Of a stretch of 64,000 nt of DNA, positions 1-64,000 are shown piece by piece. Position numbers and translations under genes: made by a program. The first letter of the stretch is position 1, and every line of letters starts with the position of its first letter. Under the pieces are notes generated by a model. It was not told where the DNA came from. It worked only from the letters and a program-made list of their open reading frames with translations, and did no database searches. Source of the stretch: Pseudomonas azotoformans (GTDB lineage Bacteria > Pseudomonadota > Gammaproteobacteria > Pseudomonadales > Pseudomonadaceae); NCBI RefSeq assembly GCF_001579805.1, contig NZ_CP014546.1:5146001-5210000 (forward strand), given 5' to 3'.

Positions 1-93
1 CTGCGCCGCGAAAAGGTCATCCAGTGGATGGACCGCACCACCGGCCTGATCTTTGTGTTGTTCGCTGCACGGCTGGCGTTCAGCAAGCGTTGA
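1..93 (+). CDS. LysE/RhtB-family exporter, C-terminal fragment
   Basis: Frame 1 is open from the window edge to a TGA at 91-93 and gives 30 residues. It ends TTGLIFVLFAARLAFSKR, a hydrophobic helix followed by a short basic tail. This is the usual end of LysE/RhtB amino-acid exporters, where the last membrane helix closes with a G-[RL]-L-[AL] pattern. The start and the first five helices lie outside the window, so the substrate cannot be judged. The stop overlaps the end of the convergent MFS gene by 14 bases. Family assignment rests on this short tail only. Confidence 0.6.
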   Translation: MRREKVIQWMDRTTGLIFVLFAARLAFSKR

Positions 94-1258
94 GCAGCGG
101 CTTTCTCGTCAGCAACGCCCAAGCGACCACCCCCGACAGCGCCACCGCGACCGCGCCTGCCAAATACACCGACGCCACCCCTGCCGCCCCAGCCAAAGCC
201 CCAGCCAATGGGCTGGCGATGCCCAGGGAAATATCCAGGAACGCCACATAGGCCCCCATCGCCAACCCACGGGTGTGCGGCGGCGCGCGCTTGATCGCTT
301 CCACTCCAAACCCCGGAAACGCCAGCGAATAACCAAAGCCCGTAAATGCCGCGCCCAGGTATGCCATCAACGGATCATTCGCGCCCCAGATCAACAACTG
401 CCCCGCCGCCTCGATCAGCACGCAGACCAGCGCCACCTTCGCACCGCCGAGCTTGTCCGGCAGATGCCCGAAGAAAATCCGCGCACCGATAAACGCCAGC
501 CCGAACGCGGTAAACGCAAACGACGCATTGCCCCAATCCTTGGACGCAAACAGCAGCGCGACAAAGGCAGCAATCACGCCAGAGCCGATGCTGGAAAATG
601 CCAGCCCCAAGCCCGGCAGCCAGACCGCCCCGAGTACCGAGTAGAACGACGTACGCCGCTGACTGGTCGGTGCAACGCCCTTCGCACCGATCACGACGCC
701 AACCGCCAACAACGGCATGATCAAGCTGGCAATGGACAGCCCACTGAACCCCCATTGGTTGTTGATTGCCACACCCAACGGCGCACCCAGCGCGAAGGCG
801 ACGTAAATCGCGATACCGATCCAGGCCATCACCTTACCGGTATTCTGTGGCCCTACCCGCCCCATGCCCCAGCCCATGGAGCCGGTGATGACCAGGCTTT
901 CGCCCAGCGCCAACACCACACGCCCGGCCAGCAGCAACCAAACCGACAGCACCGGCGAATCGACAAACGCCAGCGAAACCAGGTACAGCAGCCCCGAACT
1001 GGCCGCCACCAGCATGCCCAGCAACATAGCGCGCTTGGGGCCACGCATATCAGCAAAGTTGCCGGCCCAAGCCCGCGACAGCAACGCTGCCGCGAACTGC
1101 GCGCCAATCACCACGCCCACCACCAGCGTGCCCATGCCCAATGTCTGATTCAGGTGCAAAGGCAACACGGGCAACTGCATGCCGATAATCAGGAAACCGA
1201 CGAACACCGCCAACGTAATCGGCAACATACTCATCAGCACGGTTCTGTGTTGTGTCAT
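80..1258 (-). CDS. MFS transporter (YhhS/arabinose-efflux type)
   Basis: A 392-residue inner-membrane protein with about 12 predicted hydrophobic segments and an MFS motif A loop (AGNFADMRGPKRAM, about residues 65-78). The ATG at 1258 is preferred over longer in-frame starts because the SD-like GGAGAG lies just upstream and the protein then starts at MTQHRTVL, directly before the first membrane helix. It is the last gene of a leftward operon: O-methyltransferase, SDR, then this gene, with a 13-base gap to the SDR stop. The sugar/drug efflux subclass is suggested by overall appearance. The substrate is unknown; being TetR-controlled, it may export what the operon enzymes modify. Confidence 0.8.
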   Translation of the reverse strand: MTQHRTVLMSMLPITLAVFVGFLIIGMQLPVLPLHLNQTLGMGTLVVGVVIGAQFAAALLSRAWAGNFADMRGPKRAMLLGMLVAASSGLLYLVSLAFVDSPVLSVWLLLAGRVVLALGESLVITGSMGWGMGRVGPQNTGKVMAWIGIAIYVAFALGAPLGVAINNQWGFSGLSIASLIMPLLAVGVVIGAKGVAPTSQRRTSFYSVLGAVWLPGLGLAFSSIGSGVIAAFVALLFASKDWGNASFAFTAFGLAFIGARIFFGHLPDKLGGAKVALVCVLIEAAGQLLIWGANDPLMAYLGAAFTGFGYSLAFPGFGVEAIKRAPPHTRGLAMGAYVAFLDISLGIASPLAGALAGAAGVASVYLAGAVAVALSGVVAWALLTRKPLLNAC

Positions 1259-1271
1259 CAAAACTCTCCGC

Positions 1272-2138
1272 TCAGCGCCTGAAGTAATCGGCTTGATCAA
1301 GGTCTGCCAACAAGCTTGGGCCCGTTGGTGTCCACCGCAGCCGCTCGCGGGTCTGCTCACTGGAAACGGCCATATCAGCGCCGGCCATATTGGCGAACCA
1401 GCCAAAATGTTCGCGTGGTCGGGATTCAACCGGCATGCCCAGTCGCCGTCCGATCACCTCGGCAATCGCCTTGAATGGCACCGCCTGGTCCGCGACTGCG
1501 TGATACGCAGGCTGGCTAAGGTCATCATCCAGCACCCGGCGATAGACCCGCGCCGCGTCGGTGCGGTACACCCCCGACCAGCAGTTCTGCCCGTCGCCGA
1601 TATACGCCGACACGCCAGTCTCGCGGGCCAGGCGGATCAGGATCGGCAAGAAACCGTGGTCGCCCACGCCATGCACCGAAGGCGCCAGGCGCACCGTTGC
1701 CGCCCGCACGCCGCGTGCAGCCAGCGCCCTCGCGGCGGCTTCGGACTGGCGTGGCGATGCGGCATTAGGCAGGTCTGCCTCGACCGCACCGCATGGCAGG
1801 CCGGACAAACCCGAAGTGACGATCAGCGGCGTGTCCGAACCTCTCAACACCGACTCGAACGCCTCGATCACCCGGCGGTCCTGCTCGCAGTTTTCGATAA
1901 AGCGCGAGAAGTCGTGATTGAACGCGGTGTGAATCACCGCATCCGCCGTCCAGGCGGCGCGGCGCAAGGTGTCCAAGTCATCCAGGGTGCCGCGCAGCAC
2001 CTTGGCGCCGGTGGCGGCAAGCGCCTGCGCCTTGTCGTCGGCGCGAGCCAGGCCGGTCACCAGGTAGCCGGCATTGAGCAGGTCCTTGACCACTTCGGAG
2101 CCAACCCAACCGGTGGCTCCCGTGACAAATACGTGCAT
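1272..2138 (-). CDS. NAD(P)-dependent epimerase/reductase of the atypical SDR family
   Basis: A 288-residue cytosolic oxidoreductase. The N-terminal Rossmann motif GATGWVG (residues 7-13) is the TGxxGxxG fingerprint of extended/atypical SDRs, and residues 46-70 hold the usual D-to-H stretch (ADAVIHTAF). The family modifies small carbonyl or nucleotide-sugar substrates; no specific substrate can be read here. It is the middle gene of the O-methyltransferase-SDR-MFS operon, with 15 bases to the upstream gene. Transcription is probably set by the divergent TetR gene through the palindromes at 2839-2882. Confidence 0.8.
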   Translation of the reverse strand: MHVFVTGATGWVGSEVVKDLLNAGYLVTGLARADDKAQALAATGAKVLRGTLDDLDTLRRAAWTADAVIHTAFNHDFSRFIENCEQDRRVIEAFESVLRGSDTPLIVTSGLSGLPCGAVEADLPNAASPRQSEAAARALAARGVRAATVRLAPSVHGVGDHGFLPILIRLARETGVSAYIGDGQNCWSGVYRTDAARVYRRVLDDDLSQPAYHAVADQAVPFKAIAEVIGRRLGMPVESRPREHFGWFANMAGADMAVSSEQTRERLRWTPTGPSLLADLDQADYFRR

Positions 2139-2153
2139 GAGTTGAGTCCTCGA

Positions 2154-2810
2154 TTAGCCCAGGCGCATTGAGAGTTCGATGTCATCGGTAAAGGGCACCG
2201 ACAAGTAGCCGTTCTCCGGGGCGCGTACGTAGGCCAGGTATTCAGGGCAATAATCGGTGTTGTCTGCCACCACCAGTGCGCCGGGGCGCAGGTGGCGTTC
2301 CACCAGGTTCAGCACGTCGCCATACAGTGTTTTGGCGCCGTCCAGCAGCAACAGATCGACAACCTCTGGCAAGTCGCTGGCCAGGGTCACCAGCGCGTCA
2401 CCTTCACGAATGTGGATCAGGTCGCTCACGCCGCCTTCGATGAAATGCTCGCGCGCCAGGGCGATCTTCGAGGCTTCGAATTCGCTGCCGATCAGCACAC
2501 CGCCGCCGTTGTCGCGCAGTGCGGCAGCCAGGAACAAGGTCGACAGCCCAAACGAAGTACCAAACTCGACAATCGCCCGCGCCTTGTTGCTGCGAGCCAG
2601 CATGTAGAGCAGCTTGCCGGTGTCCTGGGACACGGGTAGCCACAGGTCCTTGAGCATCGAATACAGAGCCACGTACTCGGTTTTGCTGTGCATCAGCCGT
2701 TCGCGTTCTGCCTGAGAGACCGAGTTCAGCAGCGGGCTGGTGGCCGCATCGGCCTGGGCGTAGAGACGTTCAATCAGGGGCGCTAGAGGCGCGGTGGTCA
2801 GGCTCGACAT
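2154..2810 (-). CDS. Class I SAM-dependent O-methyltransferase
   Basis: A 218-residue soluble methyltransferase. Motif I is visible as VEFGTSFGLSTL (E-x-G-x-x-x-G, SAM binding), followed by the acidic strand end LIGSEFE and the later motif VDLLLLDGAKTLY with the conserved Asp. The layout resembles the COMT/CCoAOMT-like O-methyltransferase_3/24 families. An in-frame start 24 codons earlier would lie inside the operator palindromes, so the ATG at 2810 (MSSLTTAPLAP) is taken. It is the first gene of the leftward operon, and its promoter lies in the 111-bp divergent region shared with tetR. Confidence 0.8.
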   Translation of the reverse strand: MSSLTTAPLAPLIERLYAQADAATSPLLNSVSQAERERLMHSKTEYVALYSMLKDLWLPVSQDTGKLLYMLARSNKARAIVEFGTSFGLSTLFLAAALRDNGGGVLIGSEFEASKIALAREHFIEGGVSDLIHIREGDALVTLASDLPEVVDLLLLDGAKTLYGDVLNLVERHLRPGALVVADNTDYCPEYLAYVRAPENGYLSVPFTDDIELSMRLG

Positions 2811-2838
2811 AATTGATTTCCAGTGAGTTGGGACTAAG

Positions 2839-2858
2839 ATGCGACTAATTCGTCGCAT
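2839..2858. promoter_or_regulatory. Candidate TetR operator 1
   Basis: ATGCGACTAATTCGTCGCAT is an inverted repeat with 7-bp perfect arms (ATGCGAC/GTCGCAT) around a 6-bp centre. It sits between the divergent methyltransferase and tetR genes, 28 bp upstream of the former, where a repressor would block both promoters. Confidence 0.7.
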
Positions 2859-2865
2859 TAAAAGT

Positions 2866-2882
2866 ATGCGAGTGATTCGCAT
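2866..2882. promoter_or_regulatory. Candidate TetR operator 2
   Basis: ATGCGAGTGATTCGCAT repeats the operator 1 half-site (ATGCGA/TCGCAT, 5-bp centre) 7 bp downstream. A further half-site ATTCGCAT follows at 2891-2898. The repeated half-site supports cooperative binding by the adjacent TetR protein. Confidence 0.65.
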
Positions 2883-2921
2883 CCTTCGCTATTCGCATTA
2901 GCCCTGCTTCAGGAGCCCTGT

Positions 2922-3587
2922 ATGACCAACCGCCAGACCCCGCGTATTTCCACGCGTAAACAGCCGCAACAGGCCCGTTCCACCGAGTTGGTGGCGGCAA
3001 TTCTGCAGGCGGCTATTCAGGTTTTGGCCAAGGAAGGCGCCACCCGTTTCACCACCGCACGGGTCGCGGAAAAGGCCGGCGTGAGCGTGGGGTCGGTGTA
3101 CCAGTACTTCCCCAACAAAGCAGCGATTCTGTTCCGGTTGCAGAGTGATGAGTGGCAGCAGACTACCCAGATGCTGCGCGACATCCTGGAGAAACGCGAC
3201 GAAACGCCACTGGACCGCCTACGCACGTTGGTGCACGCCTTTATCGAGTCGGAATGCGAAGAAGCACAGATGCGCGGCGCGCTGAGCGACGCGGCGCCGC
3301 TCTATCGCGATGCACCGGAAGCCCTGGAAGTGCGCGCGGCGGGACGGCAGGCGTTCAAGGGGTTCATGCTGGAGTTGTTGCCTGAGGTGTCAGTTGACAA
3401 GCGGATCCTGGCCAGTGATTTGATCCTGACCACGCTCAGTTCAGTGGGGAAGGAGTTTTCCAACAGTCCGCGAACGGCTGAAGAAATTGCGGTGTACTCC
3501 GAGGGGATGGCTGATATGTTTCGTGCGTATGTGAATGCGCTCAACCTGGTCGAAAGGGCAACCGATATCTCATTTCTTCCAGAGTGA
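2922..3587 (+). CDS. TetR-family transcriptional repressor
   Basis: A 221-residue regulator. The N-terminal DNA-binding domain (about residues 18-65) contains TTARVAEKAGVSVGSVYQYF, the TetR helix-turn-helix with the typical VYQYFPNK ending. The C-terminal ligand domain is unclassified. It is divergent from the methyltransferase-SDR-MFS operon, and the intergenic region carries two ATGCGA-type dyads, so autorepression and control of the operon are likely. The inducer is unknown. Its 3' end overlaps the convergent GNAT gene by 47 bp. Confidence 0.9.
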   Translation: MTNRQTPRISTRKQPQQARSTELVAAILQAAIQVLAKEGATRFTTARVAEKAGVSVGSVYQYFPNKAAILFRLQSDEWQQTTQMLRDILEKRDETPLDRLRTLVHAFIESECEEAQMRGALSDAAPLYRDAPEALEVRAAGRQAFKGFMLELLPEVSVDKRILASDLILTTLSSVGKEFSNSPRTAEEIAVYSEGMADMFRAYVNALNLVERATDISFLPE

Positions 3588-4062
3588 CACCTCCCCTCTG
3601 AAGATGACGTTCACTCCCAGGGTCCTCAAGACAGCCCGCCTTGCTATAAAACCGGATAGCCCTTTCATTACGGCTCAAGACCCAAAGCGTCAAACACTCA
3701 TACCCTTGCTCGATCAAGAACTGCAGGCCCGCATTCCACAACGCCAGCCCCACGCCGGCTTGCCAATACTTGGCTAAAACATAAATGGCCATGACCTCAC
3801 CAGTGTTTGCTCCGGCAGCTTCTTCGTCTCGACTGGCACCGACCGATATCCAGCCGATAACTTGCCTATCCAGCTCGGCGACCCACACGTAGGACTCGCC
3901 CGACTCAATCGAGCGAACCCAAAAGGATTCACGCCGAGCCAGCGTTGCGTCCAACCCCTTCAAGAACTCGGCAGGCATCAGGTCGCGATAGGCTTCCTGC
4001 CAACTGCGGATATGCACCTGGGCGATGGCGTTGGCGTCGCCAGGTAACGCTTTGCGGATCAT
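3541..4062 (-). CDS. GNAT-family N-acetyltransferase
   Basis: A 173-residue cytosolic acyltransferase. It opens MIRKALPGDANAIAQVHIRSWQ, the typical GNAT N-terminus. Motif A with the acetyl-CoA loop is VMAIYVLAKYWQAGVGLALW (about residues 90-109), followed by the C-terminal RFYSKAG motif. Q-x-x-G-V-G replaces the canonical Q/R-x-x-G-x-G/A with little change. The acceptor substrate cannot be deduced. It is convergent with tetR and not obviously in an operon. Confidence 0.85.
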   Translation of the reverse strand: MIRKALPGDANAIAQVHIRSWQEAYRDLMPAEFLKGLDATLARRESFWVRSIESGESYVWVAELDRQVIGWISVGASRDEEAAGANTGEVMAIYVLAKYWQAGVGLALWNAGLQFLIEQGYECLTLWVLSRNERAIRFYSKAGCLEDPGSERHLQRGGVTLEEMRYRLPFRPG

Positions 4063-4164
4063 TGATCGATTCCTTATTCAGTCAATGTCCTTCAAGTAAA
4101 CCCAACCTTCATGACCGTTTACCCTCATGGTATGTTTCGAGCCCCATACGCAAAAGGAGGTGCC

Positions 4165-4725
4165 ATGCAATCGTTAGCCACCAACGCTGCACTGCTGATC
4201 ATCGACATGCAGCAAGGCATGAACCAGCCCAAGCTGGGGCGACGCAACAATCCGGATGCTGAGGTGCAGATGCAGCGCCTGCTGAATGCCTGGCGCCAAT
4301 CCGACCGCCCTGTCGTGCATATCCGGCACATGTCCCGCTCGCCCAACTCGGTGTTCTGGCCGGGTCAACCGGGCTGCGAATTCCAGCCAGCGCTGCAACC
4401 GCTGGCGCATGAGCATGTGGTCGAAAAGAACGTTCCGGATGCCTTCGTCGCCTCAGGGCTGGAACGCTGGCTGCATGCACGCGGCATCCGACAGTTGGTG
4501 ATCGTCGGCGTGATCACCAACAACTCGGTCGAGGCCACGGCACGCTCCGGCGGTAATCTGGGTTTTGCGGTGACGGTGGTTTCAGATGCCTGCTACACCT
4601 TCGATCAAACCGATTTGTCCGGGCGCCTGTGGCCGGCTGAAGACGTGCATGCGCTGTCGCTGAGCAACCTGGCGATGGACTATGCCGCCGTGATGGAGAC
4701 CGACGAAATCCTGGTTCATTGTTGA
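4165..4725 (+). CDS. Isochorismatase-like hydrolase with Ser at the usual Cys position
   Basis: A 186-residue alpha/beta hydrolase of the isochorismatase/nicotinamidase superfamily. The start is fixed by a strong AAAGGAGGTGCC ribosome site. The catalytic Asp is D14 in LLIIDMQQG and the Lys is K88 in VVEKNVPDAF. The nucleophile segment reads GVITNNSVEATARSGG, so the residue aligned with the family's catalytic Cys is S121. Members with this TNNSVEATAR pattern are seen in other bacteria as unassigned 'cysteine hydrolases', and true isochorismatases also lack a nucleophilic Cys. Substrate unknown. It stands alone, convergent with the NUDIX gene. Confidence 0.8.
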   Translation: MQSLATNAALLIIDMQQGMNQPKLGRRNNPDAEVQMQRLLNAWRQSDRPVVHIRHMSRSPNSVFWPGQPGCEFQPALQPLAHEHVVEKNVPDAFVASGLERWLHARGIRQLVIVGVITNNSVEATARSGGNLGFAVTVVSDACYTFDQTDLSGRLWPAEDVHALSLSNLAMDYAAVMETDEILVHC

Positions 4726-4734
4726 CCACGACGG

Positions 4735-5205
4735 TCAGGTAGCGGGTTGAAACACGCCCTCTTTCACAAGCATATCGATCAGTGATTGCGGCCAGACTGT
4801 CTCTTCGGTAGAGCGCAGCGCATTGACAGACCACCAACGATGATCCGCCATGACCTGCGTCTCATGGGCGGTCCATTCCGCTTTTGACAGGTCCTCATCG
4901 GGTGCGTGAACCAGATAATACTGCTCAATCGCCAACACCGTTTCCCCGCAAGGCAGCATCAAGGGGACCTTGCGGTCCGCAATGGGCGCCGCAACAGTGT
5001 CAACCTTGATTCCCGTTTCCTCACGCAGCTCGCGTATTGCAGCCACCTCGAAGGTTTCACCAGCCTCTACGCCACCGCCAGGCGTAGCCCAATAATTTTG
5101 CCCGGCCAATGGTCCGTCTTTATGGACGAACCTGAACAGAAGCACCTCATGGGAGGGGTTGATCACCAGCAGGCGTGACGCCTTTCGTTCGCGCATTGAA
5201 TCCAT
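4735..5205 (-). CDS. NUDIX hydrolase
   Basis: A 156-residue phosphohydrolase. The complete Nudix box GGGVEAGETFEVAAIRELRE followed by ETGI matches GX5EX7REUXEEXGU and supplies the Mg-binding glutamates. The strand before it (QNYWATPGG) is typical of ADP-ribose/nucleoside-diphosphate NUDIX enzymes, but the substrate is not identifiable. The start at 5205 (MDSMRERK) is chosen because it follows an AAGGAAGGGA ribosome site and lies 7 bp after the HIT gene stop; longer frames would overlap HIT. It is probably co-transcribed with the HIT gene. Confidence 0.85.
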   Translation of the reverse strand: MDSMRERKASRLLVINPSHEVLLFRFVHKDGPLAGQNYWATPGGGVEAGETFEVAAIRELREETGIKVDTVAAPIADRKVPLMLPCGETVLAIEQYYLVHAPDEDLSKAEWTAHETQVMADHRWWSVNALRSTEETVWPQSLIDMLVKEGVFQPAT

Positions 5206-5212
5206 CCCTTCC

Positions 5213-5656
5213 TTAGGCCGATGTCGTCGTTTCCAACAATTGCGCAATCGCTTTGCGCAATTCCCCATGCTCACTTTCCGCATACGGCTGTGCGTTTTTC
5301 CAGTCATAAAACCACGCTGGCATCTTGCGTTTGTCGTCCGGTTCCGAGGCGTAGCGCGGGAAAATGTGACAATGCAGTTCCGGCTCGGAATTGCCTAAAA
5401 TCTCGTAGTTCATACGCAGCGCACCAGTGGCCTGCAACACCGCATCGCCCAGGAGGGCCATGTCCAGCAGGTAGGCAGTGCGGGCCTCGGTATCGAGGTC
5501 GTTCAGACTGGCAACGACCGGGTCAGGCAGCAGCAGGCAGTAACCAGGGAGAAACTGTACATCACCCATGACCGCCCAGCCCGAGGCCATGCGGCATATA
5601 ACCTTGTCGTTGGTGCTGTTACGGGCCTGTGCTACACGTTCGGTGATAAGCGCCAT
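5213..5656 (-). CDS. HIT-family hydrolase
   Basis: A 147-residue histidine-triad protein. The signature is ELHCHIFPRY with H95 and H97; the third His of the canonical HxHxH is replaced by Phe99, as in several HIT diadenosine or nucleotidyl hydrolase branches. Upstream strands VICRMASGWAVMGDVQFLPGY fit the HIT fold. The likely reaction is hydrolysis of a nucleotide phosphoanhydride or phosphoramidate; exact substrate unknown. It lies 48 bp downstream of the FAD monooxygenase stop and 7 bp upstream of the NUDIX start, so the last two probably form a nucleotide-housecleaning pair. Confidence 0.8.
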   Translation of the reverse strand: MALITERVAQARNSTNDKVICRMASGWAVMGDVQFLPGYCLLLPDPVVASLNDLDTEARTAYLLDMALLGDAVLQATGALRMNYEILGNSEPELHCHIFPRYASEPDDKRKMPAWFYDWKNAQPYAESEHGELRKAIAQLLETTTSA

Positions 5657-5704
5657 GCAAAATCCTTGATCAACCTGAAGTCCAGGCGGCATCTTAACGC
5701 GATT

Positions 5705-7216
5705 TCAAGCACTGCCATCCACCTGCGCGCACGGCATAACCTGCTGAAGGTAAGCGTCCAGGACATCGGTATTCGCTGACGAACCCATCGCACCGATATA
5801 CCCATCAGGTCGCACCAGCACCCACTCGCCCATCGCCAGTTCGTAGGCATGTTTAACGTAGCCATGGTCGTCGAGCACATCACCCTCAGGTCCAACTCTA
5901 TGGACATGCAAGCCCGGCCGAGTAGGCACCACCCCGCGCGCTACGCCATAACTGAGCACCGTCCAGTGCGTTCCCTTGAACAGATGGAACAGCCGCAACG
6001 CCTGCCCAGCGGCACCTCGGACCGGCGCGTCCGGCGCCCGGTCGCCCGCTGCAACGCCTTTACGCACGGGGCTCTTCAACGCCAGCGAGGACTCTGGATA
6101 GGCAATATCCAACTGATGCACTTCCCTGCCCCGACGCAGTTCGCCGTTCTTCATCTCACCCAGCAATTGGGTGGACAAACCAAGCACGCAAGCGGCGACA
6201 GGCCGACGCTCCGCTTCATAGGTATCCAGTAAATCATCAGGTGCCCCCTGTACCACCGCCGCCAGCTTCCAGCCCAGGTTGTAAGCGTCCTGCACGCTGG
6301 TATTCAGGCCCTGGCCACCGGTGGGTGGATGGATATGGGCGGCGTCCCCCACCAGCAGCACCCTCCCCACGCGGTATTGATCCGCCAGGCGGGCATTCAT
6401 GGTGTAGGCCGACGACCAAGACACCGCGTGCACCTGGATATCGGCGCGACCGGTGCGATGGGCGATGATTACGGTGAGCCCCTCGGCACTGAAATCGACG
6501 TCAAGATCCGCGGGAATCGGCCCCTGAATCTGGAACAGCTCGGTGCCGGCCAGGGGGCATATCGCAATTTGGCGCTGCATATCGCCGTCACCAAAACGGT
6601 GCCAGGCATCACGCGTGAGGCCGCTAAGTTCGACATCCGCCACCAAAGCGCGTACGCCAAGGGTCTTGCCGGGAAAGCCGATATCCAGGGCATGTCGAAC
6701 AAAACTGCGCCCCCCATCAGCACCCACCAACCAACGCACACGGATGTGTTCTTCACCTGCGTTGCCGATCAGCCGTGCGGTGACTGCGTTGCCGTCCTGC
6801 TCAAATCCAACCAGTTCACAAGCAAATTCAGGCTGATGCCCCCACTCAAGCAGACGTTCGCGCATCACGCGCTCGGTCAAAAACTGCGGCACCATCAACG
6901 GTTGTCGGTAAGGCTCGGCGGGCATCGACGCCTTGGATTCTGTGAATTCTGTTTCGCTGTAGCTGCCATCGTCGCGGTAGCGCCGGTCAGTCGGATAGAC
7001 TCCACCCACTGCCATCAGACGGTCGAGAATACCCAGGTCTTCGAACACTTCCTGAGACCTTGGCTGGATACCTTTACCGCGTGAACCCTGGAAGGGATGC
7101 GCATTTTTTTCGATCAGCCGAAAAGTGATACCCCTTCTCGCCAGGTCGATTGCCAAGGTCAGGCCGGCGGCACCGGCACCGCAAATCAGTACATCGACAG
7201 CGAATTGCGCTTTCAT
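5705..7216 (-). CDS. FAD-dependent aromatic monooxygenase (PheA/TfdB/MhpA type)
   Basis: A 503-residue group A flavoprotein hydroxylase. The FAD dinucleotide fold is DVLICGAGAAGLTLA at the N-terminus, the DG motif is WLVGADGGRSFVRHAL (about residue 165), and the GD motif is RVLLVGDAAHIHPPTGGQG (about 285). The C-terminal third resembles the thioredoxin-like domain of phenol hydroxylase-type enzymes. It would hydroxylate an aromatic or polyketide-like substrate using NAD(P)H and O2; substrate unknown. It is divergent from a MarR gene, and the 50-bp spacer holds a perfect dyad, so MarR repression with release by an aromatic ligand is probable. Confidence 0.85.
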   Translation of the reverse strand: MKAQFAVDVLICGAGAAGLTLAIDLARRGITFRLIEKNAHPFQGSRGKGIQPRSQEVFEDLGILDRLMAVGGVYPTDRRYRDDGSYSETEFTESKASMPAEPYRQPLMVPQFLTERVMRERLLEWGHQPEFACELVGFEQDGNAVTARLIGNAGEEHIRVRWLVGADGGRSFVRHALDIGFPGKTLGVRALVADVELSGLTRDAWHRFGDGDMQRQIAICPLAGTELFQIQGPIPADLDVDFSAEGLTVIIAHRTGRADIQVHAVSWSSAYTMNARLADQYRVGRVLLVGDAAHIHPPTGGQGLNTSVQDAYNLGWKLAAVVQGAPDDLLDTYEAERRPVAACVLGLSTQLLGEMKNGELRRGREVHQLDIAYPESSLALKSPVRKGVAAGDRAPDAPVRGAAGQALRLFHLFKGTHWTVLSYGVARGVVPTRPGLHVHRVGPEGDVLDDHGYVKHAYELAMGEWVLVRPDGYIGAMGSSANTDVLDAYLQQVMPCAQVDGSA

Positions 7217-7228
7217 ACTGGATTACCT

Positions 7229-7249
7229 ATATGTGCAATACGCACATAT
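7229..7249. promoter_or_regulatory. MarR operator O1 (ATATGTGC-N5-GCACATAT)
   Basis: Perfect inverted repeat with 8-bp arms and a 5-bp centre, located between the divergent monooxygenase start (7216) and the marR start (7267). Size and symmetry fit a MarR dimer site. Confidence 0.75.
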
Positions 7250-7266
7250 TAAGAGAGGCGAACACC

Positions 7267-7764
7267 GTGTCAATTAAAAATGTGCAAAAAGCACATATAT
7301 CCGCCCAACTGCGTGACCTGCATGGTTCATTGGTTGAGATCGTGGGGGTGATGAACCGCCCGCAGCGCGACGAAGCGATGGTGCGCGAAGCCGGGATTTC
7401 ACTGGATCGCGCCCTGTTTCCGCTGCTGGTGCTGGTGGAAAGGTTGGGGCCGATCGGCGTAGTCGAACTGGCTGACCGCGTGGGCCGTGACTACACCACC
7501 GTGAGCCGGCAGGTGGCGAAGCTGGAAAGCCTGGGCTTGGTTCTGCGCCAGGCAAGCGCAGTCGACCGCCGCGTACGCGAGTCGGTGATTACCGAGAAAG
7601 GCAAAGCCATGACTGACCGCGTCGACGACGCGCGGGAGAGGATCGGTGTGTCGATCTTCTCCACCTGGGATGAAGGCGACTTCGACAATCTGGTGCGGCT
7701 GATGCGCAAGTTTGCCGAGGATATCAAGGATGACTCGGTGCGTGCGACGAAGGGCATTTCCTAA
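7267..7764 (+). CDS. MarR-family transcriptional regulator
   Basis: A 165-residue winged-helix regulator. The core reads IGVVELADRVGRDYTTVSRQVAKLESLGLVLR, the MarR recognition helix, followed by the wing RRVRESVITEKG. The GTG at 7267 is preferred because GAGAGG lies at the right distance and an ATG at 7231 would place the start inside operator O1. A second copy of the operator (7280-7296) lies inside the first codons. It is divergent from the FAD monooxygenase, which is its likely target along with itself. Confidence 0.85.
   Translation: MSIKNVQKAHISAQLRDLHGSLVEIVGVMNRPQRDEAMVREAGISLDRALFPLLVLVERLGPIGVVELADRVGRDYTTVSRQVAKLESLGLVLRQASAVDRRVRESVITEKGKAMTDRVDDARERIGVSIFSTWDEGDFDNLVRLMRKFAEDIKDDSVRATKGIS
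7280..7296. promoter_or_regulatory. MarR operator O2 inside the marR coding start
   Basis: ATGTGC-AAAAA-GCACAT repeats O1 with the same 5-bp centre. Its midpoint is 49 bp (about 4.7 helical turns) from that of O1. It covers codons 5-10 of marR, so binding there would hinder marR transcription directly. Confidence 0.65.
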
Positions 7765-7780
7765 GGCCACGCACGTTTCC

Positions 7781-7811
7781 TGTGGCAAGCGGGGCAAGCC
7801 CGCTTGCCACA
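7781..7811. terminator. REP-like perfect hairpin between convergent genes
   Basis: Arms TGTGGCAAGCGGG and CCCGCTTGCCACA (13 bp) flank a 5-nt loop. It lies between the marR stop (7764) and the nirD stop (7817). There is no U-tract, so it is either a REP-family singlet or a bidirectional transcription stop. Confidence 0.55.
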
Positions 7812-7816
7812 CAGCA

Positions 7817-8179
7817 TCAATCCAATGCCAATTCCACCACCCCAGCATTCAACCGCACCGGCCAAACCCGCAGCCTCTGATCAGGCGCCTCCAGGCACTG
7901 CCCATCCTCGAGCCGGTAATGCTGCTTGTAGATCGGCGCCGCCACCACCAGGTCACCCTTGATACTGCCGATCAAGCCGCGCCCGATCACATTCGCGCCG
8001 GATTCCGGGTCATGGTTGTCGATGGCAAACAACGTCTGGTCCTGCGCACCCGGCAGGTAGAACAGCGCCACTTGCGCGCCGTCCAGCCACACCACTACCC
8101 CGGAATTGCTCACCAGGTCGGTCTCGCTGCACACACCTTTCCAGGTGGCCAGGTTGCGTTGTGGGTTGGTTTGGCTCAT
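7817..8179 (-). CDS. nirD: Assimilatory nitrite reductase small subunit NirD
   Basis: A 120-residue protein with the Rieske-like fold of NirD but without Rieske cysteines. It contains ALFYLPGAQDQTLFAIDNHDPESGANVIGRG, with the NHDP...A...RG pattern of NirD, then GDLVVAAPIYKQHYRLEDGQC. Its ATG overlaps the nirB TGA by one base (ATGA), indicating translational coupling. With NirB it reduces nitrite to ammonium in the cytosol using NADH. Transcription comes from the nirB promoter and leader. Confidence 0.93.
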   Translation of the reverse strand: MSQTNPQRNLATWKGVCSETDLVSNSGVVVWLDGAQVALFYLPGAQDQTLFAIDNHDPESGANVIGRGLIGSIKGDLVVAAPIYKQHYRLEDGQCLEAPDQRLRVWPVRLNAGVVELALD

Positions 8180-10719
8180 CAGGCAATCTCCTCGGTGACG
8201 GGAATCAGGTTGAGTTCGGCGGCCATGATCGGCCGGCGTTGCCCGCGTTCCTGGACGAAGTGGATGTCCGGGTCGGGGCGTTTGTCGTTGACGAAGGTGC
8301 GAAAGCGCTTGAGTTTTTCCGGGTCTGCGAGGGTGTTGGCCCATTCGCATTCGTAGCGGTCGACCACCAGTTGCATCTGCGCCTCCAGCTCTACGCCGAG
8401 GCCCAGGCTGTCGTGCAGGATCACGTCCTTGAGGAAATCCAGGCCGCCTTCGAGGCTTTCGCGCCAGACCGAGGTGCGTTGCAGCTTGTCGGCGGTGCGG
8501 ATGTAGAACATCAGGAAGCGGTCGATGTAGCGGATCAGCGTGGCGTCATCCAGGTCAGTGGCGAACAACTCCGCATGGCGTGGGCGCATGCCGCCGTTGC
8601 CGGCGATGTAGAGGTTCCAGCCCTTCTCGGTGGCGATCACGCCGACGTCCTTGCTCTGGGCTTCGGCGCATTCACGGGTACAGCCGGACACTGCGAACTT
8701 GAGCTTGTGTGGCGAGCGCAGGCCCTTGTAGCGTTCCTCGATCAACAGCGCCATTTTCACGCTGTCCTGCACGCCGTAACGGCACCAGGTACTGCCCACG
8801 CAGGACTTCACCGTACGCGTGGATTTGCCATAGGCATGCCCGGTTTCAAACCCGGCGGCGATCAGTTCGCTCCAGATATCCGGCAGTTCGTGCAGTTGCG
8901 CGCCAAACAGGTCGATGCGCTGGCCGCCGGTGATCTTAGTATAGAGGTCATATTTCTTCGCCACTTCGCCGATCACAATCAGCTTATCCGCGGTGATTTC
9001 GCCGCCTGGAATACGCGGTACCACCGAGTAGGTACCGTTCTTCTGCATGTTGGCCATGAACGTATCGTTGGTGTCCTGCAACGGCACCAGGGACGCGTCC
9101 ATGATCGGCTGGTTCCAGCACGACGCCAGGATCGAGCCCACCGCTGGCTTGCACACGTCGCAGCCGGTGTGACCACGGCCGTGTTTGGCCAGCAGTTCGT
9201 CAAAGGTGAGGATGCCTTCCACGCGCACCAGCGCGTACAACTCCTGCCGGGTGTAGGCGAAGTGTTCGCACAGGCTCTTGTCGACGCTGACGCCACGGGC
9301 GATCAGCTCATGCTCGAACACCTGCTTGAGCAAGCCAGCGCAGCCGCCGCATCCGGTGCAGGCCTTGGTCTGGGTTTTGAGCAGGCCGAGGTCGCTGCAG
9401 CCGCCGTCGATGGCCGAGCAGATCGCGCCCTTGGTCACGTTGTGGCAGGAGCAGACGGTGGCCGATTCCGGCAGCGCGCCGGGGCCGAGGGTCGGGGCGC
9501 CGCTGGACGACGGCAGGATCAGGCTGGCCGGCTCGGGCGGCAGCGTGATGCTGTTTTGCATGTATTGCAGCAGGGTGTCGTAGTAGCTGTTGTCGCCCAC
9601 CAGCACCGCGCCGATCACATGTTTGCCCGACGCGTCCACCACCAGGCGCCGGTAGCTGGCGCTGGCTTCGTCGATGAACTGGTAGCTGCGCGCGCCCGGC
9701 GTGTGGGCATGGGCGTCACCGATGGAGCCCACGTCGACGCCGAGCAACTTGAGTTTGGTCGACATGTCGGCACCCACAAACGGCTCGGCGGTTTGCGCGC
9801 ACAGCAGCGCGGCGACGCCTCGGGCCATCTGGTAGCCCGGCGCGACCAGGCCGAACAGGCTACCGTTCCAGGACGCGCATTCGCCAATCGCGTAGATGTT
9901 CGGGTCGATGCTCAGGCATTCGTCGTTGATCACCACGCCGCCACGCGGGCCGATGTCCAGGCCGGCCTGGCGGGCCAGTGCATCCTGGGCGCGAATACCG
10001 GCGGAGAACACGATCAGGTCGGTTTCAAGGAACTCGTCATTGGCAAAATTCATACGGTAGCGGTACTGCTCCCCCGCGCTGATGGATTGGGTGGCGCGCG
10101 ACAAATGCACGCCCACGCCCAGCCGCTCGATCTGCGCCTTGAGCGCCAGGCCGCCGAAGTCGTCGAGTTGCACCGGCATCAAGCGCGGCGCGAATTCCAC
10201 CACATGGGCTTCAAGGCCGAGGCTTTTCAGGGCGTTGGCAGCTTCCAGGCCCAACAGGCCACCGCCCACTACCACACCGCGTTTCGCATTGGCGGCGGCC
10301 TTACGAATCGCGTCCAGGTCCTCAAGGGTGCGATACACCAACCGCGAATCGCCTTCGGCGCCTTCGATAGGCGGCACGAACGGATACGAACCGGTGGCCA
10401 ACACCAGCTTGTCATAGGCGACGCAGCCGTTGGCGGTGATCACTTCGCAGCGCGCGCGGTCGATCTCCAGCACCGGTACGCCCAGGTGCAGGGTGACACC
10501 CGGCGTCTGGTACAACGCGGCGTCGGACAAAGCCAGCGACTCGGCATCGCGACCGGTGAAGTATTCAGACAGGTGCACCCGGTCATAGGCGCGCATCGGC
10601 TCTTCGCTGAACACGTGCAAACGGTAGTGATCCAGCGCGCCGCGCTCGATCAATTGCGCCACACAGTGGTGGCCGACCATGCCATTGCCGACGACGATCA
10701 AGGTTTTGAGATGGTTCAT
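8179..10719 (-). CDS. nirB: NADH-dependent assimilatory nitrite reductase large subunit NirB
   Basis: An 846-residue siroheme/FAD enzyme. Order of domains: FAD-binding fold LIVVGNGMVGHH, NAD-binding GVVVGGGLLGLEAA (about residue 148), BFD-type [2Fe-2S] domain with CSCHNVTKG and CTGCGGC (about 420-460), then the sulfite/nitrite reductase half-domains with siroheme-4Fe4S cysteines in CVGSTWC and SGCTREC (about 635-680). It reduces nitrite by six electrons to ammonium. ATG 10719 is preferred over the upstream GTG 10728. A sigma-54-type promoter and an ANTAR-type leader terminator lie upstream. Confidence 0.95.
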   Translation of the reverse strand: MNHLKTLIVVGNGMVGHHCVAQLIERGALDHYRLHVFSEEPMRAYDRVHLSEYFTGRDAESLALSDAALYQTPGVTLHLGVPVLEIDRARCEVITANGCVAYDKLVLATGSYPFVPPIEGAEGDSRLVYRTLEDLDAIRKAAANAKRGVVVGGGLLGLEAANALKSLGLEAHVVEFAPRLMPVQLDDFGGLALKAQIERLGVGVHLSRATQSISAGEQYRYRMNFANDEFLETDLIVFSAGIRAQDALARQAGLDIGPRGGVVINDECLSIDPNIYAIGECASWNGSLFGLVAPGYQMARGVAALLCAQTAEPFVGADMSTKLKLLGVDVGSIGDAHAHTPGARSYQFIDEASASYRRLVVDASGKHVIGAVLVGDNSYYDTLLQYMQNSITLPPEPASLILPSSSGAPTLGPGALPESATVCSCHNVTKGAICSAIDGGCSDLGLLKTQTKACTGCGGCAGLLKQVFEHELIARGVSVDKSLCEHFAYTRQELYALVRVEGILTFDELLAKHGRGHTGCDVCKPAVGSILASCWNQPIMDASLVPLQDTNDTFMANMQKNGTYSVVPRIPGGEITADKLIVIGEVAKKYDLYTKITGGQRIDLFGAQLHELPDIWSELIAAGFETGHAYGKSTRTVKSCVGSTWCRYGVQDSVKMALLIEERYKGLRSPHKLKFAVSGCTRECAEAQSKDVGVIATEKGWNLYIAGNGGMRPRHAELFATDLDDATLIRYIDRFLMFYIRTADKLQRTSVWRESLEGGLDFLKDVILHDSLGLGVELEAQMQLVVDRYECEWANTLADPEKLKRFRTFVNDKRPDPDIHFVQERGQRRPIMAAELNLIPVTEEIA

Positions 10720-10756
10720 AGTAAGCACCCGACAACGCTCATCACGGTTTTAAAAA

Positions 10757-10795
10757 AGCAAAAAAAAACGCCTGAAACCTTGCGGTTCCAGGCGT
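10757..10795 (-). terminator. Leader terminator of nirBD
   Basis: On the minus strand, ACGCCTGGAACC, loop GCAA, GGTTTCAGGCGT form a 12-bp stem with one mismatch, followed by a run of U. This intrinsic terminator sits 40 bp upstream of nirB, reads in the nirB direction and follows no gene. It therefore acts as an attenuator, not as an end-of-gene stop. Confidence 0.85.
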
Positions 10796-10804
10796 CTTTG
10801 CCTG
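10789..10804 (-). promoter_or_regulatory. ANTAR hairpin P2 of the nirB leader
   Basis: Minus strand CAGGC-AAAGAC-GCCTG has a 5-bp perfect stem and a hexaloop with A at position 1 and G at position 4, as in ANTAR target RNAs. Its 3' arm is shared with the 5' arm of the terminator at 10768-10795, so the two structures exclude each other. Confidence 0.75.
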
Positions 10805-10862
10805 TTCTTATGCGGGTTCGGATCGGGCGACTTCGCCGGATTCACCGCTATATGCCCCGGTG

Positions 10863-10880
10863 TCGATCGTCGTTGACCGA
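10863..10880 (-). promoter_or_regulatory. ANTAR hairpin P1 candidate of the nirB leader
   Basis: Minus strand TCGGTC-AACGAC-GATCGA has a 6-bp stem with one G-U pair and a hexaloop with A1 and G4. It begins about 10 nt after the start predicted from the sigma-54-like promoter at 10901-10915. The linker to P2 is 58 nt, much longer than in the nasA leader. Confidence 0.55.
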
Positions 10881-10900
10881 AGTGGGTTGAGGGGGAGCTT

Positions 10901-10915
10901 GCAGGGTCTGTGCCA
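10901..10915 (-). promoter_or_regulatory. Sigma-54-type promoter of nirBD
   Basis: Minus strand TGGCACAGACCCTGC has GG and GC elements at the -24/-12 spacing of the RpoN consensus TGGCACG-N4-TTGC, with one mismatch in the -12 box. This fits NtrC-type nitrogen control of nitrite assimilation. Confidence 0.65.
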
Positions 10916-11045
10916 AGCCATCTGATAGCCCGTTACAACAGCCAATGTCGTCGCTTAACCCCGCCAAACGCATTGTTCAGCGCCTCCAACTGGTGCGCTC
11001 CGCTTCATAAATGTGCACGCCCCACCCTCTGCTGAACATTTTATT

Positions 11046-11133
11046 GTGGTGAGCGGGCTTGCCCCGCGCCCAAGTCACCTCGGTCTCAAGAGGGCTGCTG
11101 CGCAGCCCAGCGCGGGGCAAGCCCGCTCACCAC
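11046..11133. repeat. REPIN (type 1) between nirB and nasA
   Basis: Two inverted REP units, GTGGTGAGCGGGCTTGCCCC and its mirror (11110-11133), flank about 40 bp. The same unit recurs as a shorter copy at 37875-37918. The region 10916-11209 otherwise shows no gene; besides this repeat it holds only promoter-proximal sequence. Confidence 0.8.
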
Positions 11134-11209
11134 AACAAGCTCTGCTCACCACAGCAGCCCACTCACCAAAAAACGCCAGTTCACCTAACAAACCCCGTCG
11201 TGAAAAACC

Positions 11210-11225
11210 TGGCGCGTGACTTGCT
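11210..11225 (+). promoter_or_regulatory. Sigma-54-type promoter of nasA
   Basis: TGGCGCGTGACTTGCT matches TGGCACG-N4-TTGCW with a single substitution and correct GG/GC spacing. The predicted start is near 11236, just before hairpin P1. Confidence 0.75.
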
Positions 11226-11242
11226 AGGAACACTCCAACCAA

Positions 11243-11260
11243 GCAGTCAACGCTGACTGC
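11243..11260 (+). promoter_or_regulatory. ANTAR hairpin P1 of the nasA leader
   Basis: GCAGTC-AACGCT-GACTGC has a perfect 6-bp stem and a hexaloop with A1 and G4, the invariant loop bases of ANTAR-binding RNA. It is separated from P2 by five bases (CCTCT). Confidence 0.8.
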
Positions 11261-11265
11261 CCTCT

Positions 11266-11283
11266 CACGACAAAGGCGCCGTG
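11266..11283 (+). promoter_or_regulatory. ANTAR hairpin P2 of the nasA leader
   Basis: CACGAC-AAAGGC-GCCGTG has a 6-bp stem with one A-C mismatch and a hexaloop with A1 and G4. It contains the terminator 5' arm AAAGGCGCC (11272-11280), so P2 and terminator are alternatives. NasT binding to P1-P2 would let transcription enter nasA. Confidence 0.75.
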
Positions 11284-11324
11284 TAATCCCCGTTCTGAAC
11301 GGAGGGTTGCAAGGCGCCTTTTTT
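11272..11324 (+). terminator. Leader terminator of nasA
   Basis: AAAGGCGCC (11272-11280) pairs with GGCGCCTTT (11313-11321), enclosing a smaller CCGTT/AACGG hairpin, and runs into a T-tract. It lies 18 bp upstream of the nasA ATG with no gene before it, so it is an attenuator. Confidence 0.85.
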
Positions 11325-11341
11325 GTTTACGCAGGTTTCAG

Positions 11342-14300
11342 ATGGCCAACCAAAGCATACGCAGCGTGTGTCCTTATTGTGGCGTGGGCTGCGGCATCGT
11401 CATGCAGGTGCAAGACAATAAAGTGGTCAAGGTGATCGGCGACAAAGCCCACCCCACCAACTTTGGCCGCCTGTGCACCAAGGGCACCACCTGCGGGCAA
11501 GCCATCGCCGAGTCCGGACGCATGGAAAACGCCTATGTACGCCAGGCCCGGCAGAATGACCCGGTGCGCATCGGCATGGACAACGCCCTCCGCGAAACCG
11601 CGCGCCGCCTGCGTCACACCCTCGACACCCACGGCCCGGACGCCTTGGCGTTCTACGTGTCGGGCCAGATGTCACTGGAATCCCAATACCTGATCAATAA
11701 ATTGGCCAAGGGCTTCGTCCGCACATCCAACATCGAGTCAAACTCGCGGCTGTGCATGGCCAGCGCCGGCAGTGGCTACAAACTCTCCCTCGGCGCCGAC
11801 GGCCCGCCGGGGTCTTATGAAGACTTCGATCGCGCCGACCTGTTCTTCGTGATCGGCGCGAACATGGCTGACTGTCACCCGATCCTGTTCTTGCGCATGA
11901 TGGACCGGGTCAAGGCCGGGGCGAAGCTGATCGTGGTCGACCCCCGGCGCAGCGCCACGGCGGACAAGGCCAACCTGTTCCTGCCGATCAAACCCGGCAC
12001 CGACCTGGCGTTGCTCAATGGCCTGCTGCACCTGCTGGTCAAAAACGGCCATACCGCCCCTGCCTTTATCGCCGCCTTTACCCAAGGCTGGGAGGCGATG
12101 CCCGAATTCCTCGAGGACTATTCGCCAGAGCACGTCGCCGCCATCACCGGCCTGGCCGAAGCCGATATCCGCCAAGCCGCCGACTGGATCGGCCAGGCCG
12201 CCGAGTGGATGAGCTGCTGGACCATGGGCCTCAACCAGAGCACCCACGGCACCTGGCACACCAACGCGCTGTGCAACCTGCACCTGGCGACAGGCGCCAT
12301 TTGCCGGCCGGGCAGCGGGCCGTTTTCCCTCACGGGTCAACCCAATGCCATGGGCGGGCGCGAAATGGGTTACATGGGTCCTGGACTGCCGGGGCAACGT
12401 TCGGTGTTGGTCGAGGCCGACCGCGCCTTTATCGAAGACCTGTGGCAGATCCCCCACGACAGCCTGCCGCGCCAGGCTGGCAGCGGCACCGTGGCGATGT
12501 TCGAACAGATGGCCGCCGGGCAGATCAAGGCCTGCTGGATCATCTGCACCAACCCGGTCGCCAGCGTGCCTAACCGACAAACCGTGATCAAAGGCCTGCA
12601 AACCGCCGAACTGGTGATCACCCAGGATGCTTTTCTCGATACCGAAACCAACCGCTACGCCGACATCCTGTTGCCCGGCGCGCTGTGGGCCGAGGCCGAA
12701 GGGGTGATGATCAACTCCGAGCGCAACCTGACCCTGATGCAAAAAGCCGTCGACGCGCCCGGCGAGACCCTGCCCGACTGGCAGATCATCGCCAGGGTCG
12801 CCTGTGAAATGGGCTTTGCCGACGCGTTCACCTATGCATCCGCCGCTGACGTGTTTGAAGAAATAAAACGTGCCTGGAACCCCAAGACCGGCTACGACCT
12901 CCGTGGCGCGAGCTACCCGCGCCTGCGTGAGCAGCCGCTGCAATGGCCCTGCGCATCGGAGGATGGCGCGGACCGCAACCCGATCCGCTACCGGGACACA
13001 GGCGCCCTCACCTTCGCCACCGAAAACGGCAAAGCCCTGTTCTTCGCCCGCCCGCATATGCCGCCCGCAGAGATGCCCGATGACGTGTTCCCCTTTGTGC
13101 TCAACACCGGCCGCGTGCAGCACCAATGGCACACCCTGACCAAGACCGGCAAGGTCGCGACCCTGAACAAACTCAACCCCGGGCCCTTCGTGGAATTACA
13201 CCCCGAAGACGCAGCCAATCTGGGCATCAAAAACAAGGATCAGGTCGAGATACGCTCCCAGCGCGGCCGCGCCGTACTGCCCGCCGTGGTCACCGACCGT
13301 GTACGGCCAGGCAACTGCTTTGCGCCGTTCCACTGGAACGATGTGTTCGGTGAACACCTGGCCATCAACGCAGTGACCAACGACGCGGTGGACCCGATTT
13401 CCTTGCAGCCGGAGTTCAAGCACTGCGCTGTCGCCCTGGCCCGCGTCGAGCTGATCGACCATCAATTCCTGGACCGCCCTTCCCCCGTAGCTGAGGACAC
13501 TCCCATGTCGCGCCTCGACGCCTTCGCCGAAATCGCCGGCATCCGCAACCTCCCCGCGCCGCCACTGAGCGAGGGTGAGCGTACCTACCTCGCCGGCTTC
13601 CTCAGCGGCTTGCAAGCCAATACCGCACGCCAGGCAGTAGACGTGCCGACCCTGCCCGCCAATGCACCGCTGGCCGATGCGTCACGGCTTTGGTTGAACG
13701 GCTTGCTCGGCGGTTTGTTCAGCCATACGCAATCCCCCGCAGCGCCCTCCCCGGCCGTCACCTTGTTATGGGCCTCGCAAACCGGCAACGCCGAAGCCTT
13801 GGCCGAGCGTTTTGCCAAACGGCTGCGCGACGCGGGCATTACCGTGGAACTGAGCGCGATGGCGGATTTCCCGGCGAGCAAACTGGCAAGCACCCACACC
13901 CTGGCGCTGATCAGCAGCACCTTTGGCGACGGCGACCCACCGGACAATGGCGAAGGGTTCTGGCACAGCCTCAGCACCGCCGAGACGCGCCTAGAGTCCC
14001 TGCGCTTCGCGGTGCTGGCCCTGGGCGACCCGAGCTACGAGCAGTTCTGCAACCACGGCAAACAACTCGACCAACGCCTGTTGGAACTGGGCGCCACCCG
14101 CCTGTTGGAACGCGTCGACTGCGATACCGAATTCGAAGCACTGGCCGATGCCTGGCTACTGCGTTTCCAGCAGACCCTGGCCCCGGCAAAGCCCGTCGCG
14201 CCCGCCACCCCCGCCGGGAAAACCAAGCTGTACGGCTCACGCCTGCTACTCAACCGACACCTGAACCCGCACAGCGTCCACAAGGAAACCCGCCAATTTG

Positions 14301-15316
14301 CCCTAGACCTGACCGACTCCGGGCTGACCTACGAAGCCGGTGATGCCCTGGGTGTGCGGCCGCGCAACTGCCCCGAACTGGTCAGCGAGTTGCTCGACCT
14401 CACACGCTTGAACGCCAGTACCTGCGTGAACATCGACACCTTCGGCGACGTGCCCTTGCAACAGGCCCTGACCCAGCACTTCGAAATCGCCCGGCCCAGC
14501 AGCGACACCCTGGCTTTCATCGCCGAGCGCAGCGCCAACCCTGGCCTCAAGCACTTGCTCAACCCCGAACATAAGGCCGAACTGAATGACTGGCTCTGGG
14601 GTCGGCAACTGGCGGATGTGTTGCTGGAGTACCCCGTCGAGTGTTCGGCGGATGAACTGCTGGGCACCCTCAAGCGCCTGCAACCGCGCCTGTATTCAAT
14701 CGCGTCCAGCGCCAAGGCCTATCCACAGGAAGTGCACCTCACCGTGGCCGCCGTGCGTTACGGCAAACGTAAAGGCGTGTCCTCGACCTTCCTGGCTGAC
14801 CGGGTCGGCGACGGCGAGGTGCCGTTGTTCATCCAGCCGTCCAAACACTTCCGCACGCCCACTGACGGCGACGTGCCAATGATCATGATCGGCCCCGGCA
14901 CCGGTATCGCGCCCTTTCGCGCGTTCTTGCAGGAACGTCGCGCGCTGGGTCATCAGGGGCGCAACTGGCTGTTCTTCGGCGAACAGCACGCCGCCAGCGA
15001 TTTCTACTATCAAGACGAACTGCAAGGCATGCAGCGCGACGGCCTGCTCAACCACTTGAGCCTGGCGTTCTCGCGCGACCAGGCGCAAAAGGTCTACGTG
15101 CAGGACCGCATCCGCGAACAGGGGGCCGAGCTGTGGCGCTGGTTGGAGGACGGCGCCAGGCTGTATATCTGCGGTGACGCCAGCCACATGGCCAAAGATG
15201 TCGACCAGGCCTTGCGCCAAGTCGCGCAAACCCACGGCGGGCTTGGCGTCGAGGGTGCCGTGGAGTACTGGCGGCAGCTGAGTGAGCAGAAGCGCTATCT
15301 GCGTGATGTGTATTGA
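11342..15316 (+). CDS. nasA: Assimilatory nitrate reductase fused to a sulfite-reductase-type diflavin reductase
   Basis: A 1324-residue cytosolic enzyme. Residues 10-45 hold the [4Fe-4S] cysteines CPYCGVGC and LCTKGTTCG, then the molybdopterin domains (to about 700) with VDPRRSATA and the C-terminal MGD-binding domain LNTGRVQHQWHT. A linker leads to a flavodoxin-like FMN domain (LLWASQTGNAEALAE, about 804-945), an FAD domain (RLYSIASS, about 1115) and an NADPH domain (GPGTGIAPFRAFLQER, about 1183). Nitrate is reduced to nitrite with electrons delivered internally from NADPH, feeding NirBD. This bifunctional form is known in Pseudomonas. Expression should depend on the sigma-54-type promoter and the ANTAR leader. 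Confidence 0.95.
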   Translation: MANQSIRSVCPYCGVGCGIVMQVQDNKVVKVIGDKAHPTNFGRLCTKGTTCGQAIAESGRMENAYVRQARQNDPVRIGMDNALRETARRLRHTLDTHGPDALAFYVSGQMSLESQYLINKLAKGFVRTSNIESNSRLCMASAGSGYKLSLGADGPPGSYEDFDRADLFFVIGANMADCHPILFLRMMDRVKAGAKLIVVDPRRSATADKANLFLPIKPGTDLALLNGLLHLLVKNGHTAPAFIAAFTQGWEAMPEFLEDYSPEHVAAITGLAEADIRQAADWIGQAAEWMSCWTMGLNQSTHGTWHTNALCNLHLATGAICRPGSGPFSLTGQPNAMGGREMGYMGPGLPGQRSVLVEADRAFIEDLWQIPHDSLPRQAGSGTVAMFEQMAAGQIKACWIICTNPVASVPNRQTVIKGLQTAELVITQDAFLDTETNRYADILLPGALWAEAEGVMINSERNLTLMQKAVDAPGETLPDWQIIARVACEMGFADAFTYASAADVFEEIKRAWNPKTGYDLRGASYPRLREQPLQWPCASEDGADRNPIRYRDTGALTFATENGKALFFARPHMPPAEMPDDVFPFVLNTGRVQHQWHTLTKTGKVATLNKLNPGPFVELHPEDAANLGIKNKDQVEIRSQRGRAVLPAVVTDRVRPGNCFAPFHWNDVFGEHLAINAVTNDAVDPISLQPEFKHCAVALARVELIDHQFLDRPSPVAEDTPMSRLDAFAEIAGIRNLPAPPLSEGERTYLAGFLSGLQANTARQAVDVPTLPANAPLADASRLWLNGLLGGLFSHTQSPAAPSPAVTLLWASQTGNAEALAERFAKRLRDAGITVELSAMADFPASKLASTHTLALISSTFGDGDPPDNGEGFWHSLSTAETRLESLRFAVLALGDPSYEQFCNHGKQLDQRLLELGATRLLERVDCDTEFEALADAWLLRFQQTLAPAKPVAPATPAGKTKLYGSRLLLNRHLNPHSVHKETRQFALDLTDSGLTYEAGDALGVRPRNCPELVSELLDLTRLNASTCVNIDTFGDVPLQQALTQHFEIARPSSDTLAFIAERSANPGLKHLLNPEHKAELNDWLWGRQLADVLLEYPVECSADELLGTLKRLQPRLYSIASSAKAYPQEVHLTVAAVRYGKRKGVSSTFLADRVGDGEVPLFIQPSKHFRTPTDGDVPMIMIGPGTGIAPFRAFLQERRALGHQGRNWLFFGEQHAASDFYYQDELQGMQRDGLLNHLSLAFSRDQAQKVYVQDRIREQGAELWRWLEDGARLYICGDASHMAKDVDQALRQVAQTHGGLGVEGAVEYWRQLSEQKRYLRDVY

Positions 15317-15338
15317 TTGGATACAGAACAATAAGCAG

Positions 15339-15355
15339 TTTGTATTGTGTACAAA
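15339..15355. promoter_or_regulatory. Dyad TTTGTA-N5-TACAAA upstream of the chemoreceptor
   Basis: Perfect 6-bp arms with a 5-bp centre (TTGTG), 22 bp after the nasA stop and 112 bp before the chemoreceptor start. The TTGTA/TACAA form is common for GntR/FCD-type sites, but no such regulator is in the window. Confidence 0.35.
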
Positions 15356-15467
15356 AAACCCTAAAGATTTATCGAAGTCGGGCCGAAACAGCGGTGATAG
15401 CAAATCGCCGCAATCCTGATCGAGGTGCACGACGATTTGGCCGCCCTTCACGCTGATGGTCGTCTCG

Positions 15468-17405
15468 ATGAAAATAAAAAATAAGCTGGTACTCGCATTT
15501 GTCTCCGTTGCTTTTATCCCGGTAAGCCTGGTGGCCTTGATTTCGGTCATGAACACGCGGACCCAGGCGGTGGAGCAGTTCATCGACGGCAGCACCCGGG
15601 AAATCCGTCAGATTGATGGCAACATCCGCCAGTTCTTCGACGGCACGCTGCAAAACGTCGATCAAATGGCTACTGATCCTGTATACACCTCCGTGAACAC
15701 GCTGAAGAACTACCAGCCTGCCGACGCCGCCAGCCAGCCCATGCCCGCCGAGGCGCAAGCAGTGATCGACCGCTTCGCGCGCTTTGGCGCCACCCACCCA
15801 GCGGCGGCGATCCTGTCCATCGGCCTGGAAGACGGCACCTACGCCAAATGGCCGGATGACCCGCAACTGGCCAAGTACGACCCGCGCACCCGCCCCTGGT
15901 ACAAAGCGGCCATGGCCAGCCCCGGCAAGACCGTGCGCACCCCCGCGTATTACTACGACAAAGACGACGTCGCCCTGGTGGGCACCGCACGCGCATTGCT
16001 GGAAAACGGCAAGGCCAAGGGCGTGTTCGTGGTCAGCGTCTCGCTGAAAAACCTCACCGAACTGGTCAAGAGCATCAAGCTGGGTGAAAGCGGTTACGTG
16101 ATGCTGGTCGAGGACGGCGTGGTGCTGGTGGATCCGCGCAACGCCGCCCACAACTTCAAGCCGCTCAAGGACCTGGGCACAGCCTATGCGCCGTTGGCCG
16201 ACACCGCACAGGGCTCCACTGAAGTGGTGATCGACGGCGTGCGCTATATGGCGAACGTGTGGACCTCCCCCGGCCTCGGCTGGCGCTATATCGGGCTGAT
16301 CGAACACCGTGAGGTGATGGCCGAAGCCACGCGCATGACCTACCTCACCGCCATCATCGTCGCGGTGCTGGTGCTGATCTTCGGGCTGATCGCGGCGGCG
16401 TTTTCCAAGGTCATCGTCAAGCCTATCGGCCAGGTCAGCACCGGCTTGCAGTCCATCGCCCAGGGCGAAGGCGACTTGCGCCACGAATTGCAGGTCCAGG
16501 GTAAGGATGAAACCGCCGAACTGGCCGGCTGGTTCAACAAGTTCCTGGCGGCGATCCGCCAACTGATCCAGCACATCGGCGCAGCCTCGGCCAACTTGCA
16601 GAACGCCTCCAAGGTCAACAGCGAGGTGGCGCACAACATGAACGAGGCGGCCGGACGCCAGCGTGAGGCGGTCGAGCTGGTCTCTACGGCGTTCAACGAA
16701 ATGGTCGCCACCGCCAACGAAGTCGCACGCTCCTGCAGCGGCGCGGCGGAGTCCGCCGAGAACGGGCACCGCCGCGTGGCCGAGGGCAAGCAGCAGATCG
16801 AAGTCACCACCGACAACGTCAACCGCCTGGGGCGCCGCCTGACCGAGTCATCCCAGGCCATGGTCGAACTGGAAGCCGGTAGCCGCAGTATCAACCAGAT
16901 CCTTGGCACCATCCGCGCGATTGCCGAGCAAACCAACCTGCTGGCACTCAACGCCGCCATCGAAGCCGCCCGTGCCGGTGACCAGGGCCGTGGTTTTGCG
17001 GTGGTGGCCGACGAAGTGCGCGCACTGGCCAAGCGCACGTCCGACTCCACTGGCGAGATCGAGCAGCTGCTCGGCACCCTGGAAAACAAGACTCAGGAAG
17101 TCACGCAGAAAATGGGCAGTTGCCTCGACCTGTCGAAAGCCAGTGTGTCGTCCATCGAAAGCGCGCGGGACAGCTTTGAAGGGATCCAGACCTCGGTCAA
17201 CGAGATCCGTGACCAGAACCTGCAGATCTCCGCCGCCGCCGAGGAACAACACAGCGTGGCCGAAGAGATCAACCGGCATATCCAACAGATCTACGACGAA
17301 GCGCGCCTGGTGGAAAGCCTGGCCAACTCGGCGCAGGACGATTCGGGGCGGCTGTCAAACCTGTCGGATGAGTTGAATGGATTGGTGGGGCGGTTCAAGT
17401 CCTGA
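15468..17405 (+). CDS. Methyl-accepting chemotaxis protein with periplasmic dCache sensor
   Basis: A 645-residue membrane receptor. A first helix (about residues 7-29) is followed by a roughly 240-residue extracytoplasmic region of dCache type ([11 protein letters not shown] and [12 protein letters not shown] are its usual motifs). A second helix ([21 protein letters not shown], about 291-311) leads to HAMP and a signalling domain with the hairpin tip [20 protein letters not shown]. It controls flagellar rotation through CheA/CheW. dCache receptors commonly bind amino acids, polyamines or organic acids; the ligand is unknown. ATG 15468 is preferred over 15456 because MKIKNKL is the usual start. 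Confidence 0.9.
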
Positions 17406-18189
17406 GGAAGTCAGCGATTGCCTGCCACATCGCGACCGGGTTGGAATACATCGGGAAATGCCCACACTGGGCAATCGGCGCCAGGCGCACGCCGTTGGCC
17501 TGGATATGCGCCAGGTAGGACAGCCCGGCATTCTGCTCGCCGTACATGAACATCTTGGGGCACGGCAGCCCGAGGAACTTGCCCATCAGGTCGGCGTTGT
17601 CGGAGAGTTCGACCATCGATTGGAAGATCCCGCGCACGGCACCGGCACGCACCTTGTGGCGCAGGCTTGCCGAGTAAAGCGCGCTGGCATACGCGGGTGC
17701 CTGGCGAGTGCGCGCGATGAAGGCGCTGAAAAACGCCTCGGGATCCTCTGCCGGGAAATCCACGATCTGGCGGCTGAGAAAGCAGTCTTCGGGGGCGATA
17801 TTGCCTTCAATGTCGGTAAAGCTCAGCACGCGCTCCGGAAAACGATGGGCCAGCATCAAGGCAGTCAGGCCGCCCATGGAGTGGCCGACCAGGTGGAAGC
17901 GTTCGACCTTGAACTGCGCCAGCACCTGCAAGGCGGTTTCCAGCAGGAACGGGATGTTGATGGTCGCCAGGTCGGCACATTGGCTCTCACCGCAGCCGGG
18001 CGCGTCGTAGGCGATAAAGGCATGCCCGTCGAACGCCGGGTGCAGGACGATGTCGGCGTAGTCCTCCTTGGTCGAGCCGAACCCGTGCAGGAACAGGATG
18101 GGCGCCCGCTCGCCGTCGCGGTGGATCGCCGCTATCTCCACAGCGGTACCGTCTAGGGTCAGTGGAATGAAGAAATGAACGAACGACAT
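17395..18189 (-). CDS. Alpha/beta-fold hydrolase
   Basis: A 264-residue hydrolase. The oxyanion motif is [13 protein letters not shown], the nucleophile elbow GHSMGG has S104, and the C-terminal catalytic His is in [11 protein letters not shown]. The overall form resembles proline-iminopeptidase or C-C bond hydrolase families, but no specific substrate is evident. ATG 18189 follows AAGGAACT. It lies 77 bp downstream of a LysR gene on the same strand, and a dyad matching one in the lysR promoter precedes it, so LysR is its likely regulator. It overlaps the chemoreceptor 3' end by 11 bp. Confidence 0.8.
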
Positions 18190-18266
18190 GCAAGAGTTCC
18201 TTGGCCGAAAAGGTGCCAATTTCAGCGGTTAGCCGCGCGGTGTAAATGACCGATAGCGGAAGGTTG

Positions 18267-19169
18267 TCATACGCCAATCGTATGAGCCTGGAACTGCGCG
18301 ACCAACTCGGTCACCAAGGGATTAGGCCGCTCGCTGTTCCAGGCCACCGCCGTGGTAACCACATTGAGTTTCTGGGTCAGCGGCCGTAGCACCACGTTGT
18401 CCGGCGCGAGCTTCTTCAGCGACGCTGGCACCAGCGCAATGCCTTGGCCGCAGCTGACGAATGCAATCTGCGAGGCCACCGAGCGCACTTCATGCAGCAC
18501 CCGTGGCGAGAACCCGCTGGCGCGGCAGGTGGCGATCAGGTTGTCGAAATACACCGGGCTGACCTTGCGCGAAAACATCACCAGCGGCTCGCTGGCCAGG
18601 CTCGACAGGCTGATGCGCGAACGTGCAGCCAACGGATGATCGCTGGGCAACGCCACCATCAAGCGATCTTCGCGCACCGGCAACGACTGGATCGCCGGGC
18701 CCAGGTCACCGTCCAGCCGGGCGAAGGCCAGATCGATATCCCCGGCTTCCAGCGCCGGCAGCGCCTCGACGCTGTCGATCTCGCGCACCGACACGGTGAG
18801 GTGCGGGTATTGCTGCTTGAGTTGATCGATCAGGCCTGGCAACACATCAAACATTGCCGTTGAAATCGCGCCGATGGTCAGCATGCCCGACTGCCCCGCT
18901 ACCGCCTCTTCCACCGCCAGTTCCAGGCGCTCAAGCTGCTCGGCGAACTTGCGCACTGCCGGCAGGATCGCCGCGCCTACCGGGGTCAACTTGGCGCCCC
19001 GCCGGGAGCGTTCGAACAGCTGGACCTTGAGCGCTTGTTCCAGTACCTGGATCTGCTCGCTCAACGGCGGCTGCGACATGCCCAGGCGCTTGGCGGCGCG
19101 GCCGAAGTTCTGTTCTTCGGCGACGGCGAGGAACAGCCAGAGGTGGCGGATGAGGCGGAAGTTGATCAT
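18267..19169 (-). CDS. LysR-family transcriptional regulator
   Basis: A 300-residue LTTR. The N-terminal winged helix reads LAVAEEQNFGRAAKRLGMSQPPLSEQIQ-type sequence (residues 14-40), followed by the linker helix and a periplasmic-binding-like effector domain from about residue 90. It heads a possible two-gene unit with the downstream hydrolase. Two similar dyads of the form CATA-N9-TATG flank the gene, at 19178-19194 in front of its start and at 18268-18284 over its stop, suggesting autoregulation and activation of the hydrolase. Effector unknown. Confidence 0.9.
   Translation of the reverse strand: MINFRLIRHLWLFLAVAEEQNFGRAAKRLGMSQPPLSEQIQVLEQALKVQLFERSRRGAKLTPVGAAILPAVRKFAEQLERLELAVEEAVAGQSGMLTIGAISTAMFDVLPGLIDQLKQQYPHLTVSVREIDSVEALPALEAGDIDLAFARLDGDLGPAIQSLPVREDRLMVALPSDHPLAARSRISLSSLASEPLVMFSRKVSPVYFDNLIATCRASGFSPRVLHEVRSVASQIAFVSCGQGIALVPASLKKLAPDNVVLRPLTQKLNVVTTAVAWNSERPNPLVTELVAQFQAHTIGV
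18268..18284. promoter_or_regulatory. LysR-type dyad in front of the hydrolase gene
   Basis: CATACGCCAATCGTATG has perfect 6-bp arms with a 5-bp centre. It overlaps the lysR stop codon and lies 79 bp upstream of the hydrolase ATG. The same pattern recurs at 19178-19194. Confidence 0.6.
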
Positions 19170-19177
19170 GGCGTTTC

Positions 19178-19194
19178 CATAGGCTTGGCGTATG
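19178..19194. promoter_or_regulatory. LysR-type dyad in the lysR promoter
   Basis: CATAGGCTTGGCGTATG shares the outer CATA/CGTATG half-sites and total length with 18268-18284. It sits 9 bp upstream of the lysR ATG, a position suited to autorepression. Confidence 0.55.
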
Positions 19195-19224
19195 CAATCA
19201 GCAGTTTAGCGCCAATATACCTAT

Positions 19225-20001
19225 CTATTTTTGTTGGGAAACCATCCAGTCGAGAAAGGCGTGAAGTCGAACGGAGAATTTCTCGCCCTCCGCGCTGGGG
19301 TTGCGTGCCTCGAACAAAAAGAACGCGAGTTGGGCAACCATCGCCGGGTAATGCTGGAGGAACAGCTTGACGTGGTCCTCAAGCGAGTGCGGCCACATCA
19401 AAGCCTGGACCGGGCAAAACAGCTGCGTTGAGCGCACCAGCTTGCGCGATGCTTCACGCTGCAAACGCAGCCGCGCTTCGTCAGTCCGGGCCTGGTCGAT
19501 GCGCAAGAGATAGCCCTTGAGCACCGCTTCAAAGTCACCGTTCAGCGCCCAGGCAATCTCACGGGATGGGCGGAACGCATCGAAACACGCCGAAAGATCA
19601 TTGCCCCACACACCACGGCAATGGTGTTTGAGCCAGAACCCCCAGCGGTCTTTGTTCTCGGGTGACAGCACCTGCGCGCAATGACCGATATCGAAGTCGA
19701 TCTTCGTGATTTCCGGATGCCGCTGCTCCAGGGACAGGCGCGTCAGCTCCAGCTGTTCAAGCAATTCGGGTTGAGGCGGTTCACGAAATATCAACGTGAG
19801 ATCCAGATCGGATTCACCGGAAATGGCCTCCGCCCTGGCGACACTGCCATACACATAAATGCCGTCCAGGCCCCACTGCGCCGGTGAAAGGGTGGCGCAA
19901 ACATCGCTGAGCAACGGCTGGAACTCAGGCTGCAGGGGCAAATCGGTCACGGCCAGTACAAATCCTTGGGCGTCAACACCAGTAGGTTGCGATGAATTCA
20001 C
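19225..20001 (-). CDS. Nucleotidyltransferase-domain protein (MNT/KNT type)
   Basis: A 258-residue protein. The Pol-beta-like nucleotidyltransferase motif is GIYVYGSVARAEAISGESDL followed by DLT (GSxxR...SDxDL), with a third carboxylate probably in KIDFDIGH. The C-terminal half is helical and unclassified. It may transfer a nucleotide to a protein or a small molecule. GTG 20001 is chosen because AAGGA precedes it; the longer ATG frame gives an arginine-rich lead that looks non-coding. It lacks an adjacent HEPN partner, so a MNT-HEPN toxin-antitoxin role is not supported. Confidence 0.75.
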   Translation of the reverse strand: MNSSQPTGVDAQGFVLAVTDLPLQPEFQPLLSDVCATLSPAQWGLDGIYVYGSVARAEAISGESDLDLTLIFREPPQPELLEQLELTRLSLEQRHPEITKIDFDIGHCAQVLSPENKDRWGFWLKHHCRGVWGNDLSACFDAFRPSREIAWALNGDFEAVLKGYLLRIDQARTDEARLRLQREASRKLVRSTQLFCPVQALMWPHSLEDHVKLFLQHYPAMVAQLAFFLFEARNPSAEGEKFSVRLHAFLDWMVSQQK

Positions 20002-20137
20002 GGGGCACTGTTTCCTTGAGTCAGACCGGCAAGCATGACGGGCAAGGGGCTGACGGCGCAACGACCTTCAATCCTTGGACTATGCTCAAGCGGCCCCTGA
20101 CAGCACGCACAGTATGGCCAATTGGATAGGAAGTCCT

Positions 20138-21088
20138 ATGAACCCAACGACCCGCGTTTTAAGCCTGCTCACCCTGCTGCCCATCGCGATGGCGCAGGCC
20201 GACGACGGCGGTATCAGCTTCTGGCTGCCCGGCCAGTTCGGTGCCCTCGCCGCTGCGCCGACCACGCCGGGCTGGAGCCTGCCGCTGGTTTACTACCATG
20301 TGAATGCCAGCGACGGTCGGCACTCAGCCACCCCGCGCGGCGGGCGCACGGTGGTGGGGCTGGATGCCAAGGCCGACCTGTTGTTTGCCAGCCCGACCTA
20401 CACCTTCGCCACGCCGGTATTGGGCGGTGCCCAGGCGGCGATTTCGGCGGTGGCGGCCGTGGGGCGTTCCGAGGCGAGTGTCGATGCCACCGTGACCGGC
20501 CCACGCGGGCGCTCGTTTTCCGGCGGTACCCACGATGCCCTCAAAGGTGCCAGCGATCTGTATCTGCTCGGCACCCTGAAGTGGAACCACGGCGTGCACA
20601 ACTTCATGGCTTATTCCATGGGCAACCTACCCGTGGGCGCCTATGACCCGGATCGCCTGGTCAATATCGGCCTGGGCCATGCCGCCCTGGATGCGGGCGG
20701 CGGCTACACGTTTTTTGACAAGACCAACGAGTTCTCCGCCGTGGCGGGTGTGACCTACAACTGGGAAAACCGCGACACCCACTACCAGAACGGCATCGAT
20801 GCACACATCGACCTCAGCGCCTCGCACTTCTTCACCGCGCAGACCCACGCCGGACTGGTGGGTTATTACTTCCGCCAGGTGACCGGCGACAGTGGCAGCG
20901 GCGCGGTGCTGGGGGATTTCAAGTCGCGCGTGGCCGGGATCGGGCCCCAGGCCGGGCACTTCTTCAAGGTGGGTGATGAGCTGTGGTACGCCAATATCAA
21001 GGGCTACTACGAATTCGACGCCAAGAACCGCCCGGACGGCTGGAACATGTGGCTGTCCCTGGTCATTCCGCTGGCCGGCAAAGGCTGA
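20138..21088 (+). CDS. SphA/phenol-degradation MetA-type outer-membrane protein
   Basis: A 316-residue exported protein. The signal peptide (MNPTTRVLSLLTLLPIAMAQA) ends near residue 21. The mature part starts DDGGISFWLPGQFGALAA and is rich in alternating beta strands with Gly and aromatic residues, ending in NMWLSLVIPLAGKG, as in the transporter family found beside aromatic or sphingosine-related genes. It probably forms a beta-barrel for hydrophobic substrates. ATG 20138 follows AGGAAG. It has no clear operon partner; it is convergent with uvsE, with 6 bp between stops. Confidence 0.75.
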   Translation: MNPTTRVLSLLTLLPIAMAQADDGGISFWLPGQFGALAAAPTTPGWSLPLVYYHVNASDGRHSATPRGGRTVVGLDAKADLLFASPTYTFATPVLGGAQAAISAVAAVGRSEASVDATVTGPRGRSFSGGTHDALKGASDLYLLGTLKWNHGVHNFMAYSMGNLPVGAYDPDRLVNIGLGHAALDAGGGYTFFDKTNEFSAVAGVTYNWENRDTHYQNGIDAHIDLSASHFFTAQTHAGLVGYYFRQVTGDSGSGAVLGDFKSRVAGIGPQAGHFFKVGDELWYANIKGYYEFDAKNRPDGWNMWLSLVIPLAGKG

Positions 21089-21094
21089 CGCGAT

Positions 21095-22123
21095 TCAGGC
21101 ACTGTGCCGCTTCCAGTGTTCATAGAACGCCAGGCTGGCGACGTTCTTGTCCTTGGCTTCAAGCATGATGTCGAAGCGGTCGAGAAACTGCAGTGCGTAG
21201 TCGTTGGTCCAGCGGTTCCACATCTGGGCGCTGTGGGCATAAAGGTCGCGCTTGGACACCACCTGCAACAACGCATCCATTTCAAGCTTGTGCTCGGCGT
21301 CGAAACCCAGCTCCTGCAAGCTCTCCTGGGGCTGGGAGTAATGCATAGTCGGACGCACGCCGCGCCAGCTTTCAATCACGCGGGCAACGCGTTCCGAGTG
21401 GGGGTCGATATAGTCGTTTTCGTTGATCCAGCAGTGATGGATGTCCAACACCACTGGCGCCAGGTCAGCGACTTGCAGGCAATGGTCGAGGCCGTAGGTT
21501 TTCTCGTCGTTCTCAAACGTGATGCAGTTGCGCGCCACCTCTGACAGGCGCGACCACACCGCGCGGGTACCTTCCACGCCAAGGCGGCCGGCGATGTGCA
21601 CGTTGCACTTGAGGTCCTGGAAGCGACGGCCGTAGCCCATCATGCGGATCATGTCGGCGTGGTATTCGAACTCGGCCAGGCTGTTTTCCACCACGCCGGG
21701 ATTTTCCGACCCGAGCACGCAGTATTGGCCGGGGTGGAAGGACAGGCGGATATCCGACGCTCGCGCCAACTCGCCGATGGCGGCGAAGCCCTCTACCAAT
21801 TGGCGCTCGATCGCCGGGTCTTGGTACACGGCAGCGACTTTCGGGTGGCTGTAGAACGGCAGCAGGTCACTGCTCAGACGCAACATGCGCAGGGTCGGCG
21901 GTAACTCGGCCACATACGCCAACAGGCGCAACTGGGCGGCCAGGTTATGCGTAACCACTTCCACCAGCTTGTCGCGGGCCACTTGCGGGGTGACGCTGTC
22001 CATCCAGCGCAACGTGGTGGTGCGTGGGTTAAACGGGCCCTCAATCAGCTTCAACGCACTGGCGGAGAGCAGGCGCTCGGGATGTTTGTACTGGCACGCA
22101 AAGCCGATGCGAGGTTGAGTCAT
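21095..22123 (-). CDS. uvsE: UV damage endonuclease UvsE/UvdE
   Basis: A 342-residue TIM-barrel endonuclease that nicks 5' of UV photoproducts and abasic sites, starting an excision route independent of UvrABC. Family motifs are MTQPRIGFACQY at the start, RLSFHPGQYCVLGSENPG, CNVHIAGR, CITFENDEKTY, LDIHHCWINEND and TMHYSQPQE, which supply the metal-binding His, Glu and Asp residues. Full length compared with bacterial UvsE. It is divergent from the DUF2231 gene; the 172-bp spacer contains a Cra-like palindrome. Confidence 0.93.
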   Translation of the reverse strand: MTQPRIGFACQYKHPERLLSASALKLIEGPFNPRTTTLRWMDSVTPQVARDKLVEVVTHNLAAQLRLLAYVAELPPTLRMLRLSSDLLPFYSHPKVAAVYQDPAIERQLVEGFAAIGELARASDIRLSFHPGQYCVLGSENPGVVENSLAEFEYHADMIRMMGYGRRFQDLKCNVHIAGRLGVEGTRAVWSRLSEVARNCITFENDEKTYGLDHCLQVADLAPVVLDIHHCWINENDYIDPHSERVARVIESWRGVRPTMHYSQPQESLQELGFDAEHKLEMDALLQVVSKRDLYAHSAQMWNRWTNDYALQFLDRFDIMLEAKDKNVASLAFYEHWKRHSA

Positions 22124-22199
22124 GGAGGCGCCTGGGGAGAGAAAAGGACGGGATGATACGGCGTTAGGCCGGGGCGACCCTAGAGGGTTCCCACTATTT

Positions 22200-22211
22200 C
22201 GAAACGTTTCA
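22200..22211. promoter_or_regulatory. Palindrome CGAAACGTTTCA (FruR/Cra-like)
   Basis: The core GAAACGTTTC is perfectly palindromic and resembles the TGAAACGTTTCA site of FruR/Cra-class LacI proteins. It lies 85 bp upstream of the DUF2231-sorbosone dehydrogenase pair. Confidence 0.3.
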
Positions 22212-22295
22212 CGCTGAACTTTCTCACACGCGACGCGTTCACTTCCTATGCGCTGTCCCGTCCAGGGGCGTTATACAACAAGGAGCCGCCACCCC

Positions 22296-22709
22296 ATGAC
22301 TACCCTTCCCGCCTACCGATTCGGCCCAGGGCCGCTGCATGCGACCTTGCTCGCCGGCACCGTGCCGTTGTTTCTTGGTGCCTTGCTCAGCGACATTGCC
22401 TACACCCAGACCTACCAGATTCAATGGGCCAACTTCTCGGCCTGGCTGATTGCCGGCGCGCTGGTATTCGCCGGCTTCGCGTTTTTGTTTGCGTTGGTCA
22501 ACCTGCTCCGTGCTGAGCGCAAGGCCGGGCAACCCACGCGTTATGTCCTGCTGCTGTTGGCCACCTGGATACTCGGCCTGGTCAATGCCTTCCAACACGC
22601 CAAGGACGCCTACGCGTCGATGCCCGGCGGCCTGATCTTGTCGGCGATTGTCTTGCTGCTGACACTGGCGGCCACTTGGACCGGCCTGCGCGCGGGAGGT
22701 GTTAAATGA
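22296..22709 (+). CDS. DUF2231-family membrane protein
   Basis: A 137-residue inner-membrane protein with four predicted helices. It starts with the family pattern PLHATLLAGTVPLFLGALLSD, and further hydrophobic segments follow near residues 48-70, 85-100 and 110-130. It is translationally coupled to the next gene: ATG of the lipoprotein gene overlaps this gene's stop (22706-22709). DUF2231 proteins often accompany PQQ or haem-type sugar dehydrogenases and may anchor them or pass electrons; that role is inference. The ribosome site is AAGGAG, 8 bp before ATG 22296. Confidence 0.8.
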   Translation: MTTLPAYRFGPGPLHATLLAGTVPLFLGALLSDIAYTQTYQIQWANFSAWLIAGALVFAGFAFLFALVNLLRAERKAGQPTRYVLLLLATWILGLVNAFQHAKDAYASMPGGLILSAIVLLLTLAATWTGLRAGGVK

Positions 22710-23998
22710 AAACGTCCAGCACATTGACGCTATTGAGCGCCGCCCTGCTGCTCACCGCCTGCGGCGGTGAAGGCGACAAGACCCAGGCCCGTGGCCCCGA
22801 CCCCAAACTGCCGGAGCAACAAAGCAGCCTGTTGCCGAGCATGAAGATTGCCGAGCCCGCACCCTGGGGCGATCAGAAACCCAAGGTGCCGCAAGGCTAC
22901 AGCGTCACGGCGATTGCCACTGACCTCGCGATCCCGCGTCAGACCCTGGTGCTGCCCAACGGTGACATCCTCGTCGCCGAAGGCCGTGGCGGCAGCGCGG
23001 CCAAGCTCAAACCCAAGGATGTGATCGCCAGCCTGATCAAGGCCGAGGGCAATACCAAGGTCAAGGGCGGCAACCGCCTGACCTTGCTGCGTGACGCCGA
23101 CGGCGACGGCACCTATGAACTCAAGACGGTGTTCGCCGACAACCTCAACGCGCCGTACGGCCTGGCGTTTGCCAACGGCAAGCTCTACGTGGCCAACCAG
23201 GATGCGCTGGTGAGTTTCGACTACGCCGACGGCCAGACCAAAGCCGCTGGCCCGCCCACCAAGGTCACCGACCTGCCGGCGCAGATCAATCACCACTGGA
23301 CCAAGTCCCTGGCGGTGAGTGCCGACGGCAGCCAGCTTTACGTGGGTATCGGCTCCAACAGCAACGTTACCGAACGGGGCATGGAAGTGGAGATCGACCG
23401 CGCGATGGTCTGGCAGATCGACGCCGCCACCGGCGCGCACAAGCCGTATGCCACAGGCCTGCGTAACCCGACGGCGCTGACGATCCAACCGGACACCGGC
23501 CAACTGTGGACCGTGGTCAACGAACGCGACGAACTGGGCCCCGACCTGGTGCCGGACTACCTGACCTCGGTGCGTGAAGGCGCTTTCTACGGCTGGCCCT
23601 ACAGCTACTGGGGCCAGAATGTCGACCCGCGCGCCCAACCGCAGAACCCGGCCAAGGTCGCCGCCGCGATCAAGCCGGATTACAGCCTGGGCTCCCATGT
23701 GGCAGCGCTCGGCGTGGACTTCTCCATCCCGGAAATGGGCGAGCAATTCGCTGATGGCGTATTCGTCGGTGAGCACGGCAGTTGGAACCGCGACAACCCG
23801 GTGGGCTACAAGGTGATCTTCGTGCCGTTCAGCAATGGCAAGCCGTCCGGTGAGCCGATCGACTTTGCCACCGGCTTTCGGGGTGACGACGGCAAGACCC
23901 GTGGGCGCCCGGTCGGCGTGACGGTGGACCCCAAAGGTGCGCTGATCATTGCCGATGACTTGGCCAATACCCTTTGGCGGGTGACGCGTAACCGCTAA
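22706..23998 (+). CDS. Sorbosone dehydrogenase-like PQQ/beta-propeller lipoprotein
   Basis: A 430-residue lipoprotein. The signal ends in the lipobox LLTAC with acylated C19. The rest is a six-bladed propeller of the L-sorbosone/glucose dehydrogenase (GSDH-like) family, with LPNGDILVAEGRGG, NAPYGLAFANGKLYVAN, ATGLRNPTALTIQP, EHGSWNRDNPVGYKV and GRPVGVTVDPKGALIIADD. It probably oxidises an aldose in the periplasm with PQQ. It is coupled by a 4-bp overlap to the DUF2231 membrane protein. No cytochrome gene is adjacent, so the electron acceptor is unknown. Confidence 0.85.
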   Translation: MKTSSTLTLLSAALLLTACGGEGDKTQARGPDPKLPEQQSSLLPSMKIAEPAPWGDQKPKVPQGYSVTAIATDLAIPRQTLVLPNGDILVAEGRGGSAAKLKPKDVIASLIKAEGNTKVKGGNRLTLLRDADGDGTYELKTVFADNLNAPYGLAFANGKLYVANQDALVSFDYADGQTKAAGPPTKVTDLPAQINHHWTKSLAVSADGSQLYVGIGSNSNVTERGMEVEIDRAMVWQIDAATGAHKPYATGLRNPTALTIQPDTGQLWTVVNERDELGPDLVPDYLTSVREGAFYGWPYSYWGQNVDPRAQPQNPAKVAAAIKPDYSLGSHVAALGVDFSIPEMGEQFADGVFVGEHGSWNRDNPVGYKVIFVPFSNGKPSGEPIDFATGFRGDDGKTRGRPVGVTVDPKGALIIADDLANTLWRVTRNR

Positions 23999-24007
23999 GC
24001 AAAATGT

Positions 24008-24054
24008 TTGACATGGTTGCCTGAAGCAACAATATAATTGCTTCAGGCAACCAT
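24008..24054 (+). promoter_or_regulatory. Promoter embedded in a 17-bp perfect inverted repeat
   Basis: TTGACA (24008-24013) and TATAAT (24033-24038) are perfect sigma-70 boxes with a long 19-bp spacer. The arms ATGGTTGCCTGAAGCAA (24013-24029) and its exact complement (24038-24054) surround 8 bp that hold most of the -10 box. It lies 14 bp before the MarR-GNAT gene, so self-repression is likely. Confidence 0.75.
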
Positions 24055-24068
24055 TCGAGCATTCCCGC

Positions 24069-24989
24069 ATGTCCACTCCCCTGCTTGTCGAACGCGCCGG
24101 CATCGTGCGCGGCTTCAATCGCTTCTACACCCACCAGATCGGCGTGCTGCAGGAACACCTGCTGCAAAGCGACTATTCGCTCACCGAAATCCGCGTGATG
24201 TACGAGTTGTCTACCCGTGGTGATCTCACCAGCGCCGACCTGTGCCAGATGCTCAGCCTCGACGCGGGCTACCTGAGCCGATTGACCAGTGGTTTCGAAA
24301 AGAAGGGCCTGATCCAGAAAGTCCGCTCCGCCACCGACGCCCGCGCGGTGCAACTACACCTCACCGACCATGGCCGTGCAGTGCTGGCGCCCCTGGAACA
24401 GCAGACCCAAAGCGAAGTCATCGCCCTGCTCGACAGCCTGCCGGAACCCCAACAGCGGCAACTCACCGACGCCATGAAACGCATCCAGGCCCTGCTGCAA
24501 GGCACGGCGCCCAGCTATCTGCTGCGCGACCCACAGCCGGGCGACATGGGTGTGGTGGTGCAACAACAAACCGCGTTGTATGCCCGTGAGTATGGCTGGA
24601 ACTGGGAGTTCGAAGCGCTGGTGGCGGAGACGGTCGCCAAGTACTTGAGAGCGTTTGATCCAACCTGCGAGCGTTGCTGGATCGCAGAAAAGGACGGCGA
24701 CGTGGTGGGCTCGGTGTTCGTGATCCGCCACGGCGACACCACGGCCCAGCTGCGCATGCTCTACGTGGACGCCAGTGCGCGCGGCATGGGCATCGGCCAA
24801 CGGCTGGTGGATGAGTGCGTACGTTTTGCCCGGCAGGTCGGCTACCAACGCATGCAGCTGTGGACAGTGGACATCCTCAGCGATGCGCGCAGGCTTTATC
24901 AGAAAGCCGGGTTCGAGTTGATCGAGGAAGAAACGATAGACAGCTTTGGCAAATCCCTGGTCAGCCAGACCTGGGCGCTCACGCTGTGA
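24069..24989 (+). CDS. MarR-GNAT fusion: winged-helix regulator with acetyltransferase domain
   Basis: A 306-residue two-domain protein. Residues 1-145 form a MarR winged helix (LTSADLCQMLSLDAGYLSRL, then the wing RSATDARAVQLHLTDHG). Residues 155-306 form a GNAT domain with motif A LRMLYVDASARGMGIGQRLV and ARRLYQKAGFELIEEE. Such fusions are known in many bacteria, and the combination suggests acetyl-CoA-linked gene control or modification of a signal molecule. It stands alone behind a promoter enclosed by a large perfect dyad. Confidence 0.9.
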   Translation: MSTPLLVERAGIVRGFNRFYTHQIGVLQEHLLQSDYSLTEIRVMYELSTRGDLTSADLCQMLSLDAGYLSRLTSGFEKKGLIQKVRSATDARAVQLHLTDHGRAVLAPLEQQTQSEVIALLDSLPEPQQRQLTDAMKRIQALLQGTAPSYLLRDPQPGDMGVVVQQQTALYAREYGWNWEFEALVAETVAKYLRAFDPTCERCWIAEKDGDVVGSVFVIRHGDTTAQLRMLYVDASARGMGIGQRLVDECVRFARQVGYQRMQLWTVDILSDARRLYQKAGFELIEEETIDSFGKSLVSQTWALTL

Positions 24990-24993
24990 AGCG

Positions 24994-25018
24994 GTCCCGC
25001 GCCGTTGCGGCGCGGGAC
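24994..25018. terminator. Bidirectional hairpin between convergent genes
   Basis: GTCCCGCGCCG-TTG-CGGCGCGGGAC has an 11-bp perfect stem, located between the stops of the MarR-GNAT gene (24989) and the MFS gene (25027). A U-tract is lacking, so termination strength is uncertain. Confidence 0.6.
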
Positions 25019-25026
25019 GTTGGACC

Positions 25027-26430
25027 TTACAGGTCGGTGATTTCCTTGTGACGCGGCACCAGCGTCTTCATCACACTCCAGGCCACCAGGTAGGCCAGCG
25101 CGCAGATGGCGAACATGATCATGTAGCCGGTGTGGATGTCGCCGACGGACTTGTAGTAGTCGAACACCCAGCCGCCGATCTTGGTCATGACCACGCCACC
25201 CAGGCCGCCGGCCATGCCGCCGATACCGACCACCGAGGCCACGGTTTTCTGCGGGAACATGTCCGACACGGTGGTGAAGATGTTGCATGACCACGCCTGG
25301 TGCGCCGAGGCGCCCACGCCGATCAGCAATACCGGCACCCAGAAGCTGATATAGCCCAATGGCTGCGCCAGCAACACCACCAGCGGGAACAGCGCGATCA
25401 CCAGCATCGCTTTCATGCGGCCATCGTAGGGCGCATCGCCGCGTGCCATGAAGTAGCTGGGGAACCAGCCGCCGCCGATACTGCCAACCATAGTCATGCT
25501 GTACAGCACCGCCAGCGGCATGACGATATCGGCGCCTTTCATGCCGTATTGCGCCGACAGGTAGGTGGGCAGCCAGAACAGGAAGAACCACCACACACCG
25601 TCAGTCATGAACTTGCCAAAGGCAAACGCCCAGGTCTGGCGATACGTGAGCAGCTTGAACCACGAAACTTTTTTCTCCACGGCGCCGGCCGGTGCCGGGG
25701 TGAAGGGCTGCACGGTCTGGTCGCTGCGGATATACGCCAGTTCTTCAGGCGACAGGCGTTTTTGCTCATCCGGTTTCTTATAGAGCGCGATCCACACCGC
25801 CACCCACACGAAACCCAACCCGCCAATCACGATAAACGCCGCTTCCCACCCCCACAAACCGGCAATCAACGGCACGCAGATCGGTGCCAGGATTGCACCG
25901 ACGTTGGCGCCGGAGTTGAAGATACCGGTGGCCAGCGAGCGCTCTTTCTTCGGGAAGTACTCGGCGGTGGCCTTGATCGCAATCGGGAAGTTACCCGCCT
26001 CGCCAATCGCCAGTACCGCCCGCGACAGCATGAAGCCGGCAATCGACACCGGGATCACCGCCAGGCCAATCGCCCCGCTGATGGCCGCGATGCCCTCGCC
26101 CATCGGCACCGAGAACGCATGCATGATGGCGCCTGTGGACCAGATGCCAATCGCCACTACATAGGCCGCCTTGGTGCCGATCTTGTCGACAAAGCGCCCG
26201 GCAAACAACATGGAGATCGCGTAGACGAACTGGAACACCGCCGCAATGTTCGCGTAGTCGGTGTTGCTCCAGCCAAATTGCGTAGACAGCTGCGGCGCCA
26301 GCAAGCTGAGCACCTGGCGATCAAGGTAGTTGACGGTGGTCGCGAAAAACAGCATCGCGCAGATGGTCCAACGATAGTTGCCTACCGCTTGGCCAACGCG
26401 GTGTGCGTTGATGGGCTCGTTCAAGTTCAT
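25027..26430 (-). CDS. MFS transporter of the anion:cation symporter (hexuronate/glucarate) type
   Basis: A 467-residue inner-membrane carrier with about 12 helices. It has the ACS-family signature in helix 1 and its loop (ICAMLFFATTVNYLDRQVLS) and the loop motif AGRFVDKIGTKAAY. It would bring a sugar acid into the cell by proton symport; ExuT-like hexuronate is a reasonable guess, but no uronate catabolic genes are adjacent. ATG 26430 (MNLNEPINAHR) is taken. A dyad ACATATG-N6-CATATGT lies 30 bp upstream. Confidence 0.8.
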   Translation of the reverse strand: MNLNEPINAHRVGQAVGNYRWTICAMLFFATTVNYLDRQVLSLLAPQLSTQFGWSNTDYANIAAVFQFVYAISMLFAGRFVDKIGTKAAYVVAIGIWSTGAIMHAFSVPMGEGIAAISGAIGLAVIPVSIAGFMLSRAVLAIGEAGNFPIAIKATAEYFPKKERSLATGIFNSGANVGAILAPICVPLIAGLWGWEAAFIVIGGLGFVWVAVWIALYKKPDEQKRLSPEELAYIRSDQTVQPFTPAPAGAVEKKVSWFKLLTYRQTWAFAFGKFMTDGVWWFFLFWLPTYLSAQYGMKGADIVMPLAVLYSMTMVGSIGGGWFPSYFMARGDAPYDGRMKAMLVIALFPLVVLLAQPLGYISFWVPVLLIGVGASAHQAWSCNIFTTVSDMFPQKTVASVVGIGGMAGGLGGVVMTKIGGWVFDYYKSVGDIHTGYMIMFAICALAYLVAWSVMKTLVPRHKEITDL

Positions 26431-26459
26431 GGCATCACTTTTTATTTTTGTTAGGTAGG

Positions 26460-26479
26460 ACATATGTAACGTCATATGT
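26460..26479. promoter_or_regulatory. Dyad ACATATG-N6-CATATGT before the sugar-acid carrier
   Basis: Perfect 7-bp arms, each nearly palindromic, lie 30 bp upstream of the MFS start, followed by a TTGTACGAC element on the minus strand. A GntR-type operator is possible; the regulator is not in the window. Confidence 0.4.
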
Positions 26480-26573
26480 CGTCGTACAACTGTCACTTTT
26501 ATATCGGGACGCCAGAACGCTGTCAATCTGAAAGATTGCCGTTTATCGAGGTATTGCGCGGGTATGTGAAATG

Positions 26574-27104
26574 TCAGGCAAAAGGAGTTGTAGGATGACG
26601 GGCGCGTAGTATCAGGCTGGGTGCCTTACCCGGCACATCGTCAAGCGTACCGAAAGGCTGCATGCCGATTTTTTCCAGCACGCGGATGGATGCCGCGTGA
26701 TCCGGCCGTACCAACCCGAACACTTCGGGCAAGCCGAGTGTTTCGAAGGCCAGCGTTAATGCATCCCGGCCCAACTCGGTGGCGTAGCCCTGCCCCCAAG
26801 CTTCCACCGCAAACCGATATCCAAGATTTATGCGCCTGTCGGTCAGGTAGTCCATCGGCGCGATGCCACCAAAGCCGATGATGTGATCCGGCGCTTCGAC
26901 GCGTGCGATCGCCCACCAGCCGTAGCCTTGGGATGCCCACTGTGCAAGCCAGTGATCGAGCAGGCGTCGCGCAACCTCCAGGCTGGCCATCGGGCCGGCG
27001 GGGTTGAACAGATTGGTCTGCGGATCGCCGTAGATCGCGAACAATCGCTGCACGTCACTCGCGTGTGGTCGGCGGTAGGTCAAACGTGAGGCGACGGCGG
27101 ACAT
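26574..27104 (-). CDS. GNAT acetyltransferase (RimJ/RimL-like)
   Basis: A 176-residue enzyme of the Acetyltransf_3 group. It starts LTYRRPHASDVQRLFAIYGD (xRRPxxxDxxxxF), contains HIIGFGGIAPMDYL, motif A YRFAVEAWGQGYATELGRD and the C-terminal ASIRVLEKIGMQPFG, the usual RimJ/L/ribosomal-type sequence. The acceptor amine is unknown. It stands alone, with divergent proP 153 bp away. Confidence 0.85.
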   Translation of the reverse strand: MSAVASRLTYRRPHASDVQRLFAIYGDPQTNLFNPAGPMASLEVARRLLDHWLAQWASQGYGWWAIARVEAPDHIIGFGGIAPMDYLTDRRINLGYRFAVEAWGQGYATELGRDALTLAFETLGLPEVFGLVRPDHAASIRVLEKIGMQPFGTLDDVPGKAPSLILRARHPTTPFA

Positions 27105-27206
27105 GCGAATTACTCCCCTGTGAATCTGTAAAGTTCAAGCCATCTGCAAAAAAACACAAATAGTGGTGAATTATTTCATGTCCGCTTGTATCTGAACTGA
27201 CAGAGC

Positions 27207-27229
27207 GGTGCCATCGCAACGATGGCACC
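27207..27229 (+). promoter_or_regulatory. Perfect hairpin in the proP leader
   Basis: GGTGCCATCG-CAA-CGATGGCACC (10-bp stem, 3-nt loop) ends 28 bp before the proP ATG. It has no U-tract. It may stabilise the mRNA or bind a regulator; nothing more can be said. Confidence 0.4.
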
Positions 27230-27257
27230 TCCCCTGTTCTGCTTTAGAGTGTCCCGC

Positions 27258-28760
27258 ATGAAATTACGTAAGAAAAGCGTCAAGCCCATCGGATTGAAAG
27301 ACATCACCATCGTCGACGACACCAAGGTGCGCAAGGCAATCACCGCCGCCGCCCTGGGTAATGCCATGGAGTGGTTCGACTTTGGCGTCTACGGTTTTGT
27401 CGCCTATGTGCTCGGCAAGGTGTTCTTCCCCGACGCCTCGCCCAGCGTACAAATGATCGCTGCACTCGGTACGTTCTCGGTGCCATTCCTGATCCGTCCC
27501 CTGGGTGGCCTGTTCTTCGGCGCACTGGGCGATAAATACGGGCGGCAAAAGGTCCTCGCCGCCACCATCGTGATCATGTCCTTGAGCACCTTTGCCATCG
27601 GCCTGATCCCGTCCTATGCCTCTATTGGCATCTGGGCGCCGATTTTGCTGTTGCTGTGCAAAATGGCCCAGGGTTTCTCGGTGGGTGGCGAATACACCGG
27701 CGCGTCGATCTTCGTCGCCGAATACGCCCCGGACCGCAAGCGCGGCTTCCTCGGCAGTTGGCTGGACTTCGGTTCCATCGCCGGCTTCGTACTGGGTGCG
27801 GGCGTGGTGGTGCTGATCTCAAGCATTTTGGGCGAAGCCGACTTTGAGTCATGGGGCTGGCGCCTGCCGTTCTTCCTCGCCCTGCCCTTGGGCATTATCG
27901 GCCTGTACCTGCGTCATGCGTTGGAGGAAACCCCAGCCTTCCAGCAGCACATGGACAAAATGGAGCAAGGCGACCGCGAAGGCCTGACCCACGGCCCGAA
28001 AGTCTCGTTCAAGGAAGTGGCGACCAAGCACTGGCGCAGCCTGCTGACCTGCATCGGCATCGTGGCGGCGACCAACGTGACCTACTACATGCTGCTCACC
28101 TACATGCCGAGCTACCTGTCGCACAACCTGCACTACAAAGAAAACAGCGGCGTGCTGATCATCATCGCGATCATGGTCGGCATGCTGTTCGTGCAGCCGT
28201 TCATTGGTTTTATCAGCGATAAGATCGGCCGTAAGCCGTTCATCATCGCTGGCAGTATCGGCCTGCTGTTCCTGTCCATCCCGGCGTTCATGTTGATCAC
28301 CAGCGGCAAGATCGGCCTGATCTTCGCGGGCTTGCTGATCCTCGCCGTGATCCTCAATTTCTTCATCGGCGTGATGGCTTCGACATTGCCCGCCATGTTC
28401 CCGACGCACCTGCGCTACAGCGCGTTGGCCAGTGCGTTCAACGTGTCGGTGCTGATCGCCGGCGTAACCCCGACCGCCGTGGCCTGGCTGGTAGAAAGCA
28501 CCAACGACCTGTACATGCCCGCCTACTACCTGATGGTGTTTGCCGTGGTCGGCCTGATCACCGGCCTGACTATGAAGGAAACCGCCAACAAGCCACTGCG
28601 CGGCGCAGCGCCGGCCGCTTCGGACATGGAAGAAGCCAAGGAATTGCTGCAGGAACACCACGACAATATCGAGCAGAAGATCGAAGACATCGATGCCGAA
28701 ATTGCCGAACTGGAAGCCAAGCGCAAAAACCTGGTCGAGCAGCATCCCCGTATCAACTAA
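27258..28760 (+). CDS. proP: Osmosensory proline/betaine:H+ symporter ProP
   Basis: A 500-residue MFS protein, the same length as E. coli ProP. The start region has AALGNAMEWFDFGVYGFVAY, and the MHS-family loop is GGLFFGALGDKYGRQKVL. The C-terminal tail (about residues 450-500) is a charged heptad region (EEAKELLQEHHDNIEQKIED) that fits the antiparallel coiled coil modulating osmotic activation in ProP. It imports proline, glycine betaine and ectoine-like solutes under high osmolarity. ATG 27258 (MKLRKKSVKP) is preferred over the upstream frame. Confidence 0.9.
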   Translation: MKLRKKSVKPIGLKDITIVDDTKVRKAITAAALGNAMEWFDFGVYGFVAYVLGKVFFPDASPSVQMIAALGTFSVPFLIRPLGGLFFGALGDKYGRQKVLAATIVIMSLSTFAIGLIPSYASIGIWAPILLLLCKMAQGFSVGGEYTGASIFVAEYAPDRKRGFLGSWLDFGSIAGFVLGAGVVVLISSILGEADFESWGWRLPFFLALPLGIIGLYLRHALEETPAFQQHMDKMEQGDREGLTHGPKVSFKEVATKHWRSLLTCIGIVAATNVTYYMLLTYMPSYLSHNLHYKENSGVLIIIAIMVGMLFVQPFIGFISDKIGRKPFIIAGSIGLLFLSIPAFMLITSGKIGLIFAGLLILAVILNFFIGVMASTLPAMFPTHLRYSALASAFNVSVLIAGVTPTAVAWLVESTNDLYMPAYYLMVFAVVGLITGLTMKETANKPLRGAAPAASDMEEAKELLQEHHDNIEQKIEDIDAEIAELEAKRKNLVEQHPRIN

Positions 28761-28771
28761 GCCCTGACCCT

Positions 28772-28795
28772 GCGTGGCGGCCGAGGCCGCCACGC
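28772..28795. terminator. Hairpin after proP
   Basis: GCGTGGCGGCC and GGCCGCCACGC (11 bp, minimal loop) follow the proP stop by 12 bp. There is no T-run. It lies before the GAF gene on the same strand and may separate their expression. Confidence 0.5.
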
Positions 28796-28812
28796 CATAG
28801 GAGTGTTCACGT

Positions 28813-29325
28813 ATGGTTCCAAGCGTTACCGCAGCCTCGTTACTCAGCGCAGATGAACGCGCCGCCATCGCCGAAATCGAAGCCACCACCAGCATCCTGC
28901 ACCTGATCACGCGACTGACCGGGATGCGCTTCGCCGGTATCGCCAAGTTCACCGACCTGGAATGGGTGGTGTGCTCGGTTTACGACCCGCTGCAAATGGG
29001 CATCAACGTCCACGATGTACTCGACCTGGAAACCACGCTGTGCAGCGAGTTCTGCATCAATCCCCAGGCGCTCTTCATCCCCGAGATCAGCAAGAGCGGC
29101 CGTTTTGCCACGCGCCCGGTGGTCAAGCAATACGAGATCGAAAGCTACGCCGGTGCGCCAATCTTCCTGCCCGACGGCCGTTTGTACGGTGCGCTGTGCG
29201 CGCTGGACTCGCGCGCCATGCTGTTTGACGACCCCAACCTGCCGGAAACCCTCAGCCTGTTCGCACGGCTGATCGGCTGTATTTTCTACGCCAACCTGAC
29301 ACCCACGATCAGTAGCCCTACCTGA
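28813..29325 (+). CDS. Stand-alone GAF-domain protein
   Basis: A 170-residue soluble protein consisting of a single GAF domain (about residues 28-160): ILHLITRLTGMRFAGIAKF, EISKSGRFATRPVV, ESYAGAPIFLPDGRLYGALC. There is no output domain. GAF domains bind cyclic nucleotides, haem or small molecules. The Cys pattern is not that of free-methionine-sulfoxide reductase, so that function is not claimed. The ribosome site is AGGAG. The 3' end overlaps the convergent AraC gene by 8 bp. Confidence 0.8.
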   Translation: MVPSVTAASLLSADERAAIAEIEATTSILHLITRLTGMRFAGIAKFTDLEWVVCSVYDPLQMGINVHDVLDLETTLCSEFCINPQALFIPEISKSGRFATRPVVKQYEIESYAGAPIFLPDGRLYGALCALDSRAMLFDDPNLPETLSLFARLIGCIFYANLTPTISSPT

Positions 29326-30091
29326 AGAAATGACTCGGCGTCTTGCCGAACTGTTTCTTGAACATGCTGGTAAAGGCGCTCGGGCTTTCATAGCCCAGCT
29401 CCAGGGCGATATCGATCACCTTCTCCCCCACCGCAATCCTCTCCAAGGCCAGCAGCAGCCGCGCCTGCTGACGCCACTGGCCGAAGGTCATGCCGGTTTC
29501 CTTGCGGAACAGGCGCTGGATGGTTTTCTGGTCCAGGTTCAAACGCTCGCTCCAGTGGGCGACCGTGGAGGCGTCGCCGGGCTCTTCCTGCAACGCGAGG
29601 CAGATGCGCTGCAAGCGCGGGTCGGAAGGTTGCGGCAAGGACAATGGCAGGGCCGGTAGGATGGCCAGTTCGTCGAGGATCAGGTGCATGATCCGCGCAT
29701 CCCGTGAATCCTCGGCATACGGCGGTTTCAAGCTCACCGACGCCTTGATCAGCTCGCTCAGCAGCGGCGAGATACTCACCGTTTTCGGTTCGCCTGGCAT
29801 GTTCGGGAAGCGATCCGGGCGCACAAACACGCTGCGCATCTTCAACGTACCCACGCACCGCAGGGAATGCACCTGCCCGGCAGGCATCCAGATCCCGCGA
29901 TTGGGCGGCACCGTCCATTGGTTGAGCGCCGAGTACACCACCATCACGCCTTCGATGGCGTAGAGCAGTTGGTGCTTTTCGTGGCTGTGGTCGGGGATCA
30001 CCCAGTTTTCCGGGTAATCCGTGGCGGAACTGATGACCGCCCAGGCACCTTCGTTGATTTCCTGGAGGAATTCGTTCAGTGGTTTGATCAT
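29318..30091 (-). CDS. AraC-family regulator with N-terminal cupin
   Basis: A 257-residue regulator. The N-terminal cupin has WVIPDHSHEKHQLLYAIEGVM and WTVPPNRGIWMPAGQVHSLR (AraC_binding). The C-terminal domain has two helix-turn-helix motifs, STVAHWSERLNLDQKTIQRL and VIDIALELGYESPSAFTSMF, then FGKTPSHFFR. It is divergent from the Fsr-like exporter with a 146-bp spacer and so probably controls it in response to its substrate, the common arrangement for this AraC subgroup. Confidence 0.9.
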   Translation of the reverse strand: MIKPLNEFLQEINEGAWAVISSATDYPENWVIPDHSHEKHQLLYAIEGVMVVYSALNQWTVPPNRGIWMPAGQVHSLRCVGTLKMRSVFVRPDRFPNMPGEPKTVSISPLLSELIKASVSLKPPYAEDSRDARIMHLILDELAILPALPLSLPQPSDPRLQRICLALQEEPGDASTVAHWSERLNLDQKTIQRLFRKETGMTFGQWRQQARLLLALERIAVGEKVIDIALELGYESPSAFTSMFKKQFGKTPSHFFR

Positions 30092-30237
30092 TTCGCCCTT
30101 TTTGCAATAGTTGCCGCCCGAATTACGCGAGACAGGCATTCCCGACGAATCTAGCATGAACGCCGAATCATTTTGTAATGGATGGCGACCTTAAGAAGTT
30201 GCCGCCTCTGATTAGCTGCCTTGTATGGAATGCCTGC

Positions 30238-31449
30238 ATGTCGACCCTCACCGCGTCACCCGCCGCTGCAACCACCACACCCCAAGCCAGCCCTTTGGTC
30301 ATGCGCGTCCTCGGCGCCTGCGCCCTGGCGCATTTGATCAATGACCTGATCCAGGCCGTGCTGCCGTCGATCTATCCGATGCTCAAGGCCAACTACGGCC
30401 TGTCGTTCACCCAGGTGGGCCTGATCACCCTGACCTTCCAGCTGACCGCATCCCTGCTGCAGCCGTGGATCGGCTATCACACCGACCGCCATCCCAAGCC
30501 GTGGCTGCTGCCAGCGGGCATGGTCTGCACCTTGATCGGCATTCTGATGCTGGCGTTTGTCGGCACCTTCCCGGCGATTCTGCTGGCGGCAGGCCTGGTG
30601 GGCGTCGGCTCGTCGACCTTCCACCCGGAAACCTCCCGCGTCGCGCGCCTGGCTTCGGGCGGCCGCTACGGCCTGGCTCAATCGACCTTCCAGGTCGGTG
30701 GCAACACCGGCAGCGCTTTCGGCCCCTTGCTGGCGGCCGCGATCATCATTCCCTACGGTCAGAGCCATATCGCCTGGTTTGGGCTGTTTGCCGTGTTCGC
30801 CATCTTGGTGCTCTACGGTCTGAGCCGCTGGTATCGCCATCACCTCAACCTGTTCAAGCTCAAGCAAGGCGGCAAAGCCACCCACGGTTTGTCCAAAGGC
30901 CGCGTGACTTTTGCCTTGGTGGTGCTGGCCGTGCTGGTGTTCTCCAAATACTGGTACATGACCAGCCTGACCAGCTACTTCACGTTCTACCTGATCGAAA
31001 AATTCCAGCTGTCGGTTGCAAGCTCGCAGATGTACCTGTTCCTGTTCCTCGGCGCCGTGGCCGTGGGCACCTTCGCGGGGGGCCCGATCGGCGACAAGAT
31101 CGGGCGCAAGAAAGTCATCTGGTTCTCCATCCTGGGTGCCGCGCCGTTCACCCTGGCCCTGCCCTACGTCGACCTGTTCTGGACGGCAGTGTTGAGCGTG
31201 GTGATCGGGTTCATCATCGCGTCGGCCTTCTCGGCCATCGTGGTGTACGCCCAGGAATTGGTGCCGGGAAACGTGGGCATGATCGCCGGGATCTTCTTCG
31301 GCCTGATGTTCGGGTTCAGCGGGATTGGCGCAGCGTTGCTCGGTTTGCTCGCGGATACCCACGGTATCGAGTACGTCTATAAGCTGTGTTCGTTCCTGCC
31401 ATTGGTGGGTATCCTGACGATCTTGCTGCCCTCGACCAAGGGCGCCTGA
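30238..31449 (+). CDS. Fsr-like MFS exporter (fosmidomycin resistance type)
   Basis: A 403-residue, 12-helix inner-membrane exporter. The start of the membrane part (CALAHLINDLIQAVLPSIYPML) and the loop GYHTDRHPKPWLLP are typical of the Fsr branch, as are SSTFHPETSRVARLASGGRYG and GGPIGDKIGRKKVIW. It would expel fosmidomycin-like or other toxic compounds by proton antiport. ATG 30238 (MSTLTASPAA) is used; the longer frame adds a non-conserved lead. Likely AraC-controlled. Confidence 0.85.
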   Translation: MSTLTASPAAATTTPQASPLVMRVLGACALAHLINDLIQAVLPSIYPMLKANYGLSFTQVGLITLTFQLTASLLQPWIGYHTDRHPKPWLLPAGMVCTLIGILMLAFVGTFPAILLAAGLVGVGSSTFHPETSRVARLASGGRYGLAQSTFQVGGNTGSAFGPLLAAAIIIPYGQSHIAWFGLFAVFAILVLYGLSRWYRHHLNLFKLKQGGKATHGLSKGRVTFALVVLAVLVFSKYWYMTSLTSYFTFYLIEKFQLSVASSQMYLFLFLGAVAVGTFAGGPIGDKIGRKKVIWFSILGAAPFTLALPYVDLFWTAVLSVVIGFIIASAFSAIVVYAQELVPGNVGMIAGIFFGLMFGFSGIGAALLGLLADTHGIEYVYKLCSFLPLVGILTILLPSTKGA

Positions 31450-31558
31450 CCTGCCGATCATCGCCTGGCCGTGTGCCATCACGATGAATGCTCTGAAAAA
31501 CCTGCGTGTGCGCTTACAATCCCGGTTCTAAACGCACACCAGGCAGACCCGGCAAGAA

Positions 31559-32725
31559 ATGACGCTCGACCCTCCTACGATTTTGGCACTCACCGTTGCC
31601 CTGGCAGCCGCTGCCGCCCTGTACCTGGCCGTTGAATGGCGCAGCGTGCGCGAACCTTCGCTGCTGTGCTGGAGCGCCGGTTTCGCCACCATCACCGTCG
31701 GTTCCACCCTGGCCCTGCTGCGCCTTAATGGTTACCTGACGATTGGCATCTGGTTCGCCAACGGCTTGCTGGTCACCGCGCACTTCCTGTTTTTGCTGGG
31801 CGTGGCGCGGTTCACCCAAACGCGGCTGTCGCTGCTGTGGCTGCTGATGCTGGTGGTCTGGCTGGGCATGCTGATGCTGCCGGCCGACCCTTCCTGGTCC
31901 AAAGCCATGCTGGCGGTGCAGTCGCTGCTGGTGGCGTTGCCGACCCTGCGCGCCAGCTTTTTGCTGCGGCCCCACGGCAAATCCCTGAGCATCGGCGCGG
32001 TGCAGTTGCGTTATGTGCTGCTGATCCATGGCGCGTTCTATGTGGCCAAGGCGCTGTCGGTGCTGATCCCTGGCACCTTGATCGACCTTGCCGCGTTCAA
32101 GGGCGAGATCATCCAGATTTCCCTGGTGGAAGGCGCCATGGCGATCATGCTGATCGCACTGTCGATGACCGGCTCCGAACGCTACCGCCGCGAACAACAG
32201 ATCGCCCGCCTCGCTGCCCGCGACCCACTGACAGCCCTGTACAACCGCCGCGCCCTCGACCTGCGCGCACCGCGCCTGCTGGCCCAGGTCTCGCCGGCGC
32301 AACCCGGCGCTTTACTGCTGATCGACATCGACAACTTCAAGTCGGTCAACGACCTCTACGGCCACACCGCCGGCGACCGTTTGCTGATCGCCTTGAGCGA
32401 GATGATTCGTAGTGTGGTGCCCCAAGGCGCGCTGGCCGCACGCCTGGGCGGGGATGAATTCGTGATCCTGCTGAACCCGGCGTCCACCGAGCAGATCGTT
32501 GAACTGGGCAGCAGCCTGCGCGACCAGTTCCATCAACTGGCCTCTCAGACTTTCATCACCCCGGCGCCGGTGACCCTGAGCATCGGCGCCAACCTGTTCG
32601 ACCAGCCGCCACCAAGCCTCACAGCGTTGATCGAGCAAGGCGATACCACGCTGTATGAAACCAAGCGTGGCGGGCGCGACAGTATTCGCCTGGTCGACCG
32701 GACCGGCGCCAGTTCCTACGGCTAA
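31559..32725 (+). CDS. Membrane diguanylate cyclase (GGDEF)
   Basis: A 388-residue protein with six or seven N-terminal helices (residues 5-205) and a C-terminal GGDEF domain. The active site is RLGGDEFVIL, with DIDNFKSVNDLYGHTAGD as the metal and substrate loop and YETKRGGRDS at the end, so it should make c-di-GMP. The inhibitory RxxD site usually found five residues before GGDEF is absent (PQGALAARLGGDEF), suggesting no product feedback at that site. It stands alone. Its stop is within 4 bp of the convergent dehydrogenase stop. Confidence 0.9.
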   Translation: MTLDPPTILALTVALAAAAALYLAVEWRSVREPSLLCWSAGFATITVGSTLALLRLNGYLTIGIWFANGLLVTAHFLFLLGVARFTQTRLSLLWLLMLVVWLGMLMLPADPSWSKAMLAVQSLLVALPTLRASFLLRPHGKSLSIGAVQLRYVLLIHGAFYVAKALSVLIPGTLIDLAAFKGEIIQISLVEGAMAIMLIALSMTGSERYRREQQIARLAARDPLTALYNRRALDLRAPRLLAQVSPAQPGALLLIDIDNFKSVNDLYGHTAGDRLLIALSEMIRSVVPQGALAARLGGDEFVILLNPASTEQIVELGSSLRDQFHQLASQTFITPAPVTLSIGANLFDQPPPSLTALIEQGDTTLYETKRGGRDSIRLVDRTGASSYG

Positions 32726-33726
32726 AGGTCGTAACTGACCGCCACACTGCGCCCGGTCTTTACCGACTCCAACGCACAGTCCGCCAAATGCAACGCATAC
32801 AGCCCATCGCGCACGCTGGTGGGCAGTGCCTTGCCGCTGTTCAGTGCATCGATGAACTGCGTCAGCTCATTGCGATACGCATCCGCATAGCGTTCCAGGA
32901 AAAAGTGCTGCAACGGCTCCAGCGCCTCGGTGTGTTCGGCGCTCCAATGGCGCAAGGTGCTCGGGCGGTGGTTGTCGGTGAGCAGCACGCCGTTGGCGCC
33001 GGACACTTCCACGCGCTGGTCGTAGCCGTACACCGCCTGGCGGCAGCAGTTGATGTGGCATTGCTTGCCGGAGGCGGTGCGCAGCAGCACCATCACGCTG
33101 TCGTAATCGTCGATCTCGGCCAGGCTCGGGTCCACCAGGCGGCTGGCGATGGCGCTGACTTCCACCGGCTCTTCGCCGAGCAGGTGGCGGGCGGTATCGA
33201 AGTCGTGGATGGTCATGTCGCGCAGGATGCCGCCGGAGTGGGCCAGGTAGTCACGTGGCGCCAGGCCGGGGTCGCGGCTGGTGATGATGACCTGGCGCAC
33301 CGCGCCGATCTGCCCGGCGTCGAGGGCTTGGCGCAGGCGCAGCATGTCGGGGTCGAAGCGGCGGTTGAAGCCGAGCATCACCTTGCCGCCTTGGCGCTCC
33401 ACGGCTTGGGCGGCGTTGCGGGCCTTGGCGATATCCAGGTCGATGGGTTTTTCGCAGAGCACCGCCTTGCCTGCGGCCACCGCCGCCAGGAGCAGGTCGA
33501 TATGCGTGTCGGTAGGCGTGCCGATCACCACGGCGTCGATGTCTTTGCGGGTCAGCACGGCGGCGCAATCGTAGGCGGCTTCGCACCCCAGTTGTGTGCT
33601 CAGCGCATCGACGCCTTCGCGCCAGGGGTCGGCCACCAGCACCAGCGTGGCATGGGGGTGGGCGGCGACGTTGGCGGCGTGGATCTTGGCGATGCGCCCC
33701 GCACCCAGAACGGCGATTCTCAGCAT
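32722..33726 (-). CDS. iolG: Gfo/Idh/MocA dehydrogenase, probable inositol 2-dehydrogenase
   Basis: A 334-residue NAD-dependent oxidoreductase. The Rossmann motif is VLGAGRIAKIHAANV, the EKP motif CEKPIDLD carries the catalytic Lys, and DMTIHDFDTARHLLG supplies the His/Asp pair; all are typical of IolG-like enzymes. It probably oxidises myo-inositol or a related polyol at C2. AGGAG lies before ATG 33726. It follows the lacI-type gene by 34 bp, and across the divergent region sit an SDR, a dioxygenase and a binding protein. The other iol catabolic genes (iolBCDE) are not present, so a non-inositol substrate is possible. Confidence 0.75.
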   Translation of the reverse strand: MLRIAVLGAGRIAKIHAANVAAHPHATLVLVADPWREGVDALSTQLGCEAAYDCAAVLTRKDIDAVVIGTPTDTHIDLLLAAVAAGKAVLCEKPIDLDIAKARNAAQAVERQGGKVMLGFNRRFDPDMLRLRQALDAGQIGAVRQVIITSRDPGLAPRDYLAHSGGILRDMTIHDFDTARHLLGEEPVEVSAIASRLVDPSLAEIDDYDSVMVLLRTASGKQCHINCCRQAVYGYDQRVEVSGANGVLLTDNHRPSTLRHWSAEHTEALEPLQHFFLERYADAYRNELTQFIDALNSGKALPTSVRDGLYALHLADCALESVKTGRSVAVSYDL

Positions 33727-33760
33727 GGTCGAACTCCTGATGTTGTTATTGAGGGAGTAG

Positions 33761-34787
33761 TTAATCCGGCAGGTTGAACGGTGTGACGATCTGCACCTGG
33801 GAGGGCGCAATCGGCCCGGCCTTCCATAGCCGGTGGTACTGCAAGATGTGCAGGAACAGGTGCCGCGCATCGATCTGCAGGTTGTGATCGATGATCGCCG
33901 CGACTTTTTCTTCGCGCAGCAACTGGCGGTTTTCTTCGTCGAGGTCGTGGCCGATAAAGACCTCCAGCGGCCGGCCCTGGGCGGCAAAGGCATCGACAAT
34001 CGCGCGATTGCCGCCGCCGACGCTGTACACCGCCTTCAATTCGGGATGCTGTTGCAGCGCCTGGGTCACCCGCTCGAAGGTGCGGTCGTACACCCCGTAG
34101 CCGCCGCTGACATCCAGCACCCGCAAATGCGCAGCACGCCCACGCAGCCAGGCGCGAAAGCCCATCTCGCGTTCTTCTTCGCCACGGAACAATTCGCTGC
34201 CGATCACCACCGCCACGTCCTGGGGCAGCGCCGGCAGCCAGCGCGCCATCAGGTAGGCGGCGGTCTGGGCCGGCGGTGCGGTTGTCCATGCCCACATAGC
34301 CGATGCGCTCGCTTTGCGGCAGATCGGTGACCAGGGTCACCACCGGAATGCCCGCCGCAATCAGCTGCTTGACCGCCAGGTTCACCGCCGGTTCATCCGC
34401 CGCCTTGAGCACCACGCCCTGGCTGCCGGTGTCCAGGCAGCGCAGCAATTGGTCGTGCATGGCCTGGGGCTCGATCTCTTCGAACAGGTGAAAACGCGGG
34501 GCGATCCGGAACGGCGCCAGGCTACCCAGTTGCGCGGTAATCGCCGCCTGCACGGCCGCGCTGAAGCGCTTGGGCGTGTGCATGATCACGTCGACATGAA
34601 AGGTGCGCCCCACCGCCAGGCCATTTTTCTCCTGGGACTCCAACTCATCCAGCGCCTGCTCGATGCGCCGCCGGGTCTGGGCGTGCACGCTGCCGCGCAA
34701 ATGCAGCACACGGTCGACCGTGGCTTTGCTCACTCCTGCCTGGGTGGCGAGTTGCTTGATGGAGAAGTGTTTGGCGCGTTCGAGCAT
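33761..34787 (-). pseudogene. LacI-family regulator split by a +1 frameshift
   Basis: The reading frame from ATG 34787 has a LacI helix-turn-helix (SIKQLATQAGVSKATVDRVL) and the start of a sugar-binding domain (to GYVGMDNRTAG). It then goes out of frame at the GGG of 34267-34269 (CCC on the coding strand). Removing one base restores QTAAYLMARWLPALPQD and a normal C-terminus ending IVTPFNLPD at 33761, for about 341 residues in total. As written, the effector domain is lost. The intact protein would repress the flanking iolG and SDR operons. Sequencing error and true mutation are both possible. Confidence 0.85.
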
Positions 34788-34829
34788 GGGGTTTCGCCTG
34801 AGGTGTTTTTGAGGTGTTTTTTGGGCGTT

Positions 34830-34857
34830 ACTGAGGTTTCGCAATGCTAGTCTCAGT
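34830..34857. promoter_or_regulatory. Possible operator in the lacI-SDR divergent region
   Basis: ACTGAG (34830-34835) and CTCAGT (34852-34857) form an inverted repeat with a 16-bp centre. A tandem GAGGTGTTTTT repeat precedes it at 34800-34822. Weak candidate for the adjacent LacI protein. Confidence 0.3.
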
Positions 34858-34912
34858 TTTGCCCGGCGTCGAGCCAGGCGATGAACAACAACAAAAAATC
34901 CTGGAGAACTGC

Positions 34913-35749
34913 ATGCCTAACACCGATCTCGCCACATCGTTCAGCGGCCAATATTTTGTCGTCACCGGCAGCACCCAGGGCCTTGGCGCAGCGGTGGCGC
35001 GCACCCTGGCCGAGCGCGGCGCCACCGGGTTGATCATCTGCGGACGCCGTCGCGCCCAAGGCGAAGAGCAGGTACGGCTGCTGGCACAGCTGGATTGCCA
35101 GGCGTTTTTTGTCGAGGCGGACCTTGAGAAGGTCGAGGATTGCCGCGCGGTCATCGACGCGGCACGCACCCACTTCGGCACCTTGCATGGGCTGGTGAAC
35201 TGCGCTGGCATGTCGGACCGCGGCACCATTCTTGACACCTCGCCGGAGCTGTTTGATCGACTGATGGCGGTGAATGTGCGGGCACCGTTCTTCCTGATGC
35301 AAGAAGCGTTGAAGCTGATGATCAGCAACGGTGTGGAAGGCGCGGTGGTGAATATCCAGAGCGTCACCGGGCATGGCGGGCAATCCTTTCTCAGCGCCTA
35401 TGCGGCGTCCAAGGGCGCGCTGGCGATCCTCACCAAGAACGTGGCGTTCAGCGCGCTGCGCAACCGTATCCGCGTGAATGGCCTGAATATCGGCTGGATG
35501 GACACACCCCATGAAGATGACATCCAGCGCCAGTACCACGGCGCCCAGGATGGCTGGCTGGAGAGGGCTGAACGCGCACAACCGTTTGGGCGCCTGCTCA
35601 AGCCCGAAGAGGTGGCGCGCAGCGTGGCGTTCCTGCTGTCCCGCGAGTCGGGGATGATGACCGGTTCGGTGATCGACCTGGAACAAGGCGTGGTCGGTTG
35701 CACCGACGGCGGCAGCCCGCAGCCCAATCAGGCGCTGGGAGGTGTGTGA
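34913..35749 (+). CDS. Classical SDR oxidoreductase
   Basis: A 278-residue NAD(P)-dependent dehydrogenase. The cofactor motif is [14 protein letters not shown], the NAG-like motif [11 protein letters not shown], and the catalytic residues S-(N12)-Y-(N3)-K occur as [11 protein letters not shown] and YAASKGAL. It oxidises a hydroxyl of a sugar or polyol, a natural partner of the IolG-like enzyme across the divergent promoter. ATG 34913 follows TGGAGAA. The stop overlaps the dioxygenase ATG by one base, so the two are coupled. Confidence 0.85.
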
Positions 35750-36882
35750 TGTCGGTGTTCGTGACTGAACAGGCCGTGCGCCTGGCGGATTTCAGCGAAC
35801 TTTGCGCGCAACAGGTCAATGCCGAGGATTACCCGCTGTGCGCGCAAGTGCTGAGCAATGTGCCGATCTATCAGGCCCAGACCCTGCGCAATGCTGAGCG
35901 TTTGACGGCGATGAACGAACTGCATCGCCTGTTCCGCGACGGGCCTGGGGTGATGGTGGTGCGCCGGGCTTATGAAGACCTGGAAGTGGTGGACCGCCAC
36001 AGCCAGGTGTTCGAAGCGATTTTCGCCAACGAGGCCGCGCAAGGGGTGGCCGCCGACCACTTCGCCAAAGCCGGCAGCAATGGGCGCATCTGGAATTCGT
36101 TGCAGAAAGCCGCGCTGGAGTCGCCCGCCTCCTTTGTCGAGTACTACGCCAACCCGTTGCTGGGCTTGATCGCCGAGGCATGGTTGGGCCCGAGCTATCA
36201 GGTGACCGCCCAGGTCAACGTGGTGCATCCCGGCGGCCAGGCGCAGCAGCCCCACCGTGATTACCACTTGGGGTTCCAGACCAATGACGTGGTGGAGCGC
36301 TTTCCCCTGCCCCTGCACCTGCTGTCCCAATACTTGACGCTACAGGGCGCGGTGGCGCACTCGGACATGCCGCTGGAAACCGGCCCGACCCAACTGCTAC
36401 CGTTTTCCCAGCAATACGCCCTGGGCTATCTGGCGTGGCGGCGCCCGGAGTTCATCGACTACTTCCAGCAACACGCCGTGCAACTGCCGCTGAACAAGGG
36501 CGACCTGTTGTTCTTCAACCCGGCGCTGTTCCATGCCGCCGGCACCAACCGCACGCCGGACCGCCAGCGCATGGCCAACCTGCTGCAGATCTCCTCGGCA
36601 TTCGGCAAACCCATGGAAGCCCTCGACCGCGATCGCATGATGCTCGCGGTATACCCGGCCTTGCTCGATAACACTGCGCTGGATGCCCAGGCCGTGGAGG
36701 CGGTGATTGCCTGCACCGCCGACGGCTATTCCTTCCCCACTAACCTGGACACCGACCCACCTTTGAAGGGCCTGGCCCCGCAAACCGGGCAGCAGTTGAT
36801 GCAGCAAGCCCTCGACGAACGCTGGCCGCTTTCGGACTTTGCCGCTGCCGTGGCGCAGATGCGGGCCAAACGCCAAGCGTGA
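35749..36882 (+). CDS. PhyH-like Fe(II)/2-oxoglutarate dioxygenase
   Basis: A 377-residue enzyme of the phytanoyl-CoA dioxygenase superfamily. The iron facial triad is visible as HRD in QQPHRDYHLGF (HxD) and the distal His in NPALFHAAGTNRT. The Arg of DRQRMANLLQ probably binds 2-oxoglutarate. PhyH relatives hydroxylate lipids, alkaloids and modified sugars or phosphonates. Its place between an SDR and a sugar-type binding protein points to oxidative removal of a substituent from a polyol. Substrate unknown. It is coupled to the SDR by a 1-base overlap. Confidence 0.75.
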   Translation: MSVFVTEQAVRLADFSELCAQQVNAEDYPLCAQVLSNVPIYQAQTLRNAERLTAMNELHRLFRDGPGVMVVRRAYEDLEVVDRHSQVFEAIFANEAAQGVAADHFAKAGSNGRIWNSLQKAALESPASFVEYYANPLLGLIAEAWLGPSYQVTAQVNVVHPGGQAQQPHRDYHLGFQTNDVVERFPLPLHLLSQYLTLQGAVAHSDMPLETGPTQLLPFSQQYALGYLAWRRPEFIDYFQQHAVQLPLNKGDLLFFNPALFHAAGTNRTPDRQRMANLLQISSAFGKPMEALDRDRMMLAVYPALLDNTALDAQAVEAVIACTADGYSFPTNLDTDPPLKGLAPQTGQQLMQQALDERWPLSDFAAAVAQMRAKRQA

Positions 36883-36923
36883 ACCCTCTGTTTTAACAAC
36901 AACAAGAAGAACGGAGCACCACC

Positions 36924-37847
36924 ATGAAGAAGCAACTCCTTGCGGCACTCTTTACCCTGGCAATCAGCCCCTGGGCGCTGGCCGATATCCGTATCGGCGT
37001 GAGCATCGCCCAGGTCGACGATGTCTTCCTCGCGCAAATGCGTGACTACATGGCCGCCCACGCCAAGGCACTCCCCGGCGTAACCCTGCAATTTGAAGAC
37101 GCCCAAGGCGATGTGGTGCGCCAGCTCAATCAGGTGCAGAACTTCACGGCCCAGGGCATGGACGCGATTATCGTCAACCCGGTGGACACGGCAGCCACAC
37201 AAAAAATGACCGCCAATGCCCAGCAGGCCAAGACCCCGCTGGTCTACGTCAACCGCCGGCCGGATGCCCAGCAGTTGCCACCGGGCGTGGGCTACGTGGG
37301 CTCGGATGAGGTCAAGGCCGGTGAAATCCAGATGCGCTACCTGGCCGAGAAAATGGGCGGCAAGGGCAACCTGGCGATCATGCTCGGGCTGCTGTCCAAC
37401 AACGCCACGCACAACCGCACGCTGGGGGTGAAGACCGTGCTCAAGGAGTATCCCGACATCAAGATCGTCGAGGAGCAGACCGCCGAGTGGCAACGCAACA
37501 AGGCGATCGACTTGATGAACAACTGGATCGTCTCCGGGCGCAAAATCGACGCGGTGGCGGCGAATGCCGATGAAATGGCAATCGGCGCAGCCATGGCAAT
37601 CAGCCAGGCAGGGATGCAGCCGGGCAAGGACATCCTGGTGGCCGGCAGCGATGGCGGCCCAGCGGGGTTGGACGCGGTCAAGAAGGGCCAGTTACTGGTG
37701 ACGGTGTACCAGGACAATAAAGGCCAGGCGGTGGGCTCGATTGACCTGGCGGTGAAGATGGTGAAGAAGGAGCCGTACACGGCTGAGCTGACGATTCCTT
37801 ATCAGCAGATCACCAAGGAGAACTACCAGGCCTTCCTCAATCCTTGA
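36924..37847 (+). CDS. Periplasmic sugar-binding protein (RbsB/IbpA-like), orphan
   Basis: A 307-residue exported protein. The signal peptide (MKKQLLAALFTLAISPWALA) is followed by DIRIGVSIAQVDD and the type I periplasmic-binding fold: GMDAIIVNPVDTAA, TPLVYVNRRP, AVAANADEMAIGAAMA and DILVAGSDGGPAGL. The family binds ribose, inositol or similar. No ABC ATPase or permease gene follows, since the next genes read on the other strand, so it must share a transporter encoded elsewhere or act in sensing. It is 41 bp after the dioxygenase gene and probably in the same operon. Confidence 0.85.
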   Translation: MKKQLLAALFTLAISPWALADIRIGVSIAQVDDVFLAQMRDYMAAHAKALPGVTLQFEDAQGDVVRQLNQVQNFTAQGMDAIIVNPVDTAATQKMTANAQQAKTPLVYVNRRPDAQQLPPGVGYVGSDEVKAGEIQMRYLAEKMGGKGNLAIMLGLLSNNATHNRTLGVKTVLKEYPDIKIVEEQTAEWQRNKAIDLMNNWIVSGRKIDAVAANADEMAIGAAMAISQAGMQPGKDILVAGSDGGPAGLDAVKKGQLLVTVYQDNKGQAVGSIDLAVKMVKKEPYTAELTIPYQQITKENYQAFLNP

Positions 37848-37874
37848 TTGGATTCAAGCAAAGACGTTGTTTAT

Positions 37875-37918
37875 GTGGTGAGCGAGCTTGCCTCGCGCGG
37901 GGCAAGCCCGCTCACCAC
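37875..37918. repeat. REP pair (type 1), compact
   Basis: GTGGTGAGCGAGCTTGCC and its complementary unit GGCAAGCCCGCTCACCAC abut with almost no spacer. It is the same family as 11046-11133 and lies between the convergent binding-protein and MAPEG genes. Confidence 0.75.
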
Positions 37919-37942
37919 AGGAGCTAGACCCGATCCAGGGCT

Positions 37943-38365
37943 TCATGCCAGCCTCCAGATCAACATCCCGCCCAGGCCGAACAAACAAGCAACCCCTCCT
38001 CCGTATGCCACTGTGCGCCAGGGTTGCCATCTCGCCAAATACGCCAGCGTGTGCAAAACCCGCGCAATCACAAAAGCGCAAAACATCCCGCGGGTGGCGA
38101 CATTGGAGGTCTCCAACGCCACACACAACCCACCCAACACGAAAAACAGCGGGATGTTTTCCAGGTCATTCCTCCACGCCTTGGCCGCTCTCGTGACCTG
38201 CGGCAGTTCCTCACCATGGGTCGCACGGTCGAAGAATCGCGCATCCTCCGGGTTGGTAAAGGCCTTGAGCCTCAGGCGAAAAACGCCCTGATAAGCGGAA
38301 ATCGCAAACATCTTCAGGCACAGCACCAGCACACACAGCGCATAAACGTGCAAAAGATCACTCAT
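37943..38365 (-). CDS. MAPEG-family membrane protein
   Basis: A 140-residue, four-helix membrane protein. The segment AAKAWRNDLENIPLFFVLGG contains the MAPEG motif around R-N-D-x-E-N-I-P, which positions glutathione in microsomal glutathione transferases. The remaining helices are LCVLVLCLKMFAISAY and GGVACLFGLGGMLIWRLA. It probably conjugates or reduces lipophilic electrophiles with glutathione. Its ATG overlaps the end of the upstream DUF2834 gene by 8 bp, so the two form an operon. Confidence 0.8.
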   Translation of the reverse strand: MSDLLHVYALCVLVLCLKMFAISAYQGVFRLRLKAFTNPEDARFFDRATHGEELPQVTRAAKAWRNDLENIPLFFVLGGLCVALETSNVATRGMFCAFVIARVLHTLAYLARWQPWRTVAYGGGVACLFGLGGMLIWRLA

Positions 38366-38663
38366 CGCGCACCCCGTTCACCACCAGATAGAGCAACGGC
38401 CCCACCGACACAAACACCGCCGTCAGCACAAAATATGGCAGCAACGAAACCATCGAGCGTCCGCGCCGCCGCGCATCCCGATACATCCATACACACGCCA
38501 GCAACGCCATCAAATACAGGTCGATCACCACCTGCGCAGTGTCCGGCCGCGACATCAATTCGCGGCCAAAGGCCAACAGCGACTGCTCGGCCGTCAGCAT
38601 CGTTACCAGGGTGTAGAGCGAGAATCCGAGCAAACCGGCCAGGGCGATAAAGCGACTGTTCAT
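38358..38663 (-). CDS. DUF2834-family small membrane protein
   Basis: A 101-residue protein with three hydrophobic segments (about residues 6-24, 45-62 and 74-96). The middle segment ends in VVIDLYLMALLACVWMYRDARRRG, the conserved part of DUF2834. Function unknown. ATG 38663 (MNSRFIALAG) follows AAGGAAGAACCC. It is the first gene of a two-gene operon with MAPEG and is divergent from an XRE regulator. Confidence 0.75.
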   Translation of the reverse strand: MNSRFIALAGLLGFSLYTLVTMLTAEQSLLAFGRELMSRPDTAQVVIDLYLMALLACVWMYRDARRRGRSMVSLLPYFVLTAVFVSVGPLLYLVVNGVRDE

Positions 38664-38721
38664 GGGTTCTTCCTTGGCGTGATAGAGGCCCCACGTTAGT
38701 GATAAGGTTCGGCCCCTCGCA

Positions 38722-38738
38722 ATGACCTCGGAGGTCAT
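38722..38738. promoter_or_regulatory. Perfect palindrome overlapping the XRE ribosome site
   Basis: ATGACCTCGGAGGTCAT is a 17-bp perfect palindrome in the 84-bp region between DUF2834 and the XRE gene. Its right half contains the GGAGG ribosome site, so XRE binding would block its own expression and possibly that of the DUF2834-MAPEG operon. Confidence 0.6.
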
Positions 38739-38747
38739 GATTCCGCC

Positions 38748-39536
38748 ATGGACAACCCTGCTACTGCCGGCGAACACCTGCGCCAATTGCGCCGGCACGC
38801 CAAGCTGAGCCAGCTCGACCTGGCCCTGATCACCGGCATTTCCCAGCGCCACCTCAGTTGCATCGAGACCGGTCGCGCCAAGCCAAGTCCCGGCACGCTA
38901 CACAACCTGTTGACCACGCTGGAGGCACCGCTGGAGCAGTGCAACCGCGTATTCCTCGCCGCCGGCTATGCGCCGCGTTACGCCGCCACCCCACTCGCCT
39001 CGCCCGCCATGGCGGCAATCCGCGAAGCCGTCAGCCATGTGCTGCACGCCAACAATCCGGCCCCTGCCATCCTGCTGGGCAGCCAGTGGGAAGTGCTGGC
39101 GGCGAATGCCAGTACCGGCCTGCTGTTTGAATTGGTGGGCATCCGCCCGGATGCGGCTGAGGGCGTGAACTTGCTGACGACGCTGCTGCAGCCAGGCGGC
39201 CTGGGCGATCACCTGAGCAATGCCGAGGAGATCCGCACCCTGGCCTGGCAGCGCGCCACCCGTGAGGCGTTGGGCAATCCTGAACTGGCCGCGCTGCTGG
39301 CAAGCCTGCCAACTCCGGCCAACACCGAACTGCCCACACACATGCCACCGCTGGTACTGACCCGCGTGCGCTCACGCCAGGGTGAACTGAGCTTTTTGTC
39401 CACCTTCACCACGTTTGGCATGCCCCAGGACATTACCCTCACCTCCCTGCGGATCGAACATCTGATTCCTGCGGACGAGGCCACCTGGCAGGTGATGCGC
39501 GGCGCTTATGCGGAGTATGCCGCGCTGGTTTTGTGA
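38748..39536 (+). CDS. XRE-family regulator with MmyB-like ligand domain
   Basis: A 262-residue regulator. The N-terminal helix-turn-helix (residues 8-62) reads HLRQLRRHAKLSQLDLALIT and SQRHLSCIETGRAKPS. The C-terminal MmyB-like domain starts near residue 95 and includes LLGSQWEVLAANASTGLLF and IEHLIPADEATWQ. MmyB-like domains bind fatty-acid-like ligands. It is divergent from DUF2834-MAPEG, which is the likely target given the lipophilic substrates of MAPEG enzymes. Confidence 0.85.
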   Translation: MDNPATAGEHLRQLRRHAKLSQLDLALITGISQRHLSCIETGRAKPSPGTLHNLLTTLEAPLEQCNRVFLAAGYAPRYAATPLASPAMAAIREAVSHVLHANNPAPAILLGSQWEVLAANASTGLLFELVGIRPDAAEGVNLLTTLLQPGGLGDHLSNAEEIRTLAWQRATREALGNPELAALLASLPTPANTELPTHMPPLVLTRVRSRQGELSFLSTFTTFGMPQDITLTSLRIEHLIPADEATWQVMRGAYAEYAALVL

Positions 39537-39590
39537 AATATCTGTCCGTAGACTGCCGCCATACCCCCACTTGAAGGCGGCGAAAAAAAC

Positions 39591-41300
39591 GTGATGCAAG
39601 TTACCGAAGTCTCCATTGCCCAATTGCGCGCTGCGCTTGAATCCGGCCAGACCACGGCCGTTGAACTGGTCAACGCCTACCTGGCGCGGATCGACGCCTA
39701 CGACGGCCCGCAGACCGCCACCGCCTTGAACGCCGTGGTGGTGCGCAACCCCGAGGCCCTGAAAGAAGCCGAGGCGTCCGATGCACGCCGGGCCAAAGGC
39801 GAAACCTTGGGGCCATTGGATGGCATTCCTTACACCGCCAAAGACAGCTACTTGGTCAAGGGCCTGACCGCAGCCTCCGGCAGCCCGGCGTTTGCCCACC
39901 TGGTCGCCCAGCGTGACGCGTTCACCATCGAGCGTCTGCGCGGCGGCGGCGCCATCTGCCTGGGCAAGACCAACATGCCGCCGATGGCCAATGGCGGTAT
40001 GCAGCGTGGCGTGTATGGCCGCGCCGAAAGCCCGTATAACGCCGACTACCTGACGGCGCCGTTTGCCTCCGGCTCGTCCAACGGCGCCGGCACTGCGACG
40101 GCGGCCAGTTTCGCCGCATTTGGCGTGGCCGAAGAAACCTGGTCCAGCGGACGCGGCCCGGCGTCCAACAATGGCCTGTGTGCCTACACGCCGTCCCGTG
40201 GCGTGATATCGGTGCGCGGCAACTGGCCGCTCACACCGACCATGGACGTGGTGGTGCCTTACGCCCGCACCATGGCCGACCTGCTGGAAGTGCTCGATGT
40301 GGTGGTGGCCGAAGACCCGGACACCCGTGGCGACCTCTGGCGTTTGCAGCCGTGGGTGCCGATCCCGAGCGTCGCCTCGGTGCGCCCGGCGTCCTACGCT
40401 GAACTGGCCGTGACTGCCGAATCCCTCGTCGGCAAACGCTTTGGCGTGCCACGCATGTACATCAATGCTGACCCCGACGCCGGCACCAGTGAAAAGCCCG
40501 GCATCGGCGGCCCCACCGGGCAGAAGATCAACACTCGCGCCAGCGTGATCGACCTGTGGAACGACGCACGCCATGCCCTGGTTGCGGCCGGTGCCGAAGT
40601 GATCGATGTGGACTTCCCACTGGTGTCCAACTGCGAAGGCGACCGCCCTGGCGCACCCACCGTGTTCACCCGTGGCCTGGTCTCCAAAGAGTTCCTCCAC
40701 GATGAACTGTGGGAGCTGTCGGCCTGGGCCTTCGATGATTTCCTGCGCGCCAACGACGACCCTGCCCTCAACCGCCTGGCGGATGTGGACGGGCTGAAGA
40801 TCTTCCCCCACGACCCCGGCACCCTGCCCAACCGTGAGGACGATCTGGCCGCCGGCATGGACGAATACGTGCGCATGGCCGAACGCGGTATCACGCCGTG
40901 GAACGAGATCAGCACGGTCCCCGATGGCCTGCGCGGCCTGGAGCAAACCCGCCGCATCGACCTGGAAGACTGGATGGACACGCTCGGTCTCGACGCAGTG
41001 TTGTTCCCGACCGTGGCTGATGTAGGCCCAGCGGATGCCGATGTGAACGAAGCCTCTGCCGATATCGCCTGGAGCAACGGCGTGTGGGTCGCCAACGGGA
41101 ACCTCGCGATCCGCCATCTCGGCGTGCCGACTGTCACCGTGCCAATGGGCGTGATGGCGGATATCGGCATGCCGGTGGGCCTGACCTTTGCCGGGCGGGC
41201 GTATGACGATTCGGCGTTGCTGCGGTTTGCGTCGGCGTATGAGGCAACCGGCAGCAAGCGCCTGGTTCCGCCACGTACACCGCCGCTGGCAGCCAGCTAA
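39591..41300 (+). CDS. Amidase-signature family hydrolase
   Basis: A 569-residue Ser-cisSer-Lys hydrolase. The Lys is K84 in GIPYTAKDSY, the cis-Ser region is ASGSSNGAGTAT (about 159-170), and the nucleophile is probably S186 in EETWSSGRGP. The Gly-rich motif deviates from the usual GGSSGGS and DTGGSIR, so it belongs to a diverged branch seen in fungi and pseudomonads. It would hydrolyse an amide; substrate unknown. It stands alone and is convergent with RidA after a REPIN. Confidence 0.85.
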   Translation: MMQVTEVSIAQLRAALESGQTTAVELVNAYLARIDAYDGPQTATALNAVVVRNPEALKEAEASDARRAKGETLGPLDGIPYTAKDSYLVKGLTAASGSPAFAHLVAQRDAFTIERLRGGGAICLGKTNMPPMANGGMQRGVYGRAESPYNADYLTAPFASGSSNGAGTATAASFAAFGVAEETWSSGRGPASNNGLCAYTPSRGVISVRGNWPLTPTMDVVVPYARTMADLLEVLDVVVAEDPDTRGDLWRLQPWVPIPSVASVRPASYAELAVTAESLVGKRFGVPRMYINADPDAGTSEKPGIGGPTGQKINTRASVIDLWNDARHALVAAGAEVIDVDFPLVSNCEGDRPGAPTVFTRGLVSKEFLHDELWELSAWAFDDFLRANDDPALNRLADVDGLKIFPHDPGTLPNREDDLAAGMDEYVRMAERGITPWNEISTVPDGLRGLEQTRRIDLEDWMDTLGLDAVLFPTVADVGPADADVNEASADIAWSNGVWVANGNLAIRHLGVPTVTVPMGVMADIGMPVGLTFAGRAYDDSALLRFASAYEATGSKRLVPPRTPPLAAS

Positions 41301-41314
41301 ACGCGGTCAAACCT

Positions 41315-41401
41315 GTGGGAGCGGGCTTGCTCGCGAATACGGTCCTTCAGCCACAAATAGGCTGACTGATCCACCGCTTTCGCGAGCAAGACCGCTCCCA
41401 C
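41315..41401. repeat. REPIN (type 2)
   Basis: GTGGGAGCGGGCTTGCTCGC and the inverse unit ending GACCGCTCCCAC flank about 40 bp. The second unit has one base changed. The same element occurs at 52697-52784; its core differs from the type 1 copies. Confidence 0.8.
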
Positions 41402-41469
41402 ACTTTCGCCTGTATTTCAAATCAGGCGATGTGGAGCACGGCAATCAACAGGATTACCGCATCGATGGC

Positions 41470-41940
41470 TCAGCCGTGCGCCACTGCAATCATGTCGATC
41501 TCCACCGCCGCCGATTTCGGCAACTGCATCACGCCAATCGACGTGCGCGTGTGCACCCCGGCAGCACCCAGAATCTCGTGCAACAAATCCGACGCGCCGT
41601 TGGCCACTTCACTCTGCTGATCAAAATCCTCGGCACTGCGCACGTAAACGGTGATGCGCGGAATTGCCTTGACCCGGTCCAGCGAACCCAAGGCCTGCTT
41701 GAGCAAACCCAGGCAGCGCAAGGCGCTGATGCCGGCGGCGATTTGCGCCTGGGCCAAGGTCAAGGTGTCTCCGACCTTGCCCGGCAGCACGATGGCATCG
41801 CCGACCCGGGGAATCTGGCCGCTGATGTACAGGTGGTTGGCGTCCCGGACCAGTGGCGTGTAGTTGCCACCGACTTTGAATTCGTCCAGCTGATAGCCGA
41901 GGCGTAGCTGGGCGGCCTGGTATTTTTCGTCGGGTGTCAT
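41470..41940 (-). CDS. RidA-family protein (YjgF/YER057c/UK114)
   Basis: A 156-residue protein. It has NYTPLVRDANHLYISGQIPR, GISALRCLGLLKQAL, VYVRSAEDF and LPKSAAVEIDMIAVA, the core of the trimeric RidA fold that deaminates reactive imines. The conserved Arg of the catalytic pocket, usually in R-T-S/C-V-x-V, is in HTRTSIGVMQLPKSA. It belongs to the longer RidA subgroup and may not be the housekeeping RidA. The ATG overlaps the DUF6434 stop by 4 bp. Confidence 0.85.
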   Translation of the reverse strand: MTPDEKYQAAQLRLGYQLDEFKVGGNYTPLVRDANHLYISGQIPRVGDAIVLPGKVGDTLTLAQAQIAAGISALRCLGLLKQALGSLDRVKAIPRITVYVRSAEDFDQQSEVANGASDLLHEILGAAGVHTRTSIGVMQLPKSAAVEIDMIAVAHG

Positions 41941-42155
41941 GGCCGTGAATCCTCGTTTCGGCGTTGCCACTCCTCCACCACATCGCCCAGGGTCTTGGGC
42001 ACCTCGTTGCGGATCCAGGCCATGAACGGCCGGTCGAACCTGAACCCTGGGCCGCAGTGCTCAAGCATGAAGCGGCGTACGTTTTGAGTGTTTTTGTAGT
42101 GCGGGGTTACCGGAGTGGCGCGGGTAAGGGTGTCGCTGTGCCAGTCAAAATCCAT
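41937..42155 (-). CDS. DUF6434-type small protein
   Basis: A 72-residue soluble protein: MDFDWHSDTLTRATPVTPHY, then KNTQNVRRFML and MAWIRNEVPKTLGDVVEEW. I recognise this as DUF6434, often found as a small companion or fused to a SAP-like domain. The function is unknown; the basic and aromatic composition would suit nucleic acid binding. It overlaps the RidA gene start (ATGA), so they are co-transcribed. Confidence 0.65.
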   Translation of the reverse strand: MDFDWHSDTLTRATPVTPHYKNTQNVRRFMLEHCGPGFRFDRPFMAWIRNEVPKTLGDVVEEWQRRNEDSRP

Positions 42156-42402
42156 TTTGTCTCTCGGGCAGTGTCAGGTTTCGGCAGTAGCATAGCGATG
42201 TGCTACTGGCACAGGAAGCGAGGCATGATTCAATCAATGTGTTGGGACATCGTATAAGTCGACCTGTGGTTTATAACGCCTTCAAGTCTAATCTTTTCAA
42301 GATATTTCGAAATTTCACTTTCCTTCCTCACCCGAAATATTGCATGGTTGTACGACGACTTAAGCTGTCGTGCCAGCCCCCAACAACAATAAGGAAACAC
42401 CC

Positions 42403-42834
42403 ATGCAAAACGTCAAAGTGCTGATCGGTTTTCTGTGCCTGTTCACCGGTTACGTCGCAGCCGCGCCTGCCCCAGCCGAGAAGGATGTGGCCCAAGCGGT
42501 CGACCAACTGACCCAAGCCATGCTGCACCTGGACCTCAAGCAGCTTCACGCGCTGACGGCCGACAAGCTCACCTACGGCCACTCCAGCGGCAAGGTGCAG
42601 AACAAAGACCAATTCATCGCTGACCTGGAAACCCATACCAGCGCCTTCAAGACCCTGGAAATGCAAAACCAGACCATCACCCTGCAAGGCGACACCGCAC
42701 TGGTACGCAACCACTTCCACGCCCTGGCGGTGAACAGCGGGGTTGAAGTGCCTACCGACATCGACAACTTCCAGGTCTGGCAGAAGCAAAAAGGCAAATG
42801 GCTGCTGATCGGGCGTCAGGCCTACAAGTACTGA
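42403..42834 (+). CDS. Exported SnoaL/NTF2-like protein (DUF4440 type)
   Basis: A 143-residue protein with a signal peptide (MQNVKVLIGFLCLFTGYVAA, cleavage near residue 20) and a single NTF2-like cone: LTQAMLHLDLKQLHALTADK, LTYGHSSGKVQNKDQFI and FQVWQKQKGKWLLIGRQAYK. Such periplasmic folds bind or isomerise small hydrophobic ligands; no catalytic residues can be assigned. It is preceded by an AT-rich region (42240-42360) unlike the surrounding DNA, which is probably the promoter. Confidence 0.75.
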   Translation: MQNVKVLIGFLCLFTGYVAAAPAPAEKDVAQAVDQLTQAMLHLDLKQLHALTADKLTYGHSSGKVQNKDQFIADLETHTSAFKTLEMQNQTITLQGDTALVRNHFHALAVNSGVEVPTDIDNFQVWQKQKGKWLLIGRQAYKY

Positions 42835-42842
42835 TACCTTGC

Positions 42843-42867
42843 GGTGAGCCGCTGAAACCGGCTCACC
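42843..42867. terminator. Hairpin between convergent genes
   Basis: GGTGAGCCG and CGGCTCACC (9 bp, 7-nt loop) lie between the NTF2-like gene stop (42834) and the mocR stop (42863), overlapping the latter. Probable bidirectional terminator without a U-tract. Confidence 0.5.
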
Positions 42868-44188
42868 ACGCCACCACCTTGCGCACCTTGAGCAACGCTT
42901 CGCGCAGTGCCGAGATCGGCACCGAACCCAAGGCCAACCGCAACGCATGCGGGACATGCGCCGAGACGGCGAACGGCTCGGCGGTCGACACGGCGATGTT
43001 GTCACGCTGCAAGGCCATGGCGATCTGATCGGCCCGGGCGTCTTCCGCCAGGGGTAGCCACAAGAAGTAGGACGAGGGATGGCTGATGTACGCCAGTCCT
43101 TTGAACACCTGAGCCGCCAGGGCCTGTCGCGCCTGGGCATCCTCGCGCTTTTGCGCCTCAAGCTGCGCCACCGTGCCATCCTCCAGCCAGGCCACCGCTA
43201 TGGCGCTCATCACACCGGGCACATTCCAGGTAGTGGCCATGATGGTGCGCTCCAGCGTCTTTACCCATTCCATCGGCGCCGCGATAAACCCCACGCGCAG
43301 GCCGGTCGCGACACTTTTCGACAGCCCGCCCACGTACACCGTGCGTTCTGGCGCTAGCGTCGCCACCGGTGGCGGTGCGTCTTCAGCGAGGAACGCGTAG
43401 GCCGCGTCTTCAATGATCATCAGATTGTGCTGACGGGCGATGGACACCAGCCGTTCGCGCTGGGACAGAGCCATCACCCAACCGAGGGGATTGTGCAGGG
43501 TCGGCATGCTGTACACGGCGCGCACGGGCCGCTTGCGACACAGGTTTTGCAAGGCCTGCAGATCCGGGCCGGTCGGCGTCACCGGGATCGCGACAATTTC
43601 CAGGTGCAGGGTCTCGGCCAGCACCTTGAACCCCGAATAGGTCAACGCATCCACCGCAATCACATCGCCGGGTTTGAGCAGCGCCATCATCGTCACCGCC
43701 AGGCCATGCTGGGCGCCGCTGACCAGCAGCACCTGCTCGGCGTCGACACTGAGCCCGCGACTGAGCAAATGCCGCGCAAAGGCTGCGCGCTCATGCAGGC
43801 GCCCGGCGTGGGGCTGGTAACGCAACAGTGCTTCGAGGTCGCCAGACAGCGCCAGTTGGCGCAACGCCGTGCGCAACAGCTCCGCCTGGCCCGGCAACGA
43901 GGGGTAATTGAAATTGAGGTCGAGCATGCCCGCCGTCACCGTCATCTGCCCACTGCCCTGCCCTGGCGGCAACGCGATCTCGCGCACGAAGGTGCCACGC
44001 CCGGTTTCGCCGCTGACCAAACCCATGGCTTCAAGCTCGGTGTACACGCGGCTGGCGGTGACCAGCGCCAGGCCATGCTCGGCGGCCAGTTGCCGGTGCG
44101 TCGGCAGACGCGTGCCGGGCGGCATGTTGCCGCTGCGGATGGCTTCGGCAAAGGTATCGACCAGGGACTTGTAGCGGGCGCGTGGCAT
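42863..44188 (-). CDS. MocR-type regulator: GntR winged helix fused to aminotransferase fold
   Basis: A 441-residue protein. Residues 1-70 form a GntR winged helix (LPTHRQLAAEHGLALVTASR and LEAMGLVSGETGRGTFV). Residues 90-441 form a type I PLP aminotransferase domain, with the PLP Lys K291 in GGLSKSVATGLR and the upstream LHNPLGWVM and IIEDAAYAFL motifs. MocR proteins sense PLP or amino compounds and usually control a divergent gene; here that is the EamA exporter, across a 90-bp spacer with a GACAAT/ATTGTC dyad. Confidence 0.9.
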   Translation of the reverse strand: MPRARYKSLVDTFAEAIRSGNMPPGTRLPTHRQLAAEHGLALVTASRVYTELEAMGLVSGETGRGTFVREIALPPGQGSGQMTVTAGMLDLNFNYPSLPGQAELLRTALRQLALSGDLEALLRYQPHAGRLHERAAFARHLLSRGLSVDAEQVLLVSGAQHGLAVTMMALLKPGDVIAVDALTYSGFKVLAETLHLEIVAIPVTPTGPDLQALQNLCRKRPVRAVYSMPTLHNPLGWVMALSQRERLVSIARQHNLMIIEDAAYAFLAEDAPPPVATLAPERTVYVGGLSKSVATGLRVGFIAAPMEWVKTLERTIMATTWNVPGVMSAIAVAWLEDGTVAQLEAQKREDAQARQALAAQVFKGLAYISHPSSYFLWLPLAEDARADQIAMALQRDNIAVSTAEPFAVSAHVPHALRLALGSVPISALREALLKVRKVVAW

Positions 44189-44202
44189 TGGGATGTATCC
44201 AT

Positions 44203-44220
44203 GACAATTTTTTGATTGTC
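44203..44220. promoter_or_regulatory. MocR site GACAAT-N6-ATTGTC
   Basis: Perfect 6-bp arms lie between the mocR and EamA starts (44188 and 44279). Position and symmetry suit the dimeric GntR-type head of MocR. Confidence 0.6.
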
Positions 44221-44278
44221 CTAATTCTCGCCCCTAGGATGGCCAGAACGCAACCCCTCCGGCTACGGGCACTCCCTC

Positions 44279-45169
44279 ATGGAACGTACATCCCCCCTCA
44301 ACACCCTGGATACCAGCACCCAGGGCTGGATCAACGGCTTTATTGGCGTGGTGATTTTCAGCGGCTCATTGCCCGCCACCCGATTGGCCGTGATGGAATT
44401 CGACCCGGTGTTTCTCACCATGGTCCGTGCCGCGATCGCCGCCTTCCTTGGCGTGATCCTGCTGTGGCTGTTCAAGGAAAAACGCCCCGCGCGCAATCAG
44501 TGGGTGCCGCTGGCGATTGTCGCCTTGGGCGTGGTGATCGGGTTTCCCTTGCTCACCGCCCTGGCGCTGCAATACGTGACCTCGGCCCACTCCATCGTAT
44601 TCATTGGCCTGCTGCCTCTGGCCACGGCCGTGTTTGGCGTGTTGCGCGGCGGCGAGCGGCCGCGTCCGGTGTTCTGGCTGTTCTCGATCCTGGGCAGCGT
44701 ACTGGTGATGGGTTATGCCGTGGCCCAAGGTTTGAGCGCCGCACCGACCGGCGATCTGCTGATGCTGCTGGCGGTACTGGTGTGCGGCCTGGGTTATGCC
44801 GAAGGCGCCAAGCTCTCGCGCAGCCTGGGCGGTTGGCAGGTGATCTGCTGGGCGCTGGTGGTGTCGATACCGGTGGTGGTGCCGTTGAGCCTGATGCTCG
44901 CGCCGTCGACCTTCAGCGCCATCAGCCTGCCCGCCTGGTTGAGCCTGGGCTACGTGTCGCTGTTCAGCATGTTGATCGGCTTTGTGTTCTGGTATCGCGG
45001 GCTGGCCCAGGGTGGCATTGCCGCCGTCGGCCAGTTGCAGTTGCTGCAACCGTTTTTCGGCCTGGCGCTGGCGGCGGGCCTGCTGCATGAGCAGGTCAGC
45101 CTGGGCATGGTGCTGGTGACGGTCGCGGTGATCGGCTGCGTGGCCGGCGCAAAGAAGTTCGCCCGTTAA
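44279..45169 (+). CDS. EamA/DMT-family exporter
   Basis: A 296-residue inner-membrane protein with ten predicted helices in two EamA repeats: the first begins WINGFIGVVIFSGSLPATRLA and the second PTGDLLMLLAVLVCGLGYAEGA. The DMT family exports amino acids and metabolites. Control by the divergent MocR suggests an amino acid or vitamin B6-related substrate; this is inference. Its last bases overlap the convergent yceI stop by 4 bp. Confidence 0.85.
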   Translation: MERTSPLNTLDTSTQGWINGFIGVVIFSGSLPATRLAVMEFDPVFLTMVRAAIAAFLGVILLWLFKEKRPARNQWVPLAIVALGVVIGFPLLTALALQYVTSAHSIVFIGLLPLATAVFGVLRGGERPRPVFWLFSILGSVLVMGYAVAQGLSAAPTGDLLMLLAVLVCGLGYAEGAKLSRSLGGWQVICWALVVSIPVVVPLSLMLAPSTFSAISLPAWLSLGYVSLFSMLIGFVFWYRGLAQGGIAAVGQLQLLQPFFGLALAAGLLHEQVSLGMVLVTVAVIGCVAGAKKFAR

Positions 45170-45732
45170 CGCTGCGGCGCGACCATCTTGAACTTGATGT
45201 TGATGTCGTTGGACACCACGCTGTTGCCGGCCCACTCACCCTCGCCGATCTTGAAGTCGCCACGCTTGAGGATGAACTCACCGTCGAACACGCCAATGCC
45301 GCTCTGCTCCTTGAGCACCACGTCCACGTCCACCGGGCGCGTGGTGCCCTTGATGGTCAGGTTGCCGCTGATCGTGTAGCGGTTGTCGCCCAAGGCTTTG
45401 ACACCGGTGGACTCGTACACACCCACCGGAAACGTCGCGGTATCAAACCAGGACGCGCGTTGCAGCTCGTCATTCGCGTCCGGGCTACCCGCGTCGATGC
45501 TGGCCAGCTGGATCTTGAGCAAGGCATGCCCGGTCTCCGGCTTTTGCGTGTCGAAGGTCAAGGTGCCTTCAAACTCGCTGAACGTACCGTACACCCGCTG
45601 CCCCAATTGCTTGTAGGTGAAGCTGATCTGGCTGGCGGTGCGGTTGACGTCCTTGTACTCCACCGCCTGGGCGCTGGAACCATAAGCAAGGATCAAGGCC
45701 AGTACGGTGACCGGGGACATAAGACGTTTCAT
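45166..45732 (-). CDS. YceI-family periplasmic lipid-binding protein
   Basis: A 188-residue exported lipocalin-like protein. The signal peptide (MKRLMSPVTVLALILAYGSS) ends at AQA, cleaved before VEYKDV. The mature domain shows the YceI pattern: NRTASQISFTYKQLGQRVYG, FEGTLTFD, ASWFDTATFPVGVYES and ISGNLTIKGTTRPVDVDV. The family binds polyisoprenoid or ubiquinone-like lipids. No cytochrome b561 gene is adjacent, unlike many yceI loci. Confidence 0.9.
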   Translation of the reverse strand: MKRLMSPVTVLALILAYGSSAQAVEYKDVNRTASQISFTYKQLGQRVYGTFSEFEGTLTFDTQKPETGHALLKIQLASIDAGSPDANDELQRASWFDTATFPVGVYESTGVKALGDNRYTISGNLTIKGTTRPVDVDVVLKEQSGIGVFDGEFILKRGDFKIGEGEWAGNSVVSNDINIKFKMVAPQR

Positions 45733-45854
45733 GCAACGCTCCGCAAAGGAAAGGACACAGGTACTGAACTAACACGCCATACCAGGGATTTATTCCATTC
45801 GGGCGTTTGTCCTGCTAAACAGAGTAGTCGCCCCACCCATAATAAGGACGTTGC

Positions 45855-46349
45855 ATGCACACCCCCTCACTCCAGGACCTCACCGCGCCGGAAGGCATCT
45901 GCTACGGCTGCGGTGGCAGCAACCCCCACGGCCTGCACATCAAAAGCCGCTGGGACGCGGACGGCATCCACCTGGTCGCCGAACACCTGCCCGAGGCCCA
46001 TTACAGCGGCTGGCCCGACCTGGTCTACGGCGGCCTGATCGCCATGCTGGTGGACTGCCACTCCAACTGGACCGCCATGGCCTACCACTACCGCGCCGAA
46101 GCGCGCGAACCCGGCAGCCTGCCGCGCATCGACTGCGTCACCGGCAACCTGGGCATCAAATTCATCAAGCCGACGCCCATGGGCATCACCCTCACCCTGC
46201 GCGCGCGGGTCGACGATGACGTGGGACGCAAGACCCGCGTGATCTGCGAGGTGTACGCCGGTGACGTGCTGACCGCCATCGGCGATTCGATCTTCGTGCG
46301 TGTCGACACCGGCCAATTGGCCGCCGCCGCCCATGGTCGCGAGGGCTGA
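45855..46349 (+). CDS. PaaI-type hotdog thioesterase
   Basis: A 164-residue hotdog-fold protein. It begins with CYGCGGSNPHGLHIKSRWD, the usual lead of this branch, then the active-site segment PDLVYGGLIAMLVDCHSNWT (GG...D) and FIKPTPMGITLTLRARV. The expected reaction is hydrolysis of an acyl-CoA; substrate unknown. The ribosome site is AAGGACG. It is followed after 43 bp by the dienelactone-hydrolase-like gene on the same strand, so a two-gene operon is possible. Confidence 0.8.
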   Translation: MHTPSLQDLTAPEGICYGCGGSNPHGLHIKSRWDADGIHLVAEHLPEAHYSGWPDLVYGGLIAMLVDCHSNWTAMAYHYRAEAREPGSLPRIDCVTGNLGIKFIKPTPMGITLTLRARVDDDVGRKTRVICEVYAGDVLTAIGDSIFVRVDTGQLAAAAHGREG

Positions 46350-46392
46350 TCCTGGGCTACATTGACCGCCACCGCTAATCGAGGATGCACCG

Positions 46393-47280
46393 ATGACTCG
46401 TCTCACCGCGAAAGACTTTGCCCCCGAACTGCTGGAACTCTATGACGGCTACGCCCACGGCAAGATCAACCGCCGCGAATTTCTCGACCGCGCTGCGCTG
46501 TTCACCTTTGGCGGCCTCACCGCTTCGGCCCTGCTCGCGGCCCTGAGCCCCAACTACGCGCTGGCCGAGCAGGTGAAATTCACCGACCCGGACATCGTCG
46601 CCGACTACATCAGCTACCCATCGCCCAAAGGCAACGGCACGGTGCGCGGCTACCTGGTGCGCCCGGCCAAGGCCACGGGCAAGCTGCCGGCGGTGGTGGT
46701 GGTCCACGAAAACCGCGGCCTCAACCCCTACATCGAAGACGTCGCCCGACGCCTGGCCAAGGCCGGCTTCATCGCCCTGGCCCCGGACGGCCTGACCTCG
46801 GTGGGCGGCTACCCCGGCAACGACGAAAAAGGCGTGGCCCTGCAACAGACCGTCGACCCGACCAAGCTGATGAACGACTTCTTCGCCGCCATCGAATGGC
46901 TGATGCACCACGACCGCAGCACCGGCAAGGTCGGGATTACCGGCTTCTGTTATGGCGGCGGCGTGACCAACGCGGCGGCGGTGGCCTACCCGGAACTGGG
47001 CGCGGCGGTGTCGTTCTATGGACGCCAGCCGGAGGCCAAGGACGTGCCCCGGATCAAGGCGCCGATCATGTTGCACTTCGGTGAACTGGACACGCGGATC
47101 AACGAGGGTTGGCCGGCGTATGAGCAGGCGCTCAAGTCCGCCGGAACCACGTATGAAGCGTATATCTACAAAGGCGCCAACCATGGCTTCCATAATGATT
47201 CGACGCCACGCTATGACGAGGCGGCGGCGAATCTGGCGTGGGAAAGGACGCTCGGTTGGTTCAATAAATACTTGGCCTAG
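46393..47280 (+). CDS. Dienelactone hydrolase-family protein with Tat-like signal
   Basis: A 295-residue alpha/beta hydrolase. Residues 25-58 hold [17 protein letters not shown] followed by a hydrophobic run ending in ALA, a twin-arginine-type signal, so the enzyme is probably periplasmic. The nucleophile is C186 in GFCYGGG, with Glu in VVVHENRGL and the catalytic His in ANHGFHND, the Cys-His-Asp triad of dienelactone hydrolases. The natural substrate is unknown. Its end overlaps the DUF2252 gene by 4 bp. Confidence 0.85.
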
Positions 47281-48461
47281 TGCTCCAGCGCGTAACGCCG
47301 GCAATGGTCGAGGTAGCCCTGCTCATGGCTACCCACCAGTTGCACAACACTGCTCCATAACCATGACGGCGCATCCAACTGCCTGGAGCGGTTCTCCTGC
47401 AGCACCGCCATCCAGTCTTTGCGTGTAGCACGGTCCATCTGCCGGGCATGCGCAATGCCCACGACCCGTGCCAGATAACCCGCCGCGTGCATGGCGTCGA
47501 TCTCGCTCAACTCGTCCAGCTCCAACTTCATGTCCTGGGGCAACAGTTCGCGGATAAAGAACCCATGATCCAGAAATCGTGTCGCCACCATGCGCTCCCC
47601 CAGGCCCGGTGAAAGCTGACGCGCGCCCTCCACCACACGGCGACCATTGTCCCTGGGCATTTTCGCCCACGCCACACGGGGTGCCGCCGCGCCGACGGCT
47701 TCCTTGATGTCGATCAGGCAATACGACTGGTCATCCTTGTCGCCGACGCCGAGCAAGGCGGCATAACGCAACAAACCGAGCGAGCTGCAGCCCTTGACCC
47801 AATAGGCCGAATCCAGCAACTCGACCCTGGCATCCTTGGGGCGCCCTTTGAGCGAGGTGACCAATTGATGGATGTCATCCGAGGCACACAGGGTTTCCAG
47901 CGCGTTTTTTTCGGCCCGCGACAACGACCAGAAATGCTTGCCCAAAGGAATGCTCGGCCGGGCGTTTTCAATACGTTCACGCGCCAGGTTTTTCCAGGTG
48001 CGCTCCACGGCACTGCGCATGCCGGCCTTGACCTGGGACGGACGCGGCGGGGCTTCGTCGGGTTTATCCTTGAACGCCTGTTCGTAGCCCACCATCATTT
48101 CTTCGAGCATGCGTGCGGTGGTGACTCCGGGCAGGTCCGAACCGCGCGCGGCAGTGGCCAGGGACAACGCCAGGCGCACCAGGTCGTGAGCGGGGTTGCC
48201 GATCACCGTCTGGTCGAGGTCGCGGATGTGCATGTCAATACGGCCCTTGCTGTCGCCGGTCGGTCCCAGGTTGCCGGCATGGCAATCGCCACAGATCCAG
48301 ATCGCCGGGCCATGGGGTAGACGCCTGCCGGGCTGGCTGTGCAACCACTCGTAGAATTGCACGGTGCTGCCGCGCACGTAGGCGTGGGCCGAGCGCGCCA
48401 TCTTGAGGTTTCGCAATTGGGTCAGGTGGGACATACGGGCGGAGGGGCGCGGTGTTTTCAT
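47277..48461 (-). CDS. DUF2252-family protein
   Basis: A 394-residue cytosolic protein. It contains [39 protein letters not shown] and [15 protein letters not shown], the conserved blocks of DUF2252. The HxGN and D-x-D patterns resemble the active-site loops of aminoglycoside phosphotransferase-like kinases, but kinase activity is not established. ATG 48461 ([10 protein letters not shown]) is chosen over an upstream in-frame TTG at 48527; no strong ribosome site supports either. It lies next to ampR without evident link. Confidence 0.75.
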
Positions 48462-48539
48462 GGAATAACTCAAGACAGGTGTTGCGGTAGAGCGCTGCCC
48501 TTCAGAAAATGTTTCATTATGTTTCAAAAATAAAACCCT

Positions 48540-49418
48540 TCAGTGCTGCGCGACCCGCTCCTGCAACCATCCCTTGAACGCCAACATTGCTGGTGTTCCA
48601 GCCCGCGACTGCAAACGCGTCAACCAATAGCTGCCCGTGCTGATGCCGATGTCGAACGGCTGGCGGATCACGTCGCTCTCCAATTGCCGCGAAAACATCA
48701 TGGCCGGCGCCAGTGCCACGCCGATGCCTTGCAAGGCGGCTTCCATCATCGCCAGCGAAGAGTCGAACACGATGCTGCGCGGCACCAGGGTATCGGCGGG
48801 CAAACCGGCGGCCTGGAACCACAGGTTCCATTCATCGGTACGGTAGGAGCGCAGCAAGGTGTGTTTAAGCAAGTCTTGCGGTGCGCGCAGTTGCTCGGCC
48901 AACTGCGGCACACAGAGTACGGTGAGAGGCGCTTGCAGCAACTCGCAGGCTTCAGTGCCGTGCCAGGCACCCGCGCCGAAGCGGATCGCGTAATCCAGGC
49001 CTTCAGCCGCCACGTCGACACGGTTGTTGTGGGTGGACAAGCGCAGGTCGATAAACGGGTAACGCGCCTGGAACTCGGGCAGCCGTGGCAGCAACCAGCC
49101 CACCGCAAAAGTGCCCACCGCGCCCACCGTGAGTACCTCGCGGTAATGCCCGCCTTCGAATTGGCTCAAAGTCTGGGCGATGCGGTCAAACGAATCTCGC
49201 ACCACCGGCAACAAGGTTTCGCCCTCGCTGGTGAGCATCAGGCCACGGGGCAGGCGCTTGAACAAGGTCACGTTCAACTGCGTTTCCAGGCTTTTGACTT
49301 GATGGCTGACCGCCGCCTGGGTCACGCACAACTCGATGGCGGCGCGGGTAAAGCTCAAATGCCGGGCCGAGGCTTCAAAGGCGCGCAGGGCATTGAGGGG
49401 AAGATGGGAGCGCAGCAT
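48540..49418 (-). CDS. ampR: AmpR, LysR-type regulator of the beta-lactamase gene
   Basis: A 292-residue LTTR. The N-terminus LPLNALRAFEASARHLSFTR, followed by AAIELCVTQAAVSHQVKSLE, is nearly invariant among AmpR proteins, and PRGLMLTSEGETLLPVVR follows. AmpR senses cell-wall fragments: UDP-MurNAc pentapeptide keeps it silent, and anhydro-muropeptides activate ampC. ATG 49418 is used. It is divergent from ampC with a 128-bp spacer, the standard arrangement. Confidence 0.9.
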   Translation of the reverse strand: MLRSHLPLNALRAFEASARHLSFTRAAIELCVTQAAVSHQVKSLETQLNVTLFKRLPRGLMLTSEGETLLPVVRDSFDRIAQTLSQFEGGHYREVLTVGAVGTFAVGWLLPRLPEFQARYPFIDLRLSTHNNRVDVAAEGLDYAIRFGAGAWHGTEACELLQAPLTVLCVPQLAEQLRAPQDLLKHTLLRSYRTDEWNLWFQAAGLPADTLVPRSIVFDSSLAMMEAALQGIGVALAPAMMFSRQLESDVIRQPFDIGISTGSYWLTRLQSRAGTPAMLAFKGWLQERVAQH

Positions 49419-49546
49419 GCTTGACCCCAATTAATCTAATGGCAGGTGCGAGATATCATCGTTTGCCCAACGCCCGCGAACTGCCTACATTGGCCACGCC
49501 CGCGCAGGCTCTTCATTCAATCGATCACTCTCATGGAAGCGATATC

Positions 49547-50701
49547 ATGCCTCAACTCTCCCTGTCCGGAGTGCGTAACTTTGGCGCCCTGGCGTTATTT
49601 CTCGCCGCCGGCCACTGCCTGGCCGCCGACGACCTGCGCGCCGTGGTGGACGCCAGCGTCAAGCCGCTGATGCAGCAACAGTCTATTCCAGGTCTCGTTG
49701 TCGGTGTCATCAAAGACGGCAAGGCGCAATACTTTAACTACGGCGTGGCCAGTAAAGATGCCAAACAGCCCGTCAGTGAAAACACGCTGTTTGAAATTGG
49801 CTCGGTGAGCAAGACCTTCACCGCCACCCTCGCCGGCTATGCCGTGGCGAGCGGCAAACTGACCCTCACCGACCCGGCCAGCCAGTACCTGCCAGCGTTG
49901 CGCGGCGGCAAGTTCGACCACATCAGCGTGCTCAACCTGGGCACCTACACCGCCGGTGGCCTGCCGCTGCAATTCCCCCGCGAAGCGGACAATACCCAGC
50001 ACATGATCAGCTACTTCCAGCAGTGGAAACCCGACTTCGCCCCCGGCACCCAGCGCCTGTATTCCAACCCAAGCCTGGGCCTGTTCGGCTACCTGGCGGC
50101 GCAGAGCCTGAAGCAGCCGTTTGATCAACTGATGGAGAAAACCCTGCTACCGAAAATGGGGCTCAAGCACACGTTCATCACTGTTCCCAAGAGCCAGATG
50201 AACCTGTACGCCCAGGGCTATGGCAAGGACGGCAAACCCGTGCGCGTCGGCCCCGGTGCGATGGACAGCGAAGCCTACGGCATCAAGACCAGCGCTTCGG
50301 ACCTGTTGCATTACGTAGAGGTCAATATGCGCCCGGCAACACTGGACCCAGTGCTGCAACAAGCCATTACCACCACGCACACCGGCTACTACACGGTCGA
50401 GCGCATGACCCAGGGGCTGGGCTGGGAGATGTACCCGTACCCGATCAAGCTGGATGCCCTGGTGGATGGCAACTCGACAAAAATGGCGATGGAGCCGCAT
50501 CCGGTCAACTGGCTGACCCCAGCGCAGGCGCCGCACGCCGACACACTGGTGAACAAAACCGGCTCCACCAACGGCTTTGGCGCGTATGTGGCGTATGTGC
50601 CGAGCAAGGAAATGGGGGTCGTGATCCTGGCCAACAAAAACTACCCGAACGGGGAACGGGTGAAAGTGGCCCATGCGATCTTGAGCGCGCTGGACCACTG
50701 A
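49547..50701 (+). CDS. ampC: Class C beta-lactamase AmpC
   Basis: A 384-residue periplasmic serine beta-lactamase. The signal peptide ends near CLA before ADDLRAVVDASVKPLM. The class C motifs are complete: SVSK in FEIGSVSKTFTATL (nucleophile Ser), YSN in QRLYSNPSLGLFGYL and KTG in LVNKTGSTNGFGAYV. It hydrolyses cephalosporins and is normally inducible through AmpR. ATG 49547 follows GGAAG. Length is normal and there is no sign of truncation. Confidence 0.95.
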   Translation: MPQLSLSGVRNFGALALFLAAGHCLAADDLRAVVDASVKPLMQQQSIPGLVVGVIKDGKAQYFNYGVASKDAKQPVSENTLFEIGSVSKTFTATLAGYAVASGKLTLTDPASQYLPALRGGKFDHISVLNLGTYTAGGLPLQFPREADNTQHMISYFQQWKPDFAPGTQRLYSNPSLGLFGYLAAQSLKQPFDQLMEKTLLPKMGLKHTFITVPKSQMNLYAQGYGKDGKPVRVGPGAMDSEAYGIKTSASDLLHYVEVNMRPATLDPVLQQAITTTHTGYYTVERMTQGLGWEMYPYPIKLDALVDGNSTKMAMEPHPVNWLTPAQAPHADTLVNKTGSTNGFGAYVAYVPSKEMGVVILANKNYPNGERVKVAHAILSALDH

Positions 50702-50722
50702 TCCCCAGAACCCGGTAGCCGG

Positions 50723-52003
50723 TTACATACCGAGCCAGTGCGGCAGTGCAAGGGAGATAAACGGCAAGTAGGTGACCATGATCAGGAACACCAACAGAAT
50801 CATCAACCACGGCAACGCCGCACGAATGGTCTGCCCCAGGCTCAGCCCCGTCACCGCCGAGGTCACGAACAGGTTCAACCCCACCGGCGGATGCACCAGG
50901 CCGATCTCCATGTTCACCACCATCACGATGCCCAGGTGAATCGGGTCAATGCCCAGCTTCATGGCAATCGGGAAAAAGATCGGCGCCAGGATCAGCACGA
51001 TGGCCGAAGGCTCCATGAAGCTGCCCGCCACCAGCAGCACCACGTTGACCATGATCAGGAAACCAATCGGCGTCAGCCCTTCGGAGATCACCCACGCGGT
51101 GATTTCCTGGGGGATCTGCTCGGTGGTCAGCACATGGGCAAACAGCATGGCGTTGGCGATGATGAACATCAGCATGATCGCCAGGCGCCCGGACTCCAGC
51201 AGCACCTTGGGGCAATCGCGCAGCTTCATATCTTTGTAGACGAACAGCGCAACAAACGCCGAGTACACCGCCGCCACCGCCGCCGCTTCGGTCGGAGTGA
51301 ACATGCCGCTGTAGATGCCGCCGAGGATGATCACCAGCAGCAACAGGCCCCAGAACGCACGGCGCGCGCAGGTTAGCCACTCGCGGAAGGTCGCCCGTGG
51401 CTGGGCTGGCAGCTTCTTGATGCGCGCGACGATATAGATCGCGATCATCAGCATCAGGCCCAGCAGCAATCCCGGAATCACCCCGGCCATGAACAGCTTG
51501 CCGACCGAGGTTTCGGTGGCCGCCGAGTACACCACCATCACGATCGACGGCGGAATCAGGATGCCCAAGGTGCCCGCGTTACAGATGATCCCGGCGCCGA
51601 ACTCCTTCGGGTAACCGGAACGCACCATGCCCGCCACGGCAATCGAGCCCACCGCCGCCACCGTTGCCGGTGACGAACCGGACAGCGCCGCAAACAGCAT
51701 GCACGCCAGCACCGCCGCAATCGCCAGGCCGCCACGGATATGGCCGACACAGGCGTTGGCAAAGTCGATCAGCCGTTGCGCCACACCGCCGGTGGTCATG
51801 AACGCGCCGGAGAGCAGGAAGAACGGAATCGCCAGGAAAGTATAGGCGTCAGAGGTCTCGAACAGCTTGATCGCCAGGGAACTCACCGAGTCCTGGCTGA
51901 ACATCAGGATCGACACGGCGCCGGACAGGCCCAGGGAAATCGCGATGGGCACGCCGAGGAACATGAACACAAACAACAACAGGAATAGACAGAGCACGGC
52001 CAT
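50723..52003 (-). CDS. dctM: TRAP transporter large permease (DctM), itaconate operon
   Basis: A 426-residue membrane protein with about 12 helices, typical of DctM: FLGVPIAISLGLSGAVSILM, AALSGSSPATVAAVGSIA, GTLGILIPPSIVMVVYSAAT and VVNMEIGLVHPPVGLNLFV. It forms the sodium-driven translocation channel for a dicarboxylate-like substrate. It is the last gene of the leftward operon and overlaps dctQ by 1 bp. By gene order (compare P. aeruginosa PA0886) the substrate is probably itaconate or a related acid. Confidence 0.9.
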   Translation of the reverse strand: MAVLCLFLLLFVFMFLGVPIAISLGLSGAVSILMFSQDSVSSLAIKLFETSDAYTFLAIPFFLLSGAFMTTGGVAQRLIDFANACVGHIRGGLAIAAVLACMLFAALSGSSPATVAAVGSIAVAGMVRSGYPKEFGAGIICNAGTLGILIPPSIVMVVYSAATETSVGKLFMAGVIPGLLLGLMLMIAIYIVARIKKLPAQPRATFREWLTCARRAFWGLLLLVIILGGIYSGMFTPTEAAAVAAVYSAFVALFVYKDMKLRDCPKVLLESGRLAIMLMFIIANAMLFAHVLTTEQIPQEITAWVISEGLTPIGFLIMVNVVLLVAGSFMEPSAIVLILAPIFFPIAMKLGIDPIHLGIVMVVNMEIGLVHPPVGLNLFVTSAVTGLSLGQTIRAALPWLMILLVFLIMVTYLPFISLALPHWLGM

Positions 52004-52635
52004 CAGTGACGCTCCTCATGGCTGCCGGCCAATTTGCTGGCCTCACCAGCCTCGTCGGCCAGCCCCAACCCGACCTGACGGTGGGTAAAGATGCGGTAGA
52101 AAATTTCCAGGTAACGGATGAAGACCATGGCAAATCCGATAGGCACGATCACCACGATGTCACCGACGTCCACGCCGTACTGGTCGAGGTCTTCGGCGCC
52201 GATGTGCGCGCCCATCACGGCGCTCACCCACTTGTAGCTGGCGACCATGAACAGCCCGGCATACGCCAGGCAGCACAGGCAGGCAAGCATGCCGAGCACG
52301 CGTTGCACCGGGCGCTTGGTCAACTTCACCAGTGCATCCACGCCAAGGTGGCCGGCGGTTCGCACGCCATAGGAAATACCGAAGAAGATCAGCCAGCCGA
52401 ACATGGCCTTGGTCAGCGCCACGCTCCAGGTCATGTCCTGGGCCCAGGTCATGGTGTGATCGCCCAGGGCATTGAAGAAGTTGCTGCTCAACGCCCACTT
52501 GTCAGCCAGGGCAAAGAACAGCGTGTAGATGTTGTTGAGCATGACGTAGACGAATGTCACCAGGGTCATGGCGGCCAGCAGGAAGGCAATAAAACCTTCC
52601 TCCAGGTGCTCCCAGACGCGCCTTAGCGTTCGCAT
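52003..52635 (-). CDS. dctQ: TRAP transporter small permease (DctQ)
   Basis: A 210-residue protein with four hydrophobic segments: GFIAFLLAAMTLVTFVYVML, WLIFFGISYGVRTAGHLGVD, VLGMLACLCCLAYAGLFMVA and IVVIVPIGFAMVFIRYLEIF. It pairs with DctM. The hydrophilic insert between helices 1 and 2 is longer than in many DctQ proteins. ATG 52635 is the only early Met. A REPIN lies in the 173 bp between it and dctP. Confidence 0.85.
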   Translation of the reverse strand: MRTLRRVWEHLEEGFIAFLLAAMTLVTFVYVMLNNIYTLFFALADKWALSSNFFNALGDHTMTWAQDMTWSVALTKAMFGWLIFFGISYGVRTAGHLGVDALVKLTKRPVQRVLGMLACLCCLAYAGLFMVASYKWVSAVMGAHIGAEDLDQYGVDVGDIVVIVPIGFAMVFIRYLEIFYRIFTHRQVGLGLADEAGEASKLAGSHEERH

Positions 52636-52696
52636 GGCAAAACCTCGCGAAAATGAGATGGGTAATGCAAGGCTCAGGATGGAACCGGCTCTAAAT

Positions 52697-52784
52697 GTGG
52701 GAGCGGGCTTGCTCGCGAATGCAGTCTGTCAGTTGATAACCCTGGTGACTGACCCACCGCTTTCGCGAGCAAGCCCGCTCCCAC
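52697..52784. repeat. REPIN (type 2) between dctP and dctQ
   Basis: GTGGGAGCGGGCTTGCTCGC and a perfect inverse unit flank about 40 bp. It lies inside the operon, between dctP and dctQ, where it may stabilise or uncouple the mRNA. Same family as 41315-41401. Confidence 0.8.
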
Positions 52785-52808
52785 ATTGGCGCTCGGTACC
52801 ACCCGCGC

Positions 52809-53799
<991 letters not shown>

Positions 53800-53875
53800 T
53801 CACCTTTTTATTGTTGTGTTGTAGGGCAAGGTGCCTGATGTCACGCGTGTAGTGAATTTCGATTTTTTGATACCT

Positions 53876-53896
53876 GCGTTCGGTCTGGACGAACGC
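53876..53896 (-). promoter_or_regulatory. Second LysR-type dyad, in front of dctP
   Basis: GCGTTC-N9-GAACGC, overlapping the ccl stop codon, 83 bp upstream of the dctP ATG. The same arms and spacing occur at 59388-59410, 85 bp upstream of ich. An AAATTC element lies at nearly the same distance below both sites on the minus strand. Confidence 0.65.
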
Positions 53897-54711
53897 TAGA
53901 TCTGAGCGGCCAGCAGCCGTTGCGCGCGCAGCAACACCGGCGCATCCACCATCTGCCCATCGATCTGATAGGCCCCTGCCCCATGGGCGCCGGCATCCAC
54001 CACGCGCTGGGCCCAGGCCAGGTCTTCGGCGCTGGGCGCCAACGCCTGGTGAATCACCGCCACCTGCTTGGGGTGGATACACAACGCGCCGGCAAACCCC
54101 ATCTCATAGGCATGCCGAATCGAGCGGCGCAGGCCTTCGGGGTCGTCGATGGCCGGGTGCACGCCGTCCAGCGGTGCAACCAGGCCAGCTGCGCGGGAAT
54201 GCACGATCAACGCCAGGCGCGCCTGGTCCAGGGCGAACTGCGCGGCCGGGGAATGGCTGCTCAGGTTCAGGTCCAGCGCCAGGTCCAACCCGCCGAACGA
54301 CAGGCGTTCTACCTGCGCTGCATGGGCGATCTCGGCCACCGCCAGCAAACCCCGCGCACTCTCGATGATGGGCCAGATGACTTTGCCGGTGGCCGCCACC
54401 ACGGCGACCTGGGCTGCGCTTTCGACCTTCGGCAACAGCACGCCTGCCACATTCGGATGCGCCTTGCAGAACGCCACATCCTCAAAGTGCTCGGCATGTT
54501 CCGGCGCGTTGATCCGCACCCACACCTGGGCGGCGGGGTTGGCGGTCAAAAACGCTCCAAGGTTATCCCGCGCCTGGCGCTTGAGCGGCTCTTCCACCGC
54601 ATCCTCAAAATCCACGATCACCGCGTCGGCACCGCTGGCCAAGGCTTTGGAAAATCGCTCCGGTCGGCTACCGGGTACAAACAACGCCGAACGAACCAAT
54701 GGCTTGGGCAT
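53896..54711 (-). CDS. ccl: (S)-citramalyl-CoA lyase (HpcH/HpaI-CitE family)
   Basis: A 271-residue Mg-dependent lyase. It shows RSALFVPGSRPERFSKALAS, ADAVIVDFEDAVEEPLKRQA, VLLPKVESAAQV, IIESARGLLAVAEIA and GALCIHPKQVAVIHQAL, the CitE-like barrel with Arg, Glu and Asp ligands. In the itaconate pathway it cleaves citramalyl-CoA to pyruvate and acetyl-CoA. It lies downstream of ict with an 18-bp gap. Assignment to citramalyl-CoA rests on operon order as in P. aeruginosa PA0883. Confidence 0.85.
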   Translation of the reverse strand: MPKPLVRSALFVPGSRPERFSKALASGADAVIVDFEDAVEEPLKRQARDNLGAFLTANPAAQVWVRINAPEHAEHFEDVAFCKAHPNVAGVLLPKVESAAQVAVVAATGKVIWPIIESARGLLAVAEIAHAAQVERLSFGGLDLALDLNLSSHSPAAQFALDQARLALIVHSRAAGLVAPLDGVHPAIDDPEGLRRSIRHAYEMGFAGALCIHPKQVAVIHQALAPSAEDLAWAQRVVDAGAHGAGAYQIDGQMVDAPVLLRAQRLLAAQI

Positions 54712-54729
54712 TTGTAGAATTCCTTATGG

Positions 54730-55923
54730 TTAGATCACACCGCGCGTGCGCAGGCTGTCGATGGCGTCTGCGGCGTAACCGAGCCCTTCGAGAATGCCTT
54801 GGCTGTGCTGCCCCAAACCTGGAACAGCGTCCATGCGCGGGGTGAACGCAGCATTGCGCGCCGGCGGCAACAGCGATGGCAACGCACCGGCCGGGCTGTC
54901 GACTTCGCGCCAACTGTCACGGGCCTTGAGCTGCGGGTGATCCCACACGCCTTGCATATCGTTGACCCGGGCGCTGGCGATCTGTGCGTCTTCCAGGCGC
55001 TGGATCACCGCCTCGGCATCCAACTGCGCAAAGCTGTCCACGATGATCTGGCGCAGCACGTCGCGGTTGGCAGAGCGCTTGAAGTTGGCGGAGAAACGCT
55101 CGTCAGTCGCCAAGGACGGGGTGAGCAGCACCTTGTCGCAGAACGCCGCCCATTCGCGTTCATTCTGCAGGCCGAGCATTACCGTGCCGCCGTCGCCGGT
55201 GGGAAACGGTCCATAGGGATAGATCGTCGAGTGCGCCGCCCCGGCACGCGGCGGCTGCGGTGCGCCGTCGAACGCGTAGTACATCGGGTAGCCCATCCAT
55301 TCCACCAGGCTTTCCAGCATGCTCACATCGATGCGACTGCCCTTCCCCGTCTTGCCGCGCAGCAGCAGCGCCGAGAGGATGCCGCTGTAGGCGTACATGC
55401 CCGCCGAGATGTCCGCGATGGAACAACCGGCCTTGGCCATCTGGTCGTCGCCAGGGCCGCCGGTGACGGAGAGAAAGCCGCCTTCGCTCTGGATCAGCAG
55501 GTCATAGGCCTTTTTCTTTTCGTACGGCCCGCCTTCGCCATAGCCGGAAATATCGCAGACGATCAGGCGTGGGAAGCGCGCATGCAACGCCTCGAACGAC
55601 AAGCCCATGCGCGCGGCGGCGCCGGGCGCGAGGTTCTGTACCAGTACGTCGGCGTCAGCCAATAAGGTATCGAGAATAGTGCCCGCCTCGTCCTGCTTGA
55701 GGTCCAGCGTCAGGCTTTCCTTGGAGCGGTTGGTCCACACGAAATGCGAAGCCAGGCCACGCACACGTTCATCATAGCCACGGGCAAAGTCGCCTGCGCC
55801 GGGGCGTTCCACCTTGATCACGCGGGCGCCCAGGTCGGCCAGTTGACGGGTACAGAATGGCGCGGCAATCGCGTGTTCCAGGCTGACAACGGTGATGCCG
55901 TCCAGCGGTCTTGGGTTAGTCAT
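54730..55923 (-). CDS. ict: Itaconate CoA-transferase (CaiB/BaiF family III)
   Basis: A 397-residue class III CoA-transferase. The start has LDGITVVSLEHAIAAPFCTR and LADLGARVIKVERPGAGDFA. The catalytic Asp is probably D141 in KKKAYDLLIQSEGG, and SRIDVSMLESLVEW follows. It activates itaconate with CoA from succinyl-CoA, the first step of the pathway. It sits between mmgE/prpD and ccl. The family alone does not give the substrate; gene order does. Confidence 0.85.
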   Translation of the reverse strand: MTNPRPLDGITVVSLEHAIAAPFCTRQLADLGARVIKVERPGAGDFARGYDERVRGLASHFVWTNRSKESLTLDLKQDEAGTILDTLLADADVLVQNLAPGAAARMGLSFEALHARFPRLIVCDISGYGEGGPYEKKKAYDLLIQSEGGFLSVTGGPGDDQMAKAGCSIADISAGMYAYSGILSALLLRGKTGKGSRIDVSMLESLVEWMGYPMYYAFDGAPQPPRAGAAHSTIYPYGPFPTGDGGTVMLGLQNEREWAAFCDKVLLTPSLATDERFSANFKRSANRDVLRQIIVDSFAQLDAEAVIQRLEDAQIASARVNDMQGVWDHPQLKARDSWREVDSPAGALPSLLPPARNAAFTPRMDAVPGLGQHSQGILEGLGYAADAIDSLRTRGVI

Positions 55924-55932
55924 GACAGTTCC

Positions 55933-57282
55933 TCAAAGCCAGTCGGTCATGGATGCGGCGTTGCGCAGGTCCCAGACCTTGTCGATCAGGGCATTGGCCT
56001 GGGCCGGTGTGCGGGCGTTGCTGAATTGGCTGAGGCGCTGGAATTTATCAGCCAACTCCTCACGGCTCAGGGTGTTGCCCGGATCGCCTTTGGGCTCGTC
56101 GATGGCGCCGTGCAGCGTGCGGCCATCCAGCGTGGTGACGGTGACGCGACCGAGCCAGCGTTGCGGGTAAGCACCGTCGACGTCGGGGTCGAGGGTCATG
56201 CTGACCTTGTCGCGAAACGCCGAGACCGCTGGATCGGTCAACGCCAGCTCATGGAACTCGGTGAGCCCGGCCTTGCCATGCACGGCAATCAGGCCCAGCA
56301 CGGTGCCCATGGAGAACTTGGCCTGGTGCACGCTGGTCGGTACTTTCACCCTGCCCAGTACATCGATGGCGCCTTGGTGCACGCGTGTTTCCACGTGGGC
56401 GATCTGTTCGGCGTGCAGGCCTTCGCGTTGCATCAAATCCAACAGCGCATCGGCGGCCGGATGGGTATGGCGGCATGAGGCGTGGAACTTGAACGAGGTT
56501 TCCAGCAACGCCCAGCGGCTGCCCAGGTCGGCGGACAACTTGGCAGGCTCGGCATCACGGGACATACCGGCCGCCAGACCTTGATCGCCCTCCAGAATAT
56601 TGCGCGCGCCGGTCAGGCCGTCCGCCGTGAGGTAAGCGGCGAGCAAGCCGTCCGCCGCCGCTTTCGCCGTGTGCAGTTGCTTGGAATCGGCGGCATCGCG
56701 CAGGAACTCCCACAAGCCGGCCGCCTGGGTGCCCGCGCTGCCGAGCAGGTTGATGAATTGTTCTTCGTTGAAATCCAGCAACTTGCCTACGGCTACCGCC
56801 GCCGCCAACGTGCCGACGGTGGCCGTCGTGTGAAAGATACGGTAGTGGGAACGGCCCATGAATTCGCCGATGCGGATACCCGCTTCATAACCGGCTACCG
56901 ACGCCAGCAGCAAATCGCGGCCGGATTTGCCGAGGTCCTGGGCGGCCGCCAGCGCTGCTGGAAATACCACGGTCGCCGGGTGCAGCACGGAGCTGTTGTG
57001 CAGGTCGTCCTGCTCGACCAGATGGGATGAAGCTGCGTTGACCAGCGCGGCGAAATACGCGCTGGTGCTGCCGCCATTGACGATCACCTGCGCCGGACCG
57101 CTGCTGGGGCCCATTTTCTGCGCATAACGCTCGAACAACGGAATCGGGTGCGCGCCCTGGCTTGCCAGCGCCGAGGCCAGCCAGTCCAGGTACAAATCTT
57201 CGGTGCGCGCCAGCACATCTTCCGGCAGTTGCGCGTAATCCAGTTCGGCGAGGAACCGACACAAGGCTTGGGTATGGCTCAT
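55933..57282 (-). CDS. MmgE/PrpD-family protein
   Basis: A 449-residue protein of the 2-methylcitrate dehydratase / cis-aconitate decarboxylase superfamily: DLYLDWLASALASQGAHPIP, SHLVEQDDLHNSSVLHPATV, FKFHASCRHTHPAADALLDL and KFSMGTVLGLIAVHGKAG. Its exact step in the itaconate operon is unproven; members dehydrate or decarboxylate tricarboxylic acids and could act on a related C5 acid. It lies 9 bp upstream of ict and 10 bp after the acyl-CoA dehydrogenase gene, firmly inside the operon. Confidence 0.85.
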   Translation of the reverse strand: MSHTQALCRFLAELDYAQLPEDVLARTEDLYLDWLASALASQGAHPIPLFERYAQKMGPSSGPAQVIVNGGSTSAYFAALVNAASSHLVEQDDLHNSSVLHPATVVFPAALAAAQDLGKSGRDLLLASVAGYEAGIRIGEFMGRSHYRIFHTTATVGTLAAAVAVGKLLDFNEEQFINLLGSAGTQAAGLWEFLRDAADSKQLHTAKAAADGLLAAYLTADGLTGARNILEGDQGLAAGMSRDAEPAKLSADLGSRWALLETSFKFHASCRHTHPAADALLDLMQREGLHAEQIAHVETRVHQGAIDVLGRVKVPTSVHQAKFSMGTVLGLIAVHGKAGLTEFHELALTDPAVSAFRDKVSMTLDPDVDGAYPQRWLGRVTVTTLDGRTLHGAIDEPKGDPGNTLSREELADKFQRLSQFSNARTPAQANALIDKVWDLRNAASMTDWL

Positions 57283-57292
57283 GGTCAGGCCC

Positions 57293-58456
57293 TCAGAAGC
57301 TGCGTGGCAGTTCGAGCAGATGCTCGGCCACGTAGGACAGGATCAGGTTGGTGGAGATCGGCGCCACCTGGTACAGGCGCGTCTCGCGGAATTTGCGCTC
57401 CACGTCGTATTCGCAGGCAAAGCCGAAACCGCCGTGGGTTTGCAGGCAGGCGTTGGCCGCTTCCCAGGACGCCTTGGCCGCCAGGTACTTGGCCATGTTG
57501 GCGCTGGCCCCGGCATTGGCGCCGCTGTCGTATTCCTCGCAGGCACGCCAACGCATCAGGTCGGCCGCTTCGATCTCGATATGTGCTTCAGCAATCGGAA
57601 ACTGCACGCCCTGGTTCTGCCCGATGGGCCGGCCAAACACCACGCGGTCGCGGGCATAAGCACTGGCCTTTTCGATAAACCAGCGGCCATCACCGATACA
57701 CTCGGCGGCGATCAGCGTGCGCTCGGCGTTGAGGCCGTCGAGGATGTATTTAAAGCCCTTGCCCTCTTCGCCGATGAGGCTGTCCAGGGGCAACTCCAGG
57801 TTGTCGAAGAACAGCTCGTTGGTTTCGTGGTTGACCATATTGGCGATGGGCTGCACGGTCAGGCCGTTGCCGATGGCTTCGCGCAGGTCCACCAGGAAGA
57901 TCGACATGCCTTCGGATTTTCTCTTCACCTCGGCCAATGGCGTGGTGCGCGCCAGCAGGATCATCAGGTCGGAATGCTGGATCCGCGAGATCCACACTTT
58001 CTGGCCGTTGATCACGTACTTGTCGCCGCGTTTTATCGCGGTGGTCTTGATCTTGGTGGTATCGGTGCCGGTGGTGGGCTCGGTCACGCCCATGGATTGC
58101 AGGCGCAATTCGCCGCTCGCAAGCTTGGGCAGGTAGAAGCGTTTCTGTGCCTCGCTGCCGTGCCGCAACAGGGTGAACATGTTGTACATCTGGCCGTGTA
58201 CGGTGCCGGAGTTGCCGCCGCAGCGGTTCACTTCTTCAAGGATCACCGAGGCTTCCGCCAGGCCCAGGCCGGAGCCGCCGTACTCTTCGGGGATCATCGC
58301 CGACAGCCAGCCGGCGTCGGTCAGTGCCTTGACGAAGGCTTCGGGGAAGCCTTTTTCCTCATCAATCCTGCGCCAGTACGCGGCATCGAATTCGGCGCAC
58401 AAAGCGCGCACACCTTCGCGGATGGCATTGAGTTCTTCATTGTCATTGGGGTTCAT
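57293..58456 (-). CDS. Acyl-CoA dehydrogenase of the itaconate operon
   Basis: A 387-residue FAD enzyme. Signatures: PEEYGGSGLGLAEASVILEE, GVTEPTTGTDTTKIKTTAI, KSEGMSIFLVDL, RVVFGRPIGQNQGVQFPIAE and LQTHGGFGFACEYDVERKFR. It would oxidise an acyl-CoA, perhaps methylsuccinyl-CoA or another itaconate-related ester, feeding the hydratase. ATG 58456 (MNPNDNEELN) follows TGGAGAGCC; the longer frame is rejected. It lies between ich and mmgE/prpD, as PA0879 does in P. aeruginosa. Confidence 0.88.
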   Translation of the reverse strand: MNPNDNEELNAIREGVRALCAEFDAAYWRRIDEEKGFPEAFVKALTDAGWLSAMIPEEYGGSGLGLAEASVILEEVNRCGGNSGTVHGQMYNMFTLLRHGSEAQKRFYLPKLASGELRLQSMGVTEPTTGTDTTKIKTTAIKRGDKYVINGQKVWISRIQHSDLMILLARTTPLAEVKRKSEGMSIFLVDLREAIGNGLTVQPIANMVNHETNELFFDNLELPLDSLIGEEGKGFKYILDGLNAERTLIAAECIGDGRWFIEKASAYARDRVVFGRPIGQNQGVQFPIAEAHIEIEAADLMRWRACEEYDSGANAGASANMAKYLAAKASWEAANACLQTHGGFGFACEYDVERKFRETRLYQVAPISTNLILSYVAEHLLELPRSF

Positions 58457-58484
58457 TAACGGCTCTCCACCTGTTGTTCTTGGA

Positions 58485-59303
58485 TTATTCGAAATGCACG
58501 CTGGCTTGCTGCGCCAGGCCATCGACGTTGCCGGCCCACAGCTGCGCCACACCGGTTTCGATCACGCGGCCGCCCACTTCAAACGGCTGCGGCGCAATCA
58601 ACGGGCGCACGCCGCGATAGGCAAAACGGCGCAAGGTGGCGCCAGGGTTGGCGCGGCAGAATGCGCGCAGGCTCAGGGTGGCGATCAGCGGCCCATGCAC
58701 CACCAGGCCTGAATAGCCTTCGGTGCCGGTGACATAGGGGTAGTCGTAGTGAATGCGATGCCCGTTGAAGGTCACGGCGCTGTAGCGAAACAGCAGGGTG
58801 GGCGTGGGATCGACGGCTTCAGACCATTCGCCCTGCTCCAGCGCATCACCGCTGCCGGATTTGGGCGGTGTGGGTTCGCGGTAGACGATGTCCTGTTCCT
58901 CACGGATCGCCAGGCGACCGTCCTGGGAATAGTCGTGGCGCACGGTGACAAACAGCAGCGAACCGGTGCGACCGGTTTTCTCTTCGACTTGGGTAATGGT
59001 CGACACGCGGGTCGCCGCCTCACCGGCCCGCAGTGCCTGCAGGAACTCGATGCGCCCACCGGCCCACATGCGGTTGCGGTTGTCAGCCGGCGGCAGGAAA
59101 CCGCCACGGGCCGGGTGGCCGTCGCTGCCTAGTGCGGTTTCCGGCAGCGGGTCTTGGAAGAAACACCACTGCCACAGCGGCGGGATGTCCGCGCCGTCTT
59201 CGGGCACTTCTTCACCGAAGGTGGCGGCAATACGCTTGAGCAGGTTATGGCTGAGGTGGTCGTGGGCGGTTTCGCTTCGGCCGATCCAATCGGTGGCGCT
59301 CAT
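58485..59303 (-). CDS. ich: Itaconyl-CoA hydratase (MaoC/HTD2-like)
   Basis: A 272-residue double-hotdog hydratase. The N-terminal half has WIGRSETAHDHLSHNLLKRI and PPLWQWCFFQDPLP. The C-terminal half carries the hydratase signature FNGHRIHYDYPYVTGTEGYS (N-x-x-x-I/H-x-D) and GLVVHGPLIATLSLRAF. It hydrates itaconyl-CoA to citramalyl-CoA for Ccl. It is the first gene of the operon, divergent from the LysR regulator. ATG 59303 (MSATDWIGRSE) fits the family start. Confidence 0.85.
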   Translation of the reverse strand: MSATDWIGRSETAHDHLSHNLLKRIAATFGEEVPEDGADIPPLWQWCFFQDPLPETALGSDGHPARGGFLPPADNRNRMWAGGRIEFLQALRAGEAATRVSTITQVEEKTGRTGSLLFVTVRHDYSQDGRLAIREEQDIVYREPTPPKSGSGDALEQGEWSEAVDPTPTLLFRYSAVTFNGHRIHYDYPYVTGTEGYSGLVVHGPLIATLSLRAFCRANPGATLRRFAYRGVRPLIAPQPFEVGGRVIETGVAQLWAGNVDGLAQQASVHFE

Positions 59304-59387
59304 CGGGTGCAGGTCCTCGGGCAGTGAGTGTCTGCCCCGGATCATGCAAGCCTATCGCCGTTCTGAGAATTTGCATTTCAATAAACC

Positions 59388-59410
59388 GGCGTTCGGTTAT
59401 GCTGAACGCC
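59388..59410. promoter_or_regulatory. LysR-type dyad between ich and its regulator
   Basis: Arms GGCGTTC and GAACGCC surround 9 bp, giving a T-N11-A LysR box. It lies 85 bp from the ich ATG and 25 bp from the regulator ATG, suited to activation of ich and autoregulation. A near copy precedes dctP. Confidence 0.7.
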
Positions 59411-59434
59411 GCCATCCTGTACCGGGAGCCTTTC

Positions 59435-60334
59435 ATGCACTTCGATCTGGCCGACCTGCGGCTGTTTATCCATATCGCCGAATCCCCCAGCCTGACCCAG
59501 GGCGCCAAGCGCGCGTTCCTCTCGCCGGCCGCAGCCAGCGCAAGGATCAAGGCGCTCGAAGGGCAACTCGACACCCGCCTGCTGTACCGCGACAGCCGTG
59601 GCGTGGAGATCACCCCGGCCGGTGAGCGTTTGCTGCACCATGCGCGGTTGATCATGCGCCAGGTGGATTACCTCAAGAGCGAATTCACCCAATACGGTGT
59701 GGATTCGGCCGGGCATATCCGCATCTTTGCCAACACCACGGCCGTCACCGAGTTCTTGCCGGAGGTGCTGGCGGGCTTCTTGTCACAACGTCCCGGCGTG
59801 ACCGTCGACCTGCAGGAACGACTCTCCCGCGATATCGTGCGCGGCGTGCTGGATGGCACCAGCGACATGGGCATCATCGCCGGCCCCGTGGAAGCCTCGG
59901 GCTTGCAGGTGTTGCATTTCAGCACCGATGAGCTGGTGTTGATGGTGCCGGTCGGCCACCCCTTGGCGGAACAACCCTCGGTCACGCTGGAACAGACCCT
60001 CGCCTACCAGCATATCGGCCTGCACGAAGGCAGCACCTTGCTGAGTTTCCTGCGCGAGCACGTCGAGCGGCTCGGCAAACATTTGTCGCTGCGTATCCAG
60101 GTGTCGAGCTTCGAGGCGATCTGCCGGATGGTCGAAGCCGGTGTGGGGATCGGGATCATTCCGGAGTCGGCCGCCGTGCGTCACAGCCGCACCATGCAAT
60201 TGGTGGCGGTGAAGCTGGACGAACCCTGGGCGATCCGTGAGCGCAGTATCCTGGTGCGGGAACTGGAGGCGTTGCCCGGCACCATTCGTGCATTGATTGC
60301 CACGTTGATGCCGGACTCGGTCAGTGCAGGCTGA
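59435..60334 (+). CDS. itcR: LysR regulator of the itaconate operon
   Basis: A 299-residue LTTR: LADLRLFIHIAESPSLTQGA followed by KRAFLSPAAASARIKALEGQ is the winged helix, and the effector domain runs from about residue 90 (GHIRIFANTTAVTEFLPEVL). It is divergent from ich, as the itaconate-responsive regulators RipR/ItcR are in other bacteria. ATG 59435 follows GGGAGCC. It should activate the operon when itaconate or a CoA ester accumulates. The symbol is by operon position, not by a search. Its end overlaps the convergent bpX6-like gene by 14 bp. Confidence 0.8.
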   Translation: MHFDLADLRLFIHIAESPSLTQGAKRAFLSPAAASARIKALEGQLDTRLLYRDSRGVEITPAGERLLHHARLIMRQVDYLKSEFTQYGVDSAGHIRIFANTTAVTEFLPEVLAGFLSQRPGVTVDLQERLSRDIVRGVLDGTSDMGIIAGPVEASGLQVLHFSTDELVLMVPVGHPLAEQPSVTLEQTLAYQHIGLHEGSTLLSFLREHVERLGKHLSLRIQVSSFEAICRMVEAGVGIGIIPESAAVRHSRTMQLVAVKLDEPWAIRERSILVRELEALPGTIRALIATLMPDSVSAG

Positions 60335-63197
60335 GGTTACGCAGACGTGCACCGTCCACGGTGATATGGCTCAAACGCCCCTGGTCATCGAATAACAGCC
60401 AGCCCTCCCCGCTGCGACGGATGTTCACTTCGTAGCGGGGCCAATGCAGCACCGCACACAGGTGGTCACTGGCGCGATGGATAAAGTGCCAGCGCGTGTC
60501 GCGTTCGCCAGCGATATAGCCGAACACCAGCCAGTCAGCATCGAGGGCGATGCGCACCGGGTCGCCGTCGAAGAAACCTTCGTCACAGCCCGGCAGGCGA
60601 TAACCCTTGCGGTTGCCCGCGACATCCAGGATCAGCGTCGGCTCTTCGTCATCGCGGCACCTGATCGCGTACTCGATGGTTTGATCAAGCGCACAGTACA
60701 GCGCGTGGTTCTCCTCCGACTGCGTTGACGCCGGCTCACGCCCGGCCAGCCGACGCTCAGGCAAGCGGTAGTGCCAGCGTTCGACGCCATCACGCGGGTT
60801 GTAGAGCCAGAGGAACTCATTGCGCTCATCACCTTTGAGCGCGCGCAGCGTGCCCGGCAAGTCGCTGACGTGCCACAGGGTTTCAAAGTTGCGGTCCACG
60901 TCCACCACGCGCAGTTGCCGGCCCTGGCCGAGGGTCCAGGTGCTGCCGTCAAACTGCTCGGCGAACACGTCCAGCACCTGCACGCCCAGGTCGGTGGCGG
61001 TACGGTTGACCAGGTCGAGCTTGCTGATGCGCCACACCCTGTCACGGCGGGTCAGCACCAGCGCCATCTGCCGACTGTGGGCCAGGACAATCCGCTGGGC
61101 CGGAACGGCGAAGTGATACAGGGTCTTGCCGCTGGCATCCGTCACCACCGCACCGGCCTCGCCCAGTGCCACCAGATAACGCTCGTCATCCAACGACACC
61201 GCGTCGTAGACCGGTCGGCTGCCCTGGGTCGGAGCGGTCCACTCCAGCGCATCGTCCACACGGACCAACGAGCGCCGGGCAGGACGCTTGAGCGCCTGAC
61301 CAGGCAAGTCCGCCTGCAAGCATTTATCGCGGCTCATCTTGACCAGCGATTGCAGCTGATTGAAGTTCAACCCCCCGTGACCACTGAGCTGGTCGGCCAG
61401 CACCGCGTGCACCGTCGCGCCGGCCAGCCAACGCAGTGCAGCGGCGTCGGACTTGTGCGCCAGCAGCGCCTGCGCCAGGGCATCGCGCTCGGCGTAACGG
61501 TCGGGATCGTCACGCAATTGTTCGATCCAGGGCCCGTAAGCCTCCAGGGTCTGCGGCAGCAGAATCGCGCGTTTGACCAAGGCGCCCATCGCCAGCCGTC
61601 CACCGGCCGCTTCAGCATCCAGCAGCCATTGAGCCGCACGCGGGCGCTCATCCGGCAGGCTCCACACCACCTCGACGGCTTGCAGCCACAGGCCTTTGGC
61701 GATCAGCGATTCAGCCCATTCCAGGCGCAAGCGCTCGGCAATTTGCGGCTGCTTGGCCTGGAGCAACACCACGGCATCGGCAAATGCATCGTCACGCCGC
61801 GCCACCAGCAAGGCACGCTGCCAGTTCTCGGCCAGGCACAGCAGACGCACGATCACCGCCGACGGCATGTCCCAGGCCAGGGCCAAGTCGGCAGCCTGTT
61901 GGTAGCGCGCGTGCTTTTCCAGGTAGTCGAGGGCTTCCTGGCGCTCCTTGAGCAGTTCCGCGAGGACGAAGACCGCTTCTTCAATACGGTTCTCGCGCGC
62001 CAGGCGTTCGTAGGAGCGGCGATAGACCTCGCGCAGATGCTCGGTCAGGCTTTGTTCGAAATGGTACGCACGGCCGGACCCGCTCTGCTGGCTGAGGGTC
62101 AGGTCCTGGCGCCGCTGCGGCGTGCCGAAATTCTGTTCAGCATTCGACTCCTGGCCACCCAAAGGGATGGCATGGCGTAAGGCTTCGGCAAAATCACCGT
62201 CCTCGAACATCTCCAGCATGCGCTGCATGTAGGCGGCTTGGCGTTTGCCGTACAGCCTGGACAGTTTTGAGTGCTCGGTCAGGCGGGTCAGCCAACGGCG
62301 CCAGGCGGACGGTTTATGCCGGGCCGGTTTGGCCCGTTCTGCGATGCCAGGATCAGCCGGCGCTGAAGGCACGGCGCTGACGGCCTGTACACCTCGGCGC
62401 AGGAATTTGTTGATGCCCATCAACACGGCGGTGAACACAATAGCGCTCAGCAGCATGCCCAGGATCACGCCGCTGATGTCTTCAGTGGTCGCGGCCGGAA
62501 CCGGCGTCAAGGGTTTGGATTGGCCTTGGGTGGCCATCCAGATAAACCCGGCCACCAACGCCAGGGTGGCGCCCAGTTTCAACGCCGGGTACTGCGCGGG
62601 CTCCTCGCTGGCCCATTGCCGAGTGGCCTTGGGAGACGCGGCTTTCGGCGCGGGCTGTTGACGCTCCAGCAACGCGCGGATCACACCTTCCTGCTCGGGG
62701 CTGACCGGCGCCAGGCCACCGAGGATCTCACGCACATCGATGATATCCGGCGCGGGCAGCACAGGCACAATCGGCGCATGGCAATCGAAGGTATCCAGCA
62801 AGGTGTACGCGCTGATCTCCAGCCACAACCCCGGCTCGAGGGCCTCGGCGTCGCGCAACTGCAAGGCGTGAACCTGGCTGCCGCGCACCAGCCACAGGTC
62901 GGCGGCGGGTAACGCACGCAGCTCTTCAGCGGTCAGCTGTGCCGAACACAACCCACGCCCCTGGCGGACCAGCGGCCAGCCGGCAAGGGTTTGGCAATCC
63001 AATGCGACGGGTGTACTGAACTGCACCCCATCACCGTCGGCAAACCGGTAGGCGACGGCGCCCGCGCGCCAGTGCTCCAGGATCAGGCGGGCCCGCTCCT
63101 GCAAAGTGAAACGCTCGGCAGGCAGCCACACGCCGTCGATGGACTGGTGCCCAGTCAGCAGCGGGCGGCGGATCAGCAGGGGTTCTTGCTCACGCAT
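60321..63197 (-). CDS. bpX6-type protein of a MoxR-vWA-beta-propeller ternary system
   Basis: A 958-residue protein I recognise as bpX6-like from its first 130 residues (RRPLLTGHQSIDGVWLPAER, GAVAYRFADGDGVQF, LAGWPLVRQGRGLCSAQL). Two membrane helices follow (about 206-223 and 243-263), then a long helical region rich in Leu-Ala repeats with Arg and Glu (about 310-600), and a C-terminal beta-propeller-like part (about 620-958: VVTDASGKTLYHFAVPAQ, VWRISKLDLVNRT, VLDVFAEQFDGSTW). In these systems a MoxR AAA+ ATPase, a vWA protein and propeller proteins act together, perhaps as membrane-associated protein-conflict machinery. Function is unproven. It overlaps the next gene by 8 bp. Confidence 0.6.
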   Translation of the reverse strand: MREQEPLLIRRPLLTGHQSIDGVWLPAERFTLQERARLILEHWRAGAVAYRFADGDGVQFSTPVALDCQTLAGWPLVRQGRGLCSAQLTAEELRALPAADLWLVRGSQVHALQLRDAEALEPGLWLEISAYTLLDTFDCHAPIVPVLPAPDIIDVREILGGLAPVSPEQEGVIRALLERQQPAPKAASPKATRQWASEEPAQYPALKLGATLALVAGFIWMATQGQSKPLTPVPAATTEDISGVILGMLLSAIVFTAVLMGINKFLRRGVQAVSAVPSAPADPGIAERAKPARHKPSAWRRWLTRLTEHSKLSRLYGKRQAAYMQRMLEMFEDGDFAEALRHAIPLGGQESNAEQNFGTPQRRQDLTLSQQSGSGRAYHFEQSLTEHLREVYRRSYERLARENRIEEAVFVLAELLKERQEALDYLEKHARYQQAADLALAWDMPSAVIVRLLCLAENWQRALLVARRDDAFADAVVLLQAKQPQIAERLRLEWAESLIAKGLWLQAVEVVWSLPDERPRAAQWLLDAEAAGGRLAMGALVKRAILLPQTLEAYGPWIEQLRDDPDRYAERDALAQALLAHKSDAAALRWLAGATVHAVLADQLSGHGGLNFNQLQSLVKMSRDKCLQADLPGQALKRPARRSLVRVDDALEWTAPTQGSRPVYDAVSLDDERYLVALGEAGAVVTDASGKTLYHFAVPAQRIVLAHSRQMALVLTRRDRVWRISKLDLVNRTATDLGVQVLDVFAEQFDGSTWTLGQGRQLRVVDVDRNFETLWHVSDLPGTLRALKGDERNEFLWLYNPRDGVERWHYRLPERRLAGREPASTQSEENHALYCALDQTIEYAIRCRDDEEPTLILDVAGNRKGYRLPGCDEGFFDGDPVRIALDADWLVFGYIAGERDTRWHFIHRASDHLCAVLHWPRYEVNIRRSGEGWLLFDDQGRLSHITVDGARLRNLSLH

Positions 63198-64000
63198 GGG
63201 CAGGCTCTTGTTTCAGGTCGCACATGACTTGCAAGCGCATGGCGCGCTCGGTGACGTTGAACACCAGTAACTCCCGCGCCGTGGTCAGCACCGCCACCAG
63301 CCCGCTCATGGGACAGAAACTCGCACGGGCAATCGGTGCCGAGGTGGTGAACAGTGTTTGTTGTTGGCCTTCTGAGTACAGGCCAATGGTGTGCTGGTTG
63401 GGGCCCAGCAGGACCAGTGAATAGCGCTCCTGCGCAGCCACCTGATGATGCAGGCCGATAGCACTCCAGCCAGGCGCCAGGTCGATCTGCGCCCTTTTTG
63501 CGGGGAAGCTGTCGTGGGTCACCAGGCGCCAGCTCTGGCGGCCATCATGGTGAGTGAGTAATGCGCAACCGCCAAAGGCGTGCTTCCAATGGGCGGTACT
63601 GGCGAACAGTATCTGGCTGACTCCGGCAGCCGCACCGACTGCGTAGCCGGAACTGCGGACACCGGAGGCCGTTGCGGGGTACGCCACCAGTTGCCCGGCC
63701 TCGCTGCGGGCGTAGACCAACAACAACGCATTCAGCTGCGCCAGCCCCATGACATTGTTCGTCACCGAAAAATTCGCGGCTCTCGGTTCATGACCGGGGC
63801 GCTGCCAGTGGGCGAGCTGACCGTTTGTATCGAGTAAATACACGCGTTCCGACTGTTGACCACGCAGCCACACTGCGGGCAGAAAGGTCGCGGTGCCCGG
63901 TGGCAGGTGCAGCTCTTCGCGCGCGGGCTTGTTGGCAGAAACCAGGCCGGGGATATTCCAGAAGGTCAGGAGGTTGCCATCACCGAGCACCGCCCCAAGG
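63190..64000 (-). CDS. Beta-propeller-like partner of the ternary system, partial
   Basis: The frame is open from 63190 beyond the right edge; at least 267 residues are visible. They read as short repeated beta strands: SERVYLLDTNGQLAHWQRPG, MGLAQLNALLLVYARSEAGQ, KHAFGGCALLTHHDGRQSWR and ARELLVFNVTERAMRLQVM. It looks like the C-terminal blades of a propeller and is coupled to the bpX6-like gene by overlapping stop and start. Upstream genes, where moxR and vWA would be expected, are outside the window. Identity as a bpX protein is inferred from context. Confidence 0.55.
   Translation of the reverse strand, partial: LGAVLGDGNLLTFWNIPGLVSANKPAREELHLPPGTATFLPAVWLRGQQSERVYLLDTNGQLAHWQRPGHEPRAANFSVTNNVMGLAQLNALLLVYARSEAGQLVAYPATASGVRSSGYAVGAAAGVSQILFASTAHWKHAFGGCALLTHHDGRQSWRLVTHDSFPAKRAQIDLAPGWSAIGLHHQVAAQERYSLVLLGPNQHTIGLYSEGQQQTLFTTSAPIARASFCPMSGLVAVLTTARELLVFNVTERAMRLQVMCDLKQEPAHA

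Follow-up and report, generated by a model that had tools for sequence, protein, structure and literature searches.

The nirB–nasA locus

The window, i.e., the whole stretch of 64,000 nucleotides analyzed here, belongs to a genome of 6.86 Mb that is assembled in one contig (completeness 100). It holds the divergently oriented genes nirB and nasA. The closest named nirB, at 99% protein identity, is that of Pseudomonas canadensis, although this comparison may omit records very near the window's own. For nirD we took the start from the open reading frame translation; the sequence used as Pfam query began upstream of it. The genes and the elements preceding nasA are:

7817..8179, minus strand: nirD, Rieske-type small subunit
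8179..10719, minus strand: nirB, nitrite reductase large subunit, divergent from nasA, ATG at 10719
11210..11225, plus strand: sigma-54 -24/-12 promoter of nasA, TGGCGCGTGACTTGCT, element TGGCGCG-TGAC-TTGCT with GG and GC 10 nt apart
11243..11260, plus strand: hairpin P1 of nasA, GCAGTC[AACGCT]GACTGC, 6 bp, A1/G4 hexaloop, C-G closing pair
11266..11283, plus strand: hairpin P2 of nasA, CACGAC[AAAGGC]GCCGTG, A1/G4 hexaloop, C-G closing pair
11272..11324, plus strand: intrinsic terminator of nasA, 5' arm AAAGGCGCC beginning in the P2 loop, six T at the end (11319-11324)
11342..15316, plus strand: nasA, molybdopterin nitrate reductase fused to flavodoxin/FAD/NAD reductase domains, 1324 aa

From the sigma-54 site, the nasA transcript is predicted to start at about 11236. 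A linker of 5 nt (11261-11265) separates P1 and P2. The stretch 11236-11324 thereby shows the hallmarks of an ANTAR leader, i.e., a pair of hexaloop hairpins, a terminator that overlaps P2, a short linker and, encoded in the same genome, an ANTAR protein. Promoter, hairpins and terminator, with its 5' arm inside P2, lie at the coordinates that a sequence-only reading had assigned to them. This reading had also stated correctly that no gene precedes the leader, the nearest upstream gene being the divergent nirB, and it had omitted one A.C mismatch at pair 2 of P2 (A11270, C11279), which adjoins the closing pair.

We found this mismatch in all 44 distinct nasA leaders of our scan (own included); in narK leaders, pair 2 of P2 is A-U in 29/29 cases. 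The mismatch may tune P2 of nasA, although the nasA leaders compared are close relatives. Among the 44 leaders the P1 and P2 loops lie 22–25 nt apart, and the P1 stems change in a compensatory manner, e.g., GGCAATC/GATTGCC and AGCGGTC/GATCGCT.

The sequence-only reading had placed nitrate control of nasA on top of nitrogen control. The latter is backed by the sigma-54 promoter and by work on relatives, as far as the cited sections of PMC12830290 and PMC8443478 go, but its NtrC component found no counterpart here: none of the window's 94 NtrC-like matches (at most three mismatches) lies between nirB and nasA, and with 120 matches expected there is no enrichment in the window. We therefore claim no NtrC site. 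As judged by eye, a long imperfect inverted repeat of REP-like appearance (11041-11140) separates the two promoters.

Chance controls and folding of the nasA leader

We scanned both strands of the 64 kb for a sigma-54-like site followed by two A..G.. hexaloop hairpins and a terminator overlapping P2. This combined scan returned exactly two sites, before nasA and before nirB. In 30 dinucleotide-shuffled versions of the window, the scan picked up two sites altogether, one of them with a short linker.

The 110-nt nasA leader folds with -48.3 kcal/mol, compared with -29.8 ± 3.1 kcal/mol for shuffled sequences (z = -5.9, 0/200). This excess comes mostly from the terminator; P1 and P2 alone are unexceptional (z = -1.7, 11/200 shuffles equally good). 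When we folded the transcript as growing prefixes, P1 and P2 persisted until base 11308 and terminator pairing set in from base 11314, with the folds of P2 and terminator being mutually exclusive. The full leader loses about 21 kcal/mol of stability when P1 and P2 are forced to form. Because the terminator outcompetes the two hairpins, the default state of nasA should be 'off', and P2 must be held by something to be maintained.

These data could in principle describe a promoter followed by an ordinary, protein-free attenuator, with hexaloops that are incidental and unbound. The conserved block could owe its position to nothing more than a sigma-54 promoter and a strong terminator, the equilibrium fold is dominated by the terminator, and the hairpins on their own do not stand out in folding. 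However, A1 and G4 of the loops are kept while other loop positions vary, the P1 stems compensate, and the presence of the leader tracks NasT or NasR (see below). Moreover, a terminator without release would presumably leave the genes permanently off. We consider a protein-free attenuator very unlikely.

The nasA leader matches the Rfam family 'narK RNA'

The sequence-only reading had proposed a covariance model search of the leader. The Rfam model RF03032, 'narK RNA', matches 11211-11282 with 55 bits (E = 1.4e-7), above its gathering threshold of 43.2. The sigma-54 site of nasA also underlies the first positions of this match. The RF03032 consensus consists of a sigma-54 site (GGCaCA....UUGCU), a P1 with AACGGC loop and then ACGACAAAGACGUCGC, which is left unpaired; this segment, CGAC-AAAGAC-GUCG, is able to pair as a P2 with the loop AAAGAC. 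The model pairs P1 only, starts inside the promoter and stops in P2 before the terminator, and about 25 of its 72 positions, the first ones, lie upstream of the predicted start. With a consensus made up of sigma-54 site, P1 and a pairable P2, RF03032 looks like a promoter plus ANTAR leader. The 'narK RNA' is therefore probably an antitermination leader for NasT or NasR, cut such that it includes promoter DNA and leaves P2 unpaired. We found no published work on 'narK RNA' or RF03032 in the open literature.

The family is typed in Rfam as a cis-regulatory RNA and stands before nitrate genes here, which would also suit a protein-independent riboswitch for nitrate or another small molecule. With the upstream positions discounted, however, its RNA part barely exceeds two short hairpins. 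The element also obeys the two-hairpin ANTAR rule and tends to occur in genomes that encode ANTAR proteins. We give a riboswitch still less credit than the protein-free attenuator.

In the own genome, RF03032 scored 81.1 bits at narK, 55 bits at nasA and 36.4 bits, i.e., below the cut-off, at nasS; the remaining 12 matches (up to E = 10) reached 20.8 bits or less. In both the narK and the nasS leader a terminator overlaps P2. Including nirB, the genome hence has leaders before nasA, nirB, narK and nasST, with four different stems and loops of the types AACGNN and AAAGRC. The nasST leader (L010 4571-4700) comprises a sigma-54 site, hexaloop hairpins and a terminator, and pair 4 of its P2 is G.G. 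Since nasST has a leader of its own, NasT may control its own operon.

Across the class, RF03032 was found in 13/274 genomes at E = 0.001, in three of them above the cut-off. Leaving out the own genome, 11/12 of these genomes have an ANTAR protein; the exception, G344, has no ANTAR match. Nine of the 13 class loci (L190-L202) precede a homologue of narK, nasS or nasA. The two-hairpin element was present in 11 loci and not found in L197 and L198; eight of the 11 have a sigma-54 score of at least 12, and nine a terminator stem of at least 8. Pair 4 of P2 is C-G, G-C, A-U, U-A or G-U in these 11 loci. That it varies yet stays paired argues that P2 is a real helix.

Two other Rfam candidates were rejected, a weak match to P11 (17.7 bits against a cut-off of 70) and Thr_leader over the nirB leader (20.6 bits against 55, sub-threshold like other matches there).

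NasT as the probable reader of the leaders

We searched the own genome for ANTAR proteins and obtained one match at an E cut-off of 0.001, NasT, which has receiver and ANTAR domains and whose gene adjoins that of a NasS-like protein. This makes NasT the most likely holder of P2 in the nasA leader. In relatives without NasT, NasR-type proteins occur, and an ANTAR protein of NasR or AmiR type might likewise read the leaders here. The single ANTAR match in a complete, one-contig genome is NasT, however, and another reader is about as improbable as the riboswitch.

Among 99 congeneric genomes, RF03032 and NasT agree in 95, with 85 having both and 10 neither (Fisher p = 2e-10, kinship disregarded). 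One genome (G041) has NasT only, and three have RF03032 only. Two of these three, G043 and G068, encode a NIT-ANTAR (NasR-type) protein. The third, G086, has no ANTAR, NasT or NirB match; a full leader precedes a nasA without its middle (L207 2011-2730), in which the start (within residues 1-154) is joined to the end (residues 1236-1324). The G086 nasA is a relic.

Twelve of the 13 genomes without NasT were searched for ANTAR proteins (G075 was left out). Four encode a NasR-type NIT-ANTAR protein, i.e., G001, G018, G043 and G068 (loci L151, L152, L153 and L154), and G051 has two ANTAR matches. A hexaloop leader before nirB is kept in G018, G043 and G068; in G001, which has nirB and the NasR-type protein, we found no full leader before nirB. 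Searches over more than 40 genomes used stricter filters, with weak matches being lost. Across genomes, the leader type accompanies NasT or, where NasT is missing, a NasR-type protein.

In Pseudomonas putida, deletion of nasT abolishes growth on nitrate, as stated in PMC7261876. For Paracoccus, the cited part of PMC3795266 describes that nitrate or nitrite release NasT from NasS and that NasT binds the nasA leader. Although a NasT hairpin is predicted for narK of Bradyrhizobium, a nasT mutant expresses this gene more strongly, and such hairpins are missing from most genes that depend on NasT (sections of PMC6759348). A hairpin alone is hence no proof of control. For nasA, the NasST antitermination put forward by the sequence-only reading gains support from the leader anatomy, the folding, the encoded NasS-like and NasT proteins and the co-occurrence with NasT or NasR.

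A variant leader with a folded linker precedes nirB

Beyond what had been read from the sequence before, the nasA element proved to be an Rfam family already, and a second, more unusual leader was found in front of the divergent nirB (minus strand, 10915-10760):

10900..10915, minus strand: sigma-54 promoter of nirB, TGGCACAGACCCTGCA, predicted start at about 10889
10863..10880, minus strand: P1, UCGGUC[AACGAC]GAUCGA
10805..10862, minus strand: folded linker of 58 nt, holding the middle hairpin PM
10837-10826, minus strand: core of PM, GGC[GAAGUC]GCC, G4 kept, A1 replaced by G
10789..10804, minus strand: P2, CAGGC[AAAGAC]GCCUG
10760..10799, minus strand: terminator, 16-bp stem from the P2 loop, then a T run

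A1/G4 hexaloops and the overlap of P2 and terminator are present as in ANTAR leaders, but 58 nt lie between the stems where a short linker has 5–12 nt. Judging from its sequence, the nirB leader would work like an ANTAR two-hairpin leader, and we class it as a variant.

The long linker is widespread. In 30/30 family loci, the P1 and P2 loops before nirB lie 60–87 nt apart. Minimal forms with 39–53 nt (L067, L069, L145, L118) or 44 nt (L204) are real exceptions. A scan that itself requires A..G.. loops found P2, a terminator and one or more such hairpins upstream in all 110 nirB loci sampled. After removal of L133, which had no passing sigma-54 site, 109 loci with 95 distinct leaders remained. 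In alignment columns, i.e., with the loop requirement off, 90/95 have A1/G4 at P1; the other five carry the A1/G4 hexaloop in PM instead, and none has lost both. Losses of P1 and PM may thus be mutually exclusive, although the five leaders without A1/G4 at P1 seem to fall into two related groups.

For alignment A1 we manually removed 11/95 leaders, which were minimal forms or lacked P1 or PM; of the 81 distinct segments left, the 56 of at least 110 nt were used. Unprompted, RNAalifold returned P1, PM and P2 only, with 13 pairs, one of them compensatory. In the 56 leaders, aligned without structure, the structure that we named pairs 91.6% of the cells, with compensatory changes in 11/32 pairs; counts for the outer helices lean on the chosen structure, because helices were named from single-sequence folds and then counted. 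The covariation score was 0.139, compared with 0.107 ± 0.005 for shuffled alignments (0/500) and at most 0.064 for slid ones. For 30 family loci (eight from the same genus), aligned to a model that favours the structure, 20/32 pairs were compensatory and the score was 0.172, against 0.074 ± 0.006 shuffled and at most 0.073 slid.

Model R1 scores the window's own nirB leader, which was absent from its training, with 70.9 bits. It matches 62/148 family genomes in 10/19 genera and, among 274 class genomes, the own genome only. All 62 genomes belong to the 114 with an ANTAR protein (52 have ANTAR without R1), and R1 was found in none of the 34 without ANTAR (p = 3e-10, kinship disregarded). We fetched 30 of the 62 matches, and 30/30 stand before nirB. 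At the gathering thresholds of Rfam release 15, no family was found at the nirB leader in the window or in 17 other nirB loci. A search of the open literature for ANTAR with 'three-way junction' gave nothing on ANTAR leaders, as judged by titles and the beginnings of abstracts.

Many nirB leaders carry a third hexaloop

Of 117 distinct nirB leader cores, 68 have a further A1/G4 hexaloop with C-G closing pair in the region from the P1 site to P2. The 117 cores are a recount of 125 rows that held eight repeats; with repeats included the number is 72/125, whereas shuffled linkers (n = 200) gave 5.6 on average and never more than 11. The extra hexaloop lies near P2, i.e., in PM, in 61 cores and beside P1, in the second arm, in seven (L167, L180, L181, L183, L185, L186, L188). 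As five of the 68 have no A1/G4 loop at the P1 site, 63 leaders carry three hexaloops. The extra A1/G4 loops comprise 29 different sequences, i.e., loop positions 1 and 4 are kept and the others vary. The next loop class, G1/G4, has 38 loops with five sequences, among them the window's own PM loop GAAGUC. In the EutV structure, as described in the cited section of PMC8934654, G4 is the base in stacking contact with the protein; A1 is not specifically contacted and is believed to give the loop its shape.

Taken together, the nirB leader of Pseudomonadaceae could be a distinct ANTAR-leader architecture, a proposal for which we see about even odds. P1 would sit in a branched scaffold, and a covarying folded linker, mostly of about 43–70 nt, would replace the short spacer. 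The further A1/G4 hexaloop, located usually in PM and in some genera in the second arm, next to P1, would offer NasT an additional or alternative site of recruitment prior to its capture by P2. Folding, not linker length, would join the hairpins. The readers would be NasT or, in some species, NasR.

Antitermination model for nasA

We conclude, with a probability of about 0.9, that 11210-11342 serves nasA as a NasT-dependent antitermination leader, that it is one of four found in the genome (nasA, nirB, narK, nasST), and that RF03032 is most likely the same element. Sigma-54 RNA polymerase would start at about 11236, and folding predicts that P1 and P2 form first in the transcript. As the RNA gets longer, the far stabler terminator is predicted to capture the 3' half of P2, and transcription would stop before nasA. 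As shown in relatives, nitrate or nitrite would release NasT from NasS; NasT would then hold P1/P2, so that the polymerase reads through into nasA.

This mechanism is already known for NasT in relatives, and the nasA case adds one more such leader. What the analysis contributes is a proposed function for an Rfam family so far named only 'narK RNA', and the indication of a four-leader nitrate regulon, nasST included, under one NasT. In addition, it describes leaders of this type that go with a NasR-type protein in place of NasT, and a nirB leader with three hexaloops.

Comparison with known antitermination leaders

NasT leaders of Pseudomonadaceae, i.e., NalA of nirBD and the leader of Azotobacter nasAB, combine a sigma-54/NtrC-dependent promoter with an elongation-blocking hairpin and NasT antitermination, according to the cited sections of PMC12316311 and of the review PMC12830290, which for NalA cites Romeo 2012 and Nie 2024. 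The leaders described here resemble them, and with NasT antitermination of the nirBD leader on record, regulation of nirB in this manner was already known. In contrast to these systems, nasA and nirB are divergent here and have one leader each. Compared with the nasA leader, RF03032 is most likely the same element, but unpaired at P2 and lacking the terminator.

Two A1/G4 hexaloop hairpins with a terminator overlapping P2 are also found in the Klebsiella nasF leader (PMC3369936, PMC7496416, in the parts cited). The reader differs, being the NIT-ANTAR protein NasR for nasF and the receiver-ANTAR protein NasT with NasS here. The Enterococcus eut leaders read by EutV likewise have tandem A1/G4 hexaloops and a P2 that overlaps the terminator. 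Their natural linkers measure 5–12 nt, and in vivo, induction fell drastically once the linker had 3 or 14 nt (cited section of PMC3369931); in vitro, a linker extended by 20 nt abolished antitermination (PMC8934654). By comparison, the linker has 5 nt in nasA and 58 nt, folded, in nirB. The nirB leader is thus a natural counter-example to strict EutV spacing, and we rate it more interesting than the nasA leader. It bears on the question of whether an ANTAR dimer has to bridge two hairpins or is first bound by a recruitment hairpin and then passed on to P2.
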